Source: Planctomycetaceae bacterium (GTDB lineage: Bacteria; Planctomycetota; Planctomycetia; Planctomycetales; Planctomycetaceae). From it: a stretch of DNA of 64,000 nucleotides. Position 1 is the stretch's first letter. Each line of letters begins with the position of its first letter. This document shows, piece after piece, positions 1-64,000 of the stretch. Both the position numbers and the translations under genes were made by a program. Location: positions 1 through 64,000 of the forward strand of contig JAQWSQ010000019.1 of assembly GCA_029243145.1 (NCBI GenBank). Direction: 5' to 3'. The notes below the pieces were generated by a model. It was not told the DNA's origin. It ran no database searches and worked only from the letters and a program-made list of their open reading frames with translations.

Positions 1-971
1 GTTTGTAATTGCTCGGTCAACATATCGTAATCAGTCGCGTCGTAAGTGGGAACAAGATCGTAGCTTTGCCGAATGAGTGATTGCACGCCGTTCTGTCCCC
101 GGACGGGTGGAATCCAGCGTTCGATTTTATTGGATCCCACCAACATGCCGACGGTATCTCCTTGTCTGAGAGCGATATAACTCAGCAGTATGACGGCGTT
201 GAGCGCGCGGTCGAAATGAGTGATGCCGTCATGCTCGTTACACATCGAGCGTCCCGAGTCGAGAACAAACAGCAGATTTTGATTTTTCTCAACGACATAT
301 TCCCGACTGATCAATGTGTTATGCCGGGCGGTTGCTTTCCAGTCGATACTGCGATATTCGTCTTCTCGCCGGTATTCTCGCAAACGATCAAATTCGCTTC
401 CTCGACCTTTCAGCCTAGATAATCGCACGCCGGCTTCAGCGAGCCGATTCATGCGTGCGAGTAGTTCGACGCCGCGGACAGCTTGTATATCAGGATAGAT
501 TTTCACTTCTTGGGGGAGATCTACTTCCAGAGTCATATCCCACAATCCGAAACGACTCACAATTTGTAGGAAGACCGTACCGAAATGATTCTTCCCGCGA
601 TGATAGGGCGTGACCAGATAGGTTTGCGAGTGAACTTTGTCCGGTAGCAAAGTTTGCGTGAATGGTAAGTCTTCGAAGTCACAGGGAGCGGGGGGCTCAT
701 CGTGGACTCTCAATGTGACTTTGGTGGCATTCCGATTCCGCAAAAATATCTGGACCGGATTATTGGCACCCACGCTGAGAATATCGTTCGCTTGACGCTG
801 CACATCGATTTTGCGAGGAGAGGGTGACAACACAAGATCGATCAACGAAAAAATCATCAAACCGGCACTGCCGAAGATTCCGATCACTCGTGCCGGCGGC
901 CACCAGATCCCTAAAATCAATGGAATCAAGAACACCGTCATTAATCCGATGAGCCTGGCTCTCGGCATCAT
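1..971 (-). CDS. DUF58 domain-containing membrane protein (3' end outside window)
   Basis: The gene begins at 971 with ATG and runs off the left edge, leaving 323 readable codons. Two hydrophobic segments lie near residues 9-24 and 31-49. A beta-rich domain follows, then the DUF58 signature around residues 188-217 with the core RREDEYRSIDWKATAR. After it comes VLDSGRSM (about 236-243), resembling the metal-binding DxSxS site of von Willebrand A folds but with Gly at the third position. The start codon overlaps the MoxR stop codon as ATGA, so the two genes are translationally coupled. In the known MoxR-DUF58 family the ATPase is thought to act as a chaperone on the DUF58/VWA partner; the substrate here is unknown. 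No stop codon interrupts the readable part. Confidence 0.9.
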   Translation of the reverse strand, partial: MMPRARLIGLMTVFLIPLILGIWWPPARVIGIFGSAGLMIFSLIDLVLSPSPRKIDVQRQANDILSVGANNPVQIFLRNRNATKVTLRVHDEPPAPCDFEDLPFTQTLLPDKVHSQTYLVTPYHRGKNHFGTVFLQIVSRFGLWDMTLEVDLPQEVKIYPDIQAVRGVELLARMNRLAEAGVRLSRLKGRGSEFDRLREYRREDEYRSIDWKATARHNTLISREYVVEKNQNLLFVLDSGRSMCNEHDGITHFDRALNAVILLSYIALRQGDTVGMLVGSNKIERWIPPVRGQNGVQSLIRQSYDLVPTYDATDYDMLTEQLQ

Positions 972-1927
972 TGGCGGGGTGCCTCCACTGAATCGAGAAT
1001 TTCTCGGATTACGTCTTCGACATTCACCCCTTCAATTTCTGATTCCGGCTTCAATCGTAAGCGATGTCGAAGTACCCAGGGAGAAAGCTCTTTAATGTCG
1101 TCCGGGATGACGAAATCACGTCCTCGACACGCCGCCAATGATCGTGCGGCAATCAATAAGTTCACTCCTGCTCTGGGACTGGCTCCCACTTCGATGGAAT
1201 GCCAAGAGCGAGTTTTATGAACGATGGACGTGATATAGTTGATGACTTGAGGCTCGATGATGACCTGTTTCACGGCAAGCTGAATCGCCTTGATGGTTTC
1301 ACCGTCCAAGACCGACGAGAGACCGAAATTGCCAAGTTCTCGACTGTCCTTCCCCGATGCGAAAATACCAAGGATGTCGTTCTCTTGCTCTTGCGTGGGA
1401 TAATCGACAATGAGCTTGAACATGAAGCGGTCGAGTTGAGCCTCGGGGAGCGGATATGTTCCCTCTTGCTCTAACGGGTTTTGTGTGGCAATGGTGATGA
1501 ACGGAGGATCGAGCGGATAGGTGACACCATCAACGGTGACCTGTCGTTCTTGCATCGCTTCGAGCAGTGCTGATTGAGTCTTCGCAGGAGCACGATTAAT
1601 TTCATCCGCCAATAAGAGATTTGTAAATAAGGGGCCAGGATTGAAATTGAATTCGTTCTCTTTCATATCGAAGATCGAGTGCCCGGTGATATCGGAGGGC
1701 ATCAGATCGGGAGTGAACTGAATGCGGCGAAATTCACAGGAAAGGACGCGGCTGAGCGTATTCACGAGGAGAGTCTTACCGAGTCCGGGAACACCTTCGA
1801 TTAACACATTTCCTTCGGAAAGCAGCGCAACCAACACCGCTTCCACAAGTTCTTCCTGGCCGACAATGACTTTGGCGATTTCAGCCAAGGACTGCTCAAA
1901 GCGGGTTTCAATCTGAGAGAGTTCCAT
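968..1927 (-). CDS. MoxR family AAA+ ATPase
   Basis: This 319-residue AAA+ ATPase of the MoxR class has Walker A GVPGLGKT at residues 45-52, Walker B LLLADEINRAP near 104-114, and the typical TQNPLEQEGTYPLPEAQLDR stretch that includes sensor 1. Family members remodel or insert cofactors into VWA/DUF58 proteins, consistent with the overlapping DUF58 gene downstream. The reading frame stays open to an ATG at 1984, but the added 19 residues do not look like family sequence, so I start at 1927 (MELSQIETRFEQ). Neither start has a clear ribosome binding site. The DUF4129 gene that usually belongs to this cluster lies about 3 kb upstream, separated by argC and a plus-strand sulfatase. Confidence 0.92.
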   Translation of the reverse strand: MELSQIETRFEQSLAEIAKVIVGQEELVEAVLVALLSEGNVLIEGVPGLGKTLLVNTLSRVLSCEFRRIQFTPDLMPSDITGHSIFDMKENEFNFNPGPLFTNLLLADEINRAPAKTQSALLEAMQERQVTVDGVTYPLDPPFITIATQNPLEQEGTYPLPEAQLDRFMFKLIVDYPTQEQENDILGIFASGKDSRELGNFGLSSVLDGETIKAIQLAVKQVIIEPQVINYITSIVHKTRSWHSIEVGASPRAGVNLLIAARSLAACRGRDFVIPDDIKELSPWVLRHRLRLKPESEIEGVNVEDVIREILDSVEAPRQ

Positions 1928-2207
1928 AAGTATCGAAAGTGTCCAACTCGGGGTAGAGCATATTGAAAATGAGGCGAGGGTCATTCTAAGCGGGCGAACG
2001 ACTCGAATCGAGACACAATTCTATACTTCCTGGTGGTGTTTACAGGCAAATTTCACTTGGATTGATCGATTTTTCATTTTCTCCAGATCCTCCTGTTGAG
2101 TTCCAGTCGTTGAGAGTTAATGATTGAAGAAAGCGCGTCTCTTTCGGTAGGGAGGCGATCTTCTCGGGCCTTCTTACTCACTCACGCCGACCCGGAGTCG
2201 TTTGATC

Positions 2208-3863
2208 ATGCCGTTGCGATGTTTCAACTTGATTCTCTGCCTGATTCTTCTTGTCTCTCCTTGCGCGTTTGCACAATCGGAGACACTTTTCCAGAACACT
2301 GAGACGCAGGAAGCCCCCCCAACAAAACCCCTCCCAAAATCCATCAAACCCAACATTGTCGTCATTTTGGCAGACGATCTCGGGTTTTCCGATTTAGGAT
2401 GTTATGGCAGTCAAGTCGAGACACCCAATCTCGACACATTAGCCAACAATGGGCTTCGCTATGCCCAGTTTTACAACACCGCCCGGTGTTGGCCGACAAG
2501 AGCCGCGTTGTTGACGGGTTACTACCCACAACAAATTGGTATGGATCCGCCTCAGAAAACGCTGCCTCAATGGACGCGGATGTTACCTCACTACCTGAAG
2601 ACTGCCGGTTACCGCAGTTATCATTCAGGGAAATGGCACGTCCGAGCGGCTGAAGATGTCGTGGCTCAAGGGGGCTTTGATCGGTCTTACAAGATCTCAG
2701 ATCAGGACCGCTTCTTTTCTCCCCGTAGTGTTTCACTGGATGACAAAAATCAGCCACCTGTTGAAAACGATGGTAGTTTTTATGCAACGGAAGCCATCGG
2801 CGAGTATGGAATCAAGTTTCTGAGTCAGCATCAGGAAGACCATGCCGACAAACCATTCTTCTTGTATCTCGCCTTCACTTCACCTCACTTTCCGCTGCAT
2901 GCTTTGCAGGAGGATGTCCAGAAGTACAAAGAAACATTTCGCGATGGATGGGACATCCATCGCGAAAAACGACTCAAGTTTCTTAAGGAAAGTGGGTTGC
3001 TACCCAATGCCGAACTCTCTGCCTTAGAATCTGAAACATTTCCTCGCTGGAATCTCACCGCGGAAAAGTTGATAGAAGTCATCGGTAAAGGAGAAGTTCC
3101 GACAGCAGTCGCTTGGGAGACACTCACCGACGAGCAGAAAGAATTTCAAGCTCTGAAAATGGCCATTCATGCAGCCATGATTGACCGTATGGATCAAGCC
3201 ATCGGATTGGTCATCAAGCAATTGACGGCAATGAACGCTCTTGATAACACGCTGATTCTGTTTTGTTCCGATAACGGTGCTTCTGCCGAACAGATCATTC
3301 GAGGTAACTTGCATGATCCTAAAGCCATCCCCGGATCGGCAAAATCTTATTTGTGCCTTGGACCCGGTTGGTCAACCGCCGCCAATACTCCCTTCCGCCG
3401 ACATAAATCCTGGGTGCATGAAGGAGGAATTTCGACTCCGCTCATCGTGCATTGGCCGAAACAAATTCAATCTTCGGGAGAAATTCGACAGTCACTCGGG
3501 CATGTGATTGACATTGTACCGACTATTCTCGATGTTGCCGGCGTCCCCTGGAATGAAAAATGGAACGGAACGACGGCTCCTTCGCTGGCCGGAAAAAGTT
3601 TGGTCCCTTCATTTGCCAAAAATGTCCCTATTGAACGCGAATATCTTTACTTCAGCCACGATGGCCACCACGCGCTGCGACAAGGTGATTGGAAAGTCGT
3701 TTCTGCGGATGACAACACCGTGGACTGGACGCTCTATAATATTGCCGAGGATCGGGACGAATCCAATAACTTGACCCCATTGAATCGCGAACAGATGACC
3801 AAAATGCAACTCCTTTGGAATCAAATTAACCGAGACATGCGCGCTCAAGCCACTCAGGATTGA
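2208..3863 (+). CDS. Exported arylsulfatase (sulfatase family, CWPTR formylglycine motif)
   Basis: This 551-residue alkaline-phosphatase-fold sulfatase would hydrolyse sulfate esters, probably on polysaccharides, after export. A signal peptide spans residues 1-22 (ends CAFAQ). Metal-binding DD is at 56-57 in VVILADDLGFSDLGCYG. The formylglycine motif is C94-W-P-T-R98 followed by AALLTGYYP, and a second metal site lies in FCSDNGA. The frame could also open at TTG 2202, two codons earlier; the ATG is preferred because it starts a clean signal peptide. It is the only plus-strand gene among the minus-strand MoxR, argC and DUF4129 genes and converges with argC, 32 bases apart. The exact substrate cannot be told from sequence. 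A matching sulfatase-maturating enzyme is not in the window. Confidence 0.93.
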   Translation: MPLRCFNLILCLILLVSPCAFAQSETLFQNTETQEAPPTKPLPKSIKPNIVVILADDLGFSDLGCYGSQVETPNLDTLANNGLRYAQFYNTARCWPTRAALLTGYYPQQIGMDPPQKTLPQWTRMLPHYLKTAGYRSYHSGKWHVRAAEDVVAQGGFDRSYKISDQDRFFSPRSVSLDDKNQPPVENDGSFYATEAIGEYGIKFLSQHQEDHADKPFFLYLAFTSPHFPLHALQEDVQKYKETFRDGWDIHREKRLKFLKESGLLPNAELSALESETFPRWNLTAEKLIEVIGKGEVPTAVAWETLTDEQKEFQALKMAIHAAMIDRMDQAIGLVIKQLTAMNALDNTLILFCSDNGASAEQIIRGNLHDPKAIPGSAKSYLCLGPGWSTAANTPFRRHKSWVHEGGISTPLIVHWPKQIQSSGEIRQSLGHVIDIVPTILDVAGVPWNEKWNGTTAPSLAGKSLVPSFAKNVPIEREYLYFSHDGHHALRQGDWKVVSADDNTVDWTLYNIAEDRDESNNLTPLNREQMTKMQLLWNQINRDMRAQATQD

Positions 3864-3895
3864 AGCATCACCAATTGCAGTAGCTGCGATGAATC

Positions 3896-4909
3896 TCACA
3901 CAATTAACGCGGTTGTTTCATCAAATCCGGCCAAGAGATTGAAGTTTTGCACGGCGACTCCCGCAGCACCTTTGATCAGATTGTCGAGTGCCGCCAACAC
4001 AATCAGTTGGTCACGATTGAATCGAACGGTGATGTCGATGTAGTTCGTTTGAGTCACATCCTTGGTTCTCGGTAAATGATCGACGATCCGAACGAACGGG
4101 CTGTCTGCGTAGAAATCACGATAGAGTTCTAACAATTTATCTTGAGTGGTCGACTCTTTCAGTTGTGGATAAATCGTACAAAGAATTCCTCGATCCATCG
4201 GGATCAGATGTGGCGTGAACGTCACCGCAACATCGCTATCCGAAACATCGGAGAGAATTTGTTCAATTTCTGGTTGATGTCGATGAGTCCCCACACCGTA
4301 GGCCGAAAGACTCTCATTGCACTCAGCAAACAAAGTGCCCAGCTTAGGACTGCGACCCGCTCCTGAAACACCACTCTTGGCATCGATGATGATCCCGGTT
4401 GATTCGATAAGGTTGTGTTTCACCAGTGGAGTCAGCGCGAGAATCGATGTGCTTGTGTAGCAGCCAGGGTTGGCGACAAGATCGTTGCCAGGAATTTTGT
4501 CACGATATAGTTCCGGCAAACCGTACACGGTGTCTCCCAAGCGAGTGGGGTCAGTATGCACGTGACCGTACCACTTTTCATAGACGGCCGGATCAGTCAG
4601 TCGATAATCGGCTGACAAATCAATCACTCTGGCGCCGCCTGCGAGTAAATCGGGGACCGCCGTCATGCTGGCAACGTGTGGCAACGCGCAGAAAACGTAA
4701 TCGCAACGCTGACCGACTTCCTCAGCGGACAGATTTTCGCAATTCAGGTCGAGACGACCATGAAGCGATGGATGAATTTCATGAATCGGTGGATTGCCTT
4801 CTTGCCGAGTTGTGGCGGCGACAATCTCAACCTTCGGATTTCGCAACAAGATGCGAATCAGTTCGTAGGCCGTGTATCCGGTGGCACCGAGGATTCCGAC
4901 TTTGAGCAT
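3896..4909 (-). CDS. argC: N-acetyl-gamma-glutamyl-phosphate reductase
   Basis: ArgC catalyses the NADPH-dependent reduction of N-acetylglutamyl-5-phosphate to the semialdehyde, the third step of arginine biosynthesis, in the cytoplasm. The 337 residues match the usual family length. The dinucleotide-binding [18 protein letters not shown] is at the N-terminus. The catalytic cysteine is C150 in VANPGCYTS, and the conserved [13 protein letters not shown] holds the active-site histidine region. No other arg genes are adjacent, so it is a lone pathway gene here. It lies 91 bases downstream of the DUF4129 gene on the same strand and could be co-transcribed with it. Its 3' end faces the sulfatase. 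Confidence 0.96.
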
Positions 4910-5000
4910 GGTTGGTCCGTATGGTTCTTATTGAAATTGTATTTTACTGAATCAACGTCCGTAGCATCGTTAAGACACCATCGAATTCTAATTGTTCGCA

Positions 5001-6806
5001 TCATCCCACCGATTGTGGTTCGCGGCGTGTCATGCCGGTCCATAATTGTTCCAGCAACGTAATGTCGAACGAGGTGGGTGGACGTGAAGAATACAGGATA
5101 CGGGAATGCGCTGTCGTGAGAAACCGTATCGACTCTGCCAGATTTGGAAATTGTCTGGTAACTTCGTGACCGACTTCCGTCGCCGTGATTTCCTCACCGG
5201 TATCGATGCCTGATTCCCGAGCAAATGCCCGGAAGGCTTCTTCCGAATAGAGCACCAGAGCATCGGGCGACATACGGTGTGCCAAGCCGGTTGTGAACGG
5301 GTTTTCGTATTCGGCAAACGATTTAACGGCAGGCCCGATGTCGAGAGGCGATTCTACACCATCGTCCAATTTTTTCTGTTTCTTCTTTTTCCCAGCGAAT
5401 AGTTTGGCCCAGAAATTGGCGATGGATTGAAAGAATTCACGAGCTCCCGCGGCAAGATCGTGACGGTTCTTCCACAAGGCCCAGAGAATCACCAACCCGA
5501 ACACGACATACATAATCCATTTCAATGCAGAAGCAAATTGTGGGATTTTTGAGGAAGGAGACTTTGCTGACGAGGATGAAGAGTCGGACTGTTTCTTCCC
5601 CTCCTTGCCTTCTTGTTGTTTTTCAGAATTTGCGGCTTGTTGTTTTTTCTGATCCTGTTGTTCTTTCTTCTCGGCTGTCTCATTTTCTTGTGATTGTTGA
5701 TCCTGCTCGCCTTTTTCGGACTTCCCTTTCTGATCAGATTCACCCGGTTTCTTGCCGTCACCTTCCGAGTCAGTCGGTTTTCCTTCGTCAGACATTTTGT
5801 CGCCTGGGTCTTCAGAATTCTCGTCGACTGTCCCTGCTCGTCGTCCCTCTCCTTCACCGGCATCATTGCTGCTGAGAGCAACATTTGACGCGGATTGATC
5901 TTTCGTAAAACGATCGAGCAAGGCAGTCACCGACGTTCCCGAATGAGGTCGCGGAATCAACATACAAAGTCCCAACACCAGCAACATGATGAACACCCCC
6001 GAACTGATCCAGGCAGCCGTGATACTGGTTGGCATTTTGATACGCCGTTGACGCAGATATCGTCTCAATCCCAAAAAACTGGTGGTCAGAAAAAGCCCCA
6101 GTGCGGAAGCCACATAGACCCACAAGAATAGAAATCCTTCTCGAACAGATCCCTCTGCTGGTGGCAGAAACGCTTGCCCGATTCCAAACAAGGGGAGTGC
6201 TGCCAATGAAAAGTAAACCACCCAGACTCCGGGAGAACGTGCTTTCTCAGGGGACGCCGGCATTTCTGCGGGGTCGAGTGTTTGGCCAGAGACTTGAGTG
6301 TCGTCCGCCTCTCCGAGTAGTTGTTCGCGCCGCAGTCGTCGCTTTCGCTGTTTTTCGGATTCGGCAGGTTCTTCCTCTGCATAGTCAGGCGGAGCATCCA
6401 TTCCCGATTGCTGTAAGAGCCCCCCGGAAGTCACCTCAACCGAATCAAGGACGGTGCAATCCCAAGTCAGTTTATTAACGCACCACCAAATCACAACCAT
6501 GAGCACAATGATCCCCACAATGTACTCTTCCAAAAACCGAAACGCGAAAACAGTACAAGCGAGAGCCAAGGCCCCTGCGTACATCGAGGCATGCGCTTTC
6601 CCGAATTCAATTCCGATGCGTGAGATCAACACGGTCGCGAAGACAAACCAACCCAGCATCCAGCGAACACGTCCTTGAAACTGACCGTCATAACTCACTT
6701 CTTGCAAAAAGAAGACGAGACTCCCAACCAGTAGCATGATCAGAGCAGGGCTGATCGCGATGGCAAGATAGTCGGCGGTCGATTGTTCAACTCGTCTGCG
6801 AGCCAT
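5001..6806 (-). CDS. Multi-pass membrane protein with C-terminal DUF4129 domain
   Basis: The 601-residue protein has about eight hydrophobic segments: four in the first 110 residues, three around 195-290, and one near residues 427-447. A strongly charged, low-complexity linker rich in Glu, Lys, Gln, Ser and Asp occupies roughly residues 320-415. The last 90 residues (ALVLYSEEAFRAFARESG, then TATEVGHEVTRQFP) look like DUF4129, a domain often found after transglutaminase-like modules in MoxR-DUF58 clusters. No transglutaminase Cys-His-Asp core is visible, so this is the DUF4129-only form. The start at ATG 6806 (MARRRVEQST) precedes the first membrane segment. Function is unknown; the MoxR context suggests cell-envelope work. 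Confidence 0.8.
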   Translation of the reverse strand: MARRRVEQSTADYLAIAISPALIMLLVGSLVFFLQEVSYDGQFQGRVRWMLGWFVFATVLISRIGIEFGKAHASMYAGALALACTVFAFRFLEEYIVGIIVLMVVIWWCVNKLTWDCTVLDSVEVTSGGLLQQSGMDAPPDYAEEEPAESEKQRKRRLRREQLLGEADDTQVSGQTLDPAEMPASPEKARSPGVWVVYFSLAALPLFGIGQAFLPPAEGSVREGFLFLWVYVASALGLFLTTSFLGLRRYLRQRRIKMPTSITAAWISSGVFIMLLVLGLCMLIPRPHSGTSVTALLDRFTKDQSASNVALSSNDAGEGEGRRAGTVDENSEDPGDKMSDEGKPTDSEGDGKKPGESDQKGKSEKGEQDQQSQENETAEKKEQQDQKKQQAANSEKQQEGKEGKKQSDSSSSSAKSPSSKIPQFASALKWIMYVVFGLVILWALWKNRHDLAAGAREFFQSIANFWAKLFAGKKKKQKKLDDGVESPLDIGPAVKSFAEYENPFTTGLAHRMSPDALVLYSEEAFRAFARESGIDTGEEITATEVGHEVTRQFPNLAESIRFLTTAHSRILYSSRPPTSFDITLLEQLWTGMTRREPQSVG

Positions 6807-6948
6807 GATTGGTAATCTTCATTCAGTGCGAAATCTCCATTTCGTATTCTAACGACAAGCAGCAGGGAAGTGCTGGGAAAATCGGCAAAACACGGCTTAA
6901 ATCCTTGAGCCAGGATCTCTTTGACGACGAAGGGTAAAGAGAAACACG

Positions 6949-6977
6949 TTGACATTATATGTGCCATAAACCACAAT
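6949..6977 (+). promoter_or_regulatory. Candidate sigma-70-type promoter of the DUF1501 gene at 7036
   Basis: A perfect TTGACA (6949-6954) is followed by a 17-base spacer and CACAAT (6972-6977, four of six matches to TATAAT). It lies 58 bases upstream of the ATG at 7036. This is a consensus match by eye, without expression evidence. Confidence 0.4.
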
Positions 6978-7035
6978 TGATGAGTTCGCGTCAGCGGGCT
7001 CCCTCCTTTTTTGAACCCACCTCAGACGGTTTCCC

Positions 7036-8454
7036 ATGCCTCGTCAGAAACCAAACTTATCAAGCACACAGAATACCTGCGCCGATTTTCGTAGCTCATT
7101 ACAATTTCCACGTCGATCAATTCTGCAAGCAGGAATGATCGGTGGGTTGTCACTGCCGACTTTGTTGTCCCAATCGACGTCAGCCGATAGCGGTATTTCA
7201 TTACCAGGTTTTGGCAAAGCGAAACGCTGTATCTTTCTTTTCATGTGGGGTGGTCCAAGCCACATCGATACTCTCGATCCCAAACCCAATGCCCCGGCTG
7301 AAGTCCGTGGAGAGTTTGCCACTATCGACACCAATGTTCCCGGCATCCAGTTGAGTGAGCATTTTCGGAGAACCGCACAACAATGCGACAAGCTGGCAGT
7401 GGTCCGCTCGCTCACGCATTCAGATCCCTCTCATCTGGCAAGCGGGCATTGTACGTTGACGGGACACATTGCCCCGGTTCCCAATAGTGATGCCGAGCCT
7501 CCCAGTGAACGCGACACGCCGCATATTGGCTCGGTGATCTCAAAGCTCAATCACCAGACTTCGGCGATGCCAGACTTTGTGACGCTTCCTTGGAAAGCCT
7601 ATCACCCGGCCGCACCGGGAGGTCAATCACCCGGCCAGACCGGAGGATGGTTGGGTCGCCAATACGACCCTTTGTTGATTACCGGTAATCCGGCCGAGCC
7701 GAACTGGAAAGTTCCCGCACTCAACTTGATTGATGGGGTCGATACGAACCGACTCAACAATCGACGCAGCCTGCTTCAGAGCATTGATCGTCAACGGATG
7801 TCGTTGGACGAATATGCAGACGTCCGTAGTGTCAGTGGCCAACAAGAACGAGCGTTTGGGTTATTAACGTCTCCCAATGTGCGACAGGCTTTTGATCTCT
7901 CTCAAGAGCCCGACGCTGTTCGTGATCGATATGGTCGAAACACTCATGGCCAATGTGTCTTAATGGCGAGACGATTGGTGGAGTCGGGAGTTTCTCTTGT
8001 GTCCGTCAACTGGCACAATGACGGGCAATCCTTCTGGGATACGCACGGCAATAATTTTCCACGACTCAAAAATGATCTGATCCCTCCCGCCGATCAAGCG
8101 CTGGCCACGTTGCTCGCCGATCTGGAAGAACGTGGATTACTGGAGGAAACTCTGGTGTGTTGGGTGGGGGAATTTGGTCGGTCGCCGAGAGTCGAAAATG
8201 GTGGGCGACAACATTATCCCCAATGCTATAGCGGCTTGTTTGCAGGCGGTGGAATTGCTGGCGGTCAGATTTACGGAAAGTCTGATGCCCAAGGGACACA
8301 ACCGATCCTCAACCCGGTTTCACCTCAAGACTATGCCGCCACTGTCTATCATAGCTTGGGTGTCCCCCACGATCTGGCTTTGAAAGATCCAGCGAATCGT
8401 CCACATCCCGTCTACGGTGGCAATCCGCTTATTGATCTCTTCCACGTCTCTTAA
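7036..8454 (+). CDS. DUF1501 domain-containing protein
   Basis: This 472-residue member of the DUF1501 family has an alkaline-phosphatase/sulfatase-like fold and is very common in planctomycetes. A twin-arginine-like leader is seen at R26-R27 (FPRRSILQAGMIGGLSLP), followed by family motifs FLFMWGGPSHIDTLDPKPNA, LVSVNWHNDG and CWVGEFGRSPR. The last motif resembles the C-terminal metal-binding part of phosphatase-fold enzymes. It stands alone, without an adjacent DUF1549/DUF1553 partner, unlike the copies at 11.0 and 35.3 kb. DUF1501 proteins are probably exported; their biochemical activity is not established. The 58-residue stretch before the core is typical of the family. Confidence 0.92.
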   Translation: MPRQKPNLSSTQNTCADFRSSLQFPRRSILQAGMIGGLSLPTLLSQSTSADSGISLPGFGKAKRCIFLFMWGGPSHIDTLDPKPNAPAEVRGEFATIDTNVPGIQLSEHFRRTAQQCDKLAVVRSLTHSDPSHLASGHCTLTGHIAPVPNSDAEPPSERDTPHIGSVISKLNHQTSAMPDFVTLPWKAYHPAAPGGQSPGQTGGWLGRQYDPLLITGNPAEPNWKVPALNLIDGVDTNRLNNRRSLLQSIDRQRMSLDEYADVRSVSGQQERAFGLLTSPNVRQAFDLSQEPDAVRDRYGRNTHGQCVLMARRLVESGVSLVSVNWHNDGQSFWDTHGNNFPRLKNDLIPPADQALATLLADLEERGLLEETLVCWVGEFGRSPRVENGGRQHYPQCYSGLFAGGGIAGGQIYGKSDAQGTQPILNPVSPQDYAATVYHSLGVPHDLALKDPANRPHPVYGGNPLIDLFHVS

Positions 8455-8530
8455 TTACTGATTCCTAGAAAATTCAGGTTCATCCGGGAACTGTGTATTC
8501 ATCCTGACGACTGATGACTGTTTCAACGGA

Positions 8531-9142
8531 TTACTTTTTAAGCCGTGAAATCAGCTTCGGTGTGACTCGTTCAAATGCCCGCGCGCGATGGCTGAGGTGT
8601 TTTTTAACAATCGGTGCGAGTTCGCCGAACGTCTTGTGCAACTCGACAATTGTGAAATACGGATCGTAGCCGAAACCATTCTCGCCGCGAGGTTCCGTCC
8701 CGATGCGTCCGCGACAGGTCGCTTCTTCTGTCAATACGACGTTTCCTGTCGGATCAGAAACTGCCAACGAACAGACATATTGCGAGCCTCGTTTGAGAGT
8801 CGTCACGCCGTCCATTTCTTCCAACAACTTTGCATTATTCTTCTCGTCGGTCGCGTCGGGTCCGCTGTACCGGGCGGAATAGATTCCCGGTCGCCCATCG
8901 AGTGCATCAACCATCAAGCCACTATCTTCTCCCAACGTCCACTGATTCAGGTGTTGGGAAATCTCGACTGCTTTCAACGCAGCATTTTCAGCAAAGGTTT
9001 CACCTGTTTCTTCCACTTCGGGAACATCGTCAAATTCTGCGAGACTTAAAACTTCAATGCCATGCGGTTCCAGCAAACCGCGAATTTCGCGCAGTTTGCC
9101 CGCGTTTCGCGTCGCAATGACAAGAGAAGGTGCAGCCGACAT
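8531..9142 (-). CDS. rdgB: Non-canonical purine NTP pyrophosphatase (RdgB/HAM1 family)
   Basis: The enzyme hydrolyses ITP, dITP and XTP to the monophosphates, keeping deaminated purines out of DNA and RNA. The 203 residues match family length. Motifs visible are VIATRNAGKLREI at the N-terminus, ETGETFAENAALKA, LGEDSGLMVDALDGRPGIYSARY split over the nucleotide site, GENGFGYDP, and the C-terminal LSHRARAF. The product is cytoplasmic. The start is ATG 9142 (MSAAPSLVIATRN). The gene lies 6 bases downstream of glnS on the same strand, so the two are probably one operon. Confidence 0.96.
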   Translation of the reverse strand: MSAAPSLVIATRNAGKLREIRGLLEPHGIEVLSLAEFDDVPEVEETGETFAENAALKAVEISQHLNQWTLGEDSGLMVDALDGRPGIYSARYSGPDATDEKNNAKLLEEMDGVTTLKRGSQYVCSLAVSDPTGNVVLTEEATCRGRIGTEPRGENGFGYDPYFTIVELHKTFGELAPIVKKHLSHRARAFERVTPKLISRLKK

Positions 9143-9148
9143 GTTATC

Positions 9149-10855
9149 TCAACCTTTTTTGTCTTGCTGCTTTTGTGTTCTGGCCCACGAATCTCTCAAA
9201 GAGACGGTCCGATTGAAGACCGGTGTCTCGCTGGTGGAGTCTTGCGGATCGACACAAAAATAACCAAGTCGTTCGAATTGATAATTGTCACCCGCTTTCG
9301 CTTCCGCCAACGATGGTTCCAGTTTGGCGTTTGTGATGACCGTTAATGAATCCGGATTGAGATTATCTTTCCAATCGCCCCCCTCCGGCACTTTGCTGGG
9401 GTCTTCTTCTGAGAAGAGATGATCGTAAACACGCACTTCGGCTTCGAGTGCATGAGTGGCCGAAACCCAATGTAATGTCCCTTTGACTTTCCGACCATCA
9501 GGTGCATTGCCGCCACGAGTTGCCGGGTCATACGTGCAATGCAATTCGGTCACATTTCCTGCGTCGTCTTTCACGAAGTCGTTACAAGTGATAAAGTAGG
9601 CGTATCTCAGACGTACTTCACGACCCGGACCCAATCGGAAGAATTTCTTCGGCGGGTCTTCCATAAAGTCGTCCCGCTCGATGTAAAGTTCCTTTGCAAA
9701 CGGCACTTGCCGAACTCCGTCCTCGGGATTCTCCGGGTTATTGACGGCTTCCAAAAAGTTCTCGGGAGCATCATCAGGGTAGTTGGTGATGACCACTTTC
9801 AACGGATCGAGCACTCCCATACGCCGTTCGGCTGTTTTATTCAATTCGTCTCGCAGACTGTTTTCCAGACGAGCCAAATCGGTGACGCCATTAAATTTTG
9901 TGACACCCGTGTCGTTGCAGAAACGACGAATCGATGCTGCTGTGAAGCCGCGTCGGCGGTATCCACTGATGGTCGGCATGCGGGGATCGTCCCAACCATT
10001 GACATGACCTTCTTGCACCAATTCCAACAATTTGCGTTTGCTGGTGACGGTATAGGTCAAATTCAATCTGGCGAATTCGATTTGTTGTGGAGCGAAGAGC
10101 CCCAGCTTCTCAATGTACCAATCATACAACGGGCGATGGTTCTCAAATTCCAACGTGCAGATCGAATGCGTGATCCCTTCCAGTGAATCGGACTGGCCAT
10201 GGGCGAAATCGTACATCGGATAAATCGACCATTCATCGCCGGTCCGATGATGTGACGCATTAAAAATTCGATACATCACCGGGTCGCGCAGATTCATATT
10301 GGCCGAAGCCAAATCGATCTTCGCTCGTAATACGTGTTCGCCATCCTTAAACTCACCGTTCTTCATTCGTTCAAACAAATCCAGATTTTCTTCCACGGTT
10401 CGTTCACGATGAGGGCTTGGGGTTCCCGGTTTGGTGACCGTCCCGCGCAACTCGCGAATTTCCTCAAGCGTACAGGAATCAACGTAAGCGTCGCCTTGCC
10501 GAATCAATTGCACCGCCCAGTCATATAACTGACCGTAGTAATCCGATGTATAAAACAGTCGATCTTCCCAGTCAAATCCCAGCCAGCGAACATCTTCCAT
10601 GATCGAATTAACGTACTCGGTCTCTTCTTTTGTAGGGTTCGTATCATCGAAGCGCAAATTGCATTTACCGCCGTATTGCTCGGCCAATCCAAAATTCAGG
10701 CAGATTGATTTGGCGTGCCCGATGTGCAGATAGCCGTTCGGTTCGGGAGGAAATCGCGTGTGTACACGCGCGTCATGCTTGCCGGCCGCACGATCATTAT
10801 TGAAGATTTCTTCGATGAAATTGACGGAAGGTTTTTTGTCCGCGGTTTCGTCCAT
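9149..10855 (-). CDS. glnS: Glutaminyl-tRNA synthetase
   Basis: GlnS charges tRNA-Gln with glutamine in the cytoplasm. It is a class I synthetase: [17 protein letters not shown] contains the HIGH signature and [11 protein letters not shown] replaces [16 protein letters not shown] and the C-terminal anticodon-binding beta-barrels ([25 protein letters not shown]) are also present. From ATG 10855 ([18 protein letters not shown]) the protein has 568 residues, close to the usual 550. An in-frame ATG at 10885 would add ten residues ([10 protein letters not shown]) that do not resemble the family. Presence of GlnRS suggests direct charging rather than reliance on the GatCAB transamidation route for glutamine. 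The rdgB gene follows after 6 bases. Confidence 0.96.
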
Positions 10856-11011
10856 GATGTGATCTGTCTGAAGGAACGGTGCCATTGATGAGTAAGAGAA
10901 CGATGTCTATGACCAGACACTATGCTCCTGGAAGACGTTCATCCTCCCGAAATTGTGGGAATACGTCAACGGTGCGTAAAAGACTCGGATGATGGCGGAC
11001 GATCAAGCTGC

Positions 11012-12520
11012 TTAAGCAATCCAATCTTTGATCACTTTGCCGCCCACATCGGTCAAGCGATAATCGCGGCCTTGGAACCGGTGAGTCAGTTTGAGGTGAT
11101 CCATGCCGAATCGATTCAGCATGGTGGCATGCAGGTCATTAATGTGAACCGGATTCTCGGTCACATTCCAACCAATTTCATCGGTGGCTCCGTAAACCTG
11201 TCCTCCTTTGAGCCCTCCACCCGCCATCGCCATGCTAAACGAATAAGGGTGATGATCGCGACCTGTGCCGACTTCCTTCTTTCCGCTGCGATTTTCACCC
11301 AACGGCGTGCGTCCGAACTCAGTTCCCCAGACCACCATAGTGGAGTCGAGTAATCCACGTTCTTTCAAATCCTTGATGAGAGCCGCAATGGGCTGATCGA
11401 CACACCCGGCATTGTAAGGCAGTTCGTTGGGAATATTACTGTGATGGTCCCATGACGCATAGATAATATTGATGAACCGAACTCCCCGTTCGACCATCCG
11501 TCGTGCTAACAGGCAATTGCGAGCAAAACTCTCATAGGTGTTTCCCTTCTTACCCCGCCCGCTGAAGTTTTCTGATTCTTTGCGATTGAGACCATACGCT
11601 TCGACCGTGTCTTTGGATTCACTCGAAAGATCTATCAACTCGGGAGCCGCCGTCTGCATGCGATATGCGAGTTCGTAAGAAGCGATGCGCGCGGCGATTT
11701 CTGGATCACGGACTTCGCTGAACCGCTGCTGGTTGACATTGCGGAGAACATCGAGACCTTCTCGTTGCAATTGCGGTGGGATGCCGCTGGGGTTAGAGAG
11801 ATTCAGCACTGGTTCCCCCTGATTCCGAAACAGGACGCCGGCATAAGTCGAGGGTAGAAACCCCGATTGCCATAATGTCGCGCCCCCCGAAGAACCACGA
11901 CCGCTGTTGAGAACCACATAACCGGGCAGATTCTGTGATTCGCTTCCCAAGCCGTAGGTTAACCACGACCCCATCGTCGGCAGGCCGAATGTTCCCCGTC
12001 CGCACTGCATCATCAATTGGCCAGGGTGATGATTGAATTGCTCGGAATGCAACGAGCGAACGAGCAGCAGATCATCGGCAACACTGCCCATATGTGGCAG
12101 GAGTTCCGAAAGCTCCATGCCGCATTCGCCATGCTTCTGAAACTCGAACGGCGATCCTTGCAGTAGGGCTTTATCTTTTTTGATGAACGCAAACCGCACT
12201 TTTTCGAGCATCGATTCGGGCAGAGGTTGGCCGTGACGTTCTTTCAAGACAGGCTTAGGATCGAACAAATCGATGTGCGAGGGAGCACCCGCCATGAAAA
12301 TAAAGATGCACGCCTTCGCCTCTGGATCGAAATGGGCATCGCGAGGAGCGAGCGGATTGACAACATCTCCGACCTCTTCAGCTCCGGCAGGATTCATCAA
12401 ACCGTCTTGAGTTAGCATCGCACCAAGAGCCGCCATCCCGAGACCGCTGGCCGTGGTATTGAGGAACTCACGACGGGTATGCGTCGCGTATTGATCGATC
12501 AGGTGTTGTTGTTGGTTCAT
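11012..12520 (-). CDS. DUF1501 domain-containing protein (partner of the upstream PSCyt gene)
   Basis: This 502-residue DUF1501 protein has a twin-arginine-like leader (R16-R17 in THTRREFLNTTASGLGMAAL). Family motifs are FIFMAGAPSHIDLFDPKP, the LMMQCGRGTFGLPTMGSW region, FINIIYASWDHH and VVWGTEFGRTP. It begins 5 bases after the stop codon of the 1013-residue DUF1549/DUF1553 gene on the same strand, so the two form an operon. This pairing is a recurrent planctomycete arrangement and suggests a functional couple, probably outside the cytoplasm. The biochemical role is unknown. The intervening region up to glnS holds no further gene. Confidence 0.93.
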   Translation of the reverse strand: MNQQQHLIDQYATHTRREFLNTTASGLGMAALGAMLTQDGLMNPAGAEEVGDVVNPLAPRDAHFDPEAKACIFIFMAGAPSHIDLFDPKPVLKERHGQPLPESMLEKVRFAFIKKDKALLQGSPFEFQKHGECGMELSELLPHMGSVADDLLLVRSLHSEQFNHHPGQLMMQCGRGTFGLPTMGSWLTYGLGSESQNLPGYVVLNSGRGSSGGATLWQSGFLPSTYAGVLFRNQGEPVLNLSNPSGIPPQLQREGLDVLRNVNQQRFSEVRDPEIAARIASYELAYRMQTAAPELIDLSSESKDTVEAYGLNRKESENFSGRGKKGNTYESFARNCLLARRMVERGVRFINIIYASWDHHSNIPNELPYNAGCVDQPIAALIKDLKERGLLDSTMVVWGTEFGRTPLGENRSGKKEVGTGRDHHPYSFSMAMAGGGLKGGQVYGATDEIGWNVTENPVHINDLHATMLNRFGMDHLKLTHRFQGRDYRLTDVGGKVIKDWIA

Positions 12521-12525
12521 AATAA

Positions 12526-15500
12526 TTAATCTCTCACGATGAATTCATCGAGGTTCATGATCATTCGCATGGTGGTGATCCAAGCGGCGTTCTCAGCGGA
12601 ATCCGTTCCCTCAACAGCATGCCGACTTGTCAATAACTTCGCATCTTCGACGTTTGCCAGGTAATACTCACGAGCCGAGTTGAGTAGCTGTTCGAAAGAC
12701 TGAATTTCTTCAGCAGTCGGAACACGAGCAATGCAGAGGCGTAAGGCGTGGGTCAGTTTGTTGGAGTCTGACGATCCGCCTTCAATGAGGACGCGATTTG
12801 CTAAAGCCTGAGCAGCCTCCGTGAAGGTGTCGTTATTTAAGGTGACGAGTGCCTGCAAAGGTGTGTTGCTAGATTCGCGGTCGAGTCGTGTGGTATTAGA
12901 ATCGGGACAATCAAAACTAATAAGGTTGGGGTGTGGAGATGTCCGCTTGAAGAATGTGTACATACCGCGACGATACTTATCCTCGCCCTTGCTGGTCTTC
13001 CAACTAAAGTTGTTTGCATAACTCAACTCGGCCACGCCGGGCGGCAAGGGGGGAAAGACACTTGGCCCGCCGACCTTTTCAGAGAGTAGCCCACTCGCAG
13101 CCAGATGCAAATCACGAACAATCTCGGCTTCGGCCCTCAAGCGATTTTGACGAGCGAATAGTTGGTTTGTCGGATCGAGTTCCTGTAAATCCAGGCGATG
13201 GTGGGACGATTGTCGATAGGTGGCACTGTTGACGATGAGACGGATGAGAGACTTTCTGCTCCAATCCATCTCGCGAGGGTAAGTCCAGGCGAGCCAATCG
13301 AGTAACTGGGGATGGGTGGGTTGGTCGCCACGGACTCCAAAATCATTGACGGTCGGCACAATGCCCCGTCCGAACAGATGCGCCCACAGTTGATTGGCGC
13401 TGACTCGAGGCGTGAGGGGATGTTGAGGATCGACGAGCCAATTGGCCAAGTCGAGCCGATCAGCCGGCTGTCCTTCTTGTCGAGAAATCAGCGGATGATG
13501 TTCTTCAATGACGGCAATCGCATCTGATCGCACTTCTTCCGCAGGTTGGAGGAAGTCGCCCCGATGCAAAATGTTGGTTTGTCGCTTGGCGGCCGCCATC
13601 ACACGAACCGTTAAAACGGGTTCCACGGGTGTTTGCTTTTTGAGTTCTGCTAACCGCGTTGCGAATTTCTTTCCTGAGTCATCCAAAGATGCGACATATT
13701 CACGAATGATCTTCAGCATGGCTGCGGAACGTTTATCAACGGGAACTTTGACCGCTTTGGCAACTTCAGGAGGCAACGCTTTGAAGGGATCAAAACCAGT
13801 CATTGTCGAAAGGCGAAAATGACCAATCGTGTGTTTTCCGCCATACTGCTGTTTTAGAACAAGCTTGAGATACGTCTTCCCTTTTAAGGGAACCGGAGCT
13901 TTTGTGAAAAAGGTGATTGTATGATCTTTGCCCATTTGAGGAGAGATCGCCCAGCCTGTTGCAGCTTTATCGGACAAAGCGTTTTCCGGGGGAAAATTGC
14001 CTTGTGAAAAGTCGGCTTCCGCAGAAGCAAGTTCGAGTGTGATGGGATCATCGAACTTCTCATCATGACTGGCAATCACCTGAAACTCACTCAATACGAA
14101 GTTACCGTGAGCCGTCCGGCCCGGTCCTTTGCCGCCGAGTGAATCGTGTGTCAGAGTTTCTAGCTTGAAACCAGTGAGCGGTGAAGAATTCGTCTCGGCA
14201 ATTATTGTGTAGTCATCTTTGTCGGGTGATTCTCCCGCCACCAGAATTGAGCCATCCTCCTGAATGCTCAGTGTCGCTTTGCTGGTCGCAGAAATACTCA
14301 GAAGACTGAGAGTTTGGAATTCGACTGGTTGGGAGTTGGCCTCCTGCAAGGCCGAAATCTCTGCCAGCCACTTCTCAACTTGCGGTTGTAGCTCGGCAAC
14401 ACGCTTGTTGTACTCTTCTGTCGCGACGGCAACTTTCTGATCGTGGTCGACTTTCTCGCGCTGATAGCGTTCCATTGCGGCTTCGCTTTTCGCGATTTTT
14501 GTATTGGCTTCATTCGCATTGTTGAAGAAGGCAAACAGCTCGTAGTATTCCTCTTGCGTGATCTGGTCGTACTTGTGCGAATGACACCGGGCACATGTCA
14601 TAGTAAGGCCCATCCAGATGGCGGCAGTGGTCTCCGTTCGGTCGAAAGTTGCTTCCACTCGGAATTCTTCCTGGTCGGTTCCTCCTTCGGTGTTCGTAAG
14701 GGTCTGGCGATGGAAGGCGGTCGCCAGTTTTTGTTCGACAGTGGCGTCAGGAAGCAAATCGCCCGCCAATTGTTCAACGGTAAATTGATCATAAGGCAGG
14801 TCACTATTAATCGCTTGAATGACCCAGTCGCGATATCGCCAGGCATTCGGTCGCGGACGGTCTTTTTCATAACCGTCGGAATCGGCATAGCGGGCCTTAT
14901 CGAGCCAATGACGTCCCCAGCGTTCACCAAAATGAGGAGACTCCAACAGACGATCCACGAGTGACTCGTACGCCTGTGGTGATTTGTCATTCAAAAATTC
15001 ATCCACCTCGGCAGGTGTTGGCGGTAAACCGGTCAAATCGTGATAGAGCCTCTTGATGAGTGTTACTCGCTCCGCAGTGGGAGAGGGCTTGATCTTGGCT
15101 GCTTCCAGTTTCGCTAGCACAAAATGATCGATCGGATTTCGAACCCACTCTGATTGTTTGACCTTTGGGAGTTTGGGTTTCTGGATTGGTCGATACGACC
15201 AATGGCTTTCGTATTCCGAGCCCTGCTTAATCCATCGACGGAATAGGTCGGCTTCTGCGTCGCTCAACGCCTCACCTTCCGGCGGCATGCGCGTGAATTC
15301 ATCATCCGACATGATGCGTTTCAGCAGCTCACTCTGTTCAGGATGACCGGGAACAATGGCTCGCTCACCCGATTCAAGTTTCAGCGAGGCATGAGCTTGT
15401 GAGTCGAGTCGTAATCCCGATTCCTGTTTGTCAGTACCGTGACAAAGCAGGCAATGCTTGGCCAACAACGGTTGGATCTCTCGCGAGAAAATGACTTCGT

Positions 15501-15567
15501 CTTCGGCAAACGATATCGCGGGAGAGCAGAGAACGAAGGCAGCGAGAAACAGGATGGTGCGATTCAT
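12526..15567 (-). CDS. Planctomycete cytochrome c / DUF1549 / DUF1553 (PSCyt1-PSCyt2-PSD1) protein
   Basis: The 1013-residue exported protein has a signal peptide at 1-21 (ends AISFA). A PSCyt1 cytochrome-like module carries C39-LLC-H43, a haem c attachment motif, in FSREIQPLLAKHCLLCHGTD. A DUF1549 domain follows at roughly residues 130-345; it contains LYHDLTGLPPTPAEVDEF and a second CxxCH motif in MTCARCHSHKYDQ. A coiled segment lies near 355-410 and a carbohydrate/discoidin-like beta domain near 450-590. The C-terminal DUF1553 domain covers about 690-1000 (DLANWLVDPQHPLTPRVSAN, SSNTPLQALVTLNND). It is the first gene of an operon with the DUF1501 gene 5 bases downstream. Members are thought to be periplasmic or paryphoplasmic haem proteins; no reaction is established. 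Confidence 0.93.
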   Translation of the reverse strand: MNRTILFLAAFVLCSPAISFAEDEVIFSREIQPLLAKHCLLCHGTDKQESGLRLDSQAHASLKLESGERAIVPGHPEQSELLKRIMSDDEFTRMPPEGEALSDAEADLFRRWIKQGSEYESHWSYRPIQKPKLPKVKQSEWVRNPIDHFVLAKLEAAKIKPSPTAERVTLIKRLYHDLTGLPPTPAEVDEFLNDKSPQAYESLVDRLLESPHFGERWGRHWLDKARYADSDGYEKDRPRPNAWRYRDWVIQAINSDLPYDQFTVEQLAGDLLPDATVEQKLATAFHRQTLTNTEGGTDQEEFRVEATFDRTETTAAIWMGLTMTCARCHSHKYDQITQEEYYELFAFFNNANEANTKIAKSEAAMERYQREKVDHDQKVAVATEEYNKRVAELQPQVEKWLAEISALQEANSQPVEFQTLSLLSISATSKATLSIQEDGSILVAGESPDKDDYTIIAETNSSPLTGFKLETLTHDSLGGKGPGRTAHGNFVLSEFQVIASHDEKFDDPITLELASAEADFSQGNFPPENALSDKAATGWAISPQMGKDHTITFFTKAPVPLKGKTYLKLVLKQQYGGKHTIGHFRLSTMTGFDPFKALPPEVAKAVKVPVDKRSAAMLKIIREYVASLDDSGKKFATRLAELKKQTPVEPVLTVRVMAAAKRQTNILHRGDFLQPAEEVRSDAIAVIEEHHPLISRQEGQPADRLDLANWLVDPQHPLTPRVSANQLWAHLFGRGIVPTVNDFGVRGDQPTHPQLLDWLAWTYPREMDWSRKSLIRLIVNSATYRQSSHHRLDLQELDPTNQLFARQNRLRAEAEIVRDLHLAASGLLSEKVGGPSVFPPLPPGVAELSYANNFSWKTSKGEDKYRRGMYTFFKRTSPHPNLISFDCPDSNTTRLDRESSNTPLQALVTLNNDTFTEAAQALANRVLIEGGSSDSNKLTHALRLCIARVPTAEEIQSFEQLLNSAREYYLANVEDAKLLTSRHAVEGTDSAENAAWITTMRMIMNLDEFIVRD

Positions 15568-15710
15568 GAGGAATGCAGCCTTTATGGAAAAATATAAAGT
15601 ATCTTGAGGTTCGTGATCGCCGCGCAGCCCCTCGACTATAGGGTGAGATTCTCAGCATAAACGATCCCGGATGTGAGGGAAACCATTTTTCAGAACCAAA
15701 CAAATTCCGA

Positions 15711-17309
15711 TTACTCTTCCGGGAGCTTTGCCGTCAATGATTCTTTCATCTTGGTGGCTTCAAGCACGGCACTCTCGGCTTCAGAATCATTCTGATAGAG
15801 CTTCCGGATGGCATCGCAAATGCTGATCGCCGTCAGCGGATCTCCCTCTTCCGCGGCCTGTTGAGCACGTGCCAGAGATCGTTCGAGAAAGATCGCCAGA
15901 CTTTCACCACCCACGTTTGCCTTCTCGATCTGCTTCATGCGTACGTTAACTTTTGCTTTCAGTCCTGCATCGCTCTCGTCATCAGACAAAAGCACTTGCA
16001 GATTCGCAAGAATCTCCCAGGCTCTCCTATAGTTGCCGATTTCCTGATAGTAATCTGCCTGCTTGAGCAATCGTTCCGGTTCTTTGTCAACCAGCTCGGT
16101 TTCACCGGCGGGAACGGAAGGAGCCGGCGTCTCACGCAGGAAGTACGCAGTCCCCAATACAACAATGATCAAAAGCATCACCAGCACGACGGTGTTGTCG
16201 AGGAGAGTGGAAATGGACCCTCTCTGGGTCGCTTCTTCAATCTGAGCCCGCATCATGTCGCGCATGAGTGTTGCGTTGGGATCATTGGAGTCGATCACTC
16301 CTGCCGCAACGGTGGCCCCTAGGTCTGTGTCGCCCGTGGCGTTTTGCGTGAGATCTTTGTTGCGCAGGTTGTGTTGATTCAACTTCTCCTGAATACGACG
16401 AGAGAGCACATAGGCATCCGGAAACCGTTTGTCGGGTTCCTTTTCCAAAAGCTGGCAGATGAGGTCATTCAACCAGAGAGGAATTTCGGGAACGTACATG
16501 TTCGGCCGGTCGAATTGACCGAACTTGTGTTTTTGAATCACTTCCAAGGTCGTCTTGCCACCAAACGGAGGGCGTCCGCAGATCATGGCGTACATCACCG
16601 CGCCCAATGAATACAGGTCACTCTTTTTGGAAGCGCGGGTGCCTTGCGCCTGTTCGGGAGACATATATTCGGCAGTCCCGATGATTCCCCCCGTCACGGT
16701 CAGTTTGCCGGCTGCAAAAACTTGTGCCACTCCGAAGTCAGTCAGCTTGATCAAATCATTTTTGTCGATCAGCAAATTGGACGGTTTGAGATCGCGATGC
16801 ACAATTCCCATGTCATGCGCGGCTTTCAGTGCCGAGCAGATCTGGATGGTATAGTTAACCGCTTTCTCCCAAGGAATTCGTTTCTCGCGTAAAATGACAC
16901 TGGTCAAAGTGTCGCCATCAACAAATTCCATCGAATAGAAGTAAGTCTCGTCCTGTGTCCCGCTGTCGATAAACTTGACGATGTGCGGATTATCGAGCGA
17001 CTTCATCGATTCGATTTCGCGATTGAATCGCGCGACAAAGCCTTCTTCACGGGCCAGGCTCGCGGGGAGAACTTTCACCGCTGCCTGATCGCCAGTTTCT
17101 TCATGCACTCCGAGATAGACAGATCCCATACCCCCGGCACCGATCTTCTTTTCGATCTTCCAAGGACCGATTTGTTCCGGCATCGGCATCCCGCTGGTCG
17201 CTGCGGATTGACCAGTCGGAGGAGTTTCTGAGTTCGGTGTCTCAGAATTCTTGGGAATCGTTGGTTGATTATCGAAATCGCTGTTCACGGCGGGAGTCCC
17301 AAGCTTCAA
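15711..17309 (-). CDS. Membrane-anchored Ser/Thr protein kinase (Hanks type)
   Basis: The 532-residue kinase has a complete set of catalytic motifs: glycine loop IGAGGMGSVYLG at 56-67, K79 in AAVKV, catalytic HRDLKPSN from 171, and DFG at 191-193. The activation segment ends in GTAEYMSPEQAQG. A single transmembrane helix lies near 373-391. The roughly 140 residues beyond it contain helical, TPR-like stretches (DYYQEIGNYRRAWEILANL) that would face the far side of the membrane and may sense or bind partners. The 50-residue Pro/Thr/Ser-rich N-terminus is low complexity. The gene is monocistronic in appearance. Targets cannot be inferred from the neighbours. Confidence 0.94.
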   Translation of the reverse strand: MKLGTPAVNSDFDNQPTIPKNSETPNSETPPTGQSAATSGMPMPEQIGPWKIEKKIGAGGMGSVYLGVHEETGDQAAVKVLPASLAREEGFVARFNREIESMKSLDNPHIVKFIDSGTQDETYFYSMEFVDGDTLTSVILREKRIPWEKAVNYTIQICSALKAAHDMGIVHRDLKPSNLLIDKNDLIKLTDFGVAQVFAAGKLTVTGGIIGTAEYMSPEQAQGTRASKKSDLYSLGAVMYAMICGRPPFGGKTTLEVIQKHKFGQFDRPNMYVPEIPLWLNDLICQLLEKEPDKRFPDAYVLSRRIQEKLNQHNLRNKDLTQNATGDTDLGATVAAGVIDSNDPNATLMRDMMRAQIEEATQRGSISTLLDNTVVLVMLLIIVVLGTAYFLRETPAPSVPAGETELVDKEPERLLKQADYYQEIGNYRRAWEILANLQVLLSDDESDAGLKAKVNVRMKQIEKANVGGESLAIFLERSLARAQQAAEEGDPLTAISICDAIRKLYQNDSEAESAVLEATKMKESLTAKLPEE

Positions 17310-17543
17310 TGAAGGCGAATTGTCGCAGTTTATCGTGTCATTTCACTCTACCATACAAGCCCTCGAAATACAGATCTTTACGAGACAAGAGGTGGACGAA
17401 AGAGTGATTCGAGAAATAATAGTTTGCAGAATGTTACCCACTGAGGATAAAATTAAAAAACCTCGTGTGTTGATGTGTTGGTTTCCTTCTGCAATCCCAC
17501 TCCTTCACACCAATTCACCCTACCTCGATTCTGGAGAACTTTG

Positions 17544-18104
17544 ATGAAATTCCTGCTCTGTTCCGCGTTGCTTGTTGGCTTTGCACTCAGCACTAATTCC
17601 CAAGCAGATGATAAAACTCCTCCCGTGCTCGATTTCAAAATGAAATCGCTCTCCGGCAAGGATGTGGATCTCGCGAAATACAAAGGGAAAGTGCTGTTGG
17701 TTGTGAACACAGCCAGCCAATGTGGCGCGACTCCTCAGTATGAACAATTGCAAGGTCTGTTTGAATCATATGGTCCGAAGGGCCTGGAAGTGATTGGCGT
17801 TCCCTGCAACCAATTTGGTTCCCAAGAACCGGGGTCGGCCAGCGACATCAAGGAGTTCTGTACCGATAATTACAACGTGACTTTTGATATGCTCGCAAAA
17901 GTTGATGTCAACGGTGAGAATGCGACACCCCTGTATCAATATCTGACCTCAAAAGAGACGAACCCGGAATCACCCGGACCAGTGAAGTGGAACTTCGAGA
18001 AATTCCTCATCGGAAAAGATGGCAAGATTATCGCACGATTTCGGACCGGAGTGAAACCCGACGACCCCAAAGTGGTCTCTGCGATTGAATCTGCTTTGAA
18101 ATAA
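17544..18104 (+). CDS. Exported glutathione peroxidase family protein (cysteine type)
   Basis: The 186-residue thiol peroxidase would reduce hydroperoxides, probably using thioredoxin-like donors as most bacterial Cys-type members do. The peroxidatic cysteine is C60 in VVNTASQCGATPQYEQL; Q95 and W149-N150 (VKWNFEKFLI) complete the tetrad. C88 in PCNQFGSQEPG is the other conserved cysteine. ATG 17544 gives a signal peptide (residues 1-21) and sits nine bases after CTGGAGAAC, a good ribosome binding site. A frame extension to 17475 adds 23 unlikely residues. A signal peptide on this family suggests a periplasmic role. An intrinsic terminator follows at 18165. Confidence 0.93.
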   Translation: MKFLLCSALLVGFALSTNSQADDKTPPVLDFKMKSLSGKDVDLAKYKGKVLLVVNTASQCGATPQYEQLQGLFESYGPKGLEVIGVPCNQFGSQEPGSASDIKEFCTDNYNVTFDMLAKVDVNGENATPLYQYLTSKETNPESPGPVKWNFEKFLIGKDGKIIARFRTGVKPDDPKVVSAIESALK

Positions 18105-18164
18105 TTTGAGGGCCATCAGACCGCTGAACGTGCGGATCCTGTTCATCCTGAAAACCTCTGATTT

Positions 18165-18200
18165 CTCCGCTGGAAGCGTAATTCCAGCGGAGTATTTTCC
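18165..18200 (+). terminator. Intrinsic terminator hairpin after the peroxidase gene
   Basis: A perfect 11-base inverted repeat, CTCCGCTGGAA (18165-18175) against TTCCAGCGGAG (18182-18192), has a 6-base loop and is followed by TATTTTCC. It stands 60 bases after the peroxidase stop codon. The T tract is imperfect. Confidence 0.6.
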
Positions 18201-18299
18201 AAAAAAAAACGGATTTTCGCGATATTTTCGTTGGTCGGGATCTGTTTTTTATGCTGTAAGCTGTTGTCTCAATAGCCTTTACGCACTACGGCGAGTGCG

Positions 18300-18327
18300 T
18301 TGAAAGTGCCTCAAAAAGCACTATACT
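18300..18327 (+). promoter_or_regulatory. Candidate sigma-70 promoter of the TPR/alpha-CTD gene
   Basis: TTGAAA (18300-18305), a 16-base spacer and TATACT (18322-18327) lie 57 bases before the ATG at 18384. The spacer region contains an inverted repeat, AGTGC (18305-18309) against GCACT (18318-18322), which could be an operator. Consensus match by eye only. Confidence 0.5.
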
Positions 18328-18383
18328 GAGGGATTCCTTCACAGCGGCCATTCTCCACGCGGAGTACAGGCTAAATTGTCACG

Positions 18384-19739
<1,356 letters not shown>

Positions 19740-19787
19740 TCGCCAACAGTGGCTGAATTTATTAGCGGCTGAGTTTAATTTGTGATA

Positions 19788-19828
19788 ACAATCCTAGTTC
19801 CTTCATCGGGAACGGGGATTGTTTTTTA
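19788..19828 (+). terminator. Strong intrinsic terminator
   Basis: ACAATCCTAGTTCC pairs with GGAACGGGGATTGT around a short loop with small mismatches and is followed by six T residues. It lies about 50 bases after the stop codon of the TPR/alpha-CTD gene and separates it from the TPM gene. Confidence 0.8.
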
Positions 19829-19861
19829 TATTGATAACATCTCGCGAACTGCCATGAATCA

Positions 19862-20548
19862 ATGAGTATGACTGCTTCTTTAATCAATGAAGATGATCGT
19901 AGAGTGATCAACGAAGCGGTTGCTAACGCTGAATCAAAAACCGCCGCGGAAATTATCCCCGTCGTCGCAGAAAGTTCGGGACGTTATGACCGGGCCGAAG
20001 ATATCTGCGGCTTGTGGTTGGGGCTCACCTGCATGGTCGGCGTGTGGATTCTTTTGCCTCCACCTGCACGAGAACCGGGAAGCTGGGGAGGACCATCACT
20101 ATTGTGGTACCCGGTTTCACTGGTTGTGTCTGTGATTGTCGGGTTTATGATCGGAGTCGTCATTAGTCATCACGTACCGGTCCTCCGACGATTGTTTACT
20201 CCCAAAAGTGAACGCGAACAAGAAGTTGCCAATCGTTCTCGACAGGTGTTTTTCGATCGTCGAGTCCACCACCACTCTGACGGGCAGGGAGAAGTATTAT
20301 TGTACGTTTCTCTGTTCGAACATCAGGCGGCCATCATGACCGACTCGTCAACTCTCGAAATTCTGACACAGGAAACAGTCAACAAACTCTACCACCAATT
20401 CACCAATCGCTTAAAACATGGATCATTGAAAGACGCGTTCGCAGAGACGATCAACGAGATCGGAACTCTGTTGGCTGAAAAACTTCCCGCGACAAAAAAT
20501 GATCGAAACGAACTTCCCGATGCGCTGGTCACTCTTGAGGGAATCTGA
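19862..20548 (+). CDS. TPM domain membrane protein
   Basis: This 228-residue protein resembles the TPM (TLP18.3/Psb32/MOLO-1) domain family. KTAAEIIPVVAESSGRYDRA is the first TPM half. Two membrane segments are inserted, near residues 49-66 (DICGLWLGLTCMVGVWILLP) and 80-105. FFDRRVHHHSDGQGEVLLYV and the helical C-terminal half (HGSLKDAFAETINEIGTLLA) complete the domain. Membrane-inserted TPM proteins occur in many bacteria; activity is uncertain, though some relatives are acid phosphatases or assembly factors. The start is ATG 19862, with a second in-frame ATG two codons later. It converges with the large cytochrome gene, whose 3' end is 28 bases away. Confidence 0.75.
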   Translation: MSMTASLINEDDRRVINEAVANAESKTAAEIIPVVAESSGRYDRAEDICGLWLGLTCMVGVWILLPPPAREPGSWGGPSLLWYPVSLVVSVIVGFMIGVVISHHVPVLRRLFTPKSEREQEVANRSRQVFFDRRVHHHSDGQGEVLLYVSLFEHQAAIMTDSSTLEILTQETVNKLYHQFTNRLKHGSLKDAFAETINEIGTLLAEKLPATKNDRNELPDALVTLEGI

Positions 20549-20576
20549 GTAGAGATAACTCAGACGAGCTTCCAAA

Positions 20577-23500
20577 CTAATCCTCTTTCGGAATGCGATG
20601 CAGGGTGTAATGCCCGGTTTCGGGCCAGAGTGAGTCTTCTCCCATTTGCAGGTTTTGAGCCGTCACTTCGTACACAAACCCCTCTCGTCGCCCCATGACG
20701 ATTAAATCGACAGTCTTTCTGTCTTCAGAGAGAACGGCTTTCGTGATGTCGGCTCGGTGTCGATCTTTGTCGGGTGTGGCGTAACTGCCACTCCATTCGC
20801 GGGTGTAACCGGAAATCTGATAGTTGCCGATCTTGATTGCCTCATCTCCATCGACGGGATGAAAGAACTCGAGTCGGAAGCCCTCTTTGGTCGCGGTCAG
20901 CTCCCTGATGCCGTTCGGCATCGATTTTTCGGGAGTGAGCTTGGCGATGGCTCCAATGTTTTGTCCACCCAGCCAGCCGCTGTCCAGAATGCTGCCGACA
21001 TATATCTCACCAGCTTTTGAAATCGCGACCGAAATGGGACCGATGAAGTTATCGGGCGTCGCCTTCTCAATTGGTTTGGTGAAATAATAGGTCGCTCCCT
21101 GCACGACTCCGTCCACTTCTTGCAGCGTAAACCGTATGAGCAAGCGAGAGTTATATTCCGCACCGAGACCATGACCGGCAATCGGCGCCAACGCCGGGAC
21201 ATCGTTGGGAACGAAGGTGAGCCCATTGACGCTGCGTGTCCAGGGATGAGGAATTTGTATCGCAGGCGGCGTGATTTCAGCGTCCCGATTTTCTTCATGT
21301 CGCGAGGGAACGCCGTAATAGTTTCCTTCCTGAATGTGATTCAATTCGTTGAAAGTGTTTTGCACACCCTGATTATCGGTCGCGAAGAGTCGTCCTTTCG
21401 AATCGATGGCAATGCCGGTCGGATAGCGGAACGAATGCGCGATCGGCTGTACCATACCATCATACGTCACTCGCAAAACACTTCCTCTCCAGCGGGAACG
21501 TTCTTTCGGGCGATCTTTCTGGGAGTAATCGCTGCCGAGACCGATGTAAAGATTACCGTCTTTATCCTTGGCGAATCCACAGGTCCAATCGTGGTAATTG
21601 TCGGAGTGTCCCCAACCGTCGGCAAAAATTTCTCTGGTCTCATAGACTCCATCCTTGTTGGTGTCCGACAGTTCTAAAATTTCTGGTTTGTGAGCTACCA
21701 GCAAAGAGTTTTCTCCCTGAGGTATCACGCCATACGGAGCCGACAGTCCTTCTGCCAGCAAGTCGAGATGATCTTCGATTCCATCGTTGTCGGAATCTGT
21801 GGCACGAAATAGATCCCCCTTGAGCGATGTGAAAATCATCCGGTCTTTTTGGTCCCAGTTGATCCCAGTTGGCATGATATCCCCGCGGATGGGAAGGCGA
21901 ACGCCTTTGAATCCGGGAGTACTGGTGATCGGTGTCGCTTCATTGATGACAAATGGTTTGGGTTTGGGGGCGAGGAACGGTTCCGATTCGGATTTACGAT
22001 AGGTGATGGTCAGTTCCTTGCCGACCTTCGCGACCGAATAATCGTTTACCTGGGTGATGCTTGTTGGGGGATGAACCGAAACTTCTCCGCCGCGATCTAA
22101 TTCAGCACCGGGCAGCATCATGACCAACTCGGCTTCTTCGGGAGGCTTGTTCACGATGATCTTACGGCTCCAGCCTTGTGGAGAGTCGTGAATCGGTCGC
22201 CATTCCTCCTTCATATTCACAAAGACGAACTGATCTCCACTTTGGAACTTCAAGAGGTATTCGAGGTCGACACCCCCATCTTTGCGTTGATAGTTGAGTA
22301 ATCGTCCGATGCGAGAATTCTCAAAATCGACGGGTTGGAGCGTGTTCTCTTTCACCAGACGAAAGCCGCCCATGTCCGACTTCCACGCTTTCACCGGTAC
22401 GCCGGCCATGTTCCAGTACCAGCTTTTTCCCTCTGTCCGCTGTCGTGCGAAGTCGCCGTACGTCCAAAGGCGCGGCTCAAACCGATCAAGATCAAACAGG
22501 ACACTGTGCTGATTGTTAAACCCAATCGCGAATGCGCGGGGGATATACCCTTTACCAGTATCGTCTTTCAATTCAAAGACATCACGAACGATGCGAGCAG
22601 GTTGATCGGGAGCCACTACCCAGAATTGCTCGACCGATGCCGGGTCGGTGGGAACGGTGAAGTCAGGACTGTTCAGACCTTTCCAAATCACGGCGAGCTG
22701 TTTGTCACTGTCCCCGTCGAGGAGATCTTTAATCGGTTTCTGACCGATGGAAGGCATTTCCATGCCGGGCACAATACGAATGGGAGAACGGGTCCAACGG
22801 ATGAAGAACGATGACCGCATACGGTCACCAATGTTGAGCAGGTTCGATCCGCGTGTGCCGAGCGCCACGTTTCGAGGCGTGTAGTCACCCAGCGAATGAC
22901 ACGCCACACAACTGAAGCCACGCGGCCCGACAAGTGTGTTGGCGTGAAGAAGCACTTCTGAAGTCACTTTTTCATTTTCAGCGACAGAGAAAATGTGGGG
23001 ATCGGGAGCCCCCTCGGGAATGCGATCTGTCTCCACGAGAGCGGTGACCAGAGATTCGGATTCATTCTTCGAGTGCGAGAATTTTGGCATGCGGACTTCA
23101 AGCCAATCCATGCGGCGGGGTTGATCTCCTTTCACGGACTTCGAGAGATATTCAGTTTTCAACTTATCACCCACTGCATCGAGAGACGGTGGAATGAGCC
23201 TTTCGCTTTCCCCTTGCAGCGACTCGATTGACTGGGAGACTTTCCCGGCGACGGGGACAATACCTTGCGAGCTTCCACGCGGGTGACACTGGATACAGTT
23301 CTTGGCTTCCAGAAGTTGCCAGCCGACGTGTTGGTCTGAGAATTTTGTTTTCGTTTTTTGAAATGTTTTTACAAAGTGTTGGGTTGCCGGAATATCGATC
23401 TTTTGAGCTTTGTAACTCGGCTTCGTTCGGGATAACGTCCGGTCGAGACAGCCAATATTCTCGCCAATATCAGTCCAGCGTGGGATTCCTTTGAGATGAA

Positions 23501-24644
23501 TTTTGTGCCCTGGAATGGTGTGACAATTGGCGCAACGAGCTTGAGAGACCAACTCGTTTCCGTGTGCGATATTTCCAGCTTTTTCTCGAGATTCAGGGCG
23601 AGTCCCCGTTGATGACAGATAAACGGCTAATTGACGCTTTTCATTATTTTTTAGTTCGATTTTGGGCATGCGATGATCGGCATTGAATGACTTGGGATCG
23701 TCTAACCAGCCATAAATCCATTCTGCGTTGCGCTTCTCGCCAATTTTGTCGAGTGCAGTTCCCGCGAACTCATCGTAGTTGCCAAGGCCGTTCATTTGAT
23801 GACAGGCGAGACAGCCGCGAGCGTGAAACAATGTCTTGCCCGCAGTGACCTCATCGGTGGTATTCTGTTTTGTTTTTGGCAACGACTTCAGTTTAGTTTT
23901 TGGAGCGATCGACTCGAGGTATGCCGCGATATCAATTGCGTCTTGTTTTGAAAAATCAAAGTGGGGCATTTTGCCAGAGGCATCAGGTTTCGTCAGTTTC
24001 GAGAGAATCCATTCTGTCGACAAGAAGGTGCCGGCAAGCTCTAACGAAGGCGCAGCAAGTCGTGGAAGATTGAGGTCGCTTTCATGACAGTTCTGACAGC
24101 GACGAGAAATGAATGTCTTTCGTCCGGCTTCTTCCCAGCGCCAACTCTGCAAAGGCTCTTCTCGAAAGAATAATTCGCGTGGAATCGGTTCGAGGGGAAA
24201 TGCTTCGGACGACCAATACAATTTGATCGTGGCCGCTTTACCAGTCTTCTGATATTTCAGTTCAAAGTCATGTTCGCCAAATTTGAGATCGATGGGATCA
24301 CTCTCAAACCATTGAGGAGATTCTGCGGAGACTTTCATGACGGTTTTTCCGTCGATCAAGAGTTCAGCGTCTCCTTGCAGATACAGAGCATACTGATATG
24401 CGGTGTTCTTGCGGATCAATTGTAATGCAGACCAGTTCGCTGAGAAGTTTCTTGCCGAAAGACGTGGATCGGGAGATTCTGCTCCCCAACTGAAGGCAAT
24501 GCGATCATCGACTCTTTCGATGGTCTGACCCTCAGAGGTATAACGCCCGAAGAGTCCGGGGGGGAATTCGTCTTCCTGCGCGTAGGCAGAGTTCACTTCA
24601 GCAGTCAGACTTAAAACGAGAAGTGGAATCAGCAATCGTCTCAT
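20577..24644 (-). CDS. Giant exported multihaem protein: PA14-like domain, five CxxCH motifs, beta-propeller
   Basis: The 1355-residue protein has a signal peptide at 1-22. A PA14-like beta domain spans about residues 30-150 (YALYLQGDAELLIDGKTVMK). Five haem c motifs follow: CQNCH at about 183, CLACH 278, CANCH 371, CIQCH 450 and CVACH 579. Next are a beta-rich linker and a glucose/sorbosone-dehydrogenase-like propeller near 890-1170 (ATDSDNDGIEDHLD, YHDWTCGFAKDKDGNLYIGL). ATG 24644 gives the signal peptide; the frame extends 16 codons further to 24692 without a leader. Proteins with fused cytochrome and propeller modules are typical of planctomycetes and Verrucomicrobia, and an electron-transferring oxidoreductase in the periplasm is inferred. 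The LolA-like gene lies 71 bases upstream on the same strand. Confidence 0.88.
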   Translation of the reverse strand: MRRLLIPLLVLSLTAEVNSAYAQEDEFPPGLFGRYTSEGQTIERVDDRIAFSWGAESPDPRLSARNFSANWSALQLIRKNTAYQYALYLQGDAELLIDGKTVMKVSAESPQWFESDPIDLKFGEHDFELKYQKTGKAATIKLYWSSEAFPLEPIPRELFFREEPLQSWRWEEAGRKTFISRRCQNCHESDLNLPRLAAPSLELAGTFLSTEWILSKLTKPDASGKMPHFDFSKQDAIDIAAYLESIAPKTKLKSLPKTKQNTTDEVTAGKTLFHARGCLACHQMNGLGNYDEFAGTALDKIGEKRNAEWIYGWLDDPKSFNADHRMPKIELKNNEKRQLAVYLSSTGTRPESREKAGNIAHGNELVSQARCANCHTIPGHKIHLKGIPRWTDIGENIGCLDRTLSRTKPSYKAQKIDIPATQHFVKTFQKTKTKFSDQHVGWQLLEAKNCIQCHPRGSSQGIVPVAGKVSQSIESLQGESERLIPPSLDAVGDKLKTEYLSKSVKGDQPRRMDWLEVRMPKFSHSKNESESLVTALVETDRIPEGAPDPHIFSVAENEKVTSEVLLHANTLVGPRGFSCVACHSLGDYTPRNVALGTRGSNLLNIGDRMRSSFFIRWTRSPIRIVPGMEMPSIGQKPIKDLLDGDSDKQLAVIWKGLNSPDFTVPTDPASVEQFWVVAPDQPARIVRDVFELKDDTGKGYIPRAFAIGFNNQHSVLFDLDRFEPRLWTYGDFARQRTEGKSWYWNMAGVPVKAWKSDMGGFRLVKENTLQPVDFENSRIGRLLNYQRKDGGVDLEYLLKFQSGDQFVFVNMKEEWRPIHDSPQGWSRKIIVNKPPEEAELVMMLPGAELDRGGEVSVHPPTSITQVNDYSVAKVGKELTITYRKSESEPFLAPKPKPFVINEATPITSTPGFKGVRLPIRGDIMPTGINWDQKDRMIFTSLKGDLFRATDSDNDGIEDHLDLLAEGLSAPYGVIPQGENSLLVAHKPEILELSDTNKDGVYETREIFADGWGHSDNYHDWTCGFAKDKDGNLYIGLGSDYSQKDRPKERSRWRGSVLRVTYDGMVQPIAHSFRYPTGIAIDSKGRLFATDNQGVQNTFNELNHIQEGNYYGVPSRHEENRDAEITPPAIQIPHPWTRSVNGLTFVPNDVPALAPIAGHGLGAEYNSRLLIRFTLQEVDGVVQGATYYFTKPIEKATPDNFIGPISVAISKAGEIYVGSILDSGWLGGQNIGAIAKLTPEKSMPNGIRELTATKEGFRLEFFHPVDGDEAIKIGNYQISGYTREWSGSYATPDKDRHRADITKAVLSEDRKTVDLIVMGRREGFVYEVTAQNLQMGEDSLWPETGHYTLHRIPKED

Positions 24645-24715
24645 GGCGTGATATTCTTGCAGGGTATTGAAACTCGAAAAAATGAATTTCAATTTATCCT
24701 AAGCGATCCCGCAGT

Positions 24716-25747
24716 CTATTTCCCGGATTTCTCCTTCGGAGCGTCCGTTTTTGGTGAAGTCACCGGTGGAGACGTTTTTTCTTGCTCACGCTCCGACGCC
24801 TTCACAATTTGAGAGATGATGTTTTGAGTGATGTCTTGGCTAACAGCTCCTTCCGGGGGATAGAACAGAAAGTCATCTGCGCTGATGGCCACATTTTGCT
24901 CGACATTGACAAAATCGAGAGTCATCATCGGCTGATAACCGTCACCGATCTTTTTCAAATACAACAGCCGTCTGGGAAACAGAGATTCTTTGTCGAAATA
25001 AACATGGATGCGATCAGGGATATGTGCAGGAAGCGGCGTGTCTGGCTTGGCTCCTTTGGGCCGGAAACGATTCAGTAGACTGTCATTCCAACCGCCAGCC
25101 ACTAAAATGTAATCTGTCCCTTGAATGCTTTCGTTCCGCAGGACATCAAAGCGGAATGAGACTTGAATCGAGGCCAGCAAGGCCGGTAACCCCCCCAGAC
25201 CGAGCCTGGCCTTCATCTGGTCCATTCCCAAGGAAGGATGTTCCTCCAGGGCTGCCAGAATTTGTTGTACGTCACGTCTGCTCACCTGCAAGTCGGTACC
25301 AATCTGATAGCTGGAATGCATCACTTCACCGTTACTGACCTGCAACAGCGATGCTTCGAGTGGCTTTCCGTCAGCGCCTTTAACAGAGAATTGGAAAGAG
25401 AGACGCACTTTATTCCCCCGCGCCTGAACATACTCCCCCTGGGCCTGATATCTGCGAGTACCGAGGAGAACCGTTTCGAGCATATCTGCCTTGATCGAAT
25501 CGTAGCCCTCAATCCGTTTTCGAGCATCGATCAGTGTTTTGGCCGCTTGCTGATAAGTTTTTTTGGCATCCAGCTCCGCTGCTGAGCTTTCTGCGGTCGG
25601 TTTTTCTGCTGACGGCGAATTTTCTGCCGGAGATTTCTCTTGAGCGGCGAGAGAGCCCCACACACTACATATACAGACTGCAATGACAAATCCACCTTGA
25701 ATTTGTCGTGCGAGCGGGATGGTCCGGTTAGGTAATTTGTTCGTCAT
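24716..25747 (-). CDS. Exported LolA-like beta-fold protein, function unknown
   Basis: The 343-residue protein has a hydrophobic leader near residues 18-35 (FVIAVCICSVWGSLAAQ), then a Ser/Ala/Glu/Pro-rich linker to about residue 60. The rest alternates beta strands in the style of the LolA/LolB outer-membrane lipoprotein carrier fold (GEYVQARGNKVRLSFQFSV, RIHVYFDKESLFPRRLLYL, DDFLFYPPEGA). The tail (about 310-343) is Lys/Pro/Thr-rich. I do not recognise the exact family; the LolA-like assignment rests on the strand pattern and the FxxPPEG ending only. It may be co-transcribed with the multihaem gene downstream. Confidence 0.6.
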   Translation of the reverse strand: MTNKLPNRTIPLARQIQGGFVIAVCICSVWGSLAAQEKSPAENSPSAEKPTAESSAAELDAKKTYQQAAKTLIDARKRIEGYDSIKADMLETVLLGTRRYQAQGEYVQARGNKVRLSFQFSVKGADGKPLEASLLQVSNGEVMHSSYQIGTDLQVSRRDVQQILAALEEHPSLGMDQMKARLGLGGLPALLASIQVSFRFDVLRNESIQGTDYILVAGGWNDSLLNRFRPKGAKPDTPLPAHIPDRIHVYFDKESLFPRRLLYLKKIGDGYQPMMTLDFVNVEQNVAISADDFLFYPPEGAVSQDITQNIISQIVKASEREQEKTSPPVTSPKTDAPKEKSGK

Positions 25748-26013
25748 GGTCGGAATATACGAGATTTGTCAAAGAATCAGTTCGGATTGTACCGATGTTA
25801 ACAACGAAGCATTCGGTGAGTCCGGATGTTTGGTCAATGATCGATCCCAGCAGGATCGATCTCTGTACCGAAAAGTTACCACAATTCGTATTCCGTGTGC
25901 ACCTCAAGATGGGCCAATGTTGGTCACATCAGACATTCACCGCCGTTGGCCGGTCCCAATCCGGTCGTCCTGAGGCGGCTCGTATCGTCCCGGGAGACTA
26001 CTAAGGGGGCAAG

Positions 26014-27180
26014 ATGAAGTACTACTTTTTTGGACTTGGAACAATGATGGCCGTGTGTGTGGGATGTTACATCCCATCGGGCGGGAACTCCATTGAAAAG
26101 AACAAGTATGTGGCCCCTCCGGCGGCGATGATGCAGCGTCCGGGGCCGATGGTGGATGGGCCGGGGCCCGGCGTTATGCCGATGCTCAGTCATCCTCCAG
26201 CACGGTCATTCGTTTCGAAGACTACGCAATTGCGTTTTGTCGAACCGAAGGCTATGCAAATTGGTTGGCGTATTCGTGATGGCTACGCGGAATCACAGAT
26301 TACCGCACCGGGCCGTTACAACTTCACACAAGGGGCCACTTATCGTCTGAAAATTTCAGATGTCCCCGGTCGTGAAGGGTTGACTCTCTATCCGACGTTG
26401 CAGGTCTATCCCGCTCACCCGAGCACGGATGCCTATCTGTCGCACAACTCGATTCCGATCGCGTTGACGACCGAAGACCTCAACCAAATCGAGAGCAACA
26501 ACTTCGTCACCAAAGTGATCTACCTTCCCGATCCAAAGAATCAGGAACTGGCCATTGCAGGTGTGGAAACGATTGTCTCCACACGACTCGATCCCGGTGT
26601 CGATCCAGTTGCCGAAGCGGATCGTCGCGGAACCGTGATGGTTGTGTTGCGAGCCGGTAACATGAACCTGGAAATGCCAGGAGCCGACCTCGACATGACG
26701 GGTCTGGATTTCAACGGTAACATCAGGCAAGTTGTCCATCTGGACGGCATGCAAGGTCAAACCGCTCCACCGATGCCAATTGCAGAATCCGGTGTTGGAC
26801 TTCATGGAGTTCCTTCACCAATGATTATGGGTGGCAGCTCGATGCCCGGTCAACCGGCCATGTATCCTGTCGCAGGAATGGGACCAACACCGTCATGGGG
26901 AATGCCAATCACGGCAACTCCGATCGGATTGCCCGGACCTCCACATATTCCATTGGGTGGACCTGCCGGACTGAAATCGCACACGGTTCGGAACTTGACC
27001 TCTGTGGATATCGGCAAGCCAGTCGATCACCTATTGATCGATGTCGAGCACGATCCCGGTTACCGATTGCCGCATCCTGTCAAGCACATTCAGTACAAGG
27101 AAAAGCATCCCAACTTTGCTCCGGGTGAAACAACTTTCCCAAACTGGGCCGTGCCACAGCAAGGTGCTCCGCAGTATTGA
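26014..27180 (+). CDS. Exported (probable lipoprotein) planctomycete protein, paralogue of the next gene
   Basis: The 388-residue protein starts at ATG 26014 after GGGGGCAAG, a good ribosome binding site. A short leader ends at C18 (MMAVCVGC), a lipobox-like site. Residues about 65-235 form a beta-rich domain ([20 protein letters not shown], then [20 protein letters not shown]). The following 100 residues are rich in Gly, Pro and Met. The beta domain is clearly homologous to the product of the next gene, which has TKVVYL at the equivalent site. Function is unknown; a surface or envelope structural role is inferred from the leader, the Pro/Gly/Met-rich low-complexity part and the operon with a DUF11 protein. 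Confidence 0.75.
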
Positions 27181-27337
27181 TATTGATGAATTTCCCGGTG
27201 ACCTGCGGGTGACCGAGATATGGGGGTAAATGACGGGTGGCGGTTGTGTTCGCTGCAACCGCCGCCCTTTTCCCCTTCCACTGAATAGCCACTCTGTTCA
27301 TCCTGTCCTGTCTCTTAAACCTGAAGGAGTCCAAACT

Positions 27338-28060
27338 GTGCGAACGATTCAATGTTCCACAACCTGGTTCACTCGATTGGTGACAGCCACAGGTTTTCTG
27401 ATCACCCTCGGGTGTCTCTTACCGGCAAACGCTCAACAGCGATATTATCCACTCGATCAAACAACCCCTCCCGGCGTGTATGGAAAATGGTCTGGATACC
27501 AGGTTCCTGTTCGCCCGCAAGCGTTGCAACCCGTGAAAATTGAACTCCCCGGCACTGGCCAGGTGACGTTCTTTTCCCACGCACGCTCAAAGCCACTTGT
27601 GGCCGCTGCACCGGCTCAAGCCGCCATCGCACTCGGTCACTCTTATCGATTACAAATCAGCAATATTCAAGACTACCCCGGCGTGGAGCTTTACCCGACA
27701 ATCGAACTCGTCGATGTCTTGCATCCACCAGCCGGTCAAGAAGATCAGTTTCCGATTCCCGTCACGATTACCGAAGAGGAAATTGATCAGGCGCTCTCGG
27801 GAAGACTCGTGACAAAAGTGGTTTATCTCGAACCGGCGGCTGAGGCCAATCCTCTGTTGCTCAATCGCAAAAATCCGACACTCATTGTGTCTCCTCAGGA
27901 AAACGTCATCAAGGAGGCCGATCTTCGTGGCCGCCCGATGCTCATCCTGCGACTCGGCAGCCGAACTCCGGTGATCAATGAGAATCCCGCCTTCTTCGGA
28001 AACGGCGCACCTCTCTCTCCGACTGCATTGCCCCCGACTGCATTGCCGAGGATGCGATAA
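27338..28060 (+). CDS. Exported protein, paralogue of the preceding gene
   Basis: GTG 27338 is chosen because GAAGGAG lies just upstream and because it opens a signal peptide (residues 1-30, ending LLPANAQQ). The frame also runs back to 27230 through unlikely sequence. The mature part (about 210 residues) shares the beta domain of the preceding gene: SYRLQISNIQDYPGVELYPT matches [20 protein letters not shown], and FPIPVTITEEEIDQ and LVTKVVYLEP have counterparts. It lacks the long Met/Pro-rich tail and ends in a tandem PTALPPTALP. It is 157 bases after the first gene and 2 bases before the DUF11 gene, so the three are probably one transcript. Confidence 0.75.
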   Translation: MRTIQCSTTWFTRLVTATGFLITLGCLLPANAQQRYYPLDQTTPPGVYGKWSGYQVPVRPQALQPVKIELPGTGQVTFFSHARSKPLVAAAPAQAAIALGHSYRLQISNIQDYPGVELYPTIELVDVLHPPAGQEDQFPIPVTITEEEIDQALSGRLVTKVVYLEPAAEANPLLLNRKNPTLIVSPQENVIKEADLRGRPMLILRLGSRTPVINENPAFFGNGAPLSPTALPPTALPRMR

Positions 28061-28062
28061 CC

Positions 28063-29454
28063 ATGAATACAAATACACACACATTCAAAACTGGTCTGCG
28101 AGGACTTCTCGTTCTCGTCACGATTTGCTGCCTTTCGGCCTGCTCGTCGATGTCGCGTCAAGCCGCCACCAGTTCGGTAATCTCTCCAAATCAAACCTTG
28201 GAATCGAGTACCAGCTGTAAAGCGGTCGGAACTGCGACTGTCTCGTCAGGACCAATTGTTCTGCCATCAGTCACTCCAAGCTTTATTCAACAAACGTCTG
28301 CTTGGGTCGACCCCTCGACAAATCAGCCGTACGCGGCACCGGTTTCACGAGTGAATCACTCAGCCATCAGTTTCTCTGCGGCTGAAGCTCGTGCTGATGT
28401 TCCGGTCCACTTACAAGGTCATCCCAATTCAATCCATCCACATCACACGCCGACTGTCGGTGATCCCTGCCGCATGTGTCAACTTCATGGCACGATGTGC
28501 GATGCCTGCTTGAGTCTTTTGTTCCCCGATGAATACATTTCTGATGGTGGAGATCGAGGACTACCGTTTCATTATGAAGACGGCCGTTACGCCGGATTTG
28601 AAAGTGCAGACACAATTGTCGAGTACAAGGATCACACTGGGGAATCAGAAGTCAAAGTGACCAATCGAGTGAGTGTGTATTCTCCGCGATTTGCTGCTGT
28701 GAGAACAGTCAGTGTTCCCTCCGAAGGCACGGTCTCACAATTCGCCTCGGGAGCCGACAAAACTCTCAAACTCCATGACCTTAACGCCGGTATTGGATCA
28801 ACCTTGCATAACGAATACGCCTCTGCAGGCGGAGTGCGAATGCGAGCCCGTCCCAGTGGACTGGAAGGCGAAAGCGATCCCGATACCGTCGGACAAATCA
28901 CCACAGCCGGTCGGAATGACAAGCTCCAAAACATCTTTCAGAATCTGTTATTCCTCAGCACGGGACGATTCGAACAGTCTGAAGCAGCCACCCTCGCAGA
29001 ACACATGAATGCGGCAGAACAATGGACACGACATCTCAGTCCGACAATCACCGCTCATACTTCGTCCGGAAATCAGGTCGAAGCCAGATTCAAACCGATG
29101 GAAATTGTCGGCTTGGAAGACAGTCGCAAAACACGTGGCGAGTTGCAAATCGTCAAATTGGCCGACAAAAAAGTGGCCGTTGCGGGTGACGTTATCACGT
29201 TCACTCTTCGCTACGACAACCTCGGCGACTTTGAACTCAAAAGCATACGCATTGTCGACAACCTGACACCGCGTCTCGAATACATCGAAGGCTCTGTCAG
29301 CTTTGGAGACCGAGAAGGCACTTTGCAATCCTACGACAACAATGAAGGCAGCTTGATTCTCCAATTCAAACTGAACGAAGACTTGCCCGGTCACACCGGA
29401 GGAGTCATCACCTTCCAGACACGCGTTCGCCCATTTGCGAACGAAACCGAGTAA
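28063..29454 (+). CDS. DUF11 domain lipoprotein with two CxxC motifs
   Basis: This 463-residue protein has a lipobox at LSAC27. A region rich in His and Cys follows, with CRMC (136-139) and CDAC (146-149), resembling a metal-binding knuckle. A central domain (about 165-330) of unknown type comes next. The C-terminal DUF11 domain at about 355-455 is marked by LADKKVAVAGDVITFTLRYD and NLTPRLEYIEGSVSFGDREG. DUF11 is an Ig-like repeat domain of surface proteins. Only one repeat is present. The start codon lies 2 bases after the previous stop, so translation is likely coupled. Attachment of the envelope layer or a scaffold is a guess from domain type. Confidence 0.8.
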   Translation: MNTNTHTFKTGLRGLLVLVTICCLSACSSMSRQAATSSVISPNQTLESSTSCKAVGTATVSSGPIVLPSVTPSFIQQTSAWVDPSTNQPYAAPVSRVNHSAISFSAAEARADVPVHLQGHPNSIHPHHTPTVGDPCRMCQLHGTMCDACLSLLFPDEYISDGGDRGLPFHYEDGRYAGFESADTIVEYKDHTGESEVKVTNRVSVYSPRFAAVRTVSVPSEGTVSQFASGADKTLKLHDLNAGIGSTLHNEYASAGGVRMRARPSGLEGESDPDTVGQITTAGRNDKLQNIFQNLLFLSTGRFEQSEAATLAEHMNAAEQWTRHLSPTITAHTSSGNQVEARFKPMEIVGLEDSRKTRGELQIVKLADKKVAVAGDVITFTLRYDNLGDFELKSIRIVDNLTPRLEYIEGSVSFGDREGTLQSYDNNEGSLILQFKLNEDLPGHTGGVITFQTRVRPFANETE

Positions 29455-29474
29455 CGGATTCCCCGCAAATCCGG

Positions 29475-29513
29475 ACCCGTCGGGAGAGCCCAAACTCTCT
29501 CGACGGGTTTTTT
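29475..29513 (+). terminator. Strong intrinsic terminator after the envelope operon
   Basis: ACCCGTCGGGAGAG pairs with CTCTCTCGACGGGT around a 6-base loop, with one bulged position, and is followed by seven T residues including the stem end. It ends the three-gene envelope operon 21 bases after the DUF11 stop codon. Confidence 0.85.
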
Positions 29514-29617
29514 CATACGCTGTGAAATCCTCGTTCTCCAGAAACCGTTTGCTTCTCGCGCTCTTACCGGTCACGATGAAAGTCCATTTCATCACTGCAC
29601 TCTTCCGGGAGCCCGCC

Positions 29618-30997
29618 ATGCGTCGTTTCATTCTATTACTTTCTCCTCTCCTGATTCTCTTGTCACTAACCGTCTCTGCTAAAGAGCCGATTGAAATTGG
29701 CAACCGGCGGGAATTGTTCGTCGATGATTTCCTGATTGAGTCACTAGATGGCGACGCGAAACAAACCGTCCAACAACCAACACCCCACGAAGTGGTTCTC
29801 GTCACCGATAAGCCGTGGGAAGGCAATACCTCTGCGTATTACTCGATCTTTCAAGATGGTGATTTGTACCGGATGTATTATCGCGGCAGTCATTGGAATA
29901 CCGAAACAAAAAAAGCGACACATCCCGAAGTGGTCTGTTATGCGGAAAGCACTGATGGCATCACTTGGAAGAAACCCGAGCTTGGACTTTTCGAGTTTGA
30001 TGGCTCCAAAGCCAATAACATTGTCTGGGATGGGATCGGCACTCATTGCTTCACTCCGTTTCTCGACGCCAATCCCAATTGCCCTCCTTCCGCAAAATAC
30101 AAAGCGATTTCTCGTGGTCGCCCGCAGGGCAAGAAGGGGTTGTATGTGTTCCAATCAGCCGATGCGATTCATTGGTCACTCATGCACGACGAACCCGTCA
30201 TCACACAAGGTGCGTTTGATTCTCAAAATCTTGCTTTCTGGGATCCCGAATTGAAAAAGTATCGTTGCTATTATCGCGACTTCCGCAAGATACGAGACAT
30301 CAAGTGGTGTGTGTCGGATGATTTCATCACGTGGTCAGCGCCGGCGTTTCTCGAATACCCCCAACAAAAACTAGAACATCTTTATACCAACGCCATCCGC
30401 AACGATCCCCGTGCTCCGCACATTCTGATCGGGTTCCCCACGCGTTATCTCCCCGATCAAGGTCAACGTGTCGAGCCGACATTTATGAGCAGCCGGGACG
30501 GACACACGTTCCACCGTTGGTTAGAGCCCGTGGTTCCCGAGTCGGCTCCCGAAGATCGAACTGGAAATCGCAGTAACTATATGACGTGGGGACTGCTGGA
30601 AATCCCCGACAAACCACAGGAATGGTCGGTCTATGCCACCGAAGCGTATTACACAGGACCCGATAGCCGCGTGCGAAGATTCACTTATCGAAAAGATGGC
30701 TACGTGGCGATCACCGGCCAACAAAAAGGCACACTCACCACCAAATCGTTTACTTACGATGGCTCAAATCTTTCCCTGAATGCAAACGTCGCAAAGGGAG
30801 GCCGTGTGGTGGTGGAAATGCTGACGAAATCCGGTCCGGTTTGGGTTTCCGATCCCGTCACGGGGGACAGTCTCGATCACCGAGTCACTTGGCCTGCGAA
30901 AAGTCCGATTCAAAAATATGCGGGCAAACCGGTCCAGTTACGATTTCATCTCAAAGACGCCTCATTGTATTCATTCCAGTTTCAGCAGGATGAATAA
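29618..30997 (+). CDS. Exported glycosidase-like five-bladed beta-propeller protein
   Basis: ATG 29618 follows CGGGAGCCC and opens a signal peptide (residues 1-22, ending TVSAKE). The frame extends back to 29435 but those 61 codons overlap the preceding gene and terminator. The 459-residue product repeats the blade pattern of GH43/GH62/GH32-like glycosidases: DLYRMYYRGS, CYAESTDGITWKKPELGLF, KYRCYYRDFRKI, FMSSRDGHTFHRWLEPV. A C-terminal beta-sandwich follows from about residue 360. Such proteins are common in planctomycetes near sulfatases and probably act on polysaccharides. The catalytic acid/base residues cannot be assigned by eye, so activity is unproven. Confidence 0.7.
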   Translation: MRRFILLLSPLLILLSLTVSAKEPIEIGNRRELFVDDFLIESLDGDAKQTVQQPTPHEVVLVTDKPWEGNTSAYYSIFQDGDLYRMYYRGSHWNTETKKATHPEVVCYAESTDGITWKKPELGLFEFDGSKANNIVWDGIGTHCFTPFLDANPNCPPSAKYKAISRGRPQGKKGLYVFQSADAIHWSLMHDEPVITQGAFDSQNLAFWDPELKKYRCYYRDFRKIRDIKWCVSDDFITWSAPAFLEYPQQKLEHLYTNAIRNDPRAPHILIGFPTRYLPDQGQRVEPTFMSSRDGHTFHRWLEPVVPESAPEDRTGNRSNYMTWGLLEIPDKPQEWSVYATEAYYTGPDSRVRRFTYRKDGYVAITGQQKGTLTTKSFTYDGSNLSLNANVAKGGRVVVEMLTKSGPVWVSDPVTGDSLDHRVTWPAKSPIQKYAGKPVQLRFHLKDASLYSFQFQQDE

Positions 30998-31071
30998 GTC
31001 AATGAGAGTAAAGGAAGAGCGCAACATTCACACTTGCCTTAAATGACATCGTCATTGTGAAACCAAGCCTG

Positions 31072-31114
31072 GTAGGTCGCTGTTAGCCGAGCGAAGCGAG
31101 TCGTAACCCGACAA
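31072..31114 (+). repeat. Palindromic interspersed repeat A, copy 1
   Basis: GTAGGTCG(C/G)(T/G)GTTAG begins both copies and TCGTAACCCGACAA ends them. The ends are complementary (GTCGGGTTA to TAACCCGAC in copy 2; two mismatches here), so the unit folds into a hairpin with AGCGAAGCGAG in the loop region. The second copy is 588 bases downstream in the same orientation. Confidence 0.65.
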
Positions 31115-31448
31115 ATTTCATACGCTGCGATCACTCCCTCAGAAATTTCACTCCATTCCCGAACACTCAACAGCCGTTTCAAGATGTCAAGATTCGGTGG
31201 ATGGGGGACACACCTTGACCGAATGTTGACCAAATCTTGAACCAAATTTTGCCGAATCTTGATTCCGAATCTTCCATACTCTTGAGCAAGTTGTTGACTC
31301 CCTTTGATTTGTGTCGATTGCATTGTCTTGAAGAGATACTGCTTTTTCTTTGGACGCATCTTCTACGCCACGCGAGATCGCCTCCTTTTTCACGTTGCAG
31401 CGGTCGTCATTCTTGAACACGCTATTCGTTTTTGAGCCGCCAGCGAAC

Positions 31449-31485
31449 ATGCTCACCCCGCGTTGCGGTGAGAGCATGGCACCCG
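31449..31485 (+). repeat. Hairpin interspersed repeat B, copy 1
   Basis: ATGCTCACC pairs with GGTGAGAGCAT (two-base bulge) around CCGCGTTGC, followed by GGCACCC. A diverged second copy begins at 31874. Both copies share ATGCTCAC, GAGAGCA and the following GGCA-CC block. Confidence 0.5.
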
Positions 31486-31659
31486 ACTCTTATAAACCGG
31501 TTGTCATGACGTTCAAATTGCCAAAGATCGAGTCGCTAATTTGAGCGATGATTATTGACGCATAGCCCCAGATGAAATATGGGTGGGACTGATCGGTTTG
31601 TCCGCCAGTGTGAAAAAACACTCACGCAGCGGCGCGGCGGCGCAGAGAAACGCAAAGCC

Positions 31660-31702
31660 GTAGGTCGGGTTAGTCGAGCAAGGCGAGTCGTAACCCGACA
31701 AC
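31660..31702 (+). repeat. Palindromic interspersed repeat A, copy 2
   Basis: This is the better-conserved copy: GTCGGGTTA (31663-31671) and TAACCCGAC (31691-31699) are perfect inverted arms around an 19-base centre. It is in the same orientation as copy 1 at 31072. Confidence 0.65.
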
Positions 31703-31873
31703 TCAATTCGATGTTCATTGTCTTGAGTCATGCTCCCGCAAGACTTCTTGTTGAATAATCAGCCACAAAAAACACGAAGAGACACGAAAAGATTCTCATT
31801 GTGATTTCTTGTGCTTTGTGTGGTCATCAAGAAGAGAACCGCGGATCGCGCAGATTTTACAGATCAAACTCAC

Positions 31874-31903
31874 ATGCTCACGCTGGCGAGAGCAGGGCAG
31901 CCG
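31874..31903 (+). repeat. Hairpin interspersed repeat B, copy 2 (diverged)
   Basis: ATGCTCACGCTGGCGAGAGC followed by AGGGCAGCC aligns with copy 1 at 31449 with a few substitutions and a short deletion in the loop. Confidence 0.45.
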
Positions 31904-31969
31904 GCTTGAAGACAGACGGTTCGAAGGTTCTGAGCTCTTGCGAGTCCAGATACGGGTGGGATTACTTCA

Positions 31970-32108
31970 CTATTCGACTGTTTTGTCCACATGACCGTCA
32001 GCCGGAGTTGTGACCGCGGCGGCAGGAGCGGAATGAGCGGCCGCCGGTTTTGGTTTGAAGAGCATGACCATCTCCGCAGTGACAAAAGACACCAGAAAAT
32101 ATTCGAAT
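31970..32108 (-). pseudogene. Truncated C-terminal remnant of a membrane-protein gene
   Basis: Read on the minus strand, the frame opens just after an in-frame TAA at about 32109-32111 and runs about 45 codons to TAG at 31970-31972. It gives a hydrophobic stretch (EYFLVSFVTAEMVMLF) followed by KPKPAAAHSAPAAA, then DGHVDKTVE. A hydrophobic helix followed by an Ala/Pro/Lys tail looks like the true C-terminus of a membrane protein, but it has no start codon near its beginning and is cut by the promoter region of the next gene. I infer a gene whose 5' part was lost. It could also be a chance frame. Confidence 0.35.
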
Positions 32109-32111
32109 CGT

Positions 32112-32140
32112 TAGACGCGGAGGGGGCGCGATGTTATAAT
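32112..32140 (+). promoter_or_regulatory. Candidate sigma-70 promoter of the membrane protein gene at 32190
   Basis: TAGACG (32112-32117, four of six matches to TTGACA), a 17-base spacer and a perfect TATAAT (32135-32140) lie 50 bases before the ATG at 32190. Confidence 0.5.
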
Positions 32141-32189
32141 GAGAACTGAACTAGGCGTGTGATCAGATACCCCCCTCTCCGAGGTTTAC

Positions 32190-32825
32190 ATGAGTAAAAT
32201 GTTGATTCCAATTCTATTTGCCCTTGGCACCGCATTGTTCTGGGGTTGTTACGGACCGACGATTGGGAATGCTCAAGCTCCACGACTCGACGGTAAACCA
32301 TTGGCCCCGCCCGACGGGTGGACGCCTTTTAAGCCTTACGTGTTTATCGGCGTCGCCTACCTCTTGATTTCCGTTGTGGGCGGTTCGGTGATGATGAAAG
32401 TCAGGGGCGATAGCTTCAACTTCACCGCGGCGGTTCCAGGAGTTGACGGAATCACCCACTTCAATACAGCCAAATGGGGGTTTCTCGCGGGGTGTTTGGG
32501 GGCTCTTGGCGCGCTGTGCCTGACAACTGCCATGATGACCAGTCGAGGCAACGCATTGCTGGTGATGCCGATTGTCTTTGGGGGTGCCGTCTCGGTGACA
32601 GCGATCGTTTCGATTCTCAAACTCCGCAGCCATGGGCCATTGGAGATCAGTCCTCTTTTGTGGGTCGGCATGGCGCTGACTGTTGTCGGTGTTGTTTTGG
32701 TGGCCATGAACACTCCCCACGGTCACGCAGCGGCAAAACCTAAAACTTCCACCGAAACGTCTGAATCGCCGCACGCCGCAGTTGATCAGAAAGACGCGGA
32801 ATCGAACCCCGAATCGACTTCGTGA
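32190..32825 (+). CDS. Small multi-pass membrane protein, DMT/EamA-like half transporter
   Basis: The 211-residue protein has five hydrophobic segments (about 4-20, 51-69, 96-116, 121-142 and 152-172). A hydrophilic loop (AQAPRLDGKPLAPPDGWTPF) lies after the first. A charged Thr/Ser/Glu-rich tail follows LVAMNTPHGHAAAKPK. The segments GALGALCLTTAMMTSRGNAL and VGMALTVVGVVLVAMNTP have the look of drug/metabolite transporter halves, which usually have ten segments or dimerise when short. A conserved planctomycete membrane protein is the safest call. The start ATG 32190 follows CCGAGGTTTAC. No partner gene is adjacent. Confidence 0.6.
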   Translation: MSKMLIPILFALGTALFWGCYGPTIGNAQAPRLDGKPLAPPDGWTPFKPYVFIGVAYLLISVVGGSVMMKVRGDSFNFTAAVPGVDGITHFNTAKWGFLAGCLGALGALCLTTAMMTSRGNALLVMPIVFGGAVSVTAIVSILKLRSHGPLEISPLLWVGMALTVVGVVLVAMNTPHGHAAAKPKTSTETSESPHAAVDQKDAESNPESTS

Positions 32826-32957
32826 AACGGGGTCGGAAATCCTGAAGCTGAGGAGCAATCGACCGATCGATGAGCAACGAGACGCGAATTTTCTGATCGA
32901 GTCAATTCGAGTGTCAGCGTGAATCGTTGACTTCAAATTCCCGCTCACCACTCGGCC

Positions 32958-35030
<2,073 letters not shown>

Positions 35031-35197
35031 CCTGATGATGCCTCCGGGAATTGCGGGCAGGGTGGTATTTGCTGCGGTGGGAACTTGAATGTGAAGAACC
35101 ATCCTAACACGGTCATTTTGTGGAAGGCAAATATGGGATGCCAGAATTCGTGAATTCTGGTGCTCAGACGAATATGGAACCGAAGGATTCCACAAAG

Positions 35198-35236
35198 AAC
35201 GCCTCATCGATGATGGAAAATCGACGAGGCGTTTTC
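35198..35236 (-). terminator. Hairpin, probable terminator of the DUF1501 gene
   Basis: AACGCCTCATCGAT (35198-35211) pairs with ATCGACGAGGCGTT (35220-35233) with one mismatch around a short loop. It lies just after the stop codon of the DUF1501 gene at 35269. The T run on the minus-strand side is poor (CTTTG), so termination efficiency is uncertain. Confidence 0.5.
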
Positions 35237-35268
35237 GGTTTCAGGTATTTTATGAGCGAATGCCGAAA

Positions 35269-36594
35269 TCAGCACCATTCTTCGATGATGCGTCCGGTGT
35301 TCAGTCGCACTGGGCGACCGTCAGGAGCATGAACGTGCAGATCGGAAGGCAGTCCCAATTTGCGGAAAATTGTGGCGCCCAGGTCTTCCGAAAGATATTC
35401 GTTCTGCACCACTTGTCCGCCTTCTTCGTCAGTCGCGCCTAATACCGAACCGCCGGGGATTCCGGCTCCCGCCATGATGGCAAAGCCGGCGGACGCCCAG
35501 TGATCGCGACCTGTTGCCGAGTTGATATTGGGTGTTCGACCGAAGTCCGTGAACCAGCAGACGAGCGTGGTGTCGAGCAGGCCACGTTCTTCCAGATCGG
35601 TCAGCAACTCGGGGAGTGCCTGATCGACAGGTGGGAGGCGACTGTCCTTCAATGATTTGAAGTTGTTTTGATGAGTGTCCCAACCACCATCAGTGACCGT
35701 GACGAAACGGACACCCGATTCCACCAAACGACGAGCCAGTAAACAGCTTTGTCCGAATTTGTGTCGTCCATAACGATCACGAAGTTTGGGGTCTTCGTCT
35801 TCGATCTTGAAGGCCTGCTTGGTTTCTTGAGCCGTGATCATGTTGAGCGCGGCTTTGTAATGTTCGTCGAGGGCGTTGTATTTGACCGGTTGCAGATCGA
35901 CCGAGCGTTGCAAGTCGTCAATGCGTGCCAACATTTTTTGACGACGGCTCACTCGATCTTCCGTTACTCCTTTGGGGAAAGAAATATCACGCACGGTAAA
36001 GCTGGTCGAATTCGGGTCGGCATCAATGGTGAAAGAACTGTGTTCCAGACCGAGAATCCCCGACATCCCCCCGCCGAACCGGTTATCGACTTGAGTCCCT
36101 AATTGAACATAAGGCGGCAATGCCGACTTGAACCCTTTTTCGTGACTGATGATCGAGCCGTAAGTTGGGTAGTGGACGGCTGCGTTGAATTTTTGTCCCG
36201 AGAGAACGTATTGATCGGCCATGCCGTGCGAACCGTTCTTGGGATTCCAACCGCGCAGAACTGCGAAGCGATCCAGGTTCTTCGCCATGTTGGGCACGAT
36301 TTCAGTGAATTGGATTCCCGGAATCGCGGTATCGATCACGCCGAATTCACCGCGCACTGACGCCGGTGCATTTGGCTTGGGATCAAACGTATCGTGATGA
36401 CTGGTTCCACCGCGCGTCCAGATCATGATGCAATTCACATTTTCACTGGGAGTCGGGCCACCTGCGAGTAACTTCTTTCCTGCCAAAAATGTGGGCAGCG
36501 TTAAACCGAGACCGCCAATGGATCCAATTTGTAGAAAATGCCGTCGCGAAAGACCTTCGCAATTCTGATCATGACTTGGCAGGAAGTTCAGCAT
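35269..36594 (-). CDS. DUF1501 domain-containing protein (divergent from DUF1549/DUF1553 gene)
   Basis: The 441-residue DUF1501 protein has a twin-arginine-like leader (R17-R18 in LSRRHFLQIGSIGGLGLTLP). Family motifs are CIMIWTRGGTSHHDTFDPKP, FVTVTDGGWDTHQNNF, CWFTDFGRTP and SATGRDHWASAGF. Its 5' end is 375 bases from the divergently transcribed 822-residue DUF1549/DUF1553 gene, so the pair probably shares a control region. This contrasts with the head-to-tail operon at 11-15.6 kb. Export by the Tat route is inferred from the leader. The activity is unknown. Confidence 0.93.
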   Translation of the reverse strand: MLNFLPSHDQNCEGLSRRHFLQIGSIGGLGLTLPTFLAGKKLLAGGPTPSENVNCIMIWTRGGTSHHDTFDPKPNAPASVRGEFGVIDTAIPGIQFTEIVPNMAKNLDRFAVLRGWNPKNGSHGMADQYVLSGQKFNAAVHYPTYGSIISHEKGFKSALPPYVQLGTQVDNRFGGGMSGILGLEHSSFTIDADPNSTSFTVRDISFPKGVTEDRVSRRQKMLARIDDLQRSVDLQPVKYNALDEHYKAALNMITAQETKQAFKIEDEDPKLRDRYGRHKFGQSCLLARRLVESGVRFVTVTDGGWDTHQNNFKSLKDSRLPPVDQALPELLTDLEERGLLDTTLVCWFTDFGRTPNINSATGRDHWASAGFAIMAGAGIPGGSVLGATDEEGGQVVQNEYLSEDLGATIFRKLGLPSDLHVHAPDGRPVRLNTGRIIEEWC

Positions 36595-36969
36595 GGCAGT
36601 CCTCCGGTGTTCTCGGTGGGAGAGAACCTCTGGTGGGAGTTGGAAGGAGAATGAAGCATTCTCCCGGCGGGATTACTCATCGCATCTATTATGATCGGAT
36701 CTGCGACAACAAATCAATATCTATTGTTATGAGAACCGGAGAGAGTGCCGAGACCGTAAAATCGTTCTTTTTTCCCTGAAACAGATGATCCAACCTCCAT
36801 TTTAGTCTGGAAACGCGGATGTCGATGCGACAAAATAGATCAATCAGCGTCAATATGTGATTTTGACGTTGGTAAGACCCGCCTGAAAAGTTCCCGCCTA
36901 TATTTAGTTCTCGATTGATTCTCACTGGATTCAAACAGAACTGCACCACTCCATCTGGAGGTTTCCGAT
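36595..36969. promoter_or_regulatory. Divergent intergenic region, probable shared control region
   Basis: The 375 bases between the 5' ends of the DUF1501 and DUF1549/DUF1553 genes hold no convincing open frame. The right-hand gene has a clear ribosome binding site (CTGGAGG, about 10 bases before ATG 36970). I could not pick out a promoter pair with confidence. Confidence 0.35.
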
Positions 36970-39438
36970 ATGTTACGCATTCTCCCGATTGCGTTGTTGG
37001 CATTCCTGATGCCGATGTCTGTTGATGGTGCCTGGATCGTGCAGCCACAATCAGTCGAACTGAGCAATCGGTTTGATCAGACACAGCTTATCGTCCGTGA
37101 ACAGAATACGGATGGTCAGATCGATGATCGTTCCGCAGACGGAACGTCGATTGCAAAATATGAGTCTTTGAATGAAACCATCGTCAACGTTGATGAACGT
37201 GGCCGTGTATTTCCTGTGATGGATGGCACGACTCAACTGCGAATTCAAATCGCCAACGAAACACTCATCATACCGGTCACCGTCTCGGGCATGATGGAAG
37301 AAACAACCATCAAATTTGTGAAAGATGTCGCACCGATCCTCAGTAAATCCGGGTGTAATATGGGAGCCTGCCATGCCTCTCAGTATGGCAAGGGAGGCTT
37401 CAAACTCTCCGTGTTCGGATTCGAACCAAGTGCCGATCACGAGATGATTGTTCGAGACCGTCGACAACGTCGCGTGAATTTATTGAAGCCCGAAGAGAGC
37501 CTGTTTCTCCAGAAGCCGACAATGACCGTTCCTCACGGTGGAGCCAAACGTCTCCAGAAGGGCAGCCCCGATTACAATCTGCTGCTGAGTTGGTTGGAAC
37601 AAGGTGCCGTCGTTCCTGAAAAAGAACCGGCAAAAGTGACGAAACTGGAAGTCATCCCCAACCGCCGAGTGACCAAACCGGAAACTTCGCAACAACTTCG
37701 CGTCATAGCAACCTATCAGGATGAGACACAACGCGATGTGACGGCATGGTCTCGATTTGACTCGATGGACGAAGGAGTCCTCTCGGTGAATGAAGATGGT
37801 CGTGTCGATGTTCTCAAACGAGGACAGGCACCGATCATGGTGCGCTTTGAAGGGCAGGCGGAAATCGCCATGTTCGCTGTTCCTTATCAGGAACAAGTGC
37901 CACTCGCCGGTTGGCAGAATCAAAATTTCGTCGACGAACACGCCTCGGCGAAGTTTCGGGAACTCGGAATCGAACCCTCTCCATTGTGCGACAACCCTAC
38001 CTTTTTGCGTCGCGCGTTTTTGGATGCGACGGGATCGATTCCCTCAGCCACCGAAACGGATGCCTTCCTGCAGGATACCGATCCTAAAAAGCGGGAAAAG
38101 TTGATTGATCGACTCTTGGGGCTCACCGGTGACGCAAACCTCGACATCTATAATGATCACTACGCCTCCTACTGGACTCTTAAATGGGCCGATTTGGTCC
38201 GCAACAATTCCAATGACGTGGGAGATCAGGGAATGTGGGCGTTCCACAACTGGTTGCGAAATTCATTCCTGAATAATAAGCCCTTCGATCAATTCGTCTC
38301 AGAAATCGTTACGGCCAAAGGTTCCATCTATTCCAATGGGCCTGCCAATTACTTCCGCATTAACAGTAACTCTTCTGAATTGGCCGAGTCGACAGCACAA
38401 ATATTTCTCGGCGTACGGATTCAATGCGCACAATGCCATCACCATCCCTTTGAGAAATATTCGCAAGCTGATTACTACTCGTTCGCGGCATTCTTTTCTC
38501 GCATTGGAACCAAGAACTCTCAGGAGTTTGGATTGTTTGGACGAGAAACCGTGGTGCTGGTTCGTAATTCGGGAGAAGTCAGACATCCTAAAACGGGCAA
38601 AAATCTTCCGCCCAAACCGCTCGGTGGTGAACCGGTGGACTCGGAGTTGGATCGTCGCATTCCGCTGGCTGAATGGTTGACCTCGAAAGAAAATCGATTG
38701 TTCCCGCAGTCGATTGTGAATCGCTACACCAGCTATTTGCTCGGTCGCGGTTTGGTCGAACCGATTGACGATATGCGAGCCACGAACCCTCCCACGAACG
38801 TCGCCATGATGGAAGCACTCACCGATCAATTCATTGAGAGTGACTTTGACGTGAAGCAGTTGATTCGAACCATCATGACCAGCCGACTCTATCAACTCAG
38901 TTCGCAACCGACTCCCGAAAATGTCGCCGATACGAAGTTCTACAGCCATTATCTGGTCAAACGAATTCCCGTGGAACCGCTGCTCGATGCCATCGATCAA
39001 GTGACCGGTGATGCGACGAAGTTCCAGAATTTGCCTCCCGGCACACGCGCTATCGACCTACCGGATGCCGAGTATCCAAATTACTTCCTGAACACGTTTG
39101 CAAAACCGCGACGTGTTTCGGTCTGCGAGTGCGAACGGATGCCCGATGAAAACCTCTCTCAAGCCCTGCACACTCTGAACGGCGATGTTCTCACGAATAA
39201 AATTGCCTCCACTAAAGGTCTTGTTGCCGAGCTTTTGAAAGCCAAAAAAGAGAACGAACAGATGCAAAACTCTGAGTTGGTTGAGAAAATTTATCTCGCC
39301 TCACTCAGTCGTTATCCCACTTCCGAAGAACAGGCAGCCGTCGAAGGTTTTTTGAAAGAGTATCCTACGGAAAAAGAATGCTTCGAAGACTTGATGTGGG
39401 CCTTAATCAATTCCAAAGATTTTCTCTTCGTGCATTGA
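36970..39438 (+). CDS. DUF1549/DUF1553 protein with bacterial Ig-like domain and haem motifs
   Basis: The 822-residue exported protein has a signal peptide at 1-20 (ends SVDGA). A beta domain with an Ig-like/BIG2 look lies near residues 22-108. A degenerate cytochrome-like module carries C129-NMGA-CH135 (spacing CxxxCH, unlike the usual CxxCH). A second BIG2-like domain follows at about 222-305 (QQLRVIATYQDETQRDVTAW). DUF1549 covers about 315-520 and contains IQCAQCHHHPFEKYSQADYY. DUF1553 is at about 555-815 (PLAEWLTSKENRLFPQSIVN). It is a different subtype from the 1013-residue protein at 12.5 kb. It is divergent from a DUF1501 gene and may be co-transcribed with the PPC-domain gene 53 bases downstream. 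Confidence 0.92.
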   Translation: MLRILPIALLAFLMPMSVDGAWIVQPQSVELSNRFDQTQLIVREQNTDGQIDDRSADGTSIAKYESLNETIVNVDERGRVFPVMDGTTQLRIQIANETLIIPVTVSGMMEETTIKFVKDVAPILSKSGCNMGACHASQYGKGGFKLSVFGFEPSADHEMIVRDRRQRRVNLLKPEESLFLQKPTMTVPHGGAKRLQKGSPDYNLLLSWLEQGAVVPEKEPAKVTKLEVIPNRRVTKPETSQQLRVIATYQDETQRDVTAWSRFDSMDEGVLSVNEDGRVDVLKRGQAPIMVRFEGQAEIAMFAVPYQEQVPLAGWQNQNFVDEHASAKFRELGIEPSPLCDNPTFLRRAFLDATGSIPSATETDAFLQDTDPKKREKLIDRLLGLTGDANLDIYNDHYASYWTLKWADLVRNNSNDVGDQGMWAFHNWLRNSFLNNKPFDQFVSEIVTAKGSIYSNGPANYFRINSNSSELAESTAQIFLGVRIQCAQCHHHPFEKYSQADYYSFAAFFSRIGTKNSQEFGLFGRETVVLVRNSGEVRHPKTGKNLPPKPLGGEPVDSELDRRIPLAEWLTSKENRLFPQSIVNRYTSYLLGRGLVEPIDDMRATNPPTNVAMMEALTDQFIESDFDVKQLIRTIMTSRLYQLSSQPTPENVADTKFYSHYLVKRIPVEPLLDAIDQVTGDATKFQNLPPGTRAIDLPDAEYPNYFLNTFAKPRRVSVCECERMPDENLSQALHTLNGDVLTNKIASTKGLVAELLKAKKENEQMQNSELVEKIYLASLSRYPTSEEQAAVEGFLKEYPTEKECFEDLMWALINSKDFLFVH

Positions 39439-39491
39439 ATTCATTATCTGCGGAATTATGATCATCGATAGACTGTGATGGGAATGTTTTC

Positions 39492-41594
39492 ATGACTCGT
39501 TATTTGACGATACTGTTGTGCTTGGGTTGTTTGCCGTTCGCTCTCATCGAGAACATCGATGCACAAACCAGCTACCCGATGATCATGTCGCTGGCACCAA
39601 ACTCTGCTCAAATCGGCCAGACTACCGAGTTAACCATTCAGTCGCGATACGATCTCTCGGGAACCCGGCGTATCTGGATCTCGGGAGACGGAGTGACGGC
39701 TGAACCGATTCACCCGGAAGTCAAAGAAGACGAGAAGCCCAAGTCGGCCACCTCTCTGAAAATTAAATTGACCGTCTCCCCCGACGCTGAACCCGGCGTG
39801 AGAGAGTTTCGGCTTTCGACAGCAAGTGGTGCCTCGACAATCGGCCAATTGGTCGTCGTTCGCGATGCGGTCGTTGTGGAGACCAAAGATAATAACACGG
39901 CTCAAACTGCCACTGCCGCCACTTTGCCGGCCACTTTGTGCGGTTGCATCGAGAAGAACGAAGATCTCGACTTCTTCAAGTTTTCGGTGGAAGCCAATCA
40001 AACGGTCTGCTTTCATGTCCGTTCTCAACGACTGCAAGACAAAATTCACGACCTCCAACAACACATCGACCCGATCTTGTTTCTCCGCAATTCTGCCGGT
40101 TCCACGATTGCTTCTTCGGATAATCATTTCTATGGCGACCCATTTATCTGCCATACCTTCAAGCAGGCGGGCGAATATTTCATCGAGATTCGAGACGTGC
40201 GCTATACCGGAAACAAGTATTGGGAATACAGCATTGAAGCGAATAGCCGACCGTTTGTGAGTAACGTGTACCCGTTGGGTGTGGCTGCGGGTCAAGAAAC
40301 CAGTTTGGAACTCATTGGCTTCAATCTTCCCGATCAACATCAGGTCGCTTGGACGGCTCCGGCAGATACTCAAGGTGGGCAACTTGTCCAACTTCCCCTT
40401 GCCGACGATGTTACCAATGCAGTTCCTGTGGTCGTTACCGAACTGCCGACGATTCTGGAATCGGTGTCCACAAATGACGCAGCAAATTTTCTACAAACAA
40501 TCACTCTTCCCGCAGCGATCAACGGTCGTATTGCCAAAACAACAGAAATCGATCTTTATCAATTCACGGCCAAGAAAGGCGAAAAGTTCACTTTCGAGGT
40601 CAAAGCTCGCCGTCATGGGTCGGCTCTCGATCCGATCATTCGTATTCTCGATAAAGACGGGAAATCTCGCGGCGAAAATGACGACTTCAGTCTCTATAAA
40701 CGCACCTTCGCCGACTCTCGATTAGAAAATTGGACTGCGCCTGCGGATGGCGACTATCAGATTGAAATCCGTGACTTGCATCTTCGTGGAGGAGACAACT
40801 TTGTTTATCTCATCGAAGTGACCAAACCCGAACCGTATTTTGAACTCTATCTGGACACCGACAAAACCCAGATCACGCCGGGGGGGTGGGGAGTAATGTT
40901 TGCCAACGTCGTTCGTAAAAATGGATTTGCGGGTGGCGTGCAACTTCACGTCGAAGGACTTCCCGAAGGTGTGACCGCGTCGGCAGGTCGCGTATTACCG
41001 GGTAAACCGACGGCAGGCTGCATCGTGTTTCACGCTCCCGAGGGCACGGCGGTTGATATGTGGAACATCAAAGTCTGGGGAACGGCCGAGATGCCGATAG
41101 GAGAAGAACAACCGCCTATCGAACTTGTTTCGACGGCCACCACGTATCAGGAAATTTATCAGCCGGGTGGAGGACGCGGTCATTGGCCCGTATTGACACA
41201 TACGATTGCCACCACCGAACCGGTCGATATTTTGTCGATGACTCTTGATACCAACGAAGTGGTCCTCAAGCAGGGTGAATCAAAGAAGATTGAAGTGACC
41301 ATCACGAAAGTGGAAGGCTTTACGAAAAACATTTCGCTCGATGTTCTGTTTCAACATTTGGATCGTCCGTTCGCCGACACACTTCCTCCCGGCGTGGCAC
41401 TCGACAAAAAGAACAGTAAAATTGTCCTCACTGCCAAAGACCTAAAAGGGCATATCACGCTGAAAGCCGCCGACAATGCCGAGGTTGCCGAGAAACAACA
41501 GGCAGTGATAATGGCCAATATTGCTCTTAATTTTGTGATGAAATGGACCTATAGCAGCGAGCCGATTTCAATCACGGTGTTACCGAAAGAATAG
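39492..41594 (+). CDS. Exported protein with two PPC-type beta domains
   Basis: The 700-residue protein has a signal peptide at about 1-24 (ends NIDAQ). An IPT-like N-terminal domain follows (MIMSLAPNSAQIGQTTELTI). Two bacterial pre-peptidase C-terminal (PPC) domains come next: one at about 130-250 (LDFFKFSVEANQTVCFHVRS, YTGNKYWEYSIEA) and one at about 340-445 (IDLYQFTAKKGEKFTFEVKA, DGDYQIEIRDLHLRGGDNFV). The C-terminal part is Ig-like beta sequence. No protease domain is present. PPC domains are usually substrate- or surface-binding modules. It lies 53 bases after the DUF1549/DUF1553 gene and is probably part of the same transcript. Its 3' end is 16 bases from the convergent FtsK/EssC-like gene. 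Confidence 0.85.
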   Translation: MTRYLTILLCLGCLPFALIENIDAQTSYPMIMSLAPNSAQIGQTTELTIQSRYDLSGTRRIWISGDGVTAEPIHPEVKEDEKPKSATSLKIKLTVSPDAEPGVREFRLSTASGASTIGQLVVVRDAVVVETKDNNTAQTATAATLPATLCGCIEKNEDLDFFKFSVEANQTVCFHVRSQRLQDKIHDLQQHIDPILFLRNSAGSTIASSDNHFYGDPFICHTFKQAGEYFIEIRDVRYTGNKYWEYSIEANSRPFVSNVYPLGVAAGQETSLELIGFNLPDQHQVAWTAPADTQGGQLVQLPLADDVTNAVPVVVTELPTILESVSTNDAANFLQTITLPAAINGRIAKTTEIDLYQFTAKKGEKFTFEVKARRHGSALDPIIRILDKDGKSRGENDDFSLYKRTFADSRLENWTAPADGDYQIEIRDLHLRGGDNFVYLIEVTKPEPYFELYLDTDKTQITPGGWGVMFANVVRKNGFAGGVQLHVEGLPEGVTASAGRVLPGKPTAGCIVFHAPEGTAVDMWNIKVWGTAEMPIGEEQPPIELVSTATTYQEIYQPGGGRGHWPVLTHTIATTEPVDILSMTLDTNEVVLKQGESKKIEVTITKVEGFTKNISLDVLFQHLDRPFADTLPPGVALDKKNSKIVLTAKDLKGHITLKAADNAEVAEKQQAVIMANIALNFVMKWTYSSEPISITVLPKE

Positions 41595-41610
41595 TCTTTA
41601 GCAAGTCTTT

Positions 41611-44600
41611 CTAAATGACTTGGAAATCATCGAGATCGGGAGTTTCCGAGTCATCACTTATTTCGGTGGTTGTTGCAGCCGGTTCGGCGCGGACAATTTC
41701 ATCGAGCCATTCGACCTTCGGCATGCCGTAAGGGCGAAACTTTTCAATCGAGCCCATCGAATCGCGATACAATAACGCGCGATTGCGACCGAGTCGGCTG
41801 GCTGCGGGAGAATCAACTAAGTTACTGGAATCGGTCCCCCCCATCTGGAATGCGATGCGGTATTCGAACTCTCTCAATGAATTGCGACTTAACCAGCGAT
41901 CAAAATTATTATAGGAGTGACACCACAGGACGACATAAATGCCGAGCGAAGGCCCGTCTTTCAATATTTCCTGAAAGCGTGCCGAAGGGCTCACGGTTTT
42001 TTCTTTGTCGAAGCCTCCAAATCCAAAATCATCTTCACTCTTCCGCAAGTGCGAAAACTTAGTGATATCGACAATCGTTACGACAACGGGAATAGCGGCA
42101 CGGTCCTCATCGCAGCGGCGCAACTCGATTTCGGTGGTGATCTGTTCGAGAATTTCATCGACTTGGTTGGGCGTCCCAACTTTCAAATGAGACTCGGCAC
42201 GAGCTAACGCCTCCGTCCAACCCTCATTGGTGATGGTTCCCCCATCAAGTAAAAATCCACTCGGGAGATCTTCACAAGAATGGTCGCGATGACTCAGTAA
42301 AGTGAGCAACAACAATCCACTGATGTCGTCTCCATCAGAGCCAACCATGAGCACATTTTGGCCCGGCTGAGCAGACAACGTGAGTGAAGCCGGCTTGCCA
42401 ATGGTGACCGGATCACCCAACCAGAGACGCAGCGGCTCAGTTGGTTTTGTTTCGCCTCGAATTTGAGTCATCAAAGACGGATTGAGAGCAGGGTCGGCGA
42501 GAATATTTCCTTCAAACACAACACATTCGTCATCGGCAAACGAAGCATCGGATTGACGCCTACGGACAGTCGCTTGTTGGATTCGATTGAGCTGTGATTC
42601 CCGTTCCTTGTCTTCCAGCCAGGCAATCTGAAAGGGACTATTCCCCTCCATCATGCCGTTTGCATCATTGTAGATGGCTTCTCCCGGTCGAGTCAGTAAT
42701 CGGGCTGCGGTATTCTCTTCACTCAAGATCAGATGTGCATCCGATTCACTACATTGCAATGCAATACGAACACCCATTTGACTCAAAGTGGTCCGCGCCA
42801 GCGAATAGGCTCCTCCCAATGTTTGGGAACCAAGTAATACGTGGATCCCGAACGCACGACCTTGTCGGACGAGACGGTCCAGCATCAACGTGGCATCTTG
42901 AGCGATACGATCATCTTCGACGAAGAATTCTTGAAATTCGTCGATCATCAAGATCATCCGAGGCATCTTTTGATCGGGATGCTTGTTTTTCCAGCCGGCG
43001 ATGTCCTGGACTCCTGCGTCTCGAAAGAGATCACCCCGTTCTTTCATCACTTCGTCAAGTTTTCGCAGCGCGCTTAAACCGAATTCGCGATCCGATTCGA
43101 TGGCAATGACTCGGGCATGAGGCAATTGATGCGAGGCATACGTTTTGAACTCGACCCCTTTTTTAAAGTCGATCAGATAGAATTCCAATTCATCGGGTGA
43201 ATAAAACAAAGCCGCGTTGGTCACCATGATATGCAGTAACGTCGATTTCCCGGACCCGGTTCGACCGGCAATCAACACATGCTGAGACGTTCCTTTGCCG
43301 AGCCGCAGATGTTGTAATCGTGTCGCACCGGCACGTCCGAGAGGGATGTCGATTCCGTGGCGTGAATCATGGGACCAGAATTCCGCATCGTTGGGAGCAA
43401 TGCGATGAAAGGGAACTTCCACCTTTTTCATCGTCGTGGAAAGCTTCCCGATTTTTTTGACAATCGCGGAAAATTCGGACGGCGCGGGTGATTCGTCGGG
43501 AGAAAGCAATAGCGGCGGTTGACCAAAACTGGATGTCTCAAAATGATCCTTTCTCCAATCGATGACAGTGGCATTTGCCGTGATCGATTCCATCTCAAAG
43601 TCACGTGGCAAATTGCGGCTGGTGTCGTGACTGAGTAACAGATAGACGCCACAACGAGGTCCGCTGCTCGCAATACTGGCGAGACGTTGTGCGGCTCGTT
43701 CGCTGAAGCTTTGCGGAAATCCTGAAACCACCAGCACGCGGTATGGTTCGGCCACTTCCCCAGCATGATCGTTGTATTCTTCGATGTTGGCGAATTGATT
43801 ACGGAGGTACGTCTGGAAGATATTTTCCATATGCTCGGTGAGGTCGGCAAGTTGTTTATCGATTTGATTTGGTTCGGTCCAAATGCGATTGGTGATCAGC
43901 AACTCGTTGTCATCAGTCAGGTGCATGTAGGAAGAAAAGGGCTCTCCCAGCCCCACTGGATCGAGCACAGTGAATCGCAAATTCCCCGGAGAAATACCCG
44001 TCAGCAATCGCAGCATAGCCATCTGTAACAACGCTTCTGCCGCTGATCCACCTTCTGCACCCTCATAGTTCACAATGAACGAAGGCTGTGCCGGGAACGG
44101 CAATGAGGCGGGGACTGTCCAATCCGAATCGTGAGGTGGCAGAAAGTTTTGCGAAGCCGGGCCATCTTCTAAGAAACCGAGCATCGTGCCGAACATGCCC
44201 AACGGAAGGTCGGCGGGAATTGTTTCGGGTGGCTGCCAATCATCGGCAGCGATGCGATTCCAGTCGGTTGGCGGAGCGGCTTGCTCGCCAATTTGTTCAC
44301 AGATTGCGGTCGCCTCGTTGAGTCCGTTCATCCAACCTTGGATGAGTTGATTGCGGGCTGAGTTGATGAGTTCGGTCCGCTGTTGAATTCGTTGAGTGAA
44401 TGCCTCTTGAGCGGTATTAATGGCCGCACTCTTCTTCTTTTTGAGTGAATCAATCTTCTCTTGATAACTGATTTTAATTTCTTGTTTGCTGAGTTCAAAC
44501 TGTGACAGTACGGGCGCCAATGCTGCCTGTCGCACTTCTTCAGCCGCTTTGAGCTTTTCCTGCTGTCGTTCTTCGAGTGATTTAATACGGTCGTCGCGAT

Positions 44601-45621
44601 GTTCTTCGAATTGTTCGATGGAGCGTTCTCGATGTTCCATCAATTTGCGATAGTGCGTTTCATAGATTTCTTCGTGCTTCGCTTGCTCTCGCTCAGAGAT
44701 CGCTTCCCAACGTGTCACGGCAGCACGTACTTGATACAGTCGAGTGACGAATTCTCCATAAGCATCGCGGGTCTGTCGTCGTGAAATATCCCAGCAGATC
44801 AATGCCGTCAGGATGCTGAAAATCGCACCGGCACCTCCCGTGACGGCGTACCAAATGTTTTGATCGATGGTGGAAAAACCAAGTGCGCCGCGGTCCAGAA
44901 ACAGTATTAAACTGCCACCCAAACCTGCGGCCAGAATCAGCATCAATAACAGCAATCGCGGACCAGAAAACCAATATGCAAACTGTTGTTTTTTGAGCGT
45001 TTCGTACGACTTTCGACACTGTTCTTCGGCTTCAAGAAACAGATCGTGCGATTCGCCGGCATTTTTTGATTTTTGAATTTCGCGAGGAGGGGGTTCCGAG
45101 ATGCCGTGGTTGCGACGTTCGACAATTTGCTTGGCTTGACCGCTGAGTTCTTCAAGATGATCTAGTTCGACCCCCATTTCCATGCGCACTTTTTGTTGGC
45201 GATGGATCAAGTTATCGAGTTTGCGTTTCGGGCTCTCTTCGGAATCGTCATCAACAATCGAACTCATCATCCAGCGATTTTGCTGAAATTCGTCCCCGGT
45301 TTGAGTGGCTTCAGATTTGTATTCTGTATTAAGTTGATGAAGGGTGTTGCGGTACTCACCTTCAATTCGATTATTGTCCGTCTCAAAAGTTAGTTCCACT
45401 TGAGAGAGTGCATCGGCTTTTTGATCGTAGACGGTTTGCAGACGAGCCTCAAAATCAGCCGAGATTTGTTCCTGTTCCGTCTCCAGTTGTTGGGGATAAG
45501 GTTGGTCGGCAGCGTTTTCGATGGCTTGAAGATGTGCTTCGTGTTCGAGCCTGCGGCTAACCGTGGCTTGAAGCTGATTCAACAAACTTTCGTATTGTCC
45601 GATCAATGGTGATTCGCTCAT
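41611..45621 (-). CDS. Membrane-anchored FtsK/SpoIIIE-EssC-like secretion ATPase
   Basis: The 1336-residue protein starts with a long coiled coil (about 10-215). Two transmembrane helices follow, near 221-242 and 257-277. A second coiled coil spans about 285-470. Three RecA-like FtsK/SpoIIIE ATPase modules come next. Only the central one has an intact nucleotide site: Walker A GRTGSGKST at 786-794, LIDFKKGVEF, and Walker B MILMIDEFQEFF. The first (about 500-740) and third (about 1060-1320, VLMVGSDGDDISG) lack the Walker lysine. Multi-module architecture, membrane anchor and an operon with WXG100-like proteins match EssC/EccC of type VII secretion rather than the chromosome pump FtsK. Unlike EssC it has no visible forkhead-associated domains. 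The start is ATG 45621 (MSESPLIGQYESLL). Confidence 0.88.
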   Translation of the reverse strand: MSESPLIGQYESLLNQLQATVSRRLEHEAHLQAIENAADQPYPQQLETEQEQISADFEARLQTVYDQKADALSQVELTFETDNNRIEGEYRNTLHQLNTEYKSEATQTGDEFQQNRWMMSSIVDDDSEESPKRKLDNLIHRQQKVRMEMGVELDHLEELSGQAKQIVERRNHGISEPPPREIQKSKNAGESHDLFLEAEEQCRKSYETLKKQQFAYWFSGPRLLLLMLILAAGLGGSLILFLDRGALGFSTIDQNIWYAVTGGAGAIFSILTALICWDISRRQTRDAYGEFVTRLYQVRAAVTRWEAISEREQAKHEEIYETHYRKLMEHRERSIEQFEEHRDDRIKSLEERQQEKLKAAEEVRQAALAPVLSQFELSKQEIKISYQEKIDSLKKKKSAAINTAQEAFTQRIQQRTELINSARNQLIQGWMNGLNEATAICEQIGEQAAPPTDWNRIAADDWQPPETIPADLPLGMFGTMLGFLEDGPASQNFLPPHDSDWTVPASLPFPAQPSFIVNYEGAEGGSAAEALLQMAMLRLLTGISPGNLRFTVLDPVGLGEPFSSYMHLTDDNELLITNRIWTEPNQIDKQLADLTEHMENIFQTYLRNQFANIEEYNDHAGEVAEPYRVLVVSGFPQSFSERAAQRLASIASSGPRCGVYLLLSHDTSRNLPRDFEMESITANATVIDWRKDHFETSSFGQPPLLLSPDESPAPSEFSAIVKKIGKLSTTMKKVEVPFHRIAPNDAEFWSHDSRHGIDIPLGRAGATRLQHLRLGKGTSQHVLIAGRTGSGKSTLLHIMVTNAALFYSPDELEFYLIDFKKGVEFKTYASHQLPHARVIAIESDREFGLSALRKLDEVMKERGDLFRDAGVQDIAGWKNKHPDQKMPRMILMIDEFQEFFVEDDRIAQDATLMLDRLVRQGRAFGIHVLLGSQTLGGAYSLARTTLSQMGVRIALQCSESDAHLILSEENTAARLLTRPGEAIYNDANGMMEGNSPFQIAWLEDKERESQLNRIQQATVRRRQSDASFADDECVVFEGNILADPALNPSLMTQIRGETKPTEPLRLWLGDPVTIGKPASLTLSAQPGQNVLMVGSDGDDISGLLLLTLLSHRDHSCEDLPSGFLLDGGTITNEGWTEALARAESHLKVGTPNQVDEILEQITTEIELRRCDEDRAAIPVVVTIVDITKFSHLRKSEDDFGFGGFDKEKTVSPSARFQEILKDGPSLGIYVVLWCHSYNNFDRWLSRNSLREFEYRIAFQMGGTDSSNLVDSPAASRLGRNRALLYRDSMGSIEKFRPYGMPKVEWLDEIVRAEPAATTTEISDDSETPDLDDFQVI

Positions 45622-45696
45622 CGGGCACCTTGGAGTTTGAGTGTTAATCTCTTGTCTGTCATGGAATGAGGCCCGGCGTCTTTCCGAAATAATTCA

Positions 45697-45942
45697 CTAA
45701 GCATAATCACTTTCACGATCAGGGGCACAATCACGTTGTGCCTGTCGTGTTAAGTCGGACATCCGTTGCATCACCGAGAGGGCATTCGAAAGTTCGGTGA
45801 AGAACGGTTGCAAATGTTCTTTTTCAAATGTCTCGCTGTTGGAATCGGTCCAAGACTCAGCAGTCTCGTTCCAGCCCTCCTCAATACACTCACCGATTTC
45901 GCGAAGACGACCGATGTGCGATGTGAGATCGAAATTTCGCAT
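45697..45942 (-). CDS. Small W-containing helical protein, WXG100-like
   Basis: The 81-residue protein is all helical in appearance. The segment AESWTDSNSETFEKEHLQPF sits between two predicted helices, where WXG100 proteins have their W-x-G turn. Here the turn reads W-T-D, and the pattern of W, D and F with a following amphipathic helix is WXG-like. The start codon lies one base after the stop codon of the coiled-coil gene upstream, so translation is likely coupled. It precedes the EssC-like ATPase by 75 bases. I infer a substrate or partner of the secretion ATPase. The family match is by eye and the protein is short. Confidence 0.7.
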   Translation of the reverse strand: MRNFDLTSHIGRLREIGECIEEGWNETAESWTDSNSETFEKEHLQPFFTELSNALSVMQRMSDLTRQAQRDCAPDRESDYA

Positions 45943-45943
45943 G

Positions 45944-46480
45944 TTATCCTTTCTCGTTCGAGTGCGCAGCGCCGGTTGATTCAGAGTCTGCCGGACTGAC
46001 CGACCGCCCCAGATAATTTTCTAAAGATTGAATCGTTCGTTCGAGCAGTGCGAGTGATTTTTCGAGATCGTTATCAAGAACACCCTGGAATTTCCCCAGT
46101 CGTCCGCGGCACTCTTCGGCTTCTTCGGCGTATTTCCTACTCCATGTTTTGACGTTTTCAACCTTGCGCTCTCCTTCTTGCAATCGTTTCTTGGCTCGTT
46201 CGAATTTCTTCTTTTCGTCAAAACAACTCGAGCGCTGACCGGCCACCGTCCGTAATTTACACGATTCGTATTCTGTGCGTGCTTCGGACATCTGCTCGTA
46301 ACGTCGTTGGAGTTCTTGTTTCCAGGCGAGCGGAAGATCTCCTTCAAACCATTGGACAACGCGATGCATTTCGCGTTTGTAAGTATCGAGCACTTGTGAA
46401 GCACGGTCACGCTGAGTGCGCAGCCCGGCCTGAAAATTGGCAATGGCCTCTACTGATGTGATGTTGGCAGATTCTCCCAC
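45944..46480 (-). CDS. Coiled-coil protein of the WXG100/EssC-like operon
   Basis: The 178-residue protein is almost entirely charged helix. Heptad-like stretches run from about 20 to 165 (LRTQRDRASQVLDTYKREMH, KKKFERAKKRLQEGERKVEN). It has no signal peptide or membrane helix. QWFEGDLPLAWKQELQRRYE near residues 43-62 carries two tryptophans. The tail (SPADSESTGAAHSNEKG) is polar and probably disordered. I do not recognise the family. Position between two WXG-like genes, 25 bases after the first and 1 base before the second, points to a structural or chaperone part of the same module, perhaps an LXG-like scaffold or needle-like helper. Confidence 0.75.
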   Translation of the reverse strand: MGESANITSVEAIANFQAGLRTQRDRASQVLDTYKREMHRVVQWFEGDLPLAWKQELQRRYEQMSEARTEYESCKLRTVAGQRSSCFDEKKKFERAKKRLQEGERKVENVKTWSRKYAEEAEECRGRLGKFQGVLDNDLEKSLALLERTIQSLENYLGRSVSPADSESTGAAHSNEKG

Positions 46481-46505
46481 AGTCTTCTTCTCCTAGAGTC
46501 ACCCT

Positions 46506-46778
46506 TTAGCGTTGCTGAAGATATTCCTCGATCCGATCCGCTTTTCGCAGCAGGAAAGGAATGTACTCGTCATTCACTTCCACGACTCGGGCCATTGATT
46601 TGAGATTCTCTTCGAACTCCTCCGCAAAGCGTTTGTTCTCCTGATCTCGCCAAGAGGACGACAATGACTGCATCTTTCCGGCAAGTGCCGTCATTTGTTC
46701 CTGCAGGCCACCATTGAACTGTTTCAGTTGTTGAGCGAAGCGGCGGAGTTCTTCGGGATTGACGATTGCTTGAGACAT
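46506..46778 (-). CDS. WXG100 family protein
   Basis: The 90-residue protein has the length and layout of WXG100 (ESAT-6-like) proteins: two amphipathic helices with a turn. MSQAIVNPEELRRFAQQLKQ begins helix 1. The turn is at W43-R-D (LSSSWRDQENKRFAEEF), a variant of W-x-G seen in some family members. The second helix ends in IEEYLQQR. It lacks a signal peptide, as expected for a type VII substrate. It is the first gene of the four-gene operon leading to the EssC-like ATPase. A C-terminal YxxxD/E secretion signal is not obvious. It is the most recognisable small protein of the locus. Confidence 0.85.
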   Translation of the reverse strand: MSQAIVNPEELRRFAQQLKQFNGGLQEQMTALAGKMQSLSSSWRDQENKRFAEEFEENLKSMARVVEVNDEYIPFLLRKADRIEEYLQQR

Positions 46779-47045
46779 GAGACACCTGCCCTAAGACGTA
46801 ACCAGAGATGTGACCAGAAAGGATGTTGCCATTCTACGGAGAATCCCCACGTCATGGCAGAGAATTTCCCGTATCTGGTCGAATCTCGCCCTTTATTCCC
46901 GCGATTTGCACATCCTGCGACAGTTGGGATCTCACGTAGTTATTGCGAGAGGCGGATGTGTGAGTCCTCTCTTCGCGCAACAGTATTCGTCACCTACACT
47001 TCCGTTTCATCTTCAGAAATCTTGCGTGAAGGAATTCGGGCCGAC

Positions 47046-47726
47046 ATGGAATCGACCCTGCATCGACAACTCAAAATGCTCTACGCTCCCTCGTCTGACG
47101 AGACGGAAGTGGTCGTTGACGGCTATCGTATCGATGCTATTGCCGATGGAAGATTGATTGAAATTCAAGCGGCGTCACTGTCGTCATTGGCTCCGAAAGT
47201 CAAAATACTTCTGAAGAGTCATTCCTTGACGGTGGTGAAACCGTTGGCAGCCAAGAAATTTATTATCAAGCGGAAAACGCCAGACGGAAAAATTCTCAGC
47301 AAGCGTTATAGTCCCAAGAAAGAATCGCTGTTACATCTCTTCGATGAATTGGTTCACTTCAAAGACATCTTCCCACACGAAAATCTCATCATCGAAATAT
47401 TGCTCACAGAACAGGTGGAGCATCGTGTTCCTAAAAAGAAATCTCGTCGTTGGCGGAAAGATTACCGAGTCATTGATCGCGAATTGACTGAGATTCAACG
47501 CCGGGTTTCGGTGTCATCGCCGGTCGATTTGCTAGGACTACTTCCCGAACTTCCCCAAGAACCATTCACCACGAAAGAAATTGCCGGCTGTTGTTCGGTT
47601 CCGCGGTCGTTGGCGCAAAAAATGGCGTACTGTTTGCGAAAAGCGGGCAGCGTAGAAGTCACCGGAAAAAAAGGGAACGCCATCGAATACTGCTACACAC
47701 CCGGCAGTCTCGATAAAGTTGCCTGA
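47046..47726 (+). CDS. Predicted PD-(D/E)XK-like protein with C-terminal winged-helix-like region
   Basis: From ATG 47046 the protein has 226 residues. The frame is open back to 46695 but that part overlaps the divergent WXG100 gene. VVVDGYRIDAIADGRLIEIQ (residues 22-41) has the D, hydrophobic strand, E-x-Q arrangement of PD-(D/E)XK nuclease folds, with Q in place of the catalytic Lys. A basic segment KKKSRRWRKDYRVID lies mid-protein. The last 70 residues (FTTKEIAGCCSVPRSLAQKM, then AYCLRKAGSVEVTGKKGN) resemble a winged helix-turn-helix. The start is preceded by GAAGGAATTC at a rather long spacing. A DNA-binding or DNA-processing role is inferred; catalysis is doubtful because of the Gln. It is divergent from the secretion operon. 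Confidence 0.6.
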   Translation: MESTLHRQLKMLYAPSSDETEVVVDGYRIDAIADGRLIEIQAASLSSLAPKVKILLKSHSLTVVKPLAAKKFIIKRKTPDGKILSKRYSPKKESLLHLFDELVHFKDIFPHENLIIEILLTEQVEHRVPKKKSRRWRKDYRVIDRELTEIQRRVSVSSPVDLLGLLPELPQEPFTTKEIAGCCSVPRSLAQKMAYCLRKAGSVEVTGKKGNAIEYCYTPGSLDKVA

Positions 47727-47854
47727 TGATGTCTTTCCAGATCAACTTCTGAGTGATCTTGGCGTGATGTTCTTAACGACATGAACTTGACTTTGTGATG
47801 CAAGGCGAGTGGAGTAAAGCCTTCTCTTCACTTGGATCAGTAAGGGCTTTGTCG

Positions 47855-49297
47855 ATGTCACGCTCGCCTCTCGTTTTTTTGGCACTTTTGTTAGTCGTAT
47901 TATTGCCAACCTCAGCCATCATCACAGAAGGTGCTGACAAACCCAATGTTCTCTTCATCGCCATCGATGATTTGCGACCGATGCTGAACTGTTACGGCGA
48001 GGAACACATGGTAACGCCCAATATCGACAAACTTGCCGAGTCTTCACTGTTGTTTACGCAAGCCTACTGCATGGTGCCGACCTGTGGCGCGTCTCGTGCG
48101 TCAATGATGAGTGGTTTACGTCCCACCCATCATCGATTCATCAATTACCTCACGCGGGTTTCGGAGGATGCTCCCCAAACAACCACATTGAATACTCACT
48201 TCAAAGAGAATGATTATACAACAATTTCTAATGGCAAAATCTTCCATCATCCCGATGATCAAGCTCACGGTTGGTCGCAGCCGGCATGGAGACCAAAAGG
48301 GGTTTCCACATATCAACATCCCGAGAGCTTACGCATTGTTGAGGAACGTAAGAATATCAAATCTCGTCGCAATCGTGGTCCGGCATTCGAGTCTGCTGAC
48401 GTGAAGGATGATGACTATGCCGATGGTCGTATCGCGCTAAAAACGATTAACGATTTACGCCGATTGAAAAAAGCTGGCAAACCGTTCTTCCTGGCAAGCG
48501 GATTTTTCAAACCACATTTACCATTCGTGGCTCCGCAGAAGTATTGGGACCTCTACGACTTTGAGAAGATTCAACTGCCCGAAACTTATCATGTCCCCGA
48601 GAACGCTCCTTCAATTTCGATTCATACTTCGGGAGAGCTTCGCTCGTACGCTGGTATTCCACCAAAAGGCCCGGTCGACGACATCACGGCCCGCAAACTG
48701 ATCCACGGATATTATGCGTGTGTGAGTTATGCCGATGCTCAAGTCGGGCGTATTTTGAATGAGTTGGAACGTCTCGATCTGATCAAAAACACGATTGTTG
48801 TGTTGTGGAGCGATCATGGATGGAACCTTGGAGAGCACACCTTGTGGTGCAAGCACAGTTGCTATGAGACATCAATGCAAATTCCGCTGATCATTCGTGT
48901 GCCGGGAGTGACATCGGGGCAAACCACTGCTGCACTGGTTGAGTCCATCGATCTCTACCCAACGCTCAGTGAATTATGTGGTTTTGAGAGACCCCAACAT
49001 TTGGCCGGTCGTAGTGTGGTGCCATTGTTTTCCAATTCCAAGCAGTCCTGGAAAGGATTTGCGATTGGCCGATACAAGCAAGGAGATACCCTGCGAACAG
49101 ACGATTATCGGTACACCGAATACACGCAACCCACAGGGGAATTGCTGGGACGTATGTTGTATGATCATCGTTCGGATGTAGAGGAAGACCGCAATGTCAT
49201 CGATCAAAAATCTCTCTCGCCTGAGATCGAGGAGTTGGGGAAATTGCTGAATGCTCAGAAAGGGCAAAGCCAAAAGCAGCACTCAAAATCTCGTTGA
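47855..49297 (+). CDS. Exported iduronate-2-sulfatase-like sulfatase (CGASR motif)
   Basis: The 480-residue sulfatase starts at ATG 47855 (MSRSPLVFLALLLVVLLPTS) with a signal peptide ending near residue 27. A frame extension to 47795 lacks a leader. Metal-binding DD lies in VLFIAIDDLRPMLNCYG. The formylglycine site is C77-G-A-S-R81, where Ala replaces the Pro of the common C-x-P-x-R motif. ASGFFKPHLPF and LWSDHGWNLGEHTLW are typical of the iduronate-2-sulfatase branch, as is the C-terminal RYTEYTQPTGE. The CxAxR form is reported to be accepted by radical-SAM maturases (anSME) but not typical for FGE. The gene is tail-to-tail with the LptE-like gene, 8 bases apart. Confidence 0.93.
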   Translation: MSRSPLVFLALLLVVLLPTSAIITEGADKPNVLFIAIDDLRPMLNCYGEEHMVTPNIDKLAESSLLFTQAYCMVPTCGASRASMMSGLRPTHHRFINYLTRVSEDAPQTTTLNTHFKENDYTTISNGKIFHHPDDQAHGWSQPAWRPKGVSTYQHPESLRIVEERKNIKSRRNRGPAFESADVKDDDYADGRIALKTINDLRRLKKAGKPFFLASGFFKPHLPFVAPQKYWDLYDFEKIQLPETYHVPENAPSISIHTSGELRSYAGIPPKGPVDDITARKLIHGYYACVSYADAQVGRILNELERLDLIKNTIVVLWSDHGWNLGEHTLWCKHSCYETSMQIPLIIRVPGVTSGQTTAALVESIDLYPTLSELCGFERPQHLAGRSVVPLFSNSKQSWKGFAIGRYKQGDTLRTDDYRYTEYTQPTGELLGRMLYDHRSDVEEDRNVIDQKSLSPEIEELGKLLNAQKGQSQKQHSKSR

Positions 49298-49305
49298 ACG
49301 CGATC

Positions 49306-49845
49306 TTACCAGGGGGCTTCCATACGATCGACGATTTGCATGGCCAGTTTATCGACAGCTCTCTGAGTTGCAGTGGCTTGAGATTGCCCCAGTTCAGGTG
49401 TAAAACTCGCAGTCGCGTCTAATGAGAGTCCTAATTGATCGACGGGAATTGTTTGTTCGGCAAGGACGTTGCCGTTGCGGAGATCTTCCCAGACGACTTT
49501 CACAGCCAATGAATATTGCAAATCGCGAGCATCGTCAAATCCGTTTTCACCGAGTGGAGCCTTGCGAATTTCGACGATTCGGCCCACGAGTCGTGTGTCG
49601 GCATACGGTTCTTTGGCGATGCGAAACGGCGTGCGAACTTTGATTTCGTTCTGAACCGCTTCGGTGAGTTGATACTCGATTCCGCGGCGTGAACTGTCTG
49701 ATTCAAAAACGGGGACTGCCACTGTCCTGACATCGCGTGCATGAAACGATCCCATCATGTACCCACAACCGATATTCCCACAGAGAGGGAACAGTAGTAA
49801 TGCAAGGATCATGCGAGGACGGATTTTAGCAGAGCTGTGGGTCAT
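49306..49845 (-). CDS. LptE-like lipoprotein
   Basis: The 179-residue protein has a leader ending at C27 (LCGNIGCGYMMG), where lipid modification is expected. The sequence YMMGSFHARDVRTVAVPVFE and VQNEIKVRTPFRIAKEPYAD matches the LptE family (LPS-assembly lipoprotein, partner and plug of LptD in the outer membrane). An alternative start at residue 12 (MILALLLFP) would give a more typical lipoprotein leader. It follows the BamD-like gene by 17 bases on the same strand, so both are probably one operon of outer-membrane biogenesis genes. LptD is not in the window. Confidence 0.82.
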   Translation of the reverse strand: MTHSSAKIRPRMILALLLFPLCGNIGCGYMMGSFHARDVRTVAVPVFESDSSRRGIEYQLTEAVQNEIKVRTPFRIAKEPYADTRLVGRIVEIRKAPLGENGFDDARDLQYSLAVKVVWEDLRNGNVLAEQTIPVDQLGLSLDATASFTPELGQSQATATQRAVDKLAMQIVDRMEAPW

Positions 49846-49862
49846 AAACAGGTTCGGTGAAA

Positions 49863-51218
49863 TTAGAGTCGGACGCGCCCGGTTTGATCATAAGGACGCG
49901 GTTCAGGTTCAGGGCTCGACGGATTGTCGCTGGGAGCGAATTCGGACTGCCCCGAAGATTCTCCTTTAGGCACACTTTCCAGTTTTGGGAACAATCTCCA
50001 GTTCCAACTACGGGCGGCTTGTTTTGTTTCCGCAGGTCGATTGATCTCGTTGGAACTTAAGTACTGACGCGCACTTTGTGCGTATTTGGTATCGGGATAC
50101 AGGCGCAGAATTTCGCGGCAATAGATGGCGGCTGAATCGTCGCGACCTTTCTTGTTGTAAAATTCCACGCGGGCCCATTCCCGTTTTGCTTTGGCTTCTT
50201 CGATGACTTGTAGTTCTTGTTTCAAACGTCCTCTCATGTCCGAATCGGGCCACATTCGTAAGGCCGATTCTTTCAACTGTTCCGCTTCATCAAGACGCGA
50301 CCCATCGTAACTGGTCCCTTCGTAACTCATTAATTTCACATGAGAACCAAGAATAAATGAGTTCTTGAAGTGGGGGCTATCAGGATAGTTCTGACGCAGG
50401 GCGGCGAAATATTCATCTGCTCGGACACTGTCCCCTTTACGCAGATAATGGCTGGCTGTCATCATCAAGGCATCGTCGGCAAGGTTGCTCGTGGGATCGT
50501 TGAGCCAAATGGACTTGAGAGATTCTAACGCGCGACCTTCGGTGTCGAAGGTGGGTCGAGTCGAATCATGAAAGTTCGGCAGAAAGGGAACAGCCAAAGT
50601 TGGATCCCAAGAATCACGTTCGTGGTCGGGAACACTCATGCTGGTCGTCTTATCGAGATTCGATGCCAGTTTGATATCACTGGCTTGGACCACATCCGGG
50701 AAGTCGAGCCAGATGCCGGCAATCGTAAACATGCGATTGCTGATTTTTGTTTGATACCGAGTCGAAGGAAAGTCTCTCGATAACTCGACAAAGGCGTCTG
50801 TTGCTTCGGGGTATCGTTTTGTTTCAAAGTAAAGTTCGCCGAGTAGAAACAGGGCATCTTCTTTCACGGCGTAGTCGTCGAATCTTTTCGCAACAGACTT
50901 CAATTCCCCTTCTGCAGCCTTCCAGTCACGTTGCTGATAAAGCTTCTCAGCATGTTGATATTCATCGCGTCCCAATTCGTAGTAACCGGGATTGCGGCGA
51001 AGTTCTTCCAGATCGGTTTTTTCAGTCCATGAGATCACTCGTTCGAGTGGTCCTTTGACGTTGTCGGTGTTGCTCATCGCACTCAGTCGCTCATCTTCTG
51101 TCTTTCGACCGAACAAACTGAATGAGCTGCAACCCGGCAATGACGTCATGATCGCGCAGAGTATCAGCGTGCATTTCAGGCGACTGTGGCAAATGGGATG
51201 TCGATCCATCGGTTCCAC
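49863..51218 (-). CDS. BamD-like TPR outer-membrane lipoprotein
   Basis: The 451-residue protein has a lipobox at C30 (IMTSLPGCSS). TPR-type repeats are visible in AEKLYQQRDWKAAEGELKSV, ALFLLGELYFETKRYPEATD and RARVE-like helices near residue 355. The arrangement with PGYYELGRDEYQHAEKLYQQ resembles BamD/ComL, which helps assemble outer-membrane beta-barrels. It is much longer than E. coli BamD (about 245 residues), with an extra insertion of about 130 residues before the later repeats. A Pro/Ser/Glu-rich tail follows about residue 420. An in-frame ATG at residue 4 is an alternative start. LptE follows 17 bases downstream. Confidence 0.72.
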   Translation of the reverse strand: MEPMDRHPICHSRLKCTLILCAIMTSLPGCSSFSLFGRKTEDERLSAMSNTDNVKGPLERVISWTEKTDLEELRRNPGYYELGRDEYQHAEKLYQQRDWKAAEGELKSVAKRFDDYAVKEDALFLLGELYFETKRYPEATDAFVELSRDFPSTRYQTKISNRMFTIAGIWLDFPDVVQASDIKLASNLDKTTSMSVPDHERDSWDPTLAVPFLPNFHDSTRPTFDTEGRALESLKSIWLNDPTSNLADDALMMTASHYLRKGDSVRADEYFAALRQNYPDSPHFKNSFILGSHVKLMSYEGTSYDGSRLDEAEQLKESALRMWPDSDMRGRLKQELQVIEEAKAKREWARVEFYNKKGRDDSAAIYCREILRLYPDTKYAQSARQYLSSNEINRPAETKQAARSWNWRLFPKLESVPKGESSGQSEFAPSDNPSSPEPEPRPYDQTGRVRL

Positions 51219-51354
51219 TTCTCTAATGATCCGCGACTCGTCCTTGAGACCGGAAGTATTTCGGGGGGAGATCTGATTAACCGTCCCTGAACCGGGCCGG
51301 ATTTGTAACAGATAGGATGGGACTGTGGGAGGGGAATTGTCGAATGACAGGAAA

Positions 51355-52107
51355 TTATCGGGAAAGAGTCTGCAAATATCGTAACGTTTTTGGATGACGC
51401 CCCAAGTCGTAAGAGACTGCGGAGGTCGTCACATTGTTCATGTCTCGTAAGACCTTCTCATCAAGGCTTTCGGGTTCGATTGCCGCCGGTTCCGACAATT
51501 GTCGCAACCATTTAACCGCTTCCAACCCGATTCGATTGTTTTCATATTTTCGAGTCTGACAGCGACTGCATAACAGCCCTCCCTGAGAGACCCAGTAAGC
51601 GAACGGAGCCCCTTCAACGGTGGGCCGGTCGCATTTCAAACAAGTTTCAAAATTCGGTAAATGTCCAATTTCCCGCAGTAAAGCCAATTCAAACAAAATG
51701 ATGGCTAACCGTGGAACAGAAATTTCATCATCTAACCGAGTCAACGATTGTTGCGAGGCATCATACAATCCGGGATGCGGATCGAAATCCTCATTCAAAC
51801 CATCCAACAGTTCGGCCAAATAATATCCGCCGTACAATCGAATCAGTTCGCGATGAGTGTTCTGAAACCGTTTTTTCAAACGCGATTCGGTCAAAATCCC
51901 CAGACTTCCCGAGGATTTACGAATGAAGACTATGTCACAGATCGAAAGGAGGTCAAGACCAGACTCGAACGGACCCTTAAGTCGTTTCGCACCTTTAGCT
52001 AAGAGCGGAACTTTGCCAAATTCACGTGTGTAAAAAGTGACCACACGGCTGGTTTCTGAGAAGTCGACCTGTCGAATGATGATCGCTTCCGTTTTTTCGG
52101 TCGACAT
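51355..52107 (-). CDS. recO: DNA repair protein RecO
   Basis: RecO promotes loading of RecA with RecR and anneals single strands in recombinational repair. The 250 residues match family length. The N-terminal OB-fold is recognisable (TEAIIIRQVDFSETSRVVTF, GKVPLLAKGAKRLKGPFESG). The C-terminal zinc knuckle has CLKC and CSRC pairs at about 158-161 and 181-184. It is cytoplasmic and monocistronic in appearance. The start is ATG 52107 (MSTEKTEAIIIRQ). The gene lies between the BamD-like gene and the frameshifted glycosyltransferase, all on the minus strand. Confidence 0.94.
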   Translation of the reverse strand: MSTEKTEAIIIRQVDFSETSRVVTFYTREFGKVPLLAKGAKRLKGPFESGLDLLSICDIVFIRKSSGSLGILTESRLKKRFQNTHRELIRLYGGYYLAELLDGLNEDFDPHPGLYDASQQSLTRLDDEISVPRLAIILFELALLREIGHLPNFETCLKCDRPTVEGAPFAYWVSQGGLLCSRCQTRKYENNRIGLEAVKWLRQLSEPAAIEPESLDEKVLRDMNNVTTSAVSYDLGRHPKTLRYLQTLSR

Positions 52108-52181
52108 GATGGTGCGATAGCAGGTGACGGTAGATCACGCCGGAAGTCCGTTCTCTCCGGCGAAACACCAGTCTAGCATAC

Positions 52182-53169
52182 TTACGTTTGAAATCGCGAG
52201 ACCGGTCCGGATTTGACCCGTCTATTCGCCTCCCAATAGGCCGACCAGACACCCCACCAAACGCGCGGTTGTCGCCAAAATCGGATAAGATTGCCTTTGA
52301 GTAAGACCGTTTTTCGCAGCAGATGACTCCGAAACACAAACCACCGGCAACCCGGTTGAGCATGTCGCAAATAGAACAGCCAAGCAGAAATCGCTTTTTC
52401 TTTCTCGCTGAATGAATTGCGACGATCTTTCAGTCGTAACCCCCCCATCGGTGATTGCAGATGAATCAAAGCGGCCTGCGGATCGTAGATCAGTTTGCCA
52501 CCGAGTTCTGCCAGTCGAATCGCAAGATCGTAATCGTCGCCGTAAGAATTCCCTGAAAAATTCTCATCAAATCCGTCAGCTCGAAGAAATTCAGAGCGAC
52601 GGATGGAACCGTTACAAGTGCAGAACGTATGCACTTGATACCGCTCGCGTCCCACTCGACCAAAATACAAGGCGTGAAAGACGGCAGGTTGATCCGACCA
52701 AATCGGCGTCTCTGCTGATTCAGGATGTCCGGGAAGGTCATCATCGGAGGGAAGGTCGGGATGCTCCAACTCGTCAGCACTCAATTCCCGTCCTGAGACT
52801 GAGGAAACATCCGGGTCGCGATAATTGGCGACATGCCGTTCGAGAAAATGTCGATTCAGAATACGAACATCGTCATCGAGAAAAATCAAAATTTCGCCGT
52901 TTGAATTTTCGACCGCCGAGTTGCGAGCATTCACGACCCCCGGCGTCTCCAATGTCATCCAACAAATATTGTCTTGCTCTGCGAATGTTGATTTTCGTTC
53001 CTGAAATTCTGCAGGCCATGCCGGGTTTTGATCGGCAATGATGATCTCGAGGGAGGAAATTGTTTCGGCATCCCAAGTCTGTGCGGCCAAAATCTTCCAG
53101 CGTATCCAGCAGCGGACCGAATCGACGGTACGTGGGAATGATGACAGAGAGAGACAGGGGAGATGACAC
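52182..53169 (-). CDS. Family 2 glycosyltransferase, split by an apparent +1 frameshift
   Basis: The N-terminal GT2 strand reads LSLSVIIPTYRRFGPLLDTL in the frame opened by GTG 53169. After E-D it stops making sense; the family sequence resumes in another frame as LAAQTWDAETISSLEIIIAD. Removing one base from the run of four T's on the coding strand (53089-53092) would join the two. The downstream frame then carries FLDDDVRILNRHFLERHVAN (the DxD-like metal site), CTCNGSIRRSEFLRADGFDE and NSYGDDYDLAIRLAELGGK. Total length about 330 residues. It would transfer a sugar from a nucleotide donor, probably in envelope polysaccharide synthesis. A sequencing error, a true mutation or slippage are all possible. 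Confidence 0.8.
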
Positions 53170-53314
53170 GTCTTGGGCCTTGAATTGATTGTTTTCGTAA
53201 TATTAACACGCCTGTCGGTCGACACACGCTGTAAGTCGCGTACGCTGGAAAGAGTTGCCTCCTACAATCTTTTCAGCCCACATTATCGGCCTAACACGAC
53301 GAACTTTCCCGCTC

Positions 53315-53917
53315 ATGAACGACGAACTCTTCCAGCCATCGGCCATCATCTTCGATTGTGACGGCACTCTCGTTGACTCAATGCCCTCGCATTATATCGC
53401 TTGGGTGCAAACTTTGGCCGATTATGGTTTGTCGTTCGATGAAGATCTTTTTTACGCACTAGGAGGCTGGCCGACTTTGAAAGTCGCTCAATTAACCATT
53501 GATGAGAATCAATTGAAGGATGTTTCTGCTCAGAAATTGACCGACATCAAAGAAGCAAAATTTGAAGAGAATCTTGATCGGATCAAAATCATTCAACCGG
53601 TTGTTGACGTGGTGGAAAGCCATCATGGCAAGATTCCTCTCGCAGTGGGAACCGGCGCCATTGACCGAATTTGTCGAGAGATGCTGACACAGGTTAATCT
53701 GCTGGATCGTTTTGACGCCATCGTTGCAGCAGACCACGTGACGAATCACAAGCCGGCCCCCGACACCTATCTGGAAGCGGCCCGACGACACAAAGTTCCA
53801 CCCGAAGAGTGTCTCGTCTACGAAGATACACAACCGGGAATTGAAGCGGGATTGGCGGCGGGCATGCAGGTGGTCGATGTTCGCGATTTCTACACGCCCG
53901 AACGCATCACGGATTGA
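53315..53917 (+). CDS. HAD family phosphatase (beta-phosphoglucomutase-like)
   Basis: The 200-residue protein starts at ATG 53315 (MNDELFQPSAIIFDCDGTLV). The frame continues to 53255 with unlikely residues. The HAD motif I is FDCDGTLVDS with both aspartates. A cap domain follows. Motif II is AVGTGAIDR, motif III uses K in NHKPAPDTYLEAA, and motif IV is YEDTQPGIEAGLAAGM. The layout fits the beta-phosphoglucomutase/phosphoglycolate-phosphatase-like subclass I. The substrate is a small phosphorylated metabolite but cannot be told. Its stop codon directly abuts that of gpsA on the other strand. Confidence 0.9.
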   Translation: MNDELFQPSAIIFDCDGTLVDSMPSHYIAWVQTLADYGLSFDEDLFYALGGWPTLKVAQLTIDENQLKDVSAQKLTDIKEAKFEENLDRIKIIQPVVDVVESHHGKIPLAVGTGAIDRICREMLTQVNLLDRFDAIVAADHVTNHKPAPDTYLEAARRHKVPPEECLVYEDTQPGIEAGLAAGMQVVDVRDFYTPERITD

Positions 53918-54916
53918 TTATTCTTCGCCGGGCGGGCGCGACATCAAAGAATCGGTCGCTTCTGCGGCAGATTTGTTTTCATAAATCACCCGGTACACTT
54001 CCTGGCAGATAGGAAGATCGATGCCGCGACTTTCGGCGAGATCATACAGACTTTTGACCGTCGTCACTCCCTCGGCGACCGCATGCATTTGAGCGAGAAT
54101 TTCGTCGAGTGTCTGGCCTTTGCCGAGCAGTTCACCGACTCCTCGGTTACGACTGTGGGGACTGGTACAAGTGGTGATCAGATCGCCCATTCCGGCGAGT
54201 CCGGCGAAGGTCGATTCTTCGGCTCCCAGCATGACTCCGAAACGTGTCATCTCGACGAGTCCGCGTGTCATCAACGCGGATTTCGCATTGTCTCCATAGC
54301 CGAGCCCGTCACAAATTCCGGCAGCAATCGCCACCACATTTTTGAGGGCGCCGGCGAGTTCCACACCAACCAGATCGGAATTGGTATAGACGCGGAAGCG
54401 ATCGGTATTGAACCTCTCCTGTACGGTTTGCGCCAGTGACAAATCGCCACACGCTGCCACCACACTGGCCGGGAGTCGTCGGGCGACTTCTTCAGCGTGA
54501 CTCGGACCACTTAACGTATTGATGGTTCGGTCACCGAGAATTTCATTAATGATTTCGCTGGGTCTGAAAAATGTTCCGTTCTCTATTCCCTTGATGACAC
54601 TCACCACGGGCCGCGACTCGGTGAGATGAGGGGCAAGACCTTTCAGTGCTGACCTCAAAAATTTTGACGGGATTGCCGCCACCAGCATATCGACCCCCTC
54701 CACCGCTTCAGCAATATCACCGGTCGCGGTGACTCGATCCGGGAGTGGAATGCCGGGCAAAAACTGTCGATTTTCGCGATCTTTGTTGAGATCGTCTGCC
54801 TGATTGGGATCGTGACACCACATTTTCACCGATTGATTGGGATGATCGGTCAACACAATAGAACAGGCAGTGGCCATCGCTCCGCTACCGAGAATGGCAA
54901 GTTTTGTATCAATCAT
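53918..54916 (-). CDS. gpsA: Glycerol-3-phosphate dehydrogenase [NAD(P)+]
   Basis: GpsA reduces dihydroxyacetone phosphate to sn-glycerol-3-phosphate, the backbone of phospholipids. The 332 residues match family length. The dinucleotide site is LAILGSGAMATA, where the third Gly of the usual GxGxxG is Ala. VSVIKGIENGT, SGPSHAEEVARRLPASVVAA, ELAGALKNVVAIAAGICDGL and GLAGMGDLITTCTSPHSRNR are family signatures. The catalytic lysine lies in ALKNV. It is cytoplasmic. The HAD gene ends at 53917 and gpsA at 53918, so they are convergent with no gap. Confidence 0.96.
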   Translation of the reverse strand: MIDTKLAILGSGAMATACSIVLTDHPNQSVKMWCHDPNQADDLNKDRENRQFLPGIPLPDRVTATGDIAEAVEGVDMLVAAIPSKFLRSALKGLAPHLTESRPVVSVIKGIENGTFFRPSEIINEILGDRTINTLSGPSHAEEVARRLPASVVAACGDLSLAQTVQERFNTDRFRVYTNSDLVGVELAGALKNVVAIAAGICDGLGYGDNAKSALMTRGLVEMTRFGVMLGAEESTFAGLAGMGDLITTCTSPHSRNRGVGELLGKGQTLDEILAQMHAVAEGVTTVKSLYDLAESRGIDLPICQEVYRVIYENKSAAEATDSLMSRPPGEE

Positions 54917-55201
54917 CTGCGATGTCCTTGCGGGTTAAACCGCGTTTCTTGGTAATGTTCTGACCGAAAAAGGTGCATAGCAAAAATAACGGCTGGAGGC
55001 AGTAATGCCAATCGTTTTAACCGTTAATTCCTGTACCGGTAAACCCCTGCAGTGTTTTGTTTGGTCAACACGTCTGATTAAACCGCGCATTGGGATACAT
55101 ACACTCGCTGTTTCAAAAGTTAGTTTCGAACAGGCTGGAATCGTGTTGCTCAGTCGCAATTGCTGGATTACTCTAGGAGTAGTCCATCTAATGAGGTTGA
55201 T

Positions 55202-55441
55202 ATGTCTGACGAAAATACCCCCAATCAGGAATACTCGGGAACTGATCGCCGTAAAAATCGGGGAGGCGATGCACCTGGTGGGCGTGAACGTCGGCAATTC
55301 CGCGATTCTCACAGTGATGGCGACTCCGATGTCCGCGAATTGGCGGAAGCGATCGACAATTACAAAATGGCCAACCGGCGCCGATTCATCACCTATGAGG
55401 AAATTCTCAATGTGGTGAAATCCTTGGGGTATCATAAGTAA
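55202..55441 (+). CDS. Small charged protein, function unknown
   Basis: From ATG 55202 (MSDENTPNQEYSGTDRRKNR) the protein has 79 residues. The first half is Arg/Gly/Asp-rich and probably disordered. The second half (ELAEAIDNYKMANRRRFITY, then EEILNVVKSLGYHK) is a helical, basic unit that looks like a real conserved domain. The frame extends back to 55160, but ATG 55202 follows TGAGGTTGAT. I do not recognise a family. It lies between gpsA and an outer-membrane-like gene, without an obvious partner. Confidence 0.65.
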   Translation: MSDENTPNQEYSGTDRRKNRGGDAPGGRERRQFRDSHSDGDSDVRELAEAIDNYKMANRRRFITYEEILNVVKSLGYHK

Positions 55442-55644
55442 TCAGTCGGCATTTCTCTGAGAAACTCACGCGGCTTTGAGTATTTCTTATATTCTTTACG
55501 ATCTTCGGTAAGTTCTCTCTTCGGCTGAAGATACGTCTGATCTGACTGAATTTGCGGTTTCCTCACGAGATCCGAAATCGTGAAGATGTCGGTTTTTTCG
55601 TCCACAATCTTGAAATTGATGTTGACCAATTTCCAATTTTTCAC
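55432..55644 (-). CDS. Possible small protein, unproven
   Basis: A 70-residue frame reads MKNWKLVNINFKIVDEKTDI through to REFLREMPTDYL. Its composition is charged and protein-like, and it does not lie opposite a longer gene except for 10 bases at the end of the 79-residue gene. No family is recognisable and no clear ribosome binding site is seen. It may be chance; listed because the 285-base gap between neighbours otherwise holds nothing. Confidence 0.25.
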   Translation of the reverse strand: MKNWKLVNINFKIVDEKTDIFTISDLVRKPQIQSDQTYLQPKRELTEDRKEYKKYSKPREFLREMPTDYL

Positions 55645-55726
55645 GAAGTTTCCGATCCCTTCATCGGCGGTCCTCTCTCCAGAACAGTTCCGCCGATTTA
55701 TCCCGCACTAAACAGCAGGTGTTCCC

Positions 55727-56914
55727 GTGAAAAAATTATTCACTTTACTCGCCGCGATCCTCGCCGTCACTCCAGCGTTATCTGCTCAGTCGGATTATGG
55801 AGCAAATGGATCAACGCCAAATTACTTCAGCGAGAATCTGTCACCTGACATGTTGTCAGCCAACACAGATCAACCGGTCATTCGGGGGCAGAATCCCACG
55901 TTTGACGACGGCACAGGAGGGACTCCCTTCTTTGACGATACCGGAACAACATTCAATAATGGGAATGTGAATGGGCAACAGTTCGCGCAACCCATTGTGC
56001 CAGCTCAGCCGATTTATCCCGGTCAGCAAGTGGATCCTTTTTTGAATCCACAAGCGATGTACGGACAACAAGCACCCGGCATCCAAGCTTTTCCCGGCGT
56101 GAATGGTCCGCAGCCTTACCGTTTCGGTTGGACATTACGAGCCGAGTTTGAATATCTTGCTGACGAAACGGGTGATATTGACGGGACTCCCGGTTCTTTC
56201 GAGTCGTTTGGCTTGAATATCGAAGCCCAAAACGCCAAGCCTTTGGGGGCCAGTGGATGGGTCTTCGTTAACACACCAAACTTCATGTGGCGAAATGTGA
56301 ATGGAATCCCTGCCCCCGCTTCTGTGGAAGATCTTTTCCAATTCGGTTGGGACATGAAACTGGTCAGCCCGTCTGTCGGTGGCTGGGGTATGGAGATGGC
56401 GTTTGAACCTTCGATCAATACCGATTTGAGCGGAAATCTTGATGAAAGTTTCGGCCTGAACTTGGATGGTCGCGGTGCCTTGTTGTGGCAATGGGGACCA
56501 CAAATGACCTGGGTCGGTGGAATCATGTATCTGGATCGTGTTGACGACCGAATCCTGCCTTACGGGGGTGCGGTCTGGCGACCCAATCAATTGTGGGAAT
56601 TCCGGATTATGTATCCCGAATCTCAAGCCAAAGTCTTCATGGGGAATTACTGGGGTTGGTCACACTGGCTGTATGCCCGCGCTGAATTCCTCCATTCCGA
56701 AGCCTATCAAATCGAGACTTTACCGGGTCTCGATACTCAACTGCAAGTGGAAGACATGCGAGCAACCTTGGGCTGGCAATTCGACAATGGTGTCACGGCC
56801 GGCTTCTTTGAAGGAGGTTGGATCTTCGAACGTGATATCGAAGTCGGTCGCCCTGTTGGATTGAGTGGAGACATCGATTCCGGTTTCATGGCAAGAGCCG
56901 GTTTGCGGTTCTGA
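55727..56914 (+). CDS. Outer-membrane beta-barrel-like protein
   Basis: The 395-residue protein starts at GTG 55727 (VKKLFTLLAAILAVTPALSA, signal peptide 1-20). Residues about 25-125 are low complexity, rich in Gln, Pro, Gly, Asn and Thr. From about 130 on it alternates amphipathic beta strands with aromatic ends (FGWTLRAEFEYLADETGD, HWLYARAEFLHSEAYQIET) and ends in the C-terminal aromatic RAGLRF, the mark recognised by the Bam complex. An outer-membrane barrel is inferred. A strong terminator follows. A BamD-like and an LptE-like lipoprotein in the window fit an outer membrane. Confidence 0.75.
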   Translation: MKKLFTLLAAILAVTPALSAQSDYGANGSTPNYFSENLSPDMLSANTDQPVIRGQNPTFDDGTGGTPFFDDTGTTFNNGNVNGQQFAQPIVPAQPIYPGQQVDPFLNPQAMYGQQAPGIQAFPGVNGPQPYRFGWTLRAEFEYLADETGDIDGTPGSFESFGLNIEAQNAKPLGASGWVFVNTPNFMWRNVNGIPAPASVEDLFQFGWDMKLVSPSVGGWGMEMAFEPSINTDLSGNLDESFGLNLDGRGALLWQWGPQMTWVGGIMYLDRVDDRILPYGGAVWRPNQLWEFRIMYPESQAKVFMGNYWGWSHWLYARAEFLHSEAYQIETLPGLDTQLQVEDMRATLGWQFDNGVTAGFFEGGWIFERDIEVGRPVGLSGDIDSGFMARAGLRF

Positions 56915-56943
56915 TCCTCAACGAAAATACCAAACGGACGCAA

Positions 56944-56981
56944 GAACCCCGCAGAGAAAAAATTTCTCGACGGGGTTTTTA
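56944..56981 (+). terminator. Intrinsic terminator, possibly bidirectional
   Basis: AACCCCG(CA)GAGAAA pairs with TTTCTCGACGGGGTT around a short A-rich loop, followed by TTTTTA. It lies 30 bases after the beta-barrel gene; A residues on the other side could serve the convergent sulfatase. Confidence 0.8.
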
Positions 56982-57006
56982 CTTTGGTCAGACGAAGTCA
57001 AATTTT

Positions 57007-58878
57007 TTATGGTTTGACGGCGTGAATCTTCGAAAGGAGATGTTTGGTAAGATTGGGTGTCACTGCCGACATGCGAAGTCGCTGTTGCAGGCTGGGATGT
57101 TTTGTGGGCAGTTGCTCGATTTGTTGGACATAATTGGTCAACTTCTCGGGGGAGACTGCATCCAGAGAATTCAAAGCGAGCGTCGAAACATAAGGGCCGT
57201 GTGTTTCGACATTACTCAAATCGATCAATGAGGAGATGCCACGTTCCTGTAACGCTGGACGTCCATATCTCGCCAGTGCTTCGGCTGCCACAATTCGGAC
57301 GGAGAGGGATTCATCAGCGAGCAACGATTCCAACTGAGCTTGCAGCGGTTTCGCGGCTGATTCTCCTAAAACATTGATGCCCAAGACGGACCAATAACGG
57401 ACGACTGAATCGTGATCGGTCATCCATTCTGTCAGTTTTTTGACATTCTCGGGATCTCGATCAGTCGCCATCTCGGCCACATGTAGAATGCGTTTCAGAT
57501 CATACCGACTTGAATCCTGAGCCATCTCCCAGACAGTATCGTCTCCCGCGCGAGCATGCATCATGGGTTCTGGTAACAAACCCGCGTCGCGTGTTGAAAG
57601 CAGATGGCCGTGCAATGCAGTCCGCAATTCTCTTAAGACCCTCTGATGCTCGGGACTATCGGCAAGGTTATTCACTTCATCAGGATCTGCCGAGAGATCA
57701 TAAAGTTCCTCGGAGGCTTTCGGCTCCCAGAAGTGGGATTGAGCCGCGTTCAGCTTTCCCTCGTGAAACATTTGGTACCACACTTGAGTGGTCGGGGTCT
57801 CGAACATGTAGTCAACGTGTTCGCCGTAAATTCGATGAGGCATGAATTGTCGCAAATAAATGTACTGCTTATTTCGAACGACTCGGACAATGTCGTATCG
57901 TTCGTCCATACGTCCGCGAAAACCAAACATGTATTCTTGAGGCTTCGTCTCGTATTGGCCGTGAAATGCGTGACCTTGCATTTGTACGGGTGGTTTAATC
58001 CCGGCCAGACTGAGTGCCGTCGCAGCCAGATCGACAAATCCGACCAACCGATCAGAAGAGCCTCCTGGCTGATAATCTTGACCGGCAAGATCGCGGTATT
58101 TTTTCGGGAATGAAACAATCATCGGGACTCGCAAGCCAGAGTTATATGGCCAACGCTTGCTTCGCGGCATACCGGCCCCGTGATCGCCGTAATAGAAAAC
58201 GATGGTGTCGTCTTCGAGGCCGTCGGCTTTGAGTTGTTTCAGAGTATTTCCGACTTGCAAATCCATCTCGGTAATCTTGTCATAATACTGAGCCCAATCC
58301 CGACGCACCTCGGGAGTGTCTGGATGATAGGCGGGGACAGTGACACCGGCCGGATCATGCACGGGAGTGTGCGGGCGTTTGCGAACCTTCGATTCGTGAC
58401 TGGTTGTGAAATTGAAAATCGCAAAAAAAGGTTGTCCCTCTTTTCGATTTCGCCAGTGAGCCTTCCCACTCGATTCGTCCCACACGTCACCACCGGGAAG
58501 ATTATAATCTTGCTTTGATTGATTCGTGCAATAGTAGCCCGCTGCTCGCAGATAATGTGGATACAGATGGAAGTCATCCGGGATGCGGGTTGATGACCGC
58601 ATGTGTTGCGCTCCCAAGCTGGGAGGATACATCCCCGTGATGATGGTTGTCCGAGCCGGAGCACACACGGGAGCAGTCGACCAGGCGTTTTGGTAGATCA
58701 TTCCTCGTTTTGCGATGCTGTCGGTATGCGGAGTGTCGGCATATTCGTCACCATAACAGCCCACATGCGGGCCGTTATCTTCACTGGTAATCCACAGAAT
58801 GTTAGGACGTTCTGCACAAAACGCAGAATTCAGAGTGAAGAGACTCAGACAAATGGTCAATAATCCGCGAAAAGACAT
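57007..58878 (-). CDS. Exported sulfatase with C-terminal HEAT-like repeats (CAPAR motif)
   Basis: The 623-residue protein has a signal peptide at 1-21 (ends AFCAE). The metal site lies in ILWITSEDNGPHVGCYGDEY. The formylglycine motif is C72-A-P-A-R76 in APVCAPARTTIITGMYPPSL. IVFYYGDHGAGMPRSKRWPY is the second metal region. This is the heparan N-sulfatase-like branch. From about residue 470 to 620 helical repeats appear (LTEWMTDHDSVVRYWSVLGI, SLSVRIVAAEALARYGRPAL), resembling HEAT repeats, perhaps for binding substrate or partner. It converges with the beta-barrel gene across a terminator. Confidence 0.93.
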   Translation of the reverse strand: MSFRGLLTICLSLFTLNSAFCAERPNILWITSEDNGPHVGCYGDEYADTPHTDSIAKRGMIYQNAWSTAPVCAPARTTIITGMYPPSLGAQHMRSSTRIPDDFHLYPHYLRAAGYYCTNQSKQDYNLPGGDVWDESSGKAHWRNRKEGQPFFAIFNFTTSHESKVRKRPHTPVHDPAGVTVPAYHPDTPEVRRDWAQYYDKITEMDLQVGNTLKQLKADGLEDDTIVFYYGDHGAGMPRSKRWPYNSGLRVPMIVSFPKKYRDLAGQDYQPGGSSDRLVGFVDLAATALSLAGIKPPVQMQGHAFHGQYETKPQEYMFGFRGRMDERYDIVRVVRNKQYIYLRQFMPHRIYGEHVDYMFETPTTQVWYQMFHEGKLNAAQSHFWEPKASEELYDLSADPDEVNNLADSPEHQRVLRELRTALHGHLLSTRDAGLLPEPMMHARAGDDTVWEMAQDSSRYDLKRILHVAEMATDRDPENVKKLTEWMTDHDSVVRYWSVLGINVLGESAAKPLQAQLESLLADESLSVRIVAAEALARYGRPALQERGISSLIDLSNVETHGPYVSTLALNSLDAVSPEKLTNYVQQIEQLPTKHPSLQQRLRMSAVTPNLTKHLLSKIHAVKP

Positions 58879-59072
58879 ATGATTCGTCTCCCGAGTGTGT
58901 GTGAAGGAAGTTTCAGTTTACGGGGAGCCTGCGTCTCTACGCAAGTACCTGCTGGATTGCGGATTTATGACGGAGATTCAGTAGGCCGACTTAAGAAGAT
59001 GTCAAAATATTCCGATAAAAAGGATTATTCGGACAGGAACATCGAACACATTCATTCTACGAAGGCGGAACT

Positions 59073-60029
59073 GTGTCAGAAATCGTTGCCGTCATTTTGG
59101 CTGCCGGGAAAAGTTCGCGCATGAAGTCGCGATCTTCCAAGGTGCTGCATCCTCTATTTGGTCGACCGATGATCGATTATGTGCTCTGCTCGGCACGAGA
59201 GGCGGGAGCAAATCGTTTTTTAATCGTTATTGGACATGAAGGCGAGGCGGTGCAGGCCGCACTTTCGGATGAGCCAGATCTGGAGTTCGTTTGGCAACAC
59301 GATCCCCAAGGGACCGGTCACGCGGTCATGATGTGCGAAGAACATCTCAAGTCACACACGGGACAAACACTCGTACTCTCGGGAGACACGCCTCTCCTTT
59401 CCAGCGACTCGCTACGAAAACTGCTCGACGAGAACCAATCCGCCGCTTGCGTGATCGGGTCCGCCATCACGGAAAACAATTATGGACTCGGTCGTATTGT
59501 TCGCGATGATTCTGGTGCGTTTCAAAAAATTGTCGAACAAAAAGACGCCACGTTCGACGAAGCCACCATCACCGAAATCAATACCGGTTGCTATCTGTTT
59601 GAAACGGCCGACTTACTTTCATCGCTTGGCCAAATCGATAAGTCCAATAATCAGGGAGAATTGTACCTGACCGATTGCCCGGCCATTTTATTGAACGAAG
59701 GCAAGACTGTGGTTGCCTCCCCATGTTTCTCAATTGATGAAGCGATGGGTGTCAATACCAGAGAACATCTGGCTGATGTTCGCGAAGTGTTACATCAACG
59801 TGGTTTGGAAAAATTGATGGCCGCAGGAGTGGGAATCGTGAATCCTGCTCTCGTTGATATCGATCCGCGAGCAACAATCGGACAAGACACCATTATTCAT
59901 CCGTTTAGTCTCATCGAAGGCGAAGTGACTATCGGTGAGAATTGTGTCGTCGGGCCGCATGCGGTCATCCGAGACACCAATGTTGGCGATGGAACGATAA
60001 TTCCACCGTTTACATTACTTACAGATTAA
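59073..60029 (+). CDS. GlmU-type UDP-N-acetylglucosamine pyrophosphorylase, truncated beta-helix
   Basis: The 318-residue protein starts with GTG 59073. The uridylyltransferase domain is complete: ILAAGKSSRMKSRSSKVLHP, QGTGHAVMMCEEHL, SGDTPLLS, YLTDCPAILL and IDEAMGVNTREHLADV are GlmU signatures. The left-handed beta-helix acetyltransferase part has only about four hexapeptide turns (ATIGQDTIIHPFSLIEGEVT, then PHAVIRDTNVGDGTIIPPFT), and the catalytic region of full GlmU (about 456 residues) is absent. It would make UDP-GlcNAc from GlcNAc-1-P and UTP but not acetylate GlcN-1-P. The methyltransferase gene begins 58 bases downstream, and no more beta-helix sequence follows. Confidence 0.88.
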   Translation: MSEIVAVILAAGKSSRMKSRSSKVLHPLFGRPMIDYVLCSAREAGANRFLIVIGHEGEAVQAALSDEPDLEFVWQHDPQGTGHAVMMCEEHLKSHTGQTLVLSGDTPLLSSDSLRKLLDENQSAACVIGSAITENNYGLGRIVRDDSGAFQKIVEQKDATFDEATITEINTGCYLFETADLLSSLGQIDKSNNQGELYLTDCPAILLNEGKTVVASPCFSIDEAMGVNTREHLADVREVLHQRGLEKLMAAGVGIVNPALVDIDPRATIGQDTIIHPFSLIEGEVTIGENCVVGPHAVIRDTNVGDGTIIPPFTLLTD

Positions 60030-60087
60030 GCTAAATACTCACAGAAATAAGTCCTGATCTATTTTATTTGAAGTCAAGGATTGACTC

Positions 60088-60885
60088 ATGCCCCTCACGT
60101 CTTTAACCAATCAGCAGATTCCCTCAGCCGAGGCCGCCGTCCAACTTAATACTCTCTATGAAGGGTTGGGAGACCAGCAGCGTGACTTCCGCAATGCCAA
60201 CCTCATTCGTTTGATTTGTGGCTACATTCAGGGATCGCGTGTCCTCGATGTCGGTTGTGGAGCCGGGCGTTTGCTCAATGCTCTCAAGCAGGAGGGGTTT
60301 TCTCCCGTCGGCATCGAGCCGGATAAAGATTTGATCTCGTTGGCAGAGCGCATGAATCCCGAGTTGAAAATTTATCAAGGGGAAGGGGACCGCCTCGCGA
60401 CCATTCCCGAGCAGTTCGAGACCATTACCATCATCGACGTTCTCGAACACATCGAGGACGATGGGAGTCAACTGGAGTTAATGTACGATCGGCTTGAAGA
60501 AGGAGGCCGATTGGTGGTTGTCGTCCCCGCTCATCAATGGTTGTACGGAAAACGGGATCAAAACGTCGGTCATTATCGTCGGTACTCTCGAAAAGTCTTG
60601 GTTGATCGCATTCAACAGACTGGCTTTGAAATACAGTCCTCCCGTTTCTGGAACATGCTGGGAGTGGCTCCTTACTGGTTTTCAGAACGAGTCTTGAAAA
60701 AAGAGCTGAATACCTCTCTGAGAAACGATTCACAGCAAGGCATTCTAAAGAGAACCCTCGCTGCCAGCTTGCGCACCTGGTTTCGAGGGATCGAAAACAA
60801 TGTCAGCTTCGGCTTCGGTTTAAGCGTGATTTGCATCGCACAAAAACCAAAGTCGAAAGCACGACACTTGCAGAAAGCCGCTTGA
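60088..60885 (+). CDS. Class I SAM-dependent methyltransferase
   Basis: The 265-residue protein has motif I VLDVGCGAGRLL at residues 52-63 (SAM-binding glycine loop), the acidic end of strand 2 in GIEPDKD, and ITIIDVLEHIEDD as motif IV. The order matches UbiG/COQ5-like methyltransferases, with RRYSRKVLVDRIQQTGFEIQ near the end. The ligand, possibly a lipid or polysaccharide sugar, is unknown. It may be co-transcribed with the GlmU-type gene 58 bases upstream, hinting at nucleotide-sugar or glycan work. It converges with the DUF1559 gene, 30 bases apart. Confidence 0.88.
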   Translation: MPLTSLTNQQIPSAEAAVQLNTLYEGLGDQQRDFRNANLIRLICGYIQGSRVLDVGCGAGRLLNALKQEGFSPVGIEPDKDLISLAERMNPELKIYQGEGDRLATIPEQFETITIIDVLEHIEDDGSQLELMYDRLEEGGRLVVVVPAHQWLYGKRDQNVGHYRRYSRKVLVDRIQQTGFEIQSSRFWNMLGVAPYWFSERVLKKELNTSLRNDSQQGILKRTLAASLRTWFRGIENNVSFGFGLSVICIAQKPKSKARHLQKAA

Positions 60886-60915
60886 AGTCAGATCCATTCG
60901 AGTTGAAAGTATCGA

Positions 60916-61851
60916 TCAAAACTCGCCGACAACTTCTCCACCCTGACGAGTGGCCAGCGCTTGATAGAGTCCACCGTCAATGTTTTCACTCACAAACCTC
61001 ACCCGGCCATCTCCCAACAAAAACTGAGCACCGCCTTCGTGGTAACTGCTGAAGTCTTCGAGGTGACCGGCAGGATCATTCGGAGGATGATCGGTTCCAC
61101 CGAGAATGCGGGCGAACGCTTCTTCCCCTTCGGGGATCACTCCGACCCAGGTCGAAATATGGGCCGGGTCGCCCGCAGGAACTTGTAATCGAGTGGCACG
61201 CTCACCGACGAGAAACGTATTGCTGGATCCGTCAATCAGATCTCGCATTTTGTAGGCGGAATTGTGGCCGAAGACCCCATTACCCCAGCAATTATTTCCC
61301 AAGCCAACAGTCTCGCAATCGTGAATTTCCGTGGTACCAAAGACTCCTGGGTAATTCGCCGTTGGTAAGTTGGTTTGTAAAACGGTTCCCGGCGAGCCTT
61401 CCTCTTCGATATCCCAACGTTCGAGACCAGGATCAGACGGACAACGATAGCCAGTGATTGTCGTATTGAAAAGAATGCTATTTTGATTGGGAGCCGTTTG
61501 AATCACCGGTTGACCAAAATCGAGTTGATTGTAAAGCGGTGCCTGATCCATGAACGGCAAGATCATGACTTGCCAGCTCATTCCTGATGGGCCTTCCACA
61601 TCAGGGCGGAAGGGGGCAGCCTGTTCCACACCAATCCAACCTGGAGGGAATGCGCCGTGAGTATCGTGATAGTTATGTAATGCCAAGCCAATTTGTTTCA
61701 AGTTGTTCTTGCACGATGAACGACGGGCGGCTTCCCGCGCCTGTTGGACGGCGGGTAACAATAAGGCAACGAGTACCGCAATGATGGCAATGACGACCAA
61801 CAATTCGATCAGTGTAAAGCCGCGCGCACGGCGCGGTTGGTAAGATAACAT
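60916..61851 (-). CDS. DUF1559 type II pseudopilin-like protein
   Basis: The 311-residue protein has a prepilin leader: after MLSYQPRRARG comes FTLIELLVVIAIIAVLVALL with cleavage expected between G11 and F12 and E16 at position +5. ALLLPAVQQAREAARRSSCK then NNLKQIGLALHNYHDTHGAF is the standard DUF1559 start. The C-terminal part (HIGH density of Gly, FLVGERATRLQ, GGAQFLLGDGRVRFVSENID) is family-like. DUF1559 proteins occur in large numbers in planctomycetes, and their role is not established; pilus- or type II secretion-like assembly is inferred from the N-terminus. Confidence 0.94.
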   Translation of the reverse strand: MLSYQPRRARGFTLIELLVVIAIIAVLVALLLPAVQQAREAARRSSCKNNLKQIGLALHNYHDTHGAFPPGWIGVEQAAPFRPDVEGPSGMSWQVMILPFMDQAPLYNQLDFGQPVIQTAPNQNSILFNTTITGYRCPSDPGLERWDIEEEGSPGTVLQTNLPTANYPGVFGTTEIHDCETVGLGNNCWGNGVFGHNSAYKMRDLIDGSSNTFLVGERATRLQVPAGDPAHISTWVGVIPEGEEAFARILGGTDHPPNDPAGHLEDFSSYHEGGAQFLLGDGRVRFVSENIDGGLYQALATRQGGEVVGEF

Positions 61852-61948
61852 GCGTGAATACTCCTGTAATTATCTGAATGATTGGGATTAATAAAGTTTG
61901 ACTGCGCAAATCTGATCAACAGACTTACGCTCACAATGGGAAGAAATG

Positions 61949-62410
61949 TCAAACAATAATCCCGGCGGGTGGTCCCCGCAGATAAAAACAGGAAGGAGCA
62001 AGTGCAGAAATCAATGACTCGACAAGCGAGTCCTCGGAGACCATGAGTTCACATTCAGGCTCCACAAACGTCACGGCGAAGACAGATCCCGTCAGCGCCA
62101 AAATCTGGCAGGACTGACAATCCTCAGAATCATGAGGACAGGTTGGACAAGGATCGTTCGTCTTGTTTGACGAGGTATTATTTTCCGGGCCTGTATCGTG
62201 CGAGTGTGAATGATTGTGGTGTGAATGCCCATGATGAGAATGTGTGTGACCATGATGGGTATGCTCAAGATGAGACAGCTCTTGTTGGCACTCTTCACTC
62301 TCGCAATTCACTTCGTGACTGTGTACGTGCCAACCAGTCGCCAGCCCGATCATTGTCGGCCAGGCTGCCAATAGCAGGTAAGCAGTGGATTTGTGAAAAC
62401 GCGAGAACAT
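61949..62410 (-). CDS. Histidine-rich exported protein, probable metal-binding
   Basis: The 153-residue protein has a hydrophobic leader or anchor at 10-27 (AYLLLAAWPTMIGLATGW). Residues about 48-72 are a run of alternating His with Gly, Ser, Thr and Asn (THHGHTHSHHGHSHHNHSHS) containing well over ten histidines, typical of zinc, nickel or cobalt-binding loops. CPTC and CQSC pairs follow at about 88-91 and 98-101. The C-terminal third is hydrophobic (ILALTGSVFAVTFV). A perfect 8-base palindrome lies just upstream at 62438. No transporter gene is adjacent. The family is not recognised. Confidence 0.75.
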   Translation of the reverse strand: MFSRFHKSTAYLLLAAWPTMIGLATGWHVHSHEVNCESEECQQELSHLEHTHHGHTHSHHGHSHHNHSHSHDTGPENNTSSNKTNDPCPTCPHDSEDCQSCQILALTGSVFAVTFVEPECELMVSEDSLVESLISALAPSCFYLRGPPAGIIV

Positions 62411-62437
62411 GACAGTTATTCCAAATGTGACGCCTTA

Positions 62438-62460
62438 TTATTGCAGTTGAGTTGCAATAA
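62438..62460 (-). promoter_or_regulatory. Palindromic operator overlapping a promoter of the histidine-rich gene
   Basis: TTATTGCA (62438-62445) and TGCAATAA (62453-62460) are perfect inverted arms separated by 7 bases. On the minus strand a -35-like TTGCGT and a -10-like AATAAT are spaced by 17 bases and the palindrome fills the spacer, ending 28 bases from the ATG. A Fur/Zur-type metal-responsive repressor site is inferred from the position and the His-rich product, not proven. Confidence 0.5.
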
Positions 62461-62615
62461 CGCAAGGTGTGTTATTTGAGAATCGACGAATCTTGTTAAA
62501 ATAGAGAGTTTTGCACAAAGAATAAGCTTTCAGGTCGGAAAAGGAATTCCATCAGTATCGTCTGATGTGTTAAGCTGTGAGTCCTGAAATACTAATAGAA
62601 TGGCACACTGAAGCT

Positions 62616-64000
62616 GTGGAAAATCACACCACACCAGAATATGACTTCTCTTCCAACCGGCGTTCTTTTTTGACGGTGGGTGCGACGGCATTCGGTGCGC
62701 TCACCTTGCCGGGCCTGCTAAGGGCCGAAGCGTCTTCGCAACGCCGCCAAAAGTCTTTGATCTTCGTTCATCTCGATGGTGGCCCACCACAAATGGACAT
62801 GATCGATCCCAAACCAGACGCACCGCTTGAACTGCGAGGCGAGTTTCTTCCGATTGCGACGCAAACTCCCGGAATTCAAATCTGTGAGTTGATGCCAAAA
62901 CTGGCGCAGCAAAGTCAGCAGTTTGCATTTGTGAGATCATTAGTCGGTTCGGCAGGCCGACACGATGGGTTCCAATGCCAATCCGGTTTCCACTACAAAG
63001 ATTTAGAATCGATGGGAGGCCGACCGGCCCTCGGTTCGGTCATGTCAAAACTTGTGGGAACTCCAGAGGATGATGCCCCCACCTTCATCGACTTGATGCA
63101 AGGACGGCCTTTGGTTCGTAATAGTGCTCGTCCCGGATTTCTCGGTCCCTCCTTCTCACCCTTCCGACCAGACATCTCTGAGATGTTTGATCGCGAACTT
63201 GAAGCCGGGATGAAAGGTGAACTCGCGCGATTGGGAGCAGACCACAGTACCTCATTGACACTTGACGGTTCACTGACCGTCAACCGTCTTACCTCGCGGA
63301 CTGAACTTTTACGCGGGCTCGATTCCATTCAACGGACAGTCGATTCCAGCGGCATGATGAATGCCATGGATCAATTCACACAGCAGGCGGTCGGCATTTT
63401 GACCTCGGGGCGATTGGCGGATGCTTTGGATCTGACCAAAGAACGCCCGGAAGTGATCGCCCGCTACACGCCCAAAGTGTCGATTGATCAAGACCGTTTT
63501 CGGACGGCAGAAGGTCCAGAATCTGTTTTGAAGTTTCTGCTGGCGCGTCGGCTCATTGAAGCAGGCGTGCGAGTGGTTAGCTTGTCGATCTCGGATTTTG
63601 ATACGCATTCGTCGAACTTTCCGCGTCTGAGAAATTTACTGCCGATTGTCGATCATGGCTTGACGACTCTGGTCGCCGATTTGACCGAACGTGGCCTGAT
63701 TGATGATGTCACGATTGTGGCTTGGGGAGAATTTGGCCGCACACCCCGAATTAATGACAAAGGTGGCCGCGATCATTGGCCCCGCGTAGGACCGGCGATT
63801 CTGGCGGGTGGTGGGATTTCCACCGGACAGGTGATTGGTGCCACTGATCGCACGGCTTCCGCAGTCACACAAAGACCGGTCAGCTATCAGGATGTCTTTG
63901 CCACACTTTATGAATCGTTGGGGATTGATGCCTCGCAGACGACTCTTCTCGATCCGCGCGGCCGTCCTCAATATCTGGTTGATGCGGGCGAACCGATTCG
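62616..64000 (+). CDS. DUF1501 domain-containing protein (3' end outside window)
   Basis: The frame opens with GTG 62616 (VENHTTPEYDFSSNRRSFLT); the nearest ATG is out of frame. A twin-arginine-like leader is at R15-R16, followed by VGATAFGALTLPGLLRAEAS. Family motifs are FVHLDGGPPQMDMIDPKPDA, VVSLSISDFDTHSSNF, VAWGEFGRTPRIND and RDHWPRVGPAILAGG. The coding region continues past the end with 461 readable codons. It resembles the copies at 7.0, 11.0 and 35.3 kb. No DUF1549/DUF1553 partner is seen within the window. Confidence 0.9.
   Translation, partial: MENHTTPEYDFSSNRRSFLTVGATAFGALTLPGLLRAEASSQRRQKSLIFVHLDGGPPQMDMIDPKPDAPLELRGEFLPIATQTPGIQICELMPKLAQQSQQFAFVRSLVGSAGRHDGFQCQSGFHYKDLESMGGRPALGSVMSKLVGTPEDDAPTFIDLMQGRPLVRNSARPGFLGPSFSPFRPDISEMFDRELEAGMKGELARLGADHSTSLTLDGSLTVNRLTSRTELLRGLDSIQRTVDSSGMMNAMDQFTQQAVGILTSGRLADALDLTKERPEVIARYTPKVSIDQDRFRTAEGPESVLKFLLARRLIEAGVRVVSLSISDFDTHSSNFPRLRNLLPIVDHGLTTLVADLTERGLIDDVTIVAWGEFGRTPRINDKGGRDHWPRVGPAILAGGGISTGQVIGATDRTASAVTQRPVSYQDVFATLYESLGIDASQTTLLDPRGRPQYLVDAGEPI

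What the first reader, a model, noticed from the sequence alone, without database searches (positions are those of the whole stretch)
41611..46778. Compact four-gene WXG100/EssC-like secretion module in a planctomycete
Genes for a WXG100 protein, a coiled-coil protein, a second W-containing small protein and a 1336-residue FtsK/SpoIIIE-EssC-like membrane ATPase lie in one tight minus-strand operon (gaps 25, 1 and 75 bases). No other recognisable type VII core gene (EsaA, EssB, EccB, EccD, mycosin) is present. The sequence shows the order and motifs; that EssC plus WXG100 define type VII systems is established. That this is a minimal, single-membrane-anchor export machine adapted to a diderm planctomycete is my inference.
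Basis: partly seen in the sequence, partly recalled or inferred. Interest (0 to 1): 0.78.

Follow-up and report, generated by a model that had tools for sequence, protein, structure and literature searches.

The report
Minimal WXG100/EssC-like module in planctomycetes
Four genes in a planctomycete encode a membrane motor resembling the engine of type VII secretion plus three small helical partner proteins; close relatives always keep or lose all four together, even when scattered around the chromosome, so they form one real machine, belonging to a little-studied group outlined in 2012, whose job here is still unproven.

Summary
Minus-strand genes WXG (46506-46778), CC (45944-46480), SW (45697-45942) and a 1336-residue ATPase (41611-45621) form a tight operon. 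The WXG protein passes the Pfam WXG100 cut-off (motif WRD, never WxG). The ATPase is a tandem of three FtsK/EssC-type modules with only the middle one active, plus coiled coils and a transmembrane hairpin.

In 59 relatives the ATPase, CC and SW occur in exactly the same 41 genomes; WXG matches in 40. This holds even where the genes are dispersed (closed genome G005: three sites across 3.4 Mb). The ATPase tree follows taxonomic families, so inheritance looks vertical.

The ATPase is neither an EccC/EssC orthologue nor chromosomal FtsK, but lies in a third clade with plasmid relatives in Caballeronia, Helicobacter, Rhodococcus and Deinococcus; in Helicobacter the CC-like protein ends in a WHH nuclease. 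This group was outlined in 2012 (PMC3482391, table footnote), and H. pylori HP0062/HP0066 is called a minimal type VII set (PMC4978471).

New here: the planctomycete form is chromosomal, apparently vertical, toxin-less in Planctomycetia, membrane-anchored and obligately four-gene. Export is the best-supported explanation but rests on homology alone. New variant of a known kind.

The parts
46506..46778 (-). WXG: 90-aa WXG100-profile protein with WRD motif and a strongly conserved C-terminal end (consensus HIPFLLRKAERIEEYLQQR)
   Evidence: Pfam PF06013 E 1.1e-9; alignment A1; nearest solved structures are H. pylori HP0062, 3fx7 and 2gts
45944..46480 (-). CC: 178-aa protein predicted as a long antiparallel two-helix hairpin (helices 10-76 and 87-158) with a disordered tail; no signal-peptide-like stretch
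   Evidence: AlphaFold2 mean pLDDT 89.7; hydropathy; conserved in all 41 ATPase-bearing relatives
45697..45942 (-). SW: 81-aa small protein with two invariant W and a W-x-D motif, weak profile similarity to WXG
   Evidence: alignment A2; hhalign to WXG probability 71; conserved in all 41 ATPase-bearing relatives
41611..45621 (-). ATPase, 1336 aa: N-terminal coiled coil, TM hairpin, coiled coil, three FtsK/EssC-type modules
44791..44955 (-). two hydrophobic stretches of the ATPase (residues 223-241 and 259-277), predicted TM hairpin
   Evidence: Kyte-Doolittle 19-residue means 2.61 and 1.76; two such stretches in 36 of 41 orthologues
43534..44124 (-). module D1 of the ATPase (about residues 500-696), no Walker A: degenerate
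   Evidence: AlphaFold2 model, alignment A3, no G4GK[ST] outside D2
42532..43422 (-). module D2 (about residues 734-1030), the only one with intact Walker A (GRTGSGKS 786-793) and Walker B (ILMIDE 890-895)
41719..42432 (-). module D3 (about residues 1064-1301), degenerate
   Evidence: domain search and AlphaFold2 model

Best explanation
A single functional machine of the HP0062/HP0066 type, a side branch of the type VII secretion world. SHOWN by sequence: four genes that are kept or lost together; one WXG100-like hairpin protein, one long hairpin protein (CC), one small W-protein (SW) and one ATPase with three FtsK/EssC-like modules of which only the middle has ATPase motifs, carrying a transmembrane hairpin between coiled coils. 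INFERRED: the ATPase forms a hexameric motor in the cytoplasmic membrane; the inactive D1 and D3 act as docking and control modules, as in EccC; WXG (probably a dimer, like HP0062) docks through its strongly conserved C-terminal helix; CC, with SW and WXG as partners, is the protein that is moved. On plasmid relatives the CC position carries toxin-like domains, with an immunity-type gene in one case, which suggests CC is the cargo carrier; in Planctomycetia the carrier is bare, so the three small proteins themselves would be the cargo or would form an envelope structure. How anything would cross the outer membrane is unknown.
For: Identical presence sets for ATPase, CC and SW (41 of 59) and WXG in 40 of them. 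Genes kept while dispersed in closed genomes G005 and G019. Purifying selection. Foldseek top hits of the ATPase model: T. curvata EccC 4nh0 E 1.3e-30 over 969 columns and EccC/EssC ATPases 2+3; VIA-align to EssC 4lya Z 28.7, 489 aligned, rmsd 6.7. TM hairpin in 36 of 41. WXG closest to HP0062 (E 2.7e-9) and S. aureus EsxB (E 2.2e-8) among solved structures. On plasmids, CC-like proteins in the same gene neighbourhood carry C-terminal domains: WHH nuclease E 1.1e-11 in Helicobacter next to an SMI1/KNR4 gene.
Against: No export has been measured. None of the five plasmid ATPase relatives has a clear TM segment before D1, so membrane transport is not a property of the whole clade. VIA-align gives the single best module match to FtsK motors (Z about 31, 275 aligned), so the fold alone does not separate protein from DNA movement. 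No YxxxD/E signal in the WXG C-terminus (0 of 19) and the extended pattern HxxxD/ExxhxxxH in only 9 of 19. No candidate cargo: one copy of each small gene, no LXG protein. No outer-membrane component found.
Confidence: 0.58

Rival explanations
1. Not an exporter: a membrane-attached ATPase complex working inside the cell. WXG, CC and SW are fixed hairpin subunits of a motor that acts on DNA, the membrane or the envelope, as could be the case for related ATPases built into TerY-P and CoCoNuT defence loci.
For: Plasmid relatives lack the TM hairpin; the Caballeronia relative sits in a vWA, CARF, PP2C, kinase and AAA-domain locus, a context described as defensive in PMC11090510; D2 matches FtsK motors best in VIA-align; no cargo found in planctomycetes.
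Against: TM hairpin conserved in planctomycetes; three-module arrangement matches EccC over its whole cytoplasmic part; the CC position carries toxin-like domains in relatives.
Confidence: 0.27
2. Toxin delivery system as on the plasmids: toxins encoded elsewhere use the WXG/CC/SW set as adaptors and are delivered to competitors.
For: Helicobacter plasmid set has a nuclease-bearing CC and an SMI1/KNR4 gene; T7SSb uses small helical partners for toxins (PMC11217815).
Against: No second strong WXG, CC or SW domain protein in 56 of 59 genomes, and in the other three only a second ATPase+CC+SW set; 54 CC proteins from the wider set show no toxin domain by eye or, for the four longest tested, by Pfam; no recurring fifth neighbour gene.
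Confidence: 0.1
3. A decayed or chance gene group, not a functional system.
For: Absent from 18 of 59 relatives; genes dispersed in 13 genomes.
Against: dN/dS 0.02-0.11; exact joint presence; D2 Walker A glycines, lysine and serine invariant in 24 of 24 aligned orthologues.
Confidence: 0.01

Closest known systems
H. pylori HP0062 / HP0066 'WXG100 secretion system' (PMC4978471, PMC3397514)
   Same: WXG-type hairpin dimer with the same WRD motif, clustered with an FtsK/SpoIIIE protein and an HNH nuclease, in a diderm; HP0062 is the best solved match of the planctomycete WXG family.
   Different: No nuclease or toxin in the planctomycete set; planctomycete ATPase has a TM hairpin and long coiled coils. 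HP0066 itself was not compared here; the Helicobacter plasmid homologue (L206) was.
[quoted passage not shown] 2012, PMC3482391, Table 1 footnote 6)
   Same: Same ATPase build, solo WXG, planctomycetes named explicitly.
   Different: The footnote calls these mobile versions of T7SS; here the planctomycete form is chromosomal and its tree follows families.
EssC-like insert of Type III-A CoCoNuTs (PMC11090510)
   Same: Three modules with only D2 active, N-terminal coiled coil, two WXG100-like proteins, a coiled-coil protein; Caballeronia L204 fits this description and groups with the planctomycete ATPase.
   Different: Those ATPases lack TM helices, their coiled-coil protein carries a nuclease-like domain, and they sit in a TerY-P restriction locus.
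T7SSa/T7SSb (EccC/EssC) and T7SSc-j (PMC11217815)
   Same: WXG100 protein plus multi-module membrane FtsK-type ATPase.
   Different: Separate ATPase clade, no EsaB/YukD or EssB in the genome, WRD not WxG, active module is the middle one, diderm host; T7SSc-j are reported only in Gram-positives.

Membership tests
WXG100 family (PF06013) | profile match above curated cut-off | tested here: met
   38.8 bits, cut-off 27.3
WXG100 family (PF06013) | literal W-x-G motif in the hairpin bend | tested here: not met
   0 of 19 W-x-G, 19 of 19 WRD; HP0062 also has WRD (PMC3397514)
WXG100 family (NCBIfam TIGR03930) | score above curated cut-off | tested here: not met
   33.5 bits, cut-off 44.85
T7SSa/b substrate | C-terminal YxxxD/E signal | tested here: not met
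   0 of 19 in the last 40 residues
EccC/EssC equivalog | score above TIGR03924, TIGR03928 or TIGR03925 cut-offs | tested here: not met
   101, 95 and 92 bits against 509, 778 and 347
EccC/EssC equivalog | ATPase falls inside the EccC/EssC clade | tested here: not met
   separate clade with plasmid relatives, support 99/98; long branches, one domain only
EccC/EssC-like architecture | TM hairpin followed by tandem FtsK-type modules | tested here: met
Chromosomal FtsK/SpoIIIE translocase | groups with chromosomal FtsK | tested here: not met
   own FtsK is a different gene (G000:C95) in a separate clade; the sister relation of the two clades is unresolved without a root
Zhang 2012 middle-active YueA-like ATPase with solo WXG | three modules, only the middle with Walker A and B; single WXG protein | tested here: met
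Zhang 2012 middle-active YueA-like ATPase with solo WXG | mobile element | tested here: not met
   ATPase tree: family f1 (22 rows) and f3 (6 rows) each on one side of a branch, 5 label changes against a minimum of 4
Type VII secretion system (functional) | ATP-dependent export of WXG proteins | not testable with these tools
   needs a cultured strain
T7SSb | EssB/YukC and EsaB/YukD present | tested here: not met
   no match in a 97.6% complete genome, B. subtilis control rang
T7SSa | EccB present | tested here: inconclusive
   no match, but no control genome rang

The most novel reading that the evidence does not exclude
In Planctomycetota a T7-like toxin-export module has been tamed into a vertically inherited, membrane-anchored envelope machine whose only cargo is its own three hairpin proteins, which assemble into a periplasmic or surface structure.
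Probability: 0.25. Interest if true: 0.75.

Novelty: new variant of a known kind. Interest (0 to 1): 0.5.

Why it matters
Type VII secretion is studied almost wholly in Gram-positives and mycobacteria. A widespread four-gene set in double-membraned bacteria, kept together by selection even when the genes are scattered, defines a very small natural parts list of this kind and gives a clean system for asking what an EssC-like motor and a WXG protein do without EssB, EsaB or known toxins. It also raises the question of why a motor whose plasmid relatives lack a membrane anchor has one here.

Tried and rejected
(1) Iterated HMM searches made WXG, SW and CC all hit one another; treated as profile drift. 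Direct profile comparison supports only WXG-SW weakly (probability 71), CC-WXG barely (20), CC-SW not (0.5). (2) In-frame TGA flagged in the CC hits of G012 and G018 was checked as possible recoding: the stop lies at the end of the gene, the profile match merely runs past it. Four later SW hits carry the same flag and were not checked. (3) Structure search with the CC model: only coiled-coil look-alikes, no Foldseek match below E 0.001; uninformative. (4) A recurring neighbour in nine loci was only antisense ORFs over the WXG gene; no fifth component. (5) Promoter and terminator scans were at chance level. (7) The EccB search proves nothing because no control rang. (8) Defence reading by PADLOC: SspH and mad8 matches cover only the ATPase domain, so no defence system is called.
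Full report
OBSERVATION. WXG matches Pfam WXG100 above its cut-off but not the stricter NCBIfam model. Its bend motif is WRD in all 19 aligned orthologues; W-x-G never occurs. The ATPase matches FtsK_SpoIIIE, best over residues 756-963. EccC and EssC models score best in NCBIfam yet far below their cut-offs. SW matches no family and CC only sub-threshold coiled-coil models.

ATPASE ANATOMY. Residues of about 1-215 and 280-430 look like coiled coil by sequence pattern (not measured by a dedicated program). Two hydrophobic stretches at 223-241 and 259-277 suggest a TM hairpin. Two such stretches are present in 36 of 41 planctomycete orthologues, one in four, none in one. Only one P-loop exists, GRTGSGKS at 786. 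An AlphaFold2 model of residues 440-1336 (mean pLDDT 83) shows three modules in a row. Foldseek places it first with the whole cytoplasmic part of T. curvata EccC (4nh0, E 1.3e-30, 969 columns) and then EccC/EssC ATPases 2+3. VIA-align gives FtsK motors the top Z (31, about 275 residues) for the single active module, and EssC 4lya Z 28.7 over 489 residues. So the fold supports an EccC-like build but does not decide between protein and DNA as the thing moved.

CONSERVATION. In 59 class relatives the full-length ATPase occurs in 41 genomes. Profile searches with CC and SW hit exactly the same 41. WXG hits 41, of which 40 are shared. The two exceptions are a 78% complete genome (G015, WXG only) and one whose ATPase and CC/SW lie at contig ends (G037). 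Identical sets of 41 of 59 are very unlikely for independent genes, though relatedness of the genomes makes the true number less extreme. In 26 genomes the four genes are contiguous, in two more they are cut by contig ends, and in 13 they are dispersed. Closed genome G005 has WXG at 2.50 Mb, CC and SW at 4.30 Mb and the ATPase at 5.92 Mb; closed genome G019 has the ATPase 0.7 Mb from the other three. Each small gene is single copy, except that G046, G050 and G058 have a second ATPase, CC and SW set without a second WXG; one further weak WXG-profile hit in G002 (E 0.004) was not followed. Four genes that need not be neighbours but are kept or lost together most likely act together.

INHERITANCE AND SELECTION. 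An ATPase tree of 41 sequences separates taxonomic families with five label changes against a minimum of four. This points to vertical descent with losses, not a mobile element; a species tree was not built for comparison. Within the genus, dN/dS is 0.02-0.11 where dS can be measured. No fifth gene recurs beside the locus beyond families abundant in planctomycetes.

WIDER FAMILY. A scan of named genomes kept the 80 best loci: almost all Planctomycetota (Planctomycetia and Phycisphaerae), one labelled Alphaproteobacteria and one unassigned. Only the best 80 of 490 relatives are listed, so weaker matches in other phyla cannot be excluded. WXG was found in 30 of 246 phylum-wide genomes. On plasmids the nearest ATPases are not EccC but FtsK/SpoIIIE proteins of Rhodococcus, Caballeronia, Deinococcus and Helicobacter. 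A tree of the active module puts these with the planctomycete ATPases (99/98), apart from EccC/EssC and from FtsK; branches are long and the root is unknown. Near each plasmid ATPase there is a WXG-like protein (clear in four loci, weak in L207) and a coiled-coil protein. In Helicobacter the latter ends in a WHH nuclease next to an SMI1/KNR4 gene. Caballeronia and both Rhodococcus loci also have long C-terminal domains there, without a Pfam match; calling those toxins is inference from pattern. None of the five plasmid ATPases has a clear TM segment ahead of D1.

PLANCTOMYCETE CC. In Planctomycetia, CC is mostly about 165-240 aa, usually with a disordered tail, and is predicted as a long two-helix hairpin (pLDDT 90). 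In a few longer cases, mainly Phycisphaerae, a C-terminal Imm33-like domain follows (PF24719, L173 and L176 above cut-off, L192 just below). No toxin domain was recognised in 54 CC proteins; only four of these were run against Pfam, the rest were read by eye.

PRIOR KNOWLEDGE. Zhang et al. 2012 (PMC3482391) already note in a table footnote that planctomycetes and others have solo WXG domains with a distinct ATPase of three modules, only the middle active, 'mobile versions of T7SS'. The CoCoNuT paper (PMC11090510) describes the same ATPase type without TM helices plus WXG100 proteins and a coiled-coil nuclease, and predicts secretion by a different mechanism. PMC4978471 calls WXG and FtsK of H. 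pylori (HP0062, HP0066) a minimal type VII set. PMC3397514 reports HP0062 as a hairpin dimer with WRD. HP0062 is the best solved match of the planctomycete WXG profile (E 2.7e-9). T7SSc-j are reported only in Gram-positives (PMC11217815). I found no paper that studies the planctomycete system itself; the library holds open-licence papers only.

MECHANISM. Shown: gene set, co-occurrence, one module with intact ATPase motifs, predicted TM hairpin, hairpin partners. Inferred: membrane hexamer; docking of WXG by its conserved C-terminus; CC as the moved protein; export across the inner membrane. The canonical YxxxD/E signal is absent (0 of 19) and the extended C-terminal pattern is present in only 9 of 19. 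With no cargo gene found, either the three small proteins are the cargo, or the complex works inside the cell.

VERDICT. Real, conserved and under selection; the type is already outlined in the literature. The chromosomal, apparently vertical, toxin-less, membrane-anchored planctomycete form with a strict four-gene set is a new variant. Interest 0.5.

Noticed in passing
L173 3867-4931, L176 4305-5288, L192 1581-2603: CC proteins, mainly of Phycisphaerae, carry a C-terminal Imm33-like domain (PF24719), an immunity-type domain fused to the presumed carrier.
   Followed up: partly
G046, G050, G058 (loci L071, L044, L053): A second ATPase+CC+SW set without a second WXG gene; these ATPases form their own subclade.
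   Followed up: partly
L203 7492-11460: Rhodococcus plasmid ATPase whose N-terminus looks TerD-like by eye, beside CC-, SW- and WXG-like genes and annotated TerD genes.
   Followed up: no
L206 7030-8441: Helicobacter plasmid: coiled-coil protein with WHH nuclease followed by an SMI1/KNR4 gene within the WXG/FtsK set, a likely toxin and immunity pair.
   Followed up: partly
L205 8243-8671 and L207 11379-11990: Deinococcus and Rhodococcus plasmids encode a separate small helical protein with one C-terminal hydrophobic segment next to the ATPase, possibly replacing the TM hairpin.
   Followed up: no
window 46695-47726: Divergent plus-strand ORF (343 aa) beside the operon, found at this place only within the genus; function unknown, weak winged-helix hits.
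   Followed up: no
L191: Locus labelled Alphaproteobacteria (SP218) with the full WXG, CC, SW and ATPase set; its ATPase groups with a Phycisphaerales sequence, so the label may be wrong or it is a transfer.
   Followed up: no
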